From positions 1 through 26,102 of the IMG/VR virus record IMGVR_UViG_3300020001_000006: a stretch of DNA of 26,102 bases, one strand, 5' to 3'. The notes beneath the pieces are model-generated. The model was not told the DNA's origin and did no database searches. It saw nothing but the letters and a program-made list of their open reading frames with translations. Below, one piece after another: positions 1 to 26,102 of this stretch. The position numbers and the translations under genes are program-made. The first letter of the stretch is position 1, and every line of letters starts with the position of its first letter. The DNA is from a virus.

Positions 1-48
1 CAGGTTTTGGACATGACACGGATATAAAGCGTAATTGTGCAAAACCTG
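1..48. repeat. 9-bp inverted repeat at left edge
   Basis: Positions 1-9 (caggttttg) and 40-48 (caaaacctg) are perfect reverse complements around a 30-nt loop. It lies just beyond the last minus-strand gene, so it could be an end-of-operon hairpin, but no T-tract is visible because the window ends here. The function is open. Confidence 0.4.
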
Positions 49-105
49 GTCAAGCCTTGGGTGAATCTTTTGCCTTATTGTCATTTTCATTTTCCATAAT
101 GTTGA

Positions 106-591
106 TTATCCGATTTTATCAATAAAAGTATATGTAGGAACCATTTTTGCTATGACCTCATTGATCTGCTTATGTACTTCCTCCCTATGTTCTTTACCAA
201 ACATGGACGGGTCTTCAACAGTTCCACCAGCGGCGCAAAGAATACTATGGACTATTTCATGAGGCATAGCGATAAGACAAATATGTTCATTAACAAGTTT
301 CACGTATTGCGCCTTCTCTTCACTCATAGTATTCTTTGCGCCGCTTTGCTCCGGTGGATTCCTTGGTGCATGCCATATTTCAAACCCTTCTTCTGAATAA
401 CTGTCATAATAAACATAATTCTCTGTCCACATAAAGAAATGGATAGGCTCGCAAAAGGCGATATCGTCATAAAGATCGTGTAAATGATGGAGAGGGATCG
501 TATGCATCGTAACGTCGTCCCACGTTTCATTATTAAATGCTAAGGCGTTTTTAACGATATCCCTTAACGTGATTTCTTTCTCTTCACTCAT
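106..591 (-). CDS. Hypothetical protein with internal inverted repeat
   Basis: 161-aa acidic, mostly helical-looking protein that I do not recognise. ATG at 591 is chosen over a GTG one codon upstream because it overlaps the stop of the preceding gene as TGATG and follows a GGGGGT ribosome-binding site. The protein contains MSEEK twice, at its N-terminus and again at about residues 89-93, with a shared 14-nt stretch (578-591 and 314-327). A perfect 21-bp inverted repeat (229-249 and 325-345) encodes SGAKNTM at residues 83-89 and, read in the opposite sense, HSILCAA at residues 115-121. The ORF may be a fusion of two small genes of this operon or may carry an invertible segment. It is the last gene of the minus-strand operon. 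Confidence 0.7.
   Translation of the reverse strand: MSEEKEITLRDIVKNALAFNNETWDDVTMHTIPLHHLHDLYDDIAFCEPIHFFMWTENYVYYDSYSEEGFEIWHAPRNPPEQSGAKNTMSEEKAQYVKLVNEHICLIAMPHEIVHSILCAAGGTVEDPSMFGKEHREEVHKQINEVIAKMVPTYTFIDKIG
229..345. repeat. 21-bp perfect inverted repeats bounding 75 bp
   Basis: 229-249 and 325-345 are exact reverse complements (21/21), enclosing 75 bp. The whole unit is 117 bp (39 codons), and both strands are open in the frame that matches the host gene, so inversion would not break the gene. No second orientation can be seen in a single sequence. Confidence 0.75.
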
Positions 592-785
592 CACGCTACC
601 CCCAGAACAAGAGCTTCAACTTCTATATCATCGTCCAAGTCATAATTAAAAACAGCAATTCCCTTTTGCATAACGCTCAAACACTCCATAATTTCATTTT
701 CATCATCAAGAAAGACGGGCATATCATCAGGAAGGTCTTTGATGGCTGCCTTCACGTCACCCACGGTCATAGGCTTATTCTCCAT
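591..785 (-). CDS. Small acidic protein, MTVGD/'LPDDMPV' family
   Basis: 64-aa protein starting MENKPMTVGDVKAAIKDL. The pattern 'TVGDV..AIKDLPDDMPVFLDD' is a recurrent one in small phage and bacterial proteins of unknown function: an N-terminal helix, then 'LP-D-D-x-V' leading into a beta strand. ATG at 785 is preferred over the TTG at 791 because AGGAG lies 9 nt upstream of the ATG but only 3 nt from the TTG. It overlaps the gene upstream by 11 nt and the gene downstream by one base. The next gene (775-1005) shares the MTVGE start and 15 identical nucleotides, so the two look like diverged duplicates at the N-terminus. Confidence 0.7.
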   Translation of the reverse strand: MENKPMTVGDVKAAIKDLPDDMPVFLDDENEIMECLSVMQKGIAVFNYDLDDDIEVEALVLGVA

Positions 786-1005
786 TATCAACTTCTCCTA
801 CAACTGTGGAATAATGAATGTGGGACAACGAGTCAGGATCAACAAGAATTTGCACAAATGCTCCTATAAATCCCTTTGGTGATGTTGCATTTTTGTTGTA
901 ATTAATGGTTATATATCCTGGTTTTTCAAGAGTAACCGTGCAATCTCTTCGATGCTTTAAGAGTTTATGGGTAATCTCACCCACGGTCATAGACTTATCT
1001 GTCAT
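775..1005 (-). CDS. Small hypothetical protein, MTVGE N-terminus
   Basis: 76-aa protein of unknown function. It begins MTDKSMTVGEITHKLLK and continues into beta-type sequence (CTVTLEKPGYITINY). ATG at 1005 follows GGAGAGCAGAAA. The MTVGE opening is shared with the neighbouring 591-785 gene, including 15 identical nucleotides over the region encoding MTVG(D/E). The C-terminal half is unrelated. It is part of the packed minus-strand accessory operon. Confidence 0.65.
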   Translation of the reverse strand: MTDKSMTVGEITHKLLKHRRDCTVTLEKPGYITINYNKNATSPKGFIGAFVQILVDPDSLSHIHYSTVVGEVDNGE

Positions 1006-1032
1006 TTTCTGCTCTCCAAATCTGATATTTAC

Positions 1033-1188
1033 TCATTTGCAATTTACCACCAAGTCTTCAATGGCCTTGTCGATTTCATCTCTGATACAGATAAGCATGT
1101 GATAGCCAGTTTCATCCATATGTAGCTGAATCAATTTCCTATAATCTTTTAAATATTCTGCTAGGTCTCTTTTTTCTTTGTCACTCAT
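1033..1188 (-). CDS. Small hypothetical protein (51 aa)
   Basis: Translated by hand. It begins MSDKEKRDLAEYLKDYRK and ends DLVVNCK. It is charged, probably two helices, with no recognisable domain. ATG at 1188 is preceded by a strong GAGGAGG site and overlaps the stop of the recombinase gene as ATGAGTGA, which supports translation. A 27-nt gap separates it from the next gene downstream. Its sequence resembles the other MSxK/MTxK-starting small proteins of this operon only at the first residues. Confidence 0.65.
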   Translation of the reverse strand: MSDKEKRDLAEYLKDYRKLIQLHMDETGYHMLICIRDEIDKAIEDLVVNCK

Positions 1189-1750
1189 CTAATCCTCCTC
1201 TGCCACCAGGCAAATGTCTATAAAGTGTTGACGGCGCAACACCAAGCCTACGAGCGATATCTTCTACCGTAATATTAACATCCCTCAACATAGCTTTTGC
1301 CGCGGCAATATCGTCAGGCTTTAGGGAAGGGGGTCTTCCGACCAGTTTGCCATTTCTTCTAGCCGCAGCTAAAGCAGCCCTAGTATTTTCAACGATAATC
1401 TCACGCTGGAATTCATCAAAGCAAACATTCATATGGAAAAACAGCCTACCTTCAGGAGTCGTTGTGTCTATCTTCTGCGTTAAAACTAAAAGCCCCATAT
1501 TACGCGCTTTCAACTCTTCAGCAGTTGAGTATATTTGCTTAATAGAACGAGCGAGACGGGCTAACTTCCAAACTACAAGCGTATCCCCTTCACGCATGTA
1601 ATCTAAAGCCTCGCGCAACACTTCACGCTTGGCATTAGCCCCCGACTTCTTCTCCGTAAATATCTTTACACACCCAGCATCGTTGAGAGCATCGATCTGC
1701 AATTGAGGGTTCTGGTCTAAGGTTGAAACACGGGCGTAGCCTATGAGCAT
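1181..1750 (-). CDS. Serine recombinase, resolvase/invertase family
   Basis: 189-aa small serine recombinase of the Tn3 resolvase/Hin-Gin invertase type. Visible hallmarks are the N-terminal GYARVSTLDQNPQLQ with the catalytic Ser9 and nearby Arg7, the 'DTLVVWKLARLARS' arginine block at about residues 60-73, 'FFHMNVCFDEFQREIIVENT' at the start of the long E helix, 'GKLVGRPPSL' as the hinge, and a C-terminal helix-turn-helix (VEDIARRLGVAPSTLYRHLP). ATG at 1750 is preferred because family members begin a few residues before YARVS; a TTG at 1774 would add 8 residues. It overlaps the upstream gene by 10 nt. Length is normal for a complete enzyme. It is not a large phage-type integrase, so it more likely acts in DNA inversion or dimer resolution than in attP/attB integration. 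Its target site is unknown. Confidence 0.92.
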   Translation of the reverse strand: MLIGYARVSTLDQNPQLQIDALNDAGCVKIFTEKKSGANAKREVLREALDYMREGDTLVVWKLARLARSIKQIYSTAEELKARNMGLLVLTQKIDTTTPEGRLFFHMNVCFDEFQREIIVENTRAALAAARRNGKLVGRPPSLKPDDIAAAKAMLRDVNITVEDIARRLGVAPSTLYRHLPGGRGGLDE

Positions 1751-1974
1751 GCCTTCAAACTCTCCAAAAGACAAAACTTCAAGTCCTCTTCTGTTCTTTT
1801 GAGGATGTTTATAGACGTTTCTATATGAGACATTGCATAAGCTAATTTTCTTTCATAATCAGATTTCCCTGTAGCTTTCCCGACCTCATACAAACTCTGC
1901 AACGTGCATTTGATCGTTTCCTCAACAAAAGGTATAGACTCCTCAACGGTTAATGGTTTGGCTTTATTGCTCAT
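1741..1974 (-). CDS. Hypothetical helical protein
   Basis: 77-aa, predicted mostly helical (FVEETIKCTLQSLYEVGK, then a second long helix from about residue 38), no recognised domain. ATG at 1974 follows GAGGAGTAAAGAGAT. It is the gene immediately upstream of the serine recombinase and overlaps it by 10 nt, so the two are probably co-translated. The opening MSNKAKPLTVEES faintly recalls the TVGE/TVDE openings elsewhere in the operon. Confidence 0.6.
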   Translation of the reverse strand: MSNKAKPLTVEESIPFVEETIKCTLQSLYEVGKATGKSDYERKLAYAMSHIETSINILKRTEEDLKFCLLESLKACS

Positions 1975-2014
1975 ATCTCTTTACTCCTCATCAATATTAG
2001 TGGGTAGATTTAGC

Positions 2015-2158
2015 CTACATCGCTATTCCGCAATGCTTAGCCGTCCCTACATTAAGAAGTGATGTGTCTATGACACCTGACCAACAAACACCGCGGCGAC
2101 TTTTTGGTGTTGCAATCACTTCCCCACTATCATTTATTATTAATCTCCCATAACTCAT
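2015..2158 (-). CDS. Possible small protein (47 aa)
   Basis: Hand-translated ORF beginning MSYGRLIINDSGEVIATPK and ending GTAKHCGIAM. The composition looks protein-like and local base composition is less AT-rich than the flanks. There is no convincing ribosome-binding site: TTGAG directly abuts the ATG. The call is therefore tentative. A short palindrome (2064-2076) lies inside it. Confidence 0.3.
   Translation of the reverse strand: MSYGRLIINDSGEVIATPKSRRGVCWSGVIDTSLLNVGTAKHCGIAM
2064..2076. promoter_or_regulatory. 13-bp palindrome, possible protein-binding site
   Basis: gtgtc-tat-gacac is a perfect dyad with a 3-bp centre, about 310 bp upstream of the serine recombinase start. Small serine recombinases often act on dyad sites near their own gene, and repressors also bind such dyads. 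Nothing else supports either role here. Confidence 0.25.
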
Positions 2159-2349
2159 CTCAACATAACATTATTCGGATAATAATTACAAGAGATAGTT
2201 TTGAGAAATTAAATTTTTTTTATAGATAGTGTTTCTGTCAATTTCAGAAGGAGCGTTTACATAAGCGGAAATCCTCCTAAAAACGATCTTTTTCGAGAGA
2301 TAGCAATTTAATAATTTATATGATAAACAAATATAGTGAATGGGTGGCT
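2159..2349. other. AT-rich gap in the minus-strand operon
   Basis: No gene was found here. On the minus strand there is a weak promoter-like pair, TTGTAA (2191-2186) and TATGTT (2167-2162) with an 18-bp spacer, which overlaps a dyad ATTAT-TCGG-ATAAT at 2170-2183. AGGAG and CTCCT around 2249-2278 could pair as a hairpin, but no T-tract follows. A promoter for the recombinase group is possible. Confidence 0.35.
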
Positions 2350-2592
2350 TCACTCATGCCCTCTGCCTCTCACCAAATCTTTTATATCGTCTTCCATGCT
2401 TTCTAAAATCTCATCAATACAAGGAATTTCTCCATAACAAACATGACTGTCACAAGTGAAGAAAACGGCACCTCTAAAATCTTCAGGGCATTCTTTCTTT
2501 AACTTCGCCCAATGCATCCTAAGATTACAAATATCAAGGAGAACCAATTGCATTAACGGCTCTACGGACTTTAATTTTGCTTCAGTCATCAT
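2350..2592 (-). CDS. Hypothetical protein (80 aa)
   Basis: Unrecognised small protein with three or four Cys residues in its centre and C-terminal half (ICNLRMHW, FFTCDSHVCYGEIPCIDEI) and an acidic C-terminal helix. AAAGGAG lies 4-5 nt before the ATG at 2592, and a second ATG follows immediately at 2589 with better spacing; either may be used. It overlaps the upstream gene by 11 nt. The Cys spacing is not a standard zinc-ribbon pattern. Confidence 0.6.
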   Translation of the reverse strand: MMTEAKLKSVEPLMQLVLLDICNLRMHWAKLKKECPEDFRGAVFFTCDSHVCYGEIPCIDEILESMEDDIKDLVRGRGHE

Positions 2593-2806
2593 TAATCTCC
2601 TTTGGAAATGGAACTACCAGAATATCAGCACCATTTCCTTCTTTCAGGGATAGGTGAAGTTCATTTAAAAGATGACGAGCTTGAGAAGGACTAAGGAAGA
2701 GATAATTCATATCGCCCTCTTGAGGTACCTTCATTAATATGGTCGGACTTGAAGTAGATTTTACTAATTCAAATTTTACTTTCTTGTCTTTGTTTTCTTC
2801 AGTCAT
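2582..2806 (-). CDS. Hypothetical protein (74 aa)
   Basis: Begins MTEENKDKKVKFELVKST, then beta-rich sequence and an amphipathic helix (SPSQARHLLNELHLSLKEG). No known family is recognised. ATG at 2806 is chosen because it forms an ATGA overlap with the stop of the upstream gene; a longer reading frame to 2872 would overlap that gene by 70 nt. The pattern 'LSPSQARHLLNEL' is the type seen in small phage proteins that set an effect on 'quantity of SxxxAxxLxxxL' helices, without assigned function. Confidence 0.65.
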   Translation of the reverse strand: MTEENKDKKVKFELVKSTSSPTILMKVPQEGDMNYLFLSPSQARHLLNELHLSLKEGNGADILVVPFPKEINDD

Positions 2807-3033
2807 TTCACCCACCCTTGATGCATAATAACCACATCTCCCAAACATAGCATCATTGGAGACGCTGAACATCCCTCATCGGATCGACACAAGTTATAAT
2901 TAAGACCTGTTATTTTATTTAACCAAGAAATAATATTATCTCTCTCAATATCTTTCATATTGAAGAATTCCTTTATTAACCTCAAATCGTAAACACCGCA
3001 AAAGATATCTATTGTCATGGTTTCTTCAATCAT
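2803..3033 (-). CDS. Hypothetical protein (76 aa)
   Basis: Starts MIEETMTIDIFCGVYDLRL and ends VVIMHQGWVK. No domain is recognised; three Cys residues. ATG at 3033 has GGAGGT 8 nt upstream and overlaps the stop of the preceding gene as ATGA, so this start is preferred to the one at 3063. It overlaps the next gene by ATGA as well, showing chained translational coupling. Confidence 0.65.
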   Translation of the reverse strand: MIEETMTIDIFCGVYDLRLIKEFFNMKDIERDNIISWLNKITGLNYNLCRSDEGCSASPMMLCLGDVVIMHQGWVK

Positions 3034-3254
3034 TGTTGATAACCTCCTATAACCAAATAGCAACCTGTTCTAACCCCTATAATGCGAAAGCCCATTTTCA
3101 CTAAATGGGGTTTAAGATTCTCGTGGCAATTGATAGAAACCTTTAAATCTTTATCATCTTCTGGCACTAACATTAGAGTCGCTAGAAGTTCATCTACAGT
3201 GGGGAGTGAATCATCAAATGAAATTTTTTGGTTATTATTAGGCTTATCGGTCAT
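3030..3254 (-). CDS. Hypothetical protein (74 aa), TVDEL motif
   Basis: Begins MTDKPNNNQKISFDDSLP, followed by TVDELLATLMLVPEDDKDLKV. The layout 'TVDEL-helix-D-D-x-x-V-beta' matches the architecture of the 591-785 protein and, loosely, the 4182-4349 protein. ATG at 3254 is preceded by a GGGAGGGA site; a TTG two codons upstream is less likely. The C-terminus (MGFRIIGVRTGCYLVIGGY) is beta-type. Function unknown. Confidence 0.65.
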   Translation of the reverse strand: MTDKPNNNQKISFDDSLPTVDELLATLMLVPEDDKDLKVSINCHENLKPHLVKMGFRIIGVRTGCYLVIGGYQQ

Positions 3255-3269
3255 TCTCAATCCCTCCCT

Positions 3270-3935
3270 CTAACAAGAACATGTGAAGAAGTTTTCTTTT
3301 TTCTTTTCTTCCACTTTTTTACCTGTAACAATTTCATAATGATCCCAAAATTCTTGAGGAAGTCCTTTATTTCTTAGGGATTCGCTTACGTAAAAATATT
3401 CAGGATACGTCTGATTACTATCTACCCATTCATCAGCAAATCTCATAATATTATTATACGTTAAAGACTCTTTTTTTATGTAATCATAATCAATTTCATT
3501 TTCATATTCTTGGCATTCAATTACAAAATCCTGAATCCATTTTTTGGATTTTTCTACCTCGGACTCTTTCTCTGCTGCCTCTGGAAGAGTTTGTAGCTCA
3601 GAAGGAGGGAATGCGGGATGTTCCCAGACATGCCTGAGTGACTTTATTGTTCGCGGATAAAGGACGAGCCAGAAGCGTTGCCCCTGTTCAACAGGTTCCT
3701 TTAAAAATGGGTCAACGATTCCTACTGCTTCAGCAGGACAATCGTTTCTATTAATGTTTTTAATCAGAAACACGTGCTTTCCGTCTGCATTGACATGTTG
3801 ACTAGGCCAAAGTGTTTCCTTAGCCACCATAGGTTCAACGGCCAAATGGATAGCATCCCGCTTCTCTGTTTCACTTATGATTGTGCCTAGAGTTTCTAGT
3901 GCGTCTGTCGATACTTTTCTTTTATCTTCAATCAT
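3270..3935 (-). CDS. Conserved phage protein of unknown function
   Basis: 221-aa protein and the largest unrecognised gene of the left arm. The block 'CPAEAVGIVDPFLKEPV', then 'GQRFWLVLYPRTIKSLRHVW' and 'HPAFP' at about residues 66-110, is a pattern I associate with conserved hypothetical phage proteins in environmental genomes; no function is known to me. The C-terminal half is acidic and helical and ends in a Lys/Glu run followed by FFTCSC. ATG at 3935 follows AAGGGAG at 8 nt and overlaps the upstream gene by 8 nt. It may be a virion or DNA-metabolism accessory; the sequence does not decide. Confidence 0.75.
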   Translation of the reverse strand: MIEDKRKVSTDALETLGTIISETEKRDAIHLAVEPMVAKETLWPSQHVNADGKHVFLIKNINRNDCPAEAVGIVDPFLKEPVEQGQRFWLVLYPRTIKSLRHVWEHPAFPPSELQTLPEAAEKESEVEKSKKWIQDFVIECQEYENEIDYDYIKKESLTYNNIMRFADEWVDSNQTYPEYFYVSESLRNKGLPQEFWDHYEIVTGKKVEEKKKENFFTCSC

Positions 3936-4179
3936 TGCTATTCTCCCTTTGGATATCTTTTAGAATCCTTGCATACCTTGGACTGTTAGTAACAAGATAC
4001 TCGAGTTCATTTAAAGCTTCGGCGCGCATGTCAAGTAAGCTTGCTCTGTCTCTTGGTCTTCTAATTTTTACCGTTATACCAGACTTCTCGTGCTCAGCTT
4101 GAATTGTGGTGCAATCTTCCATATAAGCAGATGAACTCTCATGAATGAATATCTTAACTTCCTTATCAAATGGATTCAT
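3928..4179 (-). CDS. Hypothetical protein (83 aa)
   Basis: Starts MNPFDKEVKIFIHESS, with a basic centre (VKIRRPRDRASLLDMR) and a C-terminal helix. No family is recognised. GGGGGT lies upstream of the ATG at 4179. The Arg-rich stretch could contact nucleic acid, but that is a guess from composition only. It is packed between the 55-aa Cys protein and the 221-aa conserved phage protein. Confidence 0.6.
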   Translation of the reverse strand: MNPFDKEVKIFIHESSSAYMEDCTTIQAEHEKSGITVKIRRPRDRASLLDMRAEALNELEYLVTNSPRYARILKDIQRENSND

Positions 4180-4181
4180 TG

Positions 4182-4349
4182 TTAATACCCCCTACAGTAT
4201 ATTTTTCCATCTTTTTCATAAGTAGAATAAATCTCACTATAACGAGAACGTTGGCACTTTTCACAGCCTTCATGAGCTTCCATAGTAAATATGACTGGCA
4301 TGTCTCCTGTATAATCCAACAACTCTTTGATTAATTCATTTCTAGTCAT
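4182..4349 (-). CDS. Small Cys-containing protein (55 aa)
   Basis: Hand-translated. It begins MTRNELIKELLDYTGDMP, continues VIFTMEAHEGCEKCQRSRYSE and ends IYCRGY. The N-terminal half follows the 'helix-D/G-D-MPV-beta' layout of the 591-785 protein. A CxxC pair (about residues 29-32) and a Cys near the end (residue 52) could bind a metal. ATG at 4349 overlaps the stop of the upstream gene as ATGA, and GGAG lies 7 nt upstream. Two nucleotides separate it from the next gene. This context makes it a real gene in my view. Confidence 0.7.
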   Translation of the reverse strand: MTRNELIKELLDYTGDMPVIFTMEAHEGCEKCQRSRYSEIYSTYEKDGKIYCRGY

Positions 4350-4621
4350 TGTTCGTCTCCATCCTCTAAATCAACTCCTTCAACAATATATAAATTAGGA
4401 AATCCAGAGTGACGATGAAAGCAGTAAATTCCTAATATATTCTCAAACATTTCCCGCTTCTTTTCATAAGGTTGGTTTGAGTCAATACTTTTAATTTTTT
4501 CAGAAAGTTCACTTACAACTTCTGCGGCTTTATCTTTATCGGAGAAAGCTTTATATACATACTCATTTCTATCAGAATACTCACCAATAACAATCATAAC
4601 TATATGAATTTTCTTACTCAT
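4346..4621 (-). CDS. Hypothetical phage protein (91 aa)
   Basis: Starts MSKKIHIVMIVIGEYSDRNE and continues YVYKAFSDKDKAAEVVSELS. The arrangement 'beta strand - GEYSD - beta - F.DKDKA..VV..L - beta - V' is the layout of small phage proteins often annotated as uncharacterised that carry a repeat-like 'Y.D..I..VF...E.A' signature; this is a resemblance, not a proven hit. ATG at 4621 follows GGGGGAATAAAAA. It overlaps the Cys-protein start as ATGA. Confidence 0.6.
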   Translation of the reverse strand: MSKKIHIVMIVIGEYSDRNEYVYKAFSDKDKAAEVVSELSEKIKSIDSNQPYEKKREMFENILGIYCFHRHSGFPNLYIVEGVDLEDGDEQ

Positions 4622-4644
4622 TTTTTATTCCCCCTTAATTATCT

Positions 4645-5097
4645 TTATCCATTTTTAATTCCTTCCATAATTTTTTCCACAGAACAAAGTTGATTATACA
4701 ATTCTACTAAATCTTTATTATCTATTCCACTTTGTTTTAGATCGCATATATTTTGTGCAAACAAATGATCTAAATTTTCATATAATTCACTACCTTTTTT
4801 CGATAATTTTACATAACTAGACCGTTTATCAGCCTTGTTTTCAAATTGCATAAGATAATTATTATTTACCATTTTTCTCAAATTATATGAAACATTGGAT
4901 CCAAGATAATAACCACACTTGGTAAAATCCCCCACTGTGATTCTTTCAAATCCAATGTTATACAGAATAAGACTCTGAACAGAGTTGATATCTCTAATTT
5001 TCTTATGACTTAAGTAATTTTTTATTACCTCTAAGAAAAGTCGATGAAGCCTTTCACTAACAACAGCTAATCTAAAGTAATTTTTCGTAATTCTCAT
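4645..5097 (-). CDS. LdtR-like MarR-type winged-helix regulator
   Basis: 150-aa protein with a MarR-type winged helix. The strings RLHRLFLEVIKNYL, INSVQSLILYNIG, GYYLGSNVSYNLRKMVNNNYL and DKRSSYVKLSKKG match, in order, the dimerisation helix, recognition helix region and wing of the LdtR family I know from alphaproteobacteria including Liberibacter. It should bind DNA as a dimer and may control the divergent promoters at 5795-5983 or host genes. ATG at 5097 follows AGGATAATTTG; a TTG one codon earlier is possible. The family's usual length is somewhat longer, with differences at the N-terminus. It is the best clue to the host group. That a phage carries it suggests either a lysogeny or a host-interference role; both are inference. 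Confidence 0.8.
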   Translation of the reverse strand: MRITKNYFRLAVVSERLHRLFLEVIKNYLSHKKIRDINSVQSLILYNIGFERITVGDFTKCGYYLGSNVSYNLRKMVNNNYLMQFENKADKRSSYVKLSKKGSELYENLDHLFAQNICDLKQSGIDNKDLVELYNQLCSVEKIMEGIKNG

Positions 5098-5217
5098 CAA
5101 ATTATCCTATCTTTAAATTTATTTCTTAAATTGCCTTACACCACATACTAATATAATTTGGTGAATCGTTTCTTCCATTTCCTTATCTAATGAAATTTGA
5201 TTCATCTCTTACTAGGC

Positions 5218-5397
5218 TCATGGTTCATCTCCAACCTTAATCTCGAAGGGTAATTTTTTATGAAAAATAACCTGTTTATACAATAAGTTAATTATAGATG
5301 TATGGGTTAATCCTAATTGCTTAAGAATAGCTTCGGCCTCTTCCTTAATCTTTCTATCGACCCATACTGTTACTCTCTTTTGATCTTTTGTTGCCAT
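5218..5397 (-). CDS. RelB/DinJ-family antitoxin, no adjacent toxin
   Basis: Hand-translated 59-aa protein beginning MATKDQKRVTVWVDRKIKEE. The pattern 'VTVWVD..IKEEAEAILKQLGLT.TSIINLLYKQV...KKLPFEIKV' matches RelB/DinJ antitoxins: an N-terminal beta strand and helix-turn forming the ribbon-helix-helix dimer (about residues 8-45), then the conserved LPFEIKV (residues 49-55) that normally leads into the toxin-binding tail. Here only GDEP follows, so the toxin-binding tail is short. Translation is coupled to the upstream gene as TAATG. Downstream to 5100 there is no YafQ/RelE-like toxin, only ORFs under 30 codons. It may be an orphan acting as an anti-toxin against host systems, or a DNA-binding regulator. 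Confidence 0.85.
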   Translation of the reverse strand: MATKDQKRVTVWVDRKIKEEAEAILKQLGLTHTSIINLLYKQVIFHKKLPFEIKVGDEP

Positions 5398-5645
5398 TAT
5401 TTTTGCGATTCCTCTTTTATTTCCATCTTTTTAATTTTTTTTGAAGCCCACTCCATTGCTACTTCAACATCAATCCATTCTGGATTTAAAATCTTTTTGA
5501 TTCTTTTATAGTCATTGACAGAAATTTTAAGCCCATTATGATGGTCACTATTATATTCAAACCATATAAGATATTTCTCTATGAGTTGTAATTTTTGAAG
5601 ATCAACAATTTGTCCAGAATCCAGTTTAAAAAACAAATTTCGCAT
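5397..5645 (-). CDS. Hypothetical protein upstream of antitoxin
   Basis: 82-aa, begins MRNLFFKLDSGQIVDLQKLQ, rich in Lys, Ile and Trp in the centre, with a basic C-terminal helix (ASKKIKKMEIKEESQK). The opening resembles small proteins of the 'sequence MRNFFFKLDNGNIVNL' kind found in phages, which have no known role. It is not a recognisable RelE/YafQ toxin: no basic catalytic pattern is visible. ATG at 5645 follows AGAAGGAG at 7 nt. Its stop overlaps the antitoxin start by one base (TAATG), so a functional pairing is conceivable and worth testing. Confidence 0.6.
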   Translation of the reverse strand: MRNLFFKLDSGQIVDLQKLQLIEKYLIWFEYNSDHHNGLKISVNDYKRIKKILNPEWIDVEVAMEWASKKIKKMEIKEESQK

Positions 5646-5662
5646 ATCAATGCTCCTTCTTT

Positions 5663-5767
5663 TTATACAGACTCATGATATTTATCACAACCCTCATCAG
5701 AACAGAAACTATATGGTTCTGAACCATATCCAGCCACTACACTGCACTCATAACATCTAACTACCAT
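5663..5767 (-). CDS. 34-aa four-Cys microprotein, zinc-ribbon-like
   Basis: Hand-translated. It begins MVVRCYECSVVAGYG and continues SEPYSFCSDEGCDKYHESV. Cys5-x2-Cys8 and Cys22-x4-Cys27 could form a small metal-binding knuckle. ATG at 5767 has AAAGGAAG 8 nt upstream and sits about 20 nt downstream of the predicted transcription start, so it would be the first gene of the minus-strand operon. No family is recognised. It could bind nucleic acid or a host protein. Confidence 0.65.
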   Translation of the reverse strand: MVVRCYECSVVAGYGSEPYSFCSDEGCDKYHESV

Positions 5768-5794
5768 CAAAATGCTTCCTTTGATTATCTTTCT

Positions 5795-5823
5795 TTTTTA
5801 ACAAGGCCATTCCTTTTTGTCAA
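5795..5823 (-). promoter_or_regulatory. Predicted promoter of the minus-strand operon
   Basis: On the minus strand TTGACA (5823-5818), a 17-bp spacer, then TAAAAA (5800-5795). The -35 hexamer is perfect; the -10 matches at four of six positions. It lies 28 bp before the first small gene (start 5767). Confidence 0.55.
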
Positions 5824-5955
5824 CACTTTTTTACACAAAAATACAAAATAATTGTAAATTTGTTAAATTATGTAAATATTATATAATAATTTATTAATTG
5901 AAAATACCCTTTTGGTAATCCAGAATATTCGTTGGTAAATATCACATTTAATCTC
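5824..5955. promoter_or_regulatory. AT-rich divergent control region
   Basis: No gene. The region between the two divergent promoters is nearly all A/T and contains a perfect 12-bp palindrome (tattatataata, 5877-5888) and a repeated TGTAAAT (5853-5859 and 5871-5877). These are candidate operators for the LdtR-like regulator or another repressor. This is an inference from position only. Confidence 0.35.
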
Positions 5956-5983
5956 TTGACAATTCAAATATTTTTTCTAATAT
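5956..5983 (+). promoter_or_regulatory. Predicted promoter of the virion operon
   Basis: TTGACA (5956-5961), a 16-bp spacer and TAATAT (5978-5983), about 40 bp upstream of the first plus-strand gene. The -35 is perfect and the -10 matches four of six positions. It probably drives the head-gene cluster from 6025. Confidence 0.55.
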
Positions 5984-6024
5984 TGTATATAGAATATCAA
6001 TAAATCTTTAACCATGGAGCTCCT

Positions 6025-6321
6025 ATGTCTCAGTCTAATTTTTCAAATCCGCCCTATTCCACACTCAAAAATGAATTCAAAAACATAATGCAAAAAAGCA
6101 TCTCAGATCATAAAGAATTAAGGATAGGAGCTTTTAAAGATAACTCAGAAATTTTAAGTCTTTTAGGGAAAATTAATGCCTGGGAACAATGCCTAGAAAT
6201 ATTCAACAAGTTTTGTCACATGATAGAAAATCCTCAGCCTCAGCCTCAGCCTCAGCCTCAAAATAATCCTTCTACTCCTCCCGTTTCCCAAGTTAGTGAC
6301 GGAGAAATTATTGAAGGATGA
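6025..6321 (+). CDS. Small protein with Pro-Gln repeat
   Basis: 98-aa protein of unknown function that opens the virion operon. The N-terminal two-thirds is helical (about residues 12-68); then comes a (Pro-Gln)5 run at about residues 71-80 and an acidic, disordered tail. GGAG lies 5 nt before the ATG at 6025. Its last four bases overlap the GroES-like gene (ATGA), so it may be a head-assembly partner. The PQ run comes from a six-base tandem repeat (6232-6260). Confidence 0.7.
   Translation: MSQSNFSNPPYSTLKNEFKNIMQKSISDHKELRIGAFKDNSEILSLLGKINAWEQCLEIFNKFCHMIENPQPQPQPQPQNNPSTPPVSQVSDGEIIEG
6232..6260 (+). repeat. Hexanucleotide tandem repeat (cctcag)
   Basis: Four full cctcag units and a fifth lacking its last base. 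It encodes Pro-Gln dipeptides. Loss or gain of a unit by slippage would change length by two residues without a frameshift. Confidence 0.9.
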
Positions 6322-6743
6322 AAGATCTTCCAACAAATGACTTAATAAGGGAAAAATTGGGGCCAAACCATCCTGTTCCCCTTGGGTGGGTAGCCTTGGT
6401 AGAAACTCATACTACAGGCACCCATTTTAAATCTGCGGACGGGTCAGATTCAGAATTCATTCGAGCTGATACTTCCATTGAACGTGATCAATACCATAGT
6501 TGCTTGGCACAAATTCTAATGCTTGGTGATGCGTGTTTCCAGGGAGAAAAATTCAAGTATTGGAAAATAATGCCAAAAGTTGGGGATTACGTCAAAATCA
6601 AAAAGTATGGTGGTGTATTGAATACATGGACTAATCCAGAAACAGGAAAGACCGTTCATATTCAGGAGGTGGAAGACGTATTATTACGCTTTATCATTCC
6701 TGACCCTTCTCAAAGTGTATCACATAACTTTCTAGGTAAATAA
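6318..6743 (+). CDS. GroES-like co-chaperonin
   Basis: 141-aa protein with the GroES barrel layout. 'PVPLGWVALVE' (about residues 19-29) corresponds to the first strands, followed by a long polar segment 'SADGSDSEFIRADTS' (39-53) where GroES has its mobile loop, then 'CLAQILMLG' (62-70, compare GEVLAVG), 'PKVGDYVKIKKYGGV' (86-100, compare VKVGDIVIFNDGYG) and 'EVEDVLLRFI' (117-126, compare ESDILAIVE). A longer internal loop and an N-terminal extension make it larger than bacterial GroES (about 97 aa), as is usual for phage versions. It shares ATGA with the upstream gene and lies two genes before a full GroEL, so the two probably work together on capsid or fibre folding. The call rests on pattern, not on a search. 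Confidence 0.75.
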   Translation: MKDLPTNDLIREKLGPNHPVPLGWVALVETHTTGTHFKSADGSDSEFIRADTSIERDQYHSCLAQILMLGDACFQGEKFKYWKIMPKVGDYVKIKKYGGVLNTWTNPETGKTVHIQEVEDVLLRFIIPDPSQSVSHNFLGK

Positions 6744-6746
6744 TTT

Positions 6747-7886
6747 ATGAGTAATCCAGAAACATCTCAAAAGAAATCCCCAACTGCCACTGAGCCTATC
6801 ATTAATATTATTTCCCCTCGTGATGGAGGAGAGATCTCATGGGAAGTAAGAGAAGATACAAACACGCAAGAAGAAAATGATCAAGAAGATAAAAAAGAAG
6901 ATATTCATCAACCTGAAGAAGTTATAGAAAATGATTCCGATCAGCAACTGGAAGATCAAGAAACAACAGAAGAAGGGGAAGAAAAGCCTAAAAAGGTAAG
7001 GCCATCAAAAACAGCAGATAGACGAATTGCTGATGTTACCAGAAAATACAGACAAACCGAAGCTGTTTTAAAACAATCCTATCTTAAGAACGATCAGGTG
7101 GAACGTGAAAATGAGGAATTAAAACGCGCCCTACTTTCTACCAAGCAGGAAAAAATTGCCGCTGAAGAAAATGCCCTCAAATACTATATGAAAAATATAG
7201 AAAGTGAGCATGCTACTGCCCTTGAAGAAGGAAATAGTGAGAAAGCAGCAGAAGCCACAAGGCTAATGGCGGAATATGCCGCACGTCGTGAAGCGGTTCT
7301 CCGTCAAAAAAATGAATTAGATAATTATGCTAAGGCAAAACCACCTGCTCAACCGGTTCAACCTACTCAAACTGAACAATATGATGACTCCATAAGTCAA
7401 ATCTCTCAAAGCGAAGATTTTCAACATAATGGACAGGAATGGATTAAAAAGAATTTATGGGCGGATTCCAACTCTAAAAATTTTAATAAAAAAATGCTGC
7501 AAGAAGCTGAAAGTCACCTACATCAATTAGGAAACCAATATACCTTTGAGGGAAGAGCTGAGGAAATTGGAAGTCCTGAATTTTTTGAGGAAATTACTGA
7601 ATATGTAAAAGAAACATTTAATATCTCCTCTCCAAAACCTAAAAAGTTATTTTCCAGTTCTCAATCTTCTAATGTTTCTGCCGTTAGTAGAACAAATACG
7701 GTTCCAAATATTCAAAAAACAAATCAAGATATCATTTTAACTCCTGAGCAAATCAAAACCGCACATGCAATGGTCGGCGTGAGATTCAATGGTCAACGCC
7801 TGGAAGATCGTAAGGTAGCAGAAAATATGTATAAAGAAAATCTTAGAAAGCAGATGGAACAAGACAGACAAATGAAACGGAGTTAA
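6747..7886 (+). CDS. Probable scaffolding / head-assembly protein
   Basis: 379-aa, very acidic N-terminus (about residues 30-85, runs of Glu/Asp/Gln), then a basic short segment and a long coiled-coil (about 88-195), a low-complexity Pro/Gln linker and a C-terminal helical part ending in basic residues (ENLRKQMEQDRQMKRS). Acidic-coiled-coil-basic architecture and its place upstream of decoration and major capsid genes fit phage scaffold proteins, which hold capsid subunits in the procapsid and leave before packaging. No scaffold-specific motif is certain. Only a weak ribosome-binding site is visible before 6747, 3 nt after the GroES-like gene, so coupling is likely. Confidence 0.6.
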   Translation: MSNPETSQKKSPTATEPIINIISPRDGGEISWEVREDTNTQEENDQEDKKEDIHQPEEVIENDSDQQLEDQETTEEGEEKPKKVRPSKTADRRIADVTRKYRQTEAVLKQSYLKNDQVERENEELKRALLSTKQEKIAAEENALKYYMKNIESEHATALEEGNSEKAAEATRLMAEYAARREAVLRQKNELDNYAKAKPPAQPVQPTQTEQYDDSISQISQSEDFQHNGQEWIKKNLWADSNSKNFNKKMLQEAESHLHQLGNQYTFEGRAEEIGSPEFFEEITEYVKETFNISSPKPKKLFSSSQSSNVSAVSRTNTVPNIQKTNQDIILTPEQIKTAHAMVGVRFNGQRLEDRKVAENMYKENLRKQMEQDRQMKRS

Positions 7887-7888
7887 TT

Positions 7889-8467
7889 ATGACAAAAGTT
7901 AAAGAAACAGAAACCGGAGATATTTCCGGGATACCACAGGAAGAGCCTGTATTCCCTGAAAATTACGTTATGAATGAATGGAGCCATAATCCCCATTCAC
8001 GTGACGCAGAAATTCACCTTGACAGATCACGCGAAACATTGGATATGGTCGACGATAATGAAAGTGATTATTATATTCCCCGTGAGTGGTGGCCTGCTGG
8101 CTTTCAACTCGGGTTTATGACTGAATATGTTCTTGGTCAACCTCAGCCTGACAATTTAAGAAAAAGACAACGTAAGGGATGGGAATTTGTTCATGAATCA
8201 GAAATACCACAGTTGAAAATGGAATTAATGAATCATGAGTTTGACAAAAACAGGAGTGATGGCTGGATAAGAATGGGCGGCCATATTCTTATGAAAAAAC
8301 CAGAGGAAGACTACTTAAGAGAACAAGAGGCAAAACGTAGGGTAGGAGAAGAAGTAAGAAGACAATCAGAAGCAACTACCCAATTTTTGAGTGGAGGCAG
8401 AGATCCCAGGCATATTGTAGAAAATAAACAGAGTTATCAGCCAGCCCATAGAATGGGAAAGCGCTAG
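7889..8467 (+). CDS. Conserved virion-associated phage protein
   Basis: 192-aa. The central part 'RKRQRKGWEFVHESEIP' followed by 'DGWIRMGGHILMKKPEE' (about residues 88-144) is a pattern of phage proteins located next to capsid genes: a tryptophan-containing basic segment, then 'G-I-x-x-G-x-x-L-M-x-x-P-E-E', then a helical Arg/Glu-rich tail. Function unknown; probably head or portal associated. CGGAG sits before the ATG at 7889. Its stop is directly followed by the GroEL start. Confidence 0.65.
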   Translation: MTKVKETETGDISGIPQEEPVFPENYVMNEWSHNPHSRDAEIHLDRSRETLDMVDDNESDYYIPREWWPAGFQLGFMTEYVLGQPQPDNLRKRQRKGWEFVHESEIPQLKMELMNHEFDKNRSDGWIRMGGHILMKKPEEDYLREQEAKRRVGEEVRRQSEATTQFLSGGRDPRHIVENKQSYQPAHRMGKR

Positions 8468-10129
8468 ATGTTACCAAAAAAAATAGCTTTCGGAATAGAA
8501 GCAAGGGATATCATTTTGCAAGGTGTTAATATCCTTGCAAATGCTGTTAAGGTAACCCTTGGGCCAAATGGTCGTAATGTCATTATAGATAATACCCATT
8601 ATCCTTCCCGAATAACTAAAGACGGCGTGTCTGTCGCTCGGGAAGTTGAACTATATAAAGAATTTGATAATACAGGCGCTAAACTATTGAAACAGGTTGC
8701 TATGAAAACCTGTAATGTCGCGGGAGATGGAACCACGACAGCAACGGTATTAGCGCAATATATCATTAATGAAGGAATAAAAAAGGTCAATGCGGGTGCA
8801 AATCCGGTAAAGGTTAAAAAGGGAATTGATTACGCAACGGAAAGAGTTGTGAATTTTTTAAGGGAAAAATCAGTCTCCATCTCAGATGACATTAAAAAAA
8901 TAAGCCACGTCGCAACTATAGCCGCAAATGGTGAAGAAGACATTGGGAATCTTGTTGCAGAGGTTTTTTCTAAAATTGGGAAAGATGGCATAGTAAGCCT
9001 GGAAGAATCTACGACAGGTAAAACGGAGATTTTATTTGTAGAAGGCTTTGAAATTGATAGCGGTTATATCTCTCCCTATTTTGTCACCAATCCTAATAAA
9101 ATGCTTTGTGAATTAGAAAATACTTATATTTTTATCTTTGATAAAAAAATATCTACCTTGCAGCCCATTCTTTCGATGCTTGAAGTTATTAAAAGGGAAA
9201 ATGCATCTTTATTGATTATTGCTGAAGATGTCGACTCAGAAGCGCTTTCCACTCTTGTCATTAATAAAATGAAACTAGGGTTTAAATGCGTTGCAATTAA
9301 GGCTTCGTCCATAAGCAAGTCGTATAATGAAAGAGTCGAATTGCTTGACGATATTTCTATTATGACTAATACAGAGATTGTTTCCGAAGATCAAGGCATG
9401 CAGCTTGATAGTGTTCGGCTTAATATGCTTGGAAAAGCAAAAAAAGTCATTGTAAGTTCCGATAAAGTAACTATCATTGACGGAATGGGGAAAGAGGAAG
9501 CAATCAAGGAGAGGATATCCTTTTTGGAAGATGAGATAGCTTCGTCTTCAGGAGAACAAAAAGGATATCTGGAAAGCCGTTTGGCAAAGCTGACAAATGG
9601 CGTAGCTATTGTAAAAGTGGGTGGAACTACCGAGTTCGAAATCTCAGAAAGAAAAGATCGCGTTGAAGATGCAATACATGCTACACGCTCTGCTCTTCAA
9701 GAAGGAATTCTACCGGGGGGCGGGATTGCTTTATTAAAAGCATCGTTTGAAAGTTTTGATAAATTCCCAAATCAAGATGTTAATATAGGTGTAGATATTC
9801 TAACGAATGCCCTCATTACTCCTTTTACACAAATTCTTTTAAATTCTGGCATAGACGAAGGAAGGATAAATATTTTAAAATTGTCTTTAAAAGATACTAG
9901 AGAAAATGATAGTTTTAATGCAGGATGGGATGCAAAAGAGGAAACTTCGGTAAATATGTTCGATGCTGGGATTATTGACCCAACAAAAGTTGTCATAACG
10001 GCGCTTAAAGATGCTTCATCAATTTCTGGGCTTATTCTTACTACAGAAAGCATCATTGTTGAAGAGAATGAACTTTCCCTCAATGACTTGCCATCAAACT
10101 CTAGCCAAATGAAAGTAAGGCTTAAATGA
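8468..10129 (+). CDS. groEL: GroEL-type chaperonin, phage-encoded
   Basis: 553-aa complete group I chaperonin. The nucleotide site is intact and in register with E. coli numbering: LGPNGRN at 31-37, DGVSVARE with Asp52 at 52-59, and GDGTTTAT with Asp87 at 86-93. RVEDAIHATR carries the Asp398 equivalent, and PGGGIALL, NAGWDAKE and IDPTKV follow. Apical residues for substrate and GroES contact are kept (GYISPYF; EALSTLVINKM). Differences are the usual GFGDRRK stretch replaced by SSISKSYNERVE and slightly longer, and the lack of the C-terminal Gly-Gly-Met tail: the protein ends SSQMKVRLK. The start is fixed by LPKKIAFG and a GGGAAAG site. Location inside the head gene cluster, with a GroES-like gene upstream, says it folds virion proteins, probably the capsid or fibres. 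It could be a bacterial copy in a prophage, but no bacterial groES-groEL pair arrangement is seen. Confidence 0.96.
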   Translation: MLPKKIAFGIEARDIILQGVNILANAVKVTLGPNGRNVIIDNTHYPSRITKDGVSVAREVELYKEFDNTGAKLLKQVAMKTCNVAGDGTTTATVLAQYIINEGIKKVNAGANPVKVKKGIDYATERVVNFLREKSVSISDDIKKISHVATIAANGEEDIGNLVAEVFSKIGKDGIVSLEESTTGKTEILFVEGFEIDSGYISPYFVTNPNKMLCELENTYIFIFDKKISTLQPILSMLEVIKRENASLLIIAEDVDSEALSTLVINKMKLGFKCVAIKASSISKSYNERVELLDDISIMTNTEIVSEDQGMQLDSVRLNMLGKAKKVIVSSDKVTIIDGMGKEEAIKERISFLEDEIASSSGEQKGYLESRLAKLTNGVAIVKVGGTTEFEISERKDRVEDAIHATRSALQEGILPGGGIALLKASFESFDKFPNQDVNIGVDILTNALITPFTQILLNSGIDEGRINILKLSLKDTRENDSFNAGWDAKEETSVNMFDAGIIDPTKVVITALKDASSISGLILTTESIIVEENELSLNDLPSNSSQMKVRLK

Positions 10130-10166
10130 CTTATTGTCGTCGCACACATACACCGCATAAATAAAA

Positions 10167-10628
10167 ATGGCTAACCCTACCTCACCTCCATGGGTTCACT
10201 TTACTGAAACTTTAACGAGTTCAATCAGCACAACGCCGACCCTGGTTCTTGGTTCTCAAAATACCTGTATTATGGATAGCATTTGGATTTGTAATACCTC
10301 TACTCAAGATATAACTGTTACGGCTTATACCCTTGTTATTGATGATGAAGTTCCTTATTATTTCAGGAATAACCATTTAATATCAAATAAATCATCTCAA
10401 GATATTCTTAATACTTCTATTTACAATGGAATTCCTTTGTATGCTCCTTCAACTCGTATATTAGAGGCAACAAATACATTCCATATTTATTCAAATGAAG
10501 AGGGAACGACCTTTGATTGCAATATTAGCTACCGTAAATTAATAGAACTGACTGGTGAACTCACGAAACTAAAGCTATTCCATGAATATCTCGAAAAAAA
10601 TCCACATGTTCTTAAAAACATAGCCTAA
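10167..10628 (+). CDS. Virion-associated beta-sandwich-like protein
   Basis: 153-aa. About residues 1-128 are beta-strand rich with many Thr/Ser/Ile (e.g. IMDSIWICNTSTQDITVTAY, VPYYFRNNHLISN), like small phage structural proteins that carry a beta-sandwich and then a short C-terminal helix (LTKLKLFHEYLEKN). No family is named with confidence. Position between the GroEL and the decoration-like gene supports a virion role. No clear ribosome-binding site precedes the ATG at 10167, which is 37 nt after the GroEL stop. Confidence 0.6.
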   Translation: MANPTSPPWVHFTETLTSSISTTPTLVLGSQNTCIMDSIWICNTSTQDITVTAYTLVIDDEVPYYFRNNHLISNKSSQDILNTSIYNGIPLYAPSTRILEATNTFHIYSNEEGTTFDCNISYRKLIELTGELTKLKLFHEYLEKNPHVLKNIA

Positions 10629-10631
10629 TAA

Positions 10632-10660
10632 TTTAGAACTCTGTCAAAATTATGTATACT
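10632..10660 (+). promoter_or_regulatory. Candidate promoter before the duplicated element
   Basis: TTTAGA (10632-10637), 17-bp spacer, TATACT (10655-10660); four and five of six matches to the consensus. It would start a transcript just upstream of the hairpin element and the decoration/capsid genes. Unsupported by other evidence. Confidence 0.35.
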
Positions 10661-10693
10661 TCCTTTAATATATTTGGTATTCTTTTTAATAAG

Positions 10694-10784
10694 TAACGCT
10701 CTCGCGTTATATCCGTCCCGCAAGGTTGACGCTCCCTGTTATTAGGTAAAGTTATTTAATAACTATTCGCTTCGTGCGCAAATT
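10694..10784 (+). promoter_or_regulatory. Duplicated hairpin element, copy A
   Basis: Untranslated stretch of about 90 nt with four successive potential hairpins. H0: TAACGC/GCGTTA (10694-10699/10704-10709). H1: 10714-10731, cgtc-cc-GCAA-gg-tt-gacg, a GNRA-type tetraloop. H2: GTTATTA/TAATAAC (10738-10744/10757-10763). H3: ttCGCttcgtGCGcaa (10766-10781). H1 with 2 flanking bases (10714-10733) is identical over 20 nt to 22868-22887, and 10766-10784 matches 22922-22940 at 18 of 19 positions. The end lies 34 nt upstream of the ATG at 10819. It may be a structured RNA leader, a processing signal or a late-gene control element. Confidence 0.7.
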
Positions 10785-10818
10785 ATTCATTCACATTTTT
10801 TATTTTTGGAGACAACAA

Positions 10819-11409
10819 ATGGCTTATGGCGTTAATGCGCCCTTGGGTCTTGTTGCAGTAAGTACGTATGGATCGACCTCCTGGTCGGGAGCATTCTGGA
10901 ATTATCAGATTACGCCTGCGTACGCAACAAACCTTTTTCAGGGCGACCTTGTTAAAATGACAAATGGACTTGTTACCATTTATGCAGCCGCAGGCACCAA
11001 TTCAGTGGGTGTTTTTTGGGGCTGTAGATATACAGATACAAATGGTTTTGTTCAATTTAGTAGAATTTGGCCAGCTTCAACGGTAGTGTTCCCAGGAACA
11101 ACGGCTATTGCAAACGTTATTACTGATCCTAATACCATATTTTCCATTCAAGCTAATGCAACGGTTACCCCCACAACCGCAAATGCTGTGAACAAAAACG
11201 CCGATGTAAGTTTTGCAACGGCAGGAAATATACGTACGGGACAATCAGGCATGGCGCTTGATACCAATACTTTTGCAACAACTGCAACATTACCTCTGCA
11301 CATCCTTGGCTTTGACACGATTCCCGGAAATGTCTCCGGAACCCCTTATGCCAATCTGCTTGTAAAACTAAATGCTACATCCACCAATGCTGGTGCAACA
11401 GGAGTTTAA
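10819..11409 (+). CDS. Capsid decoration / virion structural protein
   Basis: 196-aa, starting MAYGVNAPLGLVAVSTYGST. The opening 'APLGLVAV...GSTSWSGAFWNYQI', a central 'GVFWGCRYTDTNGFVQFSRIWPAST' and the following 'ITDPNTIFSIQANATV' and 'NKNADVSF' match a widespread phage structural family that sits next to the major capsid gene and is thought to decorate capsids. ATG at 10819 follows GGAGACAACAA. A reading frame starting at 10774 would run through the duplicated hairpin element, so the later start is preferred. The major capsid gene follows after 5 nt. Confidence 0.75.
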   Translation: MAYGVNAPLGLVAVSTYGSTSWSGAFWNYQITPAYATNLFQGDLVKMTNGLVTIYAAAGTNSVGVFWGCRYTDTNGFVQFSRIWPASTVVFPGTTAIANVITDPNTIFSIQANATVTPTTANAVNKNADVSFATAGNIRTGQSGMALDTNTFATTATLPLHILGFDTIPGNVSGTPYANLLVKLNATSTNAGATGV

Positions 11410-11414
11410 TTAAA

Positions 11415-12317
11415 ATGGCTATTATCACGTTATCAAATATTCAGGCATTGATACGCCCGGGGCTGGCGGCAATTTTCGGAGATTATTTAACCTATTCTGA
11501 TCAGTGGAAAGAAATATTTGCCCAACATGTTTCTGATAAAGCATTTGAGCTGGAAGTTGAAATGAAACTCTTGCCAGTTGCCCAACTTAAGCAAGATGGG
11601 GGGCCTGTATTTTATGGAGATATGGGACAGCAATATGTGACTTCTTATTACCACAGGAATTTTGGAATTGGATTCCAAATTACGGCAAACACAATTAGAG
11701 ATAACCTCTATAAAGATGAATGGCCCCGCTCTGCAGATGCAGGAAAGGAATCCCTTCGCCAAGCCAAAAACATTGAAGGGGCTGCGATTCTCAATAACGC
11801 ATTTAGTACCCAATTTCCTGTAAGCGATGGGCAGTCTTTATTCTCTACGACTCATCCTGTACAGGGTAGCGCGGTTCCTAATACATTTGCTGTGCCGACT
11901 CAGTTAAATGAATCGTCATTGCAAGATGCTCTTATAGGCATTCAAAGATTTATGAGCGCATCTGGTTTGCGTATTGCATTGAATTCAGAAAAGTTGATTG
12001 TTCCACCTGAGCTTCAATTTACAGCAAACGTCCTATTGGAGTCCAAGTTTAGAACATCCACAGCAAACAATGATATCTCGGCTGTTTATAACTTAAGTAG
12101 TGTTCCGATGGGATACAGGGTCAATCAATTTCTTAGTAATCCCAATGCCTGGTTCCTTTTGACGGACACAAATGGGTTCAAATACTATGAGAGAGACCCG
12201 TTGTCGATTGATATGTTCACAGACACCACGTCACGAAACCTAAACGTCAATTTTGTGGAGCGGTATTCATTCGGATGTTCTGATTGGCGTGCTGCTTACG
12301 CGTCACAAGGAGTATAA
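11415..12317 (+). CDS. Major capsid protein (HK97-fold, Mu gpT-like)
   Basis: 300-aa major head subunit. 'GDYLTYSDQWKEIFAQHVSDKAFE' leads the N-terminal region; 'TANTIRDNLYKDEWPRSADAG' and the 'KNIEGAAILNNAF' helix, 'DGQSLFSTTHPVQ' and 'KLIVPPELQFTANVLLES' then correspond to the spine helix and P-domain stretches seen in the Mu gpT-like group of HK97-fold capsid proteins. C-terminal 'FVERYSFGCSDWRAAYASQGV' is the usual ending of this group. Length is usual for the group and no delta-domain extension is seen, in keeping with a separate scaffold gene (6747-7886). GGAG precedes the start at 11 nt. Confidence 0.85.
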   Translation: MAIITLSNIQALIRPGLAAIFGDYLTYSDQWKEIFAQHVSDKAFELEVEMKLLPVAQLKQDGGPVFYGDMGQQYVTSYYHRNFGIGFQITANTIRDNLYKDEWPRSADAGKESLRQAKNIEGAAILNNAFSTQFPVSDGQSLFSTTHPVQGSAVPNTFAVPTQLNESSLQDALIGIQRFMSASGLRIALNSEKLIVPPELQFTANVLLESKFRTSTANNDISAVYNLSSVPMGYRVNQFLSNPNAWFLLTDTNGFKYYERDPLSIDMFTDTTSRNLNVNFVERYSFGCSDWRAAYASQGV

Positions 12318-12320
12318 AGT

Positions 12321-13436
12321 ATGTCTAATACTCCTCCTTCCTATGGTACCCATTTCTCAGATGGCGTGAGAGTTGGACCTACAGTTGGGTCTCAGTATGC
12401 CCCATCTGTTGGATTAACCCCCTCAATACTTGTTCCAAGTCCAGCAGATAGTACTCCTCCTGGTATCTATATGACGCCAATATCCATTTTAGATATTGTA
12501 CCAGCTGCTGTAGCAGTTGCGAATATAGCAGCTGCACAGACACCAGCGGGTGCAGGATATGTAACATTAAGGGCAGTTTCGAACAATAGCATCACATGGA
12601 TTCCGTCTTATTCTGGCACTTCTGGCCCTCTTGGGGCTGGTGTCATTGCTCTGGACGTCCCCAGAAATCTTACCATTACAGGGATATTGAATGTTACCGC
12701 CGCCAATTTTACGGTTTTCGGTTGGGATCGATACGGAATGCCTATGGTTGAAACAATTACAGGTCCTGTAGGCTCTAATACAACGGAAGGTTTGAAAGCT
12801 TTCAAATATATACAAGCTGTTTACGTATCTACAGGAACAGTGGCTAATGTTTCAGTTGGCGTTGGAAATGTTTTTGGATTGCCTTATTTTGTTGGTGATT
12901 CAAATTATATTTTTCAACAAAAATTTGATGGGGCTTTAGATGTGGGAACTATTTTGGCAGGAGATCGTCGTAATGCAACAGCGTCCACAGGAGATGTAAG
13001 AGGTACTTATGCTCCAGCTACAGATGCTGATTCTCTTACGCGCTTGACTGTAACATTCTATAATGCCAGTGGGGATACGAGAAATACTTATGAAATCCCT
13101 GATATAATTTATTTAGCTACTGCTGCTCTTGGCATAACTAATGCCACCAATATCATAACAGTGATTGCACCTGGTCATAACTTCACAAATGGAGAAAATG
13201 TGACGATTTCAGGAGCAGCTACAATAGGAAACGTAACAGCACCTCAAATCAATGTTACGGCCCCAGTTACTATAGTTGATGAAGATTCTTTTACTTATGT
13301 CTTTTCTGGGACAGCTGCTACAAGCACAGCTACTGGTGGGGGTGCGGCTATCCAGATGAGTCCTGGGAAAGGGAATTTGTATCAGTTCCCAACAGGTCGG
13401 TTTGGCGTAACGCAATATACCCAGCCTCTGTTTTAA
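12321..13436 (+). CDS. Beta-rich virion protein 1 with inserted domain
   Basis: 371-aa virion protein of unknown exact role. Residues about 110-195 (NLTITGILNVTAANFTVFGW, ...VETITGPVG) match the central part of the next gene's product, so the two are paralogues. Residues about 268-348 form an extra Gly/Thr-rich beta domain ('GHNFTNGENVTISGA...ITVxxxxSFTY...GGG') also found in the next protein and in the 779-aa fibre. This layout resembles small beta domains that Pfam labels E1_FCCH in phage proteins (pattern match only). CAAGGAG lies before the ATG at 12321. A head or neck location is inferred from order. Confidence 0.65.
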   Translation: MSNTPPSYGTHFSDGVRVGPTVGSQYAPSVGLTPSILVPSPADSTPPGIYMTPISILDIVPAAVAVANIAAAQTPAGAGYVTLRAVSNNSITWIPSYSGTSGPLGAGVIALDVPRNLTITGILNVTAANFTVFGWDRYGMPMVETITGPVGSNTTEGLKAFKYIQAVYVSTGTVANVSVGVGNVFGLPYFVGDSNYIFQQKFDGALDVGTILAGDRRNATASTGDVRGTYAPATDADSLTRLTVTFYNASGDTRNTYEIPDIIYLATAALGITNATNIITVIAPGHNFTNGENVTISGAATIGNVTAPQINVTAPVTIVDEDSFTYVFSGTAATSTATGGGAAIQMSPGKGNLYQFPTGRFGVTQYTQPLF

Positions 13437-13447
13437 GGAGATAAGGT

Positions 13448-14371
13448 ATGGCAAGACCTATGGTTATTTATTATCCATCTGCAAGTACTATAGCCCTGTA
13501 CCCCACCTCTGTATCAGGAGGGGGAGCTACTTCTTCAATCGAGCTTGCTGTACCTTATCCCGTACAATTCACAAATTTGGCGCGTTATGTAACTTTTACT
13601 TCAAGCGACAACTTGTCAGCGGTAAACTTTACAATCACAGGCCAGGATATTTTCGGGAATGTTATCTCTGAAGTACGAGCTGGTCCGAATAATAATACTG
13701 TAAATTCTGGAAAACTTTATAGCTCAATATCCAATATTGCCGCATCTGGGAACTATACGAACTTTGGTATGGGGTATAGCGCTTATGCCGTATCGAGATG
13801 GATTAAGCTTAATTATTTAAGCACATATTTTCAATATTCCCTTTCATCAACCATTTACGGAACTATAAATTACTCAATTAATAGGACTCTAGATGAAATA
13901 TCATATTACAGAGCTATTGGGTCAACCTCTCAATTTGTTTACCCTGTACCTGTTTCACTAGCAAATAATCCGATTGCTACGGCTAACGCCTCTCCTATTG
14001 TAACCGTCACCGTCCCTTCCACGGCTTCATTAAAAACAGGGGATATCGTAACAATTCAAAATGCGGTGGACACAGGGGGGATTACAGCAGCTCAGTTAAA
14101 CATCAACGCACAAATTACGGTAGCTTCTGCGACAACATTTACGTATTTAGCAGCCGCAAATGGAAATGGCGCCAATGGAGGAGGGGCAAATGTATCTTAT
14201 TATTTCCCCGCATTCCCAACATCCTATCCGATTGACAATTCTTTAACAGGTGCTACCACCAGTCAATATTTTTCTTCTTCAAATCCAGCGTCTGCCTTTC
14301 AATTAGTCGTTAACTCGGCAACACCTCCAGCGACATTGACATTAACCATTTTACAACAAGGAATAAAATAA
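13448..14371 (+). CDS. Beta-rich virion protein 2 with inserted domain
   Basis: 307-aa paralogue of the preceding protein. About residues 40-130 (VTFTSSDNLSAVNFTITGQD, ...VISEVRAGP) align with it. Residues about 172-250 hold the same inserted beta domain as the neighbour and the 779-aa fibre ('VTVTVPSTASLKTGDIVTIQ', 'GITAAQLNI', 'TFTYLAA', 'GGGANV'). The DNA for 'VTVTVPS' is identical over 22 nt to the fibre gene (13998-14019 and 23849-23870). AAGGAG precedes the ATG at 13448. Probably a head-to-tail or head-decoration protein; the exact place in the virion is unknown. Confidence 0.65.
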   Translation: MARPMVIYYPSASTIALYPTSVSGGGATSSIELAVPYPVQFTNLARYVTFTSSDNLSAVNFTITGQDIFGNVISEVRAGPNNNTVNSGKLYSSISNIAASGNYTNFGMGYSAYAVSRWIKLNYLSTYFQYSLSSTIYGTINYSINRTLDEISYYRAIGSTSQFVYPVPVSLANNPIATANASPIVTVTVPSTASLKTGDIVTIQNAVDTGGITAAQLNINAQITVASATTFTYLAAANGNGANGGGANVSYYFPAFPTSYPIDNSLTGATTSQYFSSSNPASAFQLVVNSATPPATLTLTILQQGIK

Positions 14372-14535
14372 TGGCCAACAAAATATCTTTAAAAGGTAAG
14401 TCACCCAAAGACTTAAAAACCACTTTTAATAAGAAAAATACTGAAGGGAAAACAGGGAAAGGAAATCCTCTCAAAACCTCATCAGTAACAGAAGCTGATT
14501 TAGAAAATGCCATGAAAGGATTTCGTAAGAAATAA
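14371..14535 (+). CDS. Small basic protein (54 aa)
   Basis: Hand-translated: MANKISLKGKSPKDLKTTFN, then KKNTEGKTGKGNPLKTSS and an amphipathic C-terminus (EADLENAMKGFRKK). Net charge is strongly positive, so DNA or capsid binding is possible. ATG at 14371 overlaps the stop of the preceding gene by one base (TAATG), with AAGGA upstream. No family is recognised, and it is likely a head-completion or internal virion protein by context. Confidence 0.7.
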   Translation: MANKISLKGKSPKDLKTTFNKKNTEGKTGKGNPLKTSSVTEADLENAMKGFRKK

Positions 14536-14547
14536 TAGGGACATGAA

Positions 14548-15594
14548 GTGGCTTATAGCAATTCTTTTAATTTCGGTTCTCAACTCCTCATCTCGGATTT
14601 AATTATTTATGCCTTCGAGAGAATTGGTATTTATGGCCCAGAAGTTATAGGAATGCACAATCATTCAGCAATCAGCAGTCTAAACTTCCTTTTTGCTGAA
14701 TGGGCTAATAAAGGTTTTAACCTTTTTACAATCCAAAAGTCCATGTTTCAGATTAATGTTGGTCAACCTTCTTATATTCTTCCTACGTCAACAGTAGAAA
14801 CCCCTGAGGTTACGGCAAGTAATAACAGAAGGCTCCTTGGAGGTACGGCTTTCTCATCAGACGGAGGAACAGCGTCAAATGCGTTTTCAGGAACAACTGG
14901 CGTTGCTTGCACCCAAACATCCTCGAATGGTTATATCTCTTATGTATATCCACCTGGCCTTTCACAGGCTGTTTTTTATGTTGGGGTTCAGTCAAACATT
15001 ACAACAGATTATACCATTGTATGTGAATATTCTTACGATAACATTTCGTGGATTAATAATATATCCACCCCTAAAACCTATTATCCCATTGGACAAGTTA
15101 TATGGTGGGCCTTGAATGTCCCTATTGATGTCCAGGCCATTCGTGTTCGTGAAACAGGAGGGGCTACTTTAGATGTCCAACAAATATATTTTAGTAGTCC
15201 AATTTTCAGTAGAAACTTAACTGCAATTTCCCGTTCTGAATATATTACGTACCCTAACAAGTTACAGAGGGCTACCCCTTCAAGCTTTTACCTGGATCGC
15301 CAACTTACTCCTACGATGACATTATGGCCCACGCCGGATAATAGCTACCAAACCATTGTTTATAACCGGACAATGCAGATCATGGATGTCACTTCCATAA
15401 ATCAAAATATAAATATTCCCCAAAGGTTTTTAAAGGCAACTTTAATGGGATTGGCATCGGAAATGGCGTTAATCTATAAGCCGGAAAAATTTACGGCAAT
15501 GAAAATGTTGTCGGATGAATCCTGGAAAATCGCCCAAATTGAAGATACTGAGCAGGTTCCCTTGCGTATCAAACCCAATATGTATCCCACTTGA
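14548..15594 (+). CDS. Head-tail adaptor 1 with inserted beta domain
   Basis: 348-aa. The N-terminal part 'LISDLIIYAFERIGIYGPE' and 'ISSLNFLFAEWANKGFNLFTI' and the C-terminal 'FLKATLMGLASEMALIYKPEKF' resemble the two helical halves of phage head-tail adaptors (compare the 22978-23619 product). Between them, about residues 90-215, is a beta-rich insertion ('AFSGTTGVACTQTSSNG', 'YTIVCEYSYDNISWIN', 'VPIDVQAIRVRETGG') with the layout of a discoidin/galactose-binding domain. Such an insert could bind host surface sugar or decorate the neck. Start is GTG at 14548; an ATG 5 nt upstream is out of frame. It follows the 54-aa gene by 12 nt. Confidence 0.7.
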   Translation: MAYSNSFNFGSQLLISDLIIYAFERIGIYGPEVIGMHNHSAISSLNFLFAEWANKGFNLFTIQKSMFQINVGQPSYILPTSTVETPEVTASNNRRLLGGTAFSSDGGTASNAFSGTTGVACTQTSSNGYISYVYPPGLSQAVFYVGVQSNITTDYTIVCEYSYDNISWINNISTPKTYYPIGQVIWWALNVPIDVQAIRVRETGGATLDVQQIYFSSPIFSRNLTAISRSEYITYPNKLQRATPSSFYLDRQLTPTMTLWPTPDNSYQTIVYNRTMQIMDVTSINQNINIPQRFLKATLMGLASEMALIYKPEKFTAMKMLSDESWKIAQIEDTEQVPLRIKPNMYPT

Positions 15595-15606
15595 AGTAGG
15601 TAAGAA

Positions 15607-15942
15607 ATGCTTCCAAAAGGTAAATTTGTAAACATCAATCCTTCAAATCCTGATGCTGTCGCAAGATGTGACCGCTCTGGGCAGCTATGTAATTATAACG
15701 ACCTTGTAAAGCAATACGATTATCGTGGGAATGGCCTGGTTTGGACAGGGTTATACGTCAACAAATATTTTTTGGACAAACCCAATCCTCAAGGGATGAA
15801 CCCTGTTATCAAGCCTGATCCTGTACCCCTCGAACATCCCCGTCCCTGGCAGACCCTTCAAGATACTTTGATAGATCAACCAGTACAGGACAATAAACTC
15901 CAACATGAACCCTGGGCATGGACTGGGGATAAAAATGGCTGA
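15607..15942 (+). CDS. Conserved virion protein with Cys pair
   Basis: 111-aa protein of a family common in phage structural clusters: 'CDRSGQLCNYNDLVKQYDYRG' (CxxxxxxC at about residues 21-28), then 'GNGLVWTGLYVN', then a Pro/Asp-rich 'DKPNPQGMNPVIKPDPVPL'. The aromatic and Pro-rich motifs suggest a small tail or neck part; no function is proven. AAGTAGGTAAG precedes the ATG at 15607. Its last 8 nt overlap the patatin gene. Confidence 0.7.
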   Translation: MLPKGKFVNINPSNPDAVARCDRSGQLCNYNDLVKQYDYRGNGLVWTGLYVNKYFLDKPNPQGMNPVIKPDPVPLEHPRPWQTLQDTLIDQPVQDNKLQHEPWAWTGDKNG

Positions 15943-17083
15943 TCAAAATACACACAGGATGTTAACGATAGATGGTGGAGGCTCCAGGGGTTATTTTTCT
16001 CTTCACTGGATAAAACATTTTCTTATTTTGCTAGGAGAAGACCCTGACGACCGTACCGCTATCAGAAGGAGGTTCCCTTATTTAGGAGGTACCTCTGTAG
16101 GAGCTTTGATTGCTTTAGCTTTTGCTACTGATAAGAAATCTGTTAACGAAATGATAGAGTTTTTTGAAGAACATGCCCCTTATATTTTTAGTTTAAGTTC
16201 CCTTTTCCCATCATGGCGGCCAAATAAGACTTTTAAGGATGTCCTTTTAATCGCCGGGATTCCTTTTTATCAGTCTTCGGGGCCTACAGAGAATTCGTAT
16301 GGAGCAGGTCTTTTAAAAACTTTGGTTCAGGAAATTTTTGGATCTGATACGCTGCAAGATGTCAAAACGAATGTAATAATCCCTGGCTATCAATCAGACA
16401 CCAAGACTTATGTAACTTTTTCTAATATAGCGACGAGTGGTTTTATTGGCCAGGATTTCCTTATAAGTGATATAGCATTAGCTGTATCCGCAGCCCCTGC
16501 TTACCTTCCTTCATGGACATTTGGAGGACATATTTATATAGACAGTGGCCTCTATCAAAATAATGCTGCTTTTTTTTCTTATGTTTATGCTAAAGCTTTA
16601 AACCCTACTTTTAATAGAACATGTCTCCTTTCGGTTGGGACAGGATTAGGAGAGTTAGGGTTTGACCCTTCTGGAAACCCAGGTCCCCCTTCTTTGTTCC
16701 ATGCTTCTGGTATTTCAGAAGATCAGTTTAAAACAGTTCCTGTTTATCAGGAGCTTTTATCTAAATGCCCTTCCTGTGTCCCTATTAATGCGGTTGGTAA
16801 CACAGTTGTAGATATATGCCCAGCTGAGCAAATCTATGAGTATTTTGAGATTGCGTGTGTTGGTAGCCAAGAATCCATTGCAAAGTGTTTCCAAGTTTTA
16901 TCAGACTCTTCTTTAGAGGCATTTTATTATTATAGGGCGAATGCTGTCCTAGATGTTGTTGAGAATACTGAAATTGATAATACTGAGCCGGAGTATTTTC
17001 AATATCTTGCTGACTTTGCTGAATCTATTTTTCAAAGCGATATTATCTCTATAACCAACTTTATAGGGCATTTCACAGCATGA
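15935..17083 (+). CDS. Patatin-like phospholipase
   Basis: 382-aa enzyme of the patatin family (lipid acyl hydrolase; Ser-Asp dyad). Visible sites: DGGGSRG at 13-19 (oxyanion hole), GTSVG with nucleophile Ser54, and YIDSGLYQNN with Asp203; the usual DG[GA] is DSG here. 'VSAAPAYLPSW' at about 184-194 and 'LLSVGTG' are typical of bacterial members. No signal peptide or membrane segment is seen, so it acts in the cytoplasm or is carried in the virion. ATG at 15935 follows GGGGAT and is preferred to one at 15905 that would overlap further. The last bases overlap the fibre start as ATGA. Position in the virion operon suggests a structural or injected role, such as membrane damage at entry or lysis; cytoplasmic toxin or defence is the alternative. 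Confidence 0.9.
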   Translation: MADQNTHRMLTIDGGGSRGYFSLHWIKHFLILLGEDPDDRTAIRRRFPYLGGTSVGALIALAFATDKKSVNEMIEFFEEHAPYIFSLSSLFPSWRPNKTFKDVLLIAGIPFYQSSGPTENSYGAGLLKTLVQEIFGSDTLQDVKTNVIIPGYQSDTKTYVTFSNIATSGFIGQDFLISDIALAVSAAPAYLPSWTFGGHIYIDSGLYQNNAAFFSYVYAKALNPTFNRTCLLSVGTGLGELGFDPSGNPGPPSLFHASGISEDQFKTVPVYQELLSKCPSCVPINAVGNTVVDICPAEQIYEYFEIACVGSQESIAKCFQVLSDSSLEAFYYYRANAVLDVVENTEIDNTEPEYFQYLADFAESIFQSDIISITNFIGHFTA

Positions 17084-20000
17084 AGACTTTTCCTGGATAT
17101 ACCGACCTTTTTATATCTCCTGTTACAGGTCTTATTTTAATCCCTGACAAGCAATCCTTAACCGATGATTATATATGGGTAGGGAATAGAGACAATATCG
17201 CTATAGAAAGCCCAGCTTTGATAGATATCAAACTGGACATTATCAATCTTAGAAAAAGACTGAACTATACCCCTTTCATTATTCAGTATCCCTCCCCGCA
17301 TTTTTATAATGCTCAAGCCTTAAGTGAAGTTAATAATGGCCTAATTTCTAACCTGAATGGAGTGATTGTCGAGGCGACTCTTACTGAGAATTATTTCTGG
17401 ATTGGAGATGCTTCCAACAGGCCAGTTGAAACCAATATATTTCCCATTGGGACTCTTCCTGATTTGCCTTATCAAAATATCTGGATAGGAGACATAACGA
17501 ATAGACCAGTTGCTAACCAAAGAATCGGCTTGATAAATCTGCCGCCTTTTTTATCTGCATTACCTGTTGACCCTTTGAGTGTTCCACCCGGAGCGCCTGT
17601 TAACTTTGGATTATATAATATTTACACAGGAGGTCTTAATCTAAGTCTATCGGAACCTATTGCTCCTACGACTACTTTAAAAATAGATAAAAGTAATCTT
17701 CCAAATCTTTCAAAAGGAAAGATATGGATGGGAGTCATAAATGTTTTTCCGCCTTCTATTTCATTCATTCCCACTCCTCCTTATGTGACGATAGTAGGAG
17801 ATTTAAATTGGGATGTACGAGGTGCGCTCCCAATTATCGGAGACAGTTATGCAGTTCCTAAAGAGATAGGTTTAGACCCTGGCACCATATTCATGGGAGA
17901 TTTTTTAAACCCTGGTCAAATCACTCAAACAGGATTGGACTGGGGCAAAATGTTTATCGGAAATGGTTTTGGTCAAATTACAACTGTCGGTCTATTAGCG
18001 AATCAACTTTTTACTGGAAATATTGATAATTCCGGCAAAATCGCCGTTACCACTGTTTTAAATATAGTGAATTTACCGGATTTAACCTTTAATAAAGTTT
18101 GGGTAGGGAATAACACAAACCGTCCTGTAGAAGGGACATTACCTCAAGAAGCTTTGCCTGATTTAGCTATGGGCAATATCTGGATAGGAGATGCCTCTAA
18201 TCGTCCGGTTCCTAATCCAACTATTGATATAACAAATTTACCGAACTTACTTCTTAATAGATTTTGGGTAGGAAATGGTACCGCTAGACCAGTAGCACTT
18301 CCATTTAACATTCAAACGGGGGGAGGATTGAGTGGAGGGCCCATTACAAATGGAACCGGAACTATTAGTATGTTGCCTGTAGGAACTGCGGGTCTTTATC
18401 AATATGCTACTATTACTACTAATACTTTTGGGCAAGTAGTTACGGCTATTAGTAATATAGATACAATTGAAGATATGCAAGATAATATAGCAAACAATAC
18501 AAGCGCTATAAATACCATAAATACAACATTATTTGACCCTGTAACGGGGTTGGTAACAACTGTGGGACTTTTAAATGTTGCCGTTTTTGCACCGGTGACG
18601 GGATTGCTTGTTGTAGTAGGAGGTCTTAGTTTGCAAGTGAGTAATAATACAGAAAAAATAAATGAAATTATAGATGGATCAGATGCTTATATATCACAAA
18701 TTGAAGAGAATACTACTAATATAGCAAATAATACATCTCTTATTGTCGGCATAATTGCCGGTACTACTCCGATTGACGCTAATTTTACAGCAATTGGGGA
18801 TGTTTCAGGATCGGGCCCTCTTTCAAGTGATATTACATTAACTTTAAATACTCCTCTCAACAATGTTCCTATAGCTACAGGAAATATAGATGTTAATAAC
18901 TATAAGATTATAAATCTTGCTTATCCGGAGGACCCTATGGATGCAGCCAATAAACAATATGTCGATGATAGTATAGGTGGCATTAATGATGCTACTTATA
19001 TTATTCAAACCACTGATCCTGGGCTAACAAACGCTCAAGTTCTTGCTGATCTTACAACCGGTATTGTCTTTAATACAACTACGACAGGGGTATTATCTAT
19101 AGCTATTCCGAGAGTGGATTACTATGCGCCGACTTATCCAACAACCATTATTGATACTAGTGGAGCAGCTAAAAATTTCGGTATAGGACTTAATTGTTTC
19201 AGTTCTCTAACCATTGGCGAAGAAAATACACTGGTTGGGATTCTTACTTTAAATTCGATTACAGAAGGGGGTGCTAATACATGTATAGGATATGGCAGTG
19301 GCTTTGATATTGTCGATGGTAATTCTAATACAGGTCTGGGCCATACTACCTTGACTAATATGGAATCAGGAGATGGTAACACTGCGGTTGGAAGAGATGC
19401 TTTAACAACAATTGAAAGAGGAGATGAGAATACCGCGTTAGGGTTTGAGTCAGGCGCATCATTTGTTGATTATACTCATTGTTTATTTCTTGGGGCTAGA
19501 GCTGATGCAAATATTAATAATCTGACGAACGCTATCGCCATCGGATATAATACTATAGTTGGCGCAAGCAATAGTTTGGTACTTGGAAATGGTGTAAATG
19601 TTGGCATAGGTACCTCTACACCAACTTATACATTAGATGTTATAGGAACAATAAATGGAATTTGGAACGGAAGTATTATTGATTTAGATCATGGTGGTAC
19701 AAACGCGAATTTGACGGCTTCTAATGGCGCGATCGTCTATTCAACAAGTTCGGCTTTAGCCATTTCTGCTGCTCCGGTAGTTAACAATGAAATTTTAATG
19801 GGTCGAGTAGGCAGTGCACCAGTTTGGTCTAATGCTTCTTATCCTTCTACTATAATGCCCAATCAACTTCTTTATGGATCGGCTCTCAATGTAATTTCTG
19901 GATTGCCAACCGCCGCTAATTCAACATTGGTTACAGATGCAAGTGGTAACATTTCTTTTTCTACAACTCTTCCTTTCACAGTACCTGTGAGCACAGGCGG

Positions 20001-21459
20001 AACCGGAAACACGACTTTTTCACCTTTTTCTGTGATCTGTGCAGGTACAATTTCAACATCTCCATTTCAAGGCGTTTCCGGAGTGGGAGCTTTAGGTCAA
20101 GTTCTGACTTCTGTTGGGCCAAGTGCATTACCGACATGGCAAACGCCCACATTAGGAACCGTGACCTCAGTCTCAGGGACGCTTAATCAGATTACAGTCA
20201 CAAGTCCAACGACAACGCCAGTAATTTCAATTGCACCTACCTATATCGGTCAATCTTCTATAACGACTTTGGGAACAATAACAACAGGAACGTGGAATGG
20301 AAGTATAGTCGATCTCCAATATGGTGGGACAGGGGCTAATTTGACACCATCGGCAGGCTCTATTGTTTACTCTACGGGAACTGCTTTAGCTCTTTCAGCT
20401 CCTACAGGTGCTAATAAAATTTTTATGTCCGGAACTGGTACAGCCCCAGTCTGGTCAGCTGCTGTCTATCCAGCAATCACCAACCCTAGCCAACTTCTTT
20501 ATTCTTCAGGAGCCAATAATGTTGTGGGTCTAGCGACTGCTAATAATGCTACTTTGATGACTAATAGTGTTGGAATTCCAGCATGGCAAACGACTTCTTC
20601 TAATTTTGTAACGTCTATAACTGGAACCACAAATCAAATTACCGCAAGCGCTTCAACTGGTGCTATAACTCTTTCTTTACCAGCATCCGTAGTCATTACA
20701 ACCTCTCTACAGGCTGGAAACCTTCAATTGACTGGCAATACCCTGCAAAGCACTAATTCAAATGGTAATATTTTAATTACCCCAAATGGGACGGGTATAA
20801 CTTCATTTACAAATAATGTAGGGTTTGGAACCGCTACTCCTAATTCACAAATTCAAACCTCTAATTCTATCGTTAATAGAATTTTAACTCTATATGAACA
20901 AAATAATAATAGCCACGAATTCTATGGATTTGGCATAAACGCTGGTATATTGAGATATCAAGTTTATGCTGGCGCTTCACATGTTTGGTATGTTTCAACT
21001 TCTTCTACAACATCCACTGAAGTTATGCGTGGTAACATTGTGGGTAGTTCAGGCGCACTAGGAGTAGGAGGCATCACCCCTTCCTATACAGGAGATTTTA
21101 ACGGGCCACTGAGGTCAAAAAGATTATTTGGAAATGGGAATGCGCCTAGTTTTTCTGTATTAAGTGGTGCTGGAACTGGGGCAACGGCTTCTATTGCTGG
21201 TTCTGAAGTTGCCGGTCAAATTACTTTAACATTAGGTACATTACCTGCTGGTGGAAATGTTCTTCAATTAACTTTGTCAAGTGCAATGCCTGATACAAAC
21301 TATTCTATAGTTTTACAACCTACCAATCAAGTCACAGTACAGATGACGCCATGGATTGTGATAAATTCAACTACTCAATCTACTATTGTCTTTCCTCTTT
21401 CAATTTTAAGTGGAGGGAGTATTATGAAATGGCGATATCTAATAGTAGGATCAACATAG
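17080..21459 (+). CDS. Giant tail fibre/adhesin (1459 aa)
   Basis: Repetitive beta-rich fibre. Residues about 30-400 carry about ten copies of a motif [FWIM]-[WMF]-[IVM]-G-[ND] (e.g. NIWIGDASNRPVP, YFWIGDASNRPVE, KVWVGNNTNRPVE), often followed by NRPV and spaced 15-80 residues. Residues about 465-555 look like a trimeric coiled coil with Asn-rich heptads. About 700-840 is a YadA-like head with GNTAVG/ENTALGF-type repeats. About 870-1150 contains GGT[NG]-type modules (HGGTNANLTASNG, YGGTGANLTPSAG) of beta-solenoid kind. The last ~100 residues are a separate C-terminal domain. Probably a receptor-binding trimeric fibre. The start (ATG 17080) overlaps the patatin stop. Confidence 0.85.
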   Translation: MKTFPGYTDLFISPVTGLILIPDKQSLTDDYIWVGNRDNIAIESPALIDIKLDIINLRKRLNYTPFIIQYPSPHFYNAQALSEVNNGLISNLNGVIVEATLTENYFWIGDASNRPVETNIFPIGTLPDLPYQNIWIGDITNRPVANQRIGLINLPPFLSALPVDPLSVPPGAPVNFGLYNIYTGGLNLSLSEPIAPTTTLKIDKSNLPNLSKGKIWMGVINVFPPSISFIPTPPYVTIVGDLNWDVRGALPIIGDSYAVPKEIGLDPGTIFMGDFLNPGQITQTGLDWGKMFIGNGFGQITTVGLLANQLFTGNIDNSGKIAVTTVLNIVNLPDLTFNKVWVGNNTNRPVEGTLPQEALPDLAMGNIWIGDASNRPVPNPTIDITNLPNLLLNRFWVGNGTARPVALPFNIQTGGGLSGGPITNGTGTISMLPVGTAGLYQYATITTNTFGQVVTAISNIDTIEDMQDNIANNTSAINTINTTLFDPVTGLVTTVGLLNVAVFAPVTGLLVVVGGLSLQVSNNTEKINEIIDGSDAYISQIEENTTNIANNTSLIVGIIAGTTPIDANFTAIGDVSGSGPLSSDITLTLNTPLNNVPIATGNIDVNNYKIINLAYPEDPMDAANKQYVDDSIGGINDATYIIQTTDPGLTNAQVLADLTTGIVFNTTTTGVLSIAIPRVDYYAPTYPTTIIDTSGAAKNFGIGLNCFSSLTIGEENTLVGILTLNSITEGGANTCIGYGSGFDIVDGNSNTGLGHTTLTNMESGDGNTAVGRDALTTIERGDENTALGFESGASFVDYTHCLFLGARADANINNLTNAIAIGYNTIVGASNSLVLGNGVNVGIGTSTPTYTLDVIGTINGIWNGSIIDLDHGGTNANLTASNGAIVYSTSSALAISAAPVVNNEILMGRVGSAPVWSNASYPSTIMPNQLLYGSALNVISGLPTAANSTLVTDASGNISFSTTLPFTVPVSTGGTGNTTFSPFSVICAGTISTSPFQGVSGVGALGQVLTSVGPSALPTWQTPTLGTVTSVSGTLNQITVTSPTTTPVISIAPTYIGQSSITTLGTITTGTWNGSIVDLQYGGTGANLTPSAGSIVYSTGTALALSAPTGANKIFMSGTGTAPVWSAAVYPAITNPSQLLYSSGANNVVGLATANNATLMTNSVGIPAWQTTSSNFVTSITGTTNQITASASTGAITLSLPASVVITTSLQAGNLQLTGNTLQSTNSNGNILITPNGTGITSFTNNVGFGTATPNSQIQTSNSIVNRILTLYEQNNNSHEFYGFGINAGILRYQVYAGASHVWYVSTSSTTSTEVMRGNIVGSSGALGVGGITPSYTGDFNGPLRSKRLFGNGNAPSFSVLSGAGTGATASIAGSEVAGQITLTLGTLPAGGNVLQLTLSSAMPDTNYSIVLQPTNQVTVQMTPWIVINSTTQSTIVFPLSILSGGSIMKWRYLIVGST

Positions 21460-21481
21460 TAAGATATTAAGTTTAAAGATT

Positions 21482-21757
21482 ATGAAAAGTGATTTAGAAA
21501 ATGAAAATTCAAGAAAAACAATGCCTCTTGGCACTGCTTTTTGCAAAATCATTTCTGCTCTTTCTAAATTAGAAAGGGTAGAAAAAGTAGGGAATCGTCT
21601 TGCTTTTAGCCGCAGAAATTTGGCGAAAGCTGTTATTTTAACTAAAAATACAAATATAGGTCTAACTTTAGAGGAAAAAGAGGCATGGGCAGAATTTGTA
21701 CGTCAAGTTAGCTGTAGTTTTTATGAAAGGTTGGTGAAGGTGGAAGATTGCAGGTAG
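21482..21757 (+). CDS. Hypothetical protein after fibre (91 aa)
   Basis: 91-aa, basic and mainly helical (TAFCKIISALSKLERVEKVG, LAFSRRNLAKAVILT), no recognised domain. It lies 22 nt after the fibre stop. No good ribosome-binding site is visible. Possible fibre-assembly helper by position, but the sequence gives no support beyond its location. Confidence 0.5.
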   Translation: MKSDLENENSRKTMPLGTAFCKIISALSKLERVEKVGNRLAFSRRNLAKAVILTKNTNIGLTLEEKEAWAEFVRQVSCSFYERLVKVEDCR

Positions 21758-21800
21758 AAATTGCAATATTGAGTAAATTACAACATATAAATTGATATGG

Positions 21801-21833
21801 AAATTTTTTCATGGGATACATGTGAAAAAATTT
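21801..21833. repeat. 11-bp perfect A/T inverted repeat
   Basis: AAATTTTTTCA (21801-21811) and TGAAAAAATTT (21823-21833) are reverse complements around an 11-nt centre. It lies between the end of the fibre region and the promoter of the secreted-protein gene. No T-tract follows, so it is not a standard terminator; it could be an operator or part of one. Confidence 0.5.
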
Positions 21834-21863
21834 AAAAAACAAATCTCTTCCCTTAATCCTTCA

Positions 21864-21892
21864 TTGATTTTTTAAAATTTGTCTTCTATATT
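21864..21892 (+). promoter_or_regulatory. Predicted promoter of exported-protein gene
   Basis: TTGATT (21864-21869), 17-bp spacer, TATATT (21887-21892), 41 bp upstream of the ATG at 21934. Four and five of six matches. It suggests separate control from the virion operon. Confidence 0.5.
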
Positions 21893-21933
21893 CTATTATT
21901 CAGATATATTTATTAAATAATGGAGTATTTTTT

Positions 21934-22464
21934 ATGAAAAAGTTTTTTTTTCCTTTTTGTTTGTTATCATTATGTGTGAATGGAGCAGAGCGTTTAAATG
22001 AAAATTCTTTAAATGATCAACAAAAGATAAAATTATTTGATTCTATGTTGTCTAATACAGGAACATCTTATCCAATTTATTATGAAGTTATGGAATATTC
22101 TGATTTAGAAAATCCAATAATTATAAAGCATCCAGTTTTTCAAAAGACTTTAATAAAACTTGCTGCTAAAAAGTATTTTAAAGAACAAGAATATATTAGA
22201 AAACAAGAATATATTAGAAAACAAGAAGAACCAATAAGGCGAGAAGAAGAGTTTCAAAAAGAACAAAGTATTTTGGCAAAAGAACATGAAAGCCTAATGA
22301 AAGAAGAGATGATGTGGAAACAGACTATCAGAGGCCCAGAAAGCTATCTTTCAGAAAGCTATCAAAATCTTAATAGAAAAAAAGAAGAGCTACAGGGTAA
22401 GAGAAAAATACTGCATGAGAAAAGGATTGCAGAATTTAATGCTGCTAGTAAGAAAATAAATTGA
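21934..22464 (+). CDS. Exported coiled-coil accessory protein
   Basis: 176-aa with an N-terminal signal peptide (MKKFFFPFCLLSLCVNGAER, cut probable near residue 18) and a mature part that is charged and helical. Residues about 82-100 hold a six-residue tandem repeat (EYIRKQ twice) from an 18-nt duplication, and the rest is Glu/Lys-rich coiled coil to the end. It is clearly more AT-rich than the neighbouring genes and has its own promoter-like sequence. GGAG lies upstream of the start. It looks like a cargo gene expressed independently (moron), secreted to the periplasm or envelope; an envelope role in lysis is an alternative. No family is recognised. Confidence 0.7.
   Translation: MKKFFFPFCLLSLCVNGAERLNENSLNDQQKIKLFDSMLSNTGTSYPIYYEVMEYSDLENPIIIKHPVFQKTLIKLAAKKYFKEQEYIRKQEYIRKQEEPIRREEEFQKEQSILAKEHESLMKEEMMWKQTIRGPESYLSESYQNLNRKKEELQGKRKILHEKRIAEFNAASKKIN
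22185..22220 (+). repeat. 18-bp tandem duplication
   Basis: Two identical 18-nt copies (22185-22202, 22203-22220) inside the exported-protein gene, giving two EYIRKQ-type repeats in frame, followed by the start of a third copy. A recent in-frame slippage or duplication. Confidence 0.85.
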
Positions 22465-22550
22465 TAATTGATAATTTTAAGTTATTGAATTTTACAATGA
22501 TATGACTTAGAATATATTGAAATACATGGTTTTTTGAAAGGATATAGATT

Positions 22551-22772
22551 ATGACAAGTATCACACCGAATATTATGGCGCAGACAAATATGAGCATTCT
22601 GGCTGATAATTATAAATCATTCGAGCCAATTGCATCCGCTTTATTTGCTTATAGCGGAGAGGCTACTAAAGAAACGGATGAACAAATCAATAGCTCACGG
22701 ACGCTTTTGCAAAATATGATTGATATTCTTCCTCAACTTATGCAAGCTATCAATGATACGCCGGTAAGTTAA
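22551..22772 (+). CDS. Hypothetical protein (73 aa)
   Basis: 73-aa, begins MTSITPNIMAQTNMSILADN, helical, Ser/Thr/Gln-rich, ending in a helix with hydrophobic residues (LLQNMIDILPQLMQAIND). AAAGGA lies about 9 nt before the ATG at 22551. A terminator follows at 22791. No family is recognised. The location suggests an independent accessory gene between fibre and adaptor genes. Confidence 0.55.
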   Translation: MTSITPNIMAQTNMSILADNYKSFEPIASALFAYSGEATKETDEQINSSRTLLQNMIDILPQLMQAINDTPVS

Positions 22773-22790
22773 TTTTAGTAATTCAAATCT

Positions 22791-22822
22791 AAAGGGGTAT
22801 AATTTTATTGTACCTCTTTTTT
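22791..22822 (+). terminator. Rho-independent terminator
   Basis: Nine-bp stem aaaggggta/tacctcttt with one G-T pair, an 11-nt loop, and a run of T that ends the stem (22816-22822). It ends the transcript of the 22551-22772 gene and separates it from the next module. Confidence 0.65.
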
Positions 22823-22845
22823 CATGTTTATTTAAATCCATATAT

Positions 22846-22940
22846 TTTGTACAATAAGGATACAAATCGTCCCGCAAGGTTGACGCTATAAGGTGCCTTT
22901 CACAGGAAAACTGGTACTTTCTTCGCTTCATGCGCAAATT
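22846..22940 (+). promoter_or_regulatory. Duplicated hairpin element, copy B
   Basis: Second copy of the element at 10694-10784. H0: TTTGTA/TACAAA (22846-22851/22861-22866). H1: cgtcccGCAAggttgacg, 22868-22885, identical to copy A. H2: AAGGTGCC/GGTACTTT (22890-22897/22913-22920), with two G-T pairs. H3: ttCGCttcatGCGcaa (22922-22937), one base different from copy A and in its loop. H0 and H2 keep their place but not their sequence. It ends 37 nt before the GTG start of the adaptor gene at 22978 and just follows a terminator. Confidence 0.7.
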
Positions 22941-22977
22941 CCTTAATTTTTAAGTTTTTATGCATGAAGGATAAGTA

Positions 22978-23619
22978 GTGTCATTTGTTCTTACATATAA
23001 CTCACTGGTTGAGAAAATCAAGAATGAACTGGAAAGAAAAAACGACCCCATCGTTTTGGCTTCCATGGACATGTGGATAAAAAATGCACATGAACGGATA
23101 GGCCGTGACTGTAATTCCCTACTTTTTGAAGTTTCCCTCCAAGGTTCTTTCCAAGTGGATAATTGCGTTATCCAGAAACCTAATAGATGGCAAAATACAA
23201 TAGCGTTCAATTATGGGACAGGAAACGGTTTTAATACTTACAATCCTGTTTACTTAAGGACTTATGAATTTTGCCGTGACTACTGGCCTGACACAACACA
23301 GGTTTCACTTCCCAAATTCTATGCCGATTATGTTTATGGAAGTTGGCTCATTAGCCCTACGCCTGACCAGAATTATCCATTTGAAATTGTTTACCTTGAA
23401 ACGCCACAGGTAATCGATTCCAGTTTCCAGACAAATTATTTAACTCAATTTATGCCTGAAATCCTTTTAAGGGCTACACTTATGGAAGCCATGGTCACGT
23501 TAAAAAATGATGAGCGCACACCTGTTATTGCAGATGATTATGTAAGGCTCATTGCCTCGTGGAACAATAAGAACAAACTCAGAAAATTTGATAGATACAC
23601 TACCAGGGATGCAGACTAA
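22978..23619 (+). CDS. Head-tail adaptor 2
   Basis: 213-aa. 'YNSLVEKIKNELERKNDPIVLASMDMWIKNAHERIGRDC' and 'TQFMPEILLRATLMEAMVTLKND' are the N- and C-terminal helical parts typical of phage adaptor proteins (SU10-type/gp6-like) that join portal and tail, with a beta-rich middle. It lacks the long insertion seen in the 14548-15594 protein. Start is GTG at 22978 with AAGGA 7 nt before. The fibre gene starts right after its stop. It is the first gene after the duplicated hairpin element. Confidence 0.75.
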   Translation: MSFVLTYNSLVEKIKNELERKNDPIVLASMDMWIKNAHERIGRDCNSLLFEVSLQGSFQVDNCVIQKPNRWQNTIAFNYGTGNGFNTYNPVYLRTYEFCRDYWPDTTQVSLPKFYADYVYGSWLISPTPDQNYPFEIVYLETPQVIDSSFQTNYLTQFMPEILLRATLMEAMVTLKNDERTPVIADDYVRLIASWNNKNKLRKFDRYTTRDAD

Positions 23620-25959
23620 ATGGGTACTTATAATAATACTTTTGGCGGTAATTTTATTCAGCCTTCCACTATTTCATATAATAATATTGTCCTAATATCA
23701 AATGTTGATCTGGCATGGCCAACTTCTTACCAGGATACTTCAAACGATTATGTATTAGCTTCTTATATGACCGTCCAGGCATCTTTACAGCCTCCTATTG
23801 TGATTAACCTTGAAAATAACCCCATTAAGACAACTGATGAGTCTTCTGTTGTAACCGTCACCGTCCCTTCTACTGAAAATTTATTCTCAGGAACCCAGAT
23901 AACTATAAACGGCTCTACTGACGTCAATGGCATCACCGCAGAAGAGTTAAATATCACTGTAGATATCCTTGAGATACAGGGAAGCAATTCATTTACATAC
24001 ACATCTAATGGAACAGCGGATGATGATGGAAATGGTGGTGGAAATAATATTACACTAACATACAATATTCCTTATGCCATAAAGATTCCCGATGCTACGC
24101 AGGTATCGAGGGGAACGCCCATTCAATTTATTAATAATGGGGCAAATCCATTTTTTATCGTAGATAATGGGCAGAATTTTTTGGTCGAGCTGGATATCGG
24201 AAATGTTTACCAACTCTTATTGACTGATAACTCAACGTCTGGGGGGGAATGGCAGATATTAGAGGCTGGGACTGGCACGGCCTTTTCAAATGCCTATCAA
24301 ATGACAGGATTGGGTTTAAAGACGATCAATGGCACGCTTAACACTAATTTTCCATCAAAGACAATCACCGGAGATTATACATCCACTGCAGCTGACAGGG
24401 GCTCACTTATTATCTGGAATGGTGGCGTAGGAACAATTAATTTATTCCCCAATGCGCCTGTTGGTTTCCCTGAATCAATCAATAACTCTGGCGGAGGAAT
24501 TGTAACGGTTTCCACCACAGATGGGACAACAATAGACGGAAAAGAATCCTTTCCGTTAAACCCTGGCGAATCTTCACAGTTTATCAGTACATCAGAGGCG
24601 ACATGGAATAGTCTTGGGTTTGGAAAGGAAACATTTTTTGCCGTAAATACCTTATCGTTAAATATTGGTGCAGGTGGAATAATAAATTTAACAAACGACC
24701 AAGCTTCAAGGCTAATTCAAACATACACAGGGGCCTTACTTCAGGATGCCATTGTGAATTTTCCGGCGGCAACGGGAGAATGGTACGTATGGAATAATAC
24801 AACAAATAATTTCACGGTTACCCTTAAACTATTTGGTGATGGAAACAGTTTTATCATTCCTCAAGGGGAGAAATTAATTGTTTACTCCGAGGGGACAAGT
24901 CTTTATTTCACACCCACTACGGCTACAAACGCTATTTTTAATCCTGGGAATGAAGGAAGTCCTACCATTGTTTTTACAAATGATGCAACAACAGGGTTTT
25001 ATGGCGCTGGAATTGGAGATTTTGGTTTTTCATCAGCCGGAACTTTAACCGTTGACCTTGCATCTTATGGCTTAGGAATAAAAGGAGGAAAGGAAGCCAG
25101 GTTCTATAATACAGTTAATAATTTTTATGCCGCTTTGAAGGCAGGTAATATAGCCTCTAATGTTACATGGACGTTGCCGTTATTAGATGCCACTAATTCC
25201 GGTCAAATTATGTATTCAAATGCAGCGGGTTTATTAAATTTTACGACAGCTGTTTATCCGACTGAGACCACGATTAACGAGATTTTGTATTCTTCTGCTG
25301 ACAACACGATTGTCGGTTCTGATACTCTTCCAAACGCAGTCCAGTTGAATATAACGTCCCTTGGTACGATTGTAGTGGGCGTTTGGAATGGTACCACAAA
25401 TACCGTCCCTTATGGGGGGACAGGATTAGATACTTTTACGACCCCTTATGGCCTTTTATGCGCAGGCATAACGGCGACCGGAAACCTTCAAAATGGTGGG
25501 ACGGGTACAGTAGGCCAAATTCCTGTTTCAAATGGCGCAGATTCATTATTTACATGGCAACTTCCTACACAGGCTGCCATAAAAGCTGATCAAATAGCGG
25601 CAACTTCTAATCTAGTTTATACCAATCCTTTGGTTCAACAAGATCATCCAAGTGCGGCTAAGTTTATATGTGTGTTCAATGGGATTACGGCAGGCACAAA
25701 CCCTCCACTTTTTGGGTATAATGTTGCTTCTGTTACTCGGAATTCCGTTGGGGCTTATACTATTAATTTTATAGTACCATTTAGCACTCCTGTTTATGGA
25801 ATTTTTGGTGTTAGTACCCCTTTTGGAGGTAGCAGTTCATTTGTTGCTTTAAGAAATTTACCTTTCGGTTTAAATAATGTCACAATAGGTTTAGTAAATA
25901 CTAGTAACGTTTTTGTGGACTCAGGTTATGTATGTGTAATTGGATTTGGAACTCAATGA
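23620..25959 (+). CDS. Second fibre-like virion protein (779 aa)
   Basis: Beta-rich fibre. N-terminal part (about 1-65) with 'NVDLAWPTSYQDTSNDYVLASYMTV', then an inserted beta domain (about 66-145) shared with the two virion proteins at 12321-14371, then 'KIPDATQVSRGTPIQFINNGANPFFIVDNGQNFL' and 'LTDNSTSGGEWQILEAGTGT', a widespread phage fibre N-terminal pattern. The C-terminal half carries GGTG modules (PYGGTGLDTF..., NGGTGTVGQ) related to those of the 1459-aa fibre, and a distinct ~110-residue tip domain. ATG at 23620 follows the adaptor stop directly. It is probably the shaft-tip of a second, shorter fibre; the order of parts is inferred. Confidence 0.8.
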   Translation: MGTYNNTFGGNFIQPSTISYNNIVLISNVDLAWPTSYQDTSNDYVLASYMTVQASLQPPIVINLENNPIKTTDESSVVTVTVPSTENLFSGTQITINGSTDVNGITAEELNITVDILEIQGSNSFTYTSNGTADDDGNGGGNNITLTYNIPYAIKIPDATQVSRGTPIQFINNGANPFFIVDNGQNFLVELDIGNVYQLLLTDNSTSGGEWQILEAGTGTAFSNAYQMTGLGLKTINGTLNTNFPSKTITGDYTSTAADRGSLIIWNGGVGTINLFPNAPVGFPESINNSGGGIVTVSTTDGTTIDGKESFPLNPGESSQFISTSEATWNSLGFGKETFFAVNTLSLNIGAGGIINLTNDQASRLIQTYTGALLQDAIVNFPAATGEWYVWNNTTNNFTVTLKLFGDGNSFIIPQGEKLIVYSEGTSLYFTPTTATNAIFNPGNEGSPTIVFTNDATTGFYGAGIGDFGFSSAGTLTVDLASYGLGIKGGKEARFYNTVNNFYAALKAGNIASNVTWTLPLLDATNSGQIMYSNAAGLLNFTTAVYPTETTINEILYSSADNTIVGSDTLPNAVQLNITSLGTIVVGVWNGTTNTVPYGGTGLDTFTTPYGLLCAGITATGNLQNGGTGTVGQIPVSNGADSLFTWQLPTQAAIKADQIAATSNLVYTNPLVQQDHPSAAKFICVFNGITAGTNPPLFGYNVASVTRNSVGAYTINFIVPFSTPVYGIFGVSTPFGGSSSFVALRNLPFGLNNVTIGLVNTSNVFVDSGYVCVIGFGTQ

Positions 25960-26013
25960 TTTATAGCTACATAATATATTTAACAAGCATATTATAGGAT
26001 TTGAGACACAGTA

Positions 26014-26102
26014 ATGGCTATTGACCATCTTATAGATATTATTCAGCCACTTCCTGGAATACAAAGGGACGGCACACCATTCAGCTCCAGGAGCTCTATT
26101 GA
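26014..26102 (+). CDS. DNA-stabilisation-like virion protein, partial
   Basis: Starts MAIDHLIDIIQPLPGIQRDG and continues TPFSSRSSI to the window edge (29 codons visible). 'GIQRDGTPF' followed by Ser-Arg is the N-terminal signature of a phage structural family (often with 'GQWCRF' next), related to P22-type DNA stabilisation proteins. AGGATTTGAG lies before the ATG. The rest of the gene is outside the window. Confidence 0.6.
   Translation, partial: MAIDHLIDIIQPLPGIQRDGTPFSSRSSI

Follow-up and report, generated by a model that had tools for sequence, protein, structure and literature searches.

The 26-kb viral record analyzed here (the window) carries, at positions 10694–10784 (copy A) and 22846–22940 (copy B), two copies of a conserved structured RNA. 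The same four-hairpin element (hairpins H0 to H3) occurs in eleven distinct relatives, plus identical or near-duplicate records, whose major capsid proteins (MCPs) are 71–84% identical; there it lies just upstream of the gene preceding the MCP gene wherever that region was present in the record. It is a previously undescribed RNA element, best read as a new family of phage head-gene leader. We give an even chance to the interpretation that it acts in cis as a structured 5' leader on the head-gene mRNA, where its most likely role, inferred here, would be to support message stability or translation.

Between the two copies, H1 (CGTCCCGCAAGGTTGACGCT, 10714–10733 and 22868–22887) is identical at 20 of 20 positions and H3 with its flank (TTCGCTTC[G/A]TGCGCAAATT, 10766–10784 and 22922–22940) at 18 of 19, the sole change falling within the H3 loop. 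When up to three mismatches are allowed, shuffled sequences yield 0.19 matches to the H1 pattern and 0.03 to the H3 pattern, versus two observed for each. Copy A ends 34 nt before the ATG at 10819 and copy B 37 nt before the GTG at 22978. H1 is built of four base pairs, a 2-nt bulge, and two closing C-G pairs beneath a GNRA loop. An initial reading made without homologues (the sequence-only reading) had described this duplication, with its loop-only change and its spacing from a gene start, and it was confirmed at both loci. The same reading assigned four hairpins to each copy, which holds for copy A but not fully for copy B, where H0 is probably no transcribed hairpin. This H0 (TTTGTA/TACAAA) is doubtful because a promoter-like TATATT (22841–22846) abuts it, so that the 5' arm may be untranscribed. 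Feature coordinates are collected in Table 1.

Table 1. Positions in the window of the two element copies and their flanking features
Feature	Position	Strand	Remarks
Extended -10 promoter-like site TGGTATTCT	10675..10683	+	Upstream of copy A; TGnTAnnnT
H0, copy A: TAACGC-TCTC-GCGTTA	10694..10709	+	Clear stem TAACGC/GCGTTA; predicted 5'-terminal hairpin
H1, copy A: CGUC-CC-GCAA-GG-UU-GACG	10714..10731	+	100% of cells paired across the 12-sequence alignment; one pair changes U-A/A-U
H2, copy A: GTTATTAGG-TAAAGTTA-TTTAATAAC	10738..10763	+	Clear stem GTTATT(AGG)/(TTT)AATAAC; two-sided changes in homologues
H3, copy A: CGC-TTCGT-GCG	10768..10778	+	Two-sided changes at 4/4 pairs in homologues
Shine-Dalgarno GGAG	10808..10811	+	Read from sequence
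First gene behind copy A	10819..11409	+	196 aa, phrog_37556, unknown function; all-beta model
Major capsid protein (Mu gpT-like, phrog_371)	11415..12317	+	Query of the search for relatives
Intrinsic terminator before copy B	22791..22824	+	13-pair stem, then T run
Promoter-like TTTTCA-16-TATATT before copy B	22819..22846	+	9/12 consensus matches, weak
H0-like inverted repeat, copy B: TTTGTA..TACAAA	22846..22866	+	Probably partly promoter; doubtful as RNA hairpin
H1, copy B	22868..22885	+	Identical to H1 of copy A
H2, copy B: AAGGTGCC-loop of 15-GGTACTTT	22890..22920	+	8-bp stem, different from that of copy A
H3, copy B: CGC-TTCAT-GCG	22924..22934	+	Pattern match
Gene following copy B (virion or tail protein)	22978..23619	+	Orthologues in relatives lack a preceding element

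A search with the MCP returned nine further phages at 77–84% identity, then more at 71–76%. We compared 13 copies, namely A and B and those of L003, L004, L005, L006, L007, L008, L011, L200, L203, L204, and L205; the element-bearing relatives are all uncultured metagenomic records, some of them fragments. The element spans about 90–130 nt. H0 varies freely in sequence and is separated from H1 by 0–4 nt, directly abutting it in most copies. H1 reads CGUCCC-UUCG-GGUUGACG in five relatives and CGACCC-UUCG-GGCGGUCG or CGAUCCC-UUCG-GGCUGGUCG in one subgroup; L003 has a CUCG tetraloop, and in L008 GAUG replaces GACG, giving a G-U pair. Thus H1 shows a U-A to A-U change, one added pair, a bulge that varies among UU, CG, and CU, and a tetraloop that alternates among UUCG, CUCG, and GCAA, the last in window copies A and B only. 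The lower stem of H2 is 5–9 bp, often with a bulged C on its 3' side; above it come AGG/CCU and a loop rich in purines. The short hairpin H3 is built of GC pairs, and AAAUCC follows it in most copies.

Outside the MCP-linked phages, scans of viral and genome contigs with the H1 pattern gave matches that look like chance and score low with covariance model R2 (below), and no prophage or host copy was recognized in them. A strict H1–H3 pattern had no match in viral contigs, since loop and spacing vary. Any sequence chosen for an H1-like match is bound to score high, and such sequences were left out of the counts. These include L176, L167, and the best of them, L360 (28 bits with model R2, below), which on inspection is a terminator-like UUCG hairpin in GC-rich DNA. 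L437/L438, with a 13.5-bit R2 match at the right place (E = 1.7), were also left out.

The homologues allow the structure to be examined independently of the window. The sequence-only reading had proposed a covariance-model search, and its element was recovered by one: model R1, seeded from eight relatives and containing no window sequence, has as its two best matches in the window exactly copies A and B (21.1 and 20.2 bits; the next match scores 7.5). The seed consisted of loop-trimmed sequences, since a MAFFT alignment had mis-registered H0 and H3. A second model, R2, built without copy B, scores that copy at 34.4 bits, with a rough covariance-model E-value of about 1e-6. It is this homology that supports copy B, not its folding energy, which taken alone marks copy A as moderately stable (z = -2.2) and copy B as not (z = -0.5); the mean z across the compared copies is -2.1. 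In a 12-sequence alignment 88% of the cells pair, and two-sided changes occur in 17 of 25 pairs, spread over all four helices, including all six pairs of H0 and 6 of the 9 of H2. There are 46 two-sided cells, compared with 16.9 in shuffled alignments and 8–12 when the partner is slid by 1–3 columns; the covariation score is 0.429, versus 0.167 after shuffling and no more than 0.129 after sliding.

Because this alignment had been fitted to the structure, raw segments were tested separately by permutation. For both H0 and the lower H2 stem, a phage's own arms out-pair arms swapped between phages (P = 5e-5 each, the floor of 20,000 permutations). The hand-chosen H0 and H2 arms differ in all 13 copies, yet they pair at 97–99%, versus 45–48% when swapped. 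The suggestion that H0 and H2 are conserved in shape only is thereby borne out: the sequence-only reading had named substitutions that break their pairing as a refutation, and in the homologues the pairing is kept. That reading had likewise considered an overlapping coding frame. In the raw segments, the distance from H1 to H3 is 36–43 nt in homologues and does not change in steps of three, and among the window ORFs no long sense-direction frame covers H1; no overlapping gene, therefore, accounts for the element. Selection might instead act on DNA, with the inverted repeats as regulator-binding sites near the promoter. The element does adjoin a promoter motif, but G-U pairs, UUCG and GNRA loops, and pairing that survives across 13 different H0 arms all fit RNA folding and not a DNA-binding site, and we regard the DNA-level explanation as highly improbable.

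The element had been described at the outset as belonging to no recognized class, and it reaches no Rfam gathering threshold in the window or in eight relatives. Low-threshold Rfam scans of four copies gave chance-level matches only (E of at least 0.22). IMPDH RNA (RF02994) was considered and rejected: it matches copy A only, at E = 2.4, with a score of 13.5 bits where the cut-off is 95.4. The likeness is a weak local one to H3 and tail (CGCUUCGUGyGCAAA), and the family is absent from the low-threshold matches for copy B, L004, and L006. It is hard to credit, too, that the element is a catalytic or excised RNA, be it a self-cleaving ribozyme, an sRNA, or a processing site. Window H1 (CCCGCAAGG..GACG) resembles the twister-sister core, and H2 could possibly hold an RNase III site. 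However, the replacement of GCAA by UUCG or CUCG in 11 of the 13 copies destroys that core, its P1 partner is absent, and ribozyme families do not appear in the low-threshold scans of the four copies.

The placement of the element suggests where it would act. A TGnTAnnnT motif ends 8–11 nt before H0 in 11 of the 13 copies, against a chance expectation of 0.9% per sequence; the head-operon mRNA therefore most likely has H0 as the hairpin at its 5' end. A start about 7 nt past the -10 site would place H0 1–4 nt into the transcript. On the other side, each of the 13 copies is followed by a Shine-Dalgarno (SD) sequence that begins 28–40 nt past H3. The first gene behind copy A encodes a possible head decoration protein, judging from its predicted model, whose best structural match is the outer-shell protein of Borrelia phage BB1, a weak one (E = 0.15). 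Six cultured relatives have the homologous gene pair 17–78 nt apart, without the leader.

Several other features of these loci deserve mention. A full-length GroEL-like chaperonin (Pfam Cpn60) is encoded at 8468–10129 of the window, and the gene order of cultured relatives would place a GroES-like gene upstream of it, at 6318–6743. In L004, the frame immediately before the leader has an end that looks like that of GroEL in the window, as does the one in L200 (both read by eye). A patatin-like phospholipase lies inside the virion operon (15905–17083) and matches PADLOC defense phospholipase effector profiles (E = 3.5e-36). L011 has a group I intron (Rfam RF00028, 94 bits) in its major capsid gene (L011:6266–6491).

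Another conceivable reading is a switch or riboswitch, in which the pyrimidine tail AAAUCCUU after H3 would pair with the purine loop of H2, as a pseudoknot, or with the SD, depending on a ligand or condition. Most copies do have loop-tail complementarity, with some matched variation (AAGGA:UCCUU in L007, AAGA:UCUU in L008, AAAAGAG:CUCUUUU in L011, AGGAA:UUCCU in copy B). But own loop-tail pairing is barely better than swapped pairing (P = 0.07), and copy A has none. Moreover, the tandem hairpins present no conserved junction or binding pocket, and predicted pairing of the SD is the same with the real or a shuffled element, leaving its accessibility unchanged. We consider a switch very unlikely.

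A different question is why H1 and H3 are held in sequence as well as in shape. H0, H2, and the flanks of copies A and B have diverged completely, while H1 and H3 are still identical at 38 of 39 positions, which suggests either sequence-specific recognition of H1 and H3 or gene conversion. The proposed conservation of H1 and H3 thus stands between the two copies, but for H1 it has to be qualified, as this hairpin also covaries and its GNRA loop is not conserved. One alternative, which we hold to be possible but rather doubtful, is that H1 and H3 form an operator: by analogy with autogenous control in other phages, a capsid, decoration, or other late protein would bind them and repress or time translation of the head operon. 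The near identity of these hairpins in A and B suggests one trans factor for both, and the hairpin arrays of a sister clade (below), with their near-invariant 8-nt loop at the same place, resemble protein-binding arrays. Against this, the H1 tetraloop, the usual recognition site, and the bulge are free to change, and no SD-sequestering fold was found when predicted SD pairing was compared between the real and shuffled element.

The setting of copy B bears on a further possibility. Here the element follows an intrinsic terminator and a weak promoter-like sequence, and the orthologue of the gene behind it sits directly behind another gene in the relatives whose upstream region was read. In whole-record searches each relative had a single element, which lay at the head operon, and only the window had two; the duplication is real, but the second copy is lineage-specific, peculiar to the window phage. 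Sharing of the GCAA loop by A and B alone fits duplication within the window lineage. The simplest history would be an interruption of the operon, after which a leader copy came to stand before the remainder. Between 21482 and 22772, just before the terminator, lie small genes, one of them (21934–22464) with a signal-peptide-like start; this segment is possibly inserted cargo that broke the operon.

In principle, the element could also act on transcription. In processive antitermination, either RNA-only or factor-dependent, the nascent leader would bind RNA polymerase and allow it to pass pause sites and terminators throughout the long late operon; the put RNA of HK022 does this for early genes. 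A promoter-proximal position, a length of about 70–100 nt, several hairpins that include a conserved bulged stem, and one copy per transcription unit would all be in keeping with this. But a terminator followed by a separate promoter and leader at copy B would be unnecessary if copy A had made polymerase terminator-proof; in operon A, other terminator-like sites on the + strand are few, weak, and inside genes; and there are four hairpins rather than two. We think this mechanism unlikely. For a promoter-leader module that supplies expression to whatever lies behind it, a second copy in the one phage that has a terminator before its downstream virion genes is what would be expected.

More distant relatives place other structures at the same position. 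In a sister clade (L209–L270, e.g. L221:4264–4345, L217, L237; MCP 56–57% identity), 44 of 45 leaders have 2–4 short hairpins with the loop U[C/U/A]ACGUA[C/U] (octaloop T[CTA]ACGTA[CT]) on varying paired stems, and such hairpins occur nowhere else in 336 kb of the same loci. A TTGAC..TAnnnT promoter precedes 41 of these leaders. They share with our element the gene neighborhood, the promoter-proximal position, and several hairpins with varying paired stems, but differ in that the hairpins are near-identical, short UYACGUAY structures with an invariant octaloop, to which R2 gives no match. The self-complementary ACGU in the loop makes a kissing-loop interaction or multivalent protein binding conceivable. 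Since this clade has an array of its own there behind a TTGACA promoter, structured promoter-proximal leaders before head genes recur in this phage group, each with clade-specific motifs. Still other repeats were observed. About 300 nt ahead of the first head gene, the AT-rich relatives L440, L442, L444, L447, L451, L457, and L482 carry roughly three tandem units of GTTCTACGAAC..AAAATCGTAT..TGGTTT..CCTTAAAGATT. In L460 (L460:2782–2882), the leader of the head operon has two copies of a GGCGGACAGAGCCTT element 80 nt apart, and L436 has a similar element, GAGCGGACCAAGCTC.

Taken as a cis-acting leader, the element could work as follows. Transcription would begin just before H0, so that the transcript opens with a hairpin; the bulged, stably capped H1, the longer bulged H2, and the short GC hairpin H3 would follow, and an AU-rich linker of 28–40 nt would then run to the SD of the gene before the MCP gene. 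The role would most likely be high expression of the virion operon, with the 5' end shielded from decay and the ribosome landing site held in an open linker. A host or phage factor probably touches H1 and H3, and such contact is probably why their sequences are kept. The covariation, the extended -10 motif, the SD spacing with predicted SD pairing left unaltered by the element, the constant location at the head operon of each related record, and the leaderless gene pair of the cultured relatives favor the leader reading, as does the recurrence of hairpin arrays in the sister clade. On the other hand, a purely physical stabilizer would not need such sequence conservation in H1, and copy B, seemingly without a transcribed H0, indicates that the 5'-cap part may be dispensable. 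We advance more tentatively the idea of a new class of RNA regulator for late phage genes. It would be a four-hairpin leader close to the promoter, possibly with a pseudoknot between H2 loop and tail, recognized in trans through H1 and H3 and portable as a module before virion operons. Related phage clades would then use several leader types, unrelated to one another, at this one head-gene position, the element being one of them.

Most structured RNA leaders known in tailed phages come from a small number of model phages. The family described here adds one that is supported by covariation in uncultured phages and tied to the promoter-proximal start of the capsid operon, and the other hairpin arrays found there in sister clades suggest that phages of this group generally need to control or protect their capsid mRNA at the RNA level. 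In the literature searched, we found no described phage capsid leader RNA like the four-hairpin element. Three known systems nevertheless invite comparison. First, the phage T7 gene 10 leader has a 5'-terminal hairpin, an AU/U-rich enhancer, and an SD before a capsid gene, the same order as here. However, T7 forms a single short hairpin from its promoter start, whereas here four conserved, covarying hairpins span about 100 nt behind an extended -10 type motif. Second, autogenous mRNA operators, such as the T4 gene 32 leader and the R17/MS2 coat operator, also place leader hairpins next to a highly expressed gene for a virion or nucleic-acid-binding protein, with protein recognition possible in our case too. 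The element differs from them in overlapping neither SD nor start codon and in its unconserved H1 loop. Finally, the put RNAs of HK022 are about 70 nt long with two stem-loops, and putL lies just downstream of its promoter (PMC9378689). They resemble the element in their promoter-proximal position, similar size, stem-loops of which one is bulged, and the presence of two copies in one phage (PMC9378689). But put acts early, through two stem-loops and a known contact with the zinc-binding domain of RNA polymerase, whereas the element stands before late head genes with four hairpins and, at copy B, behind a terminator.
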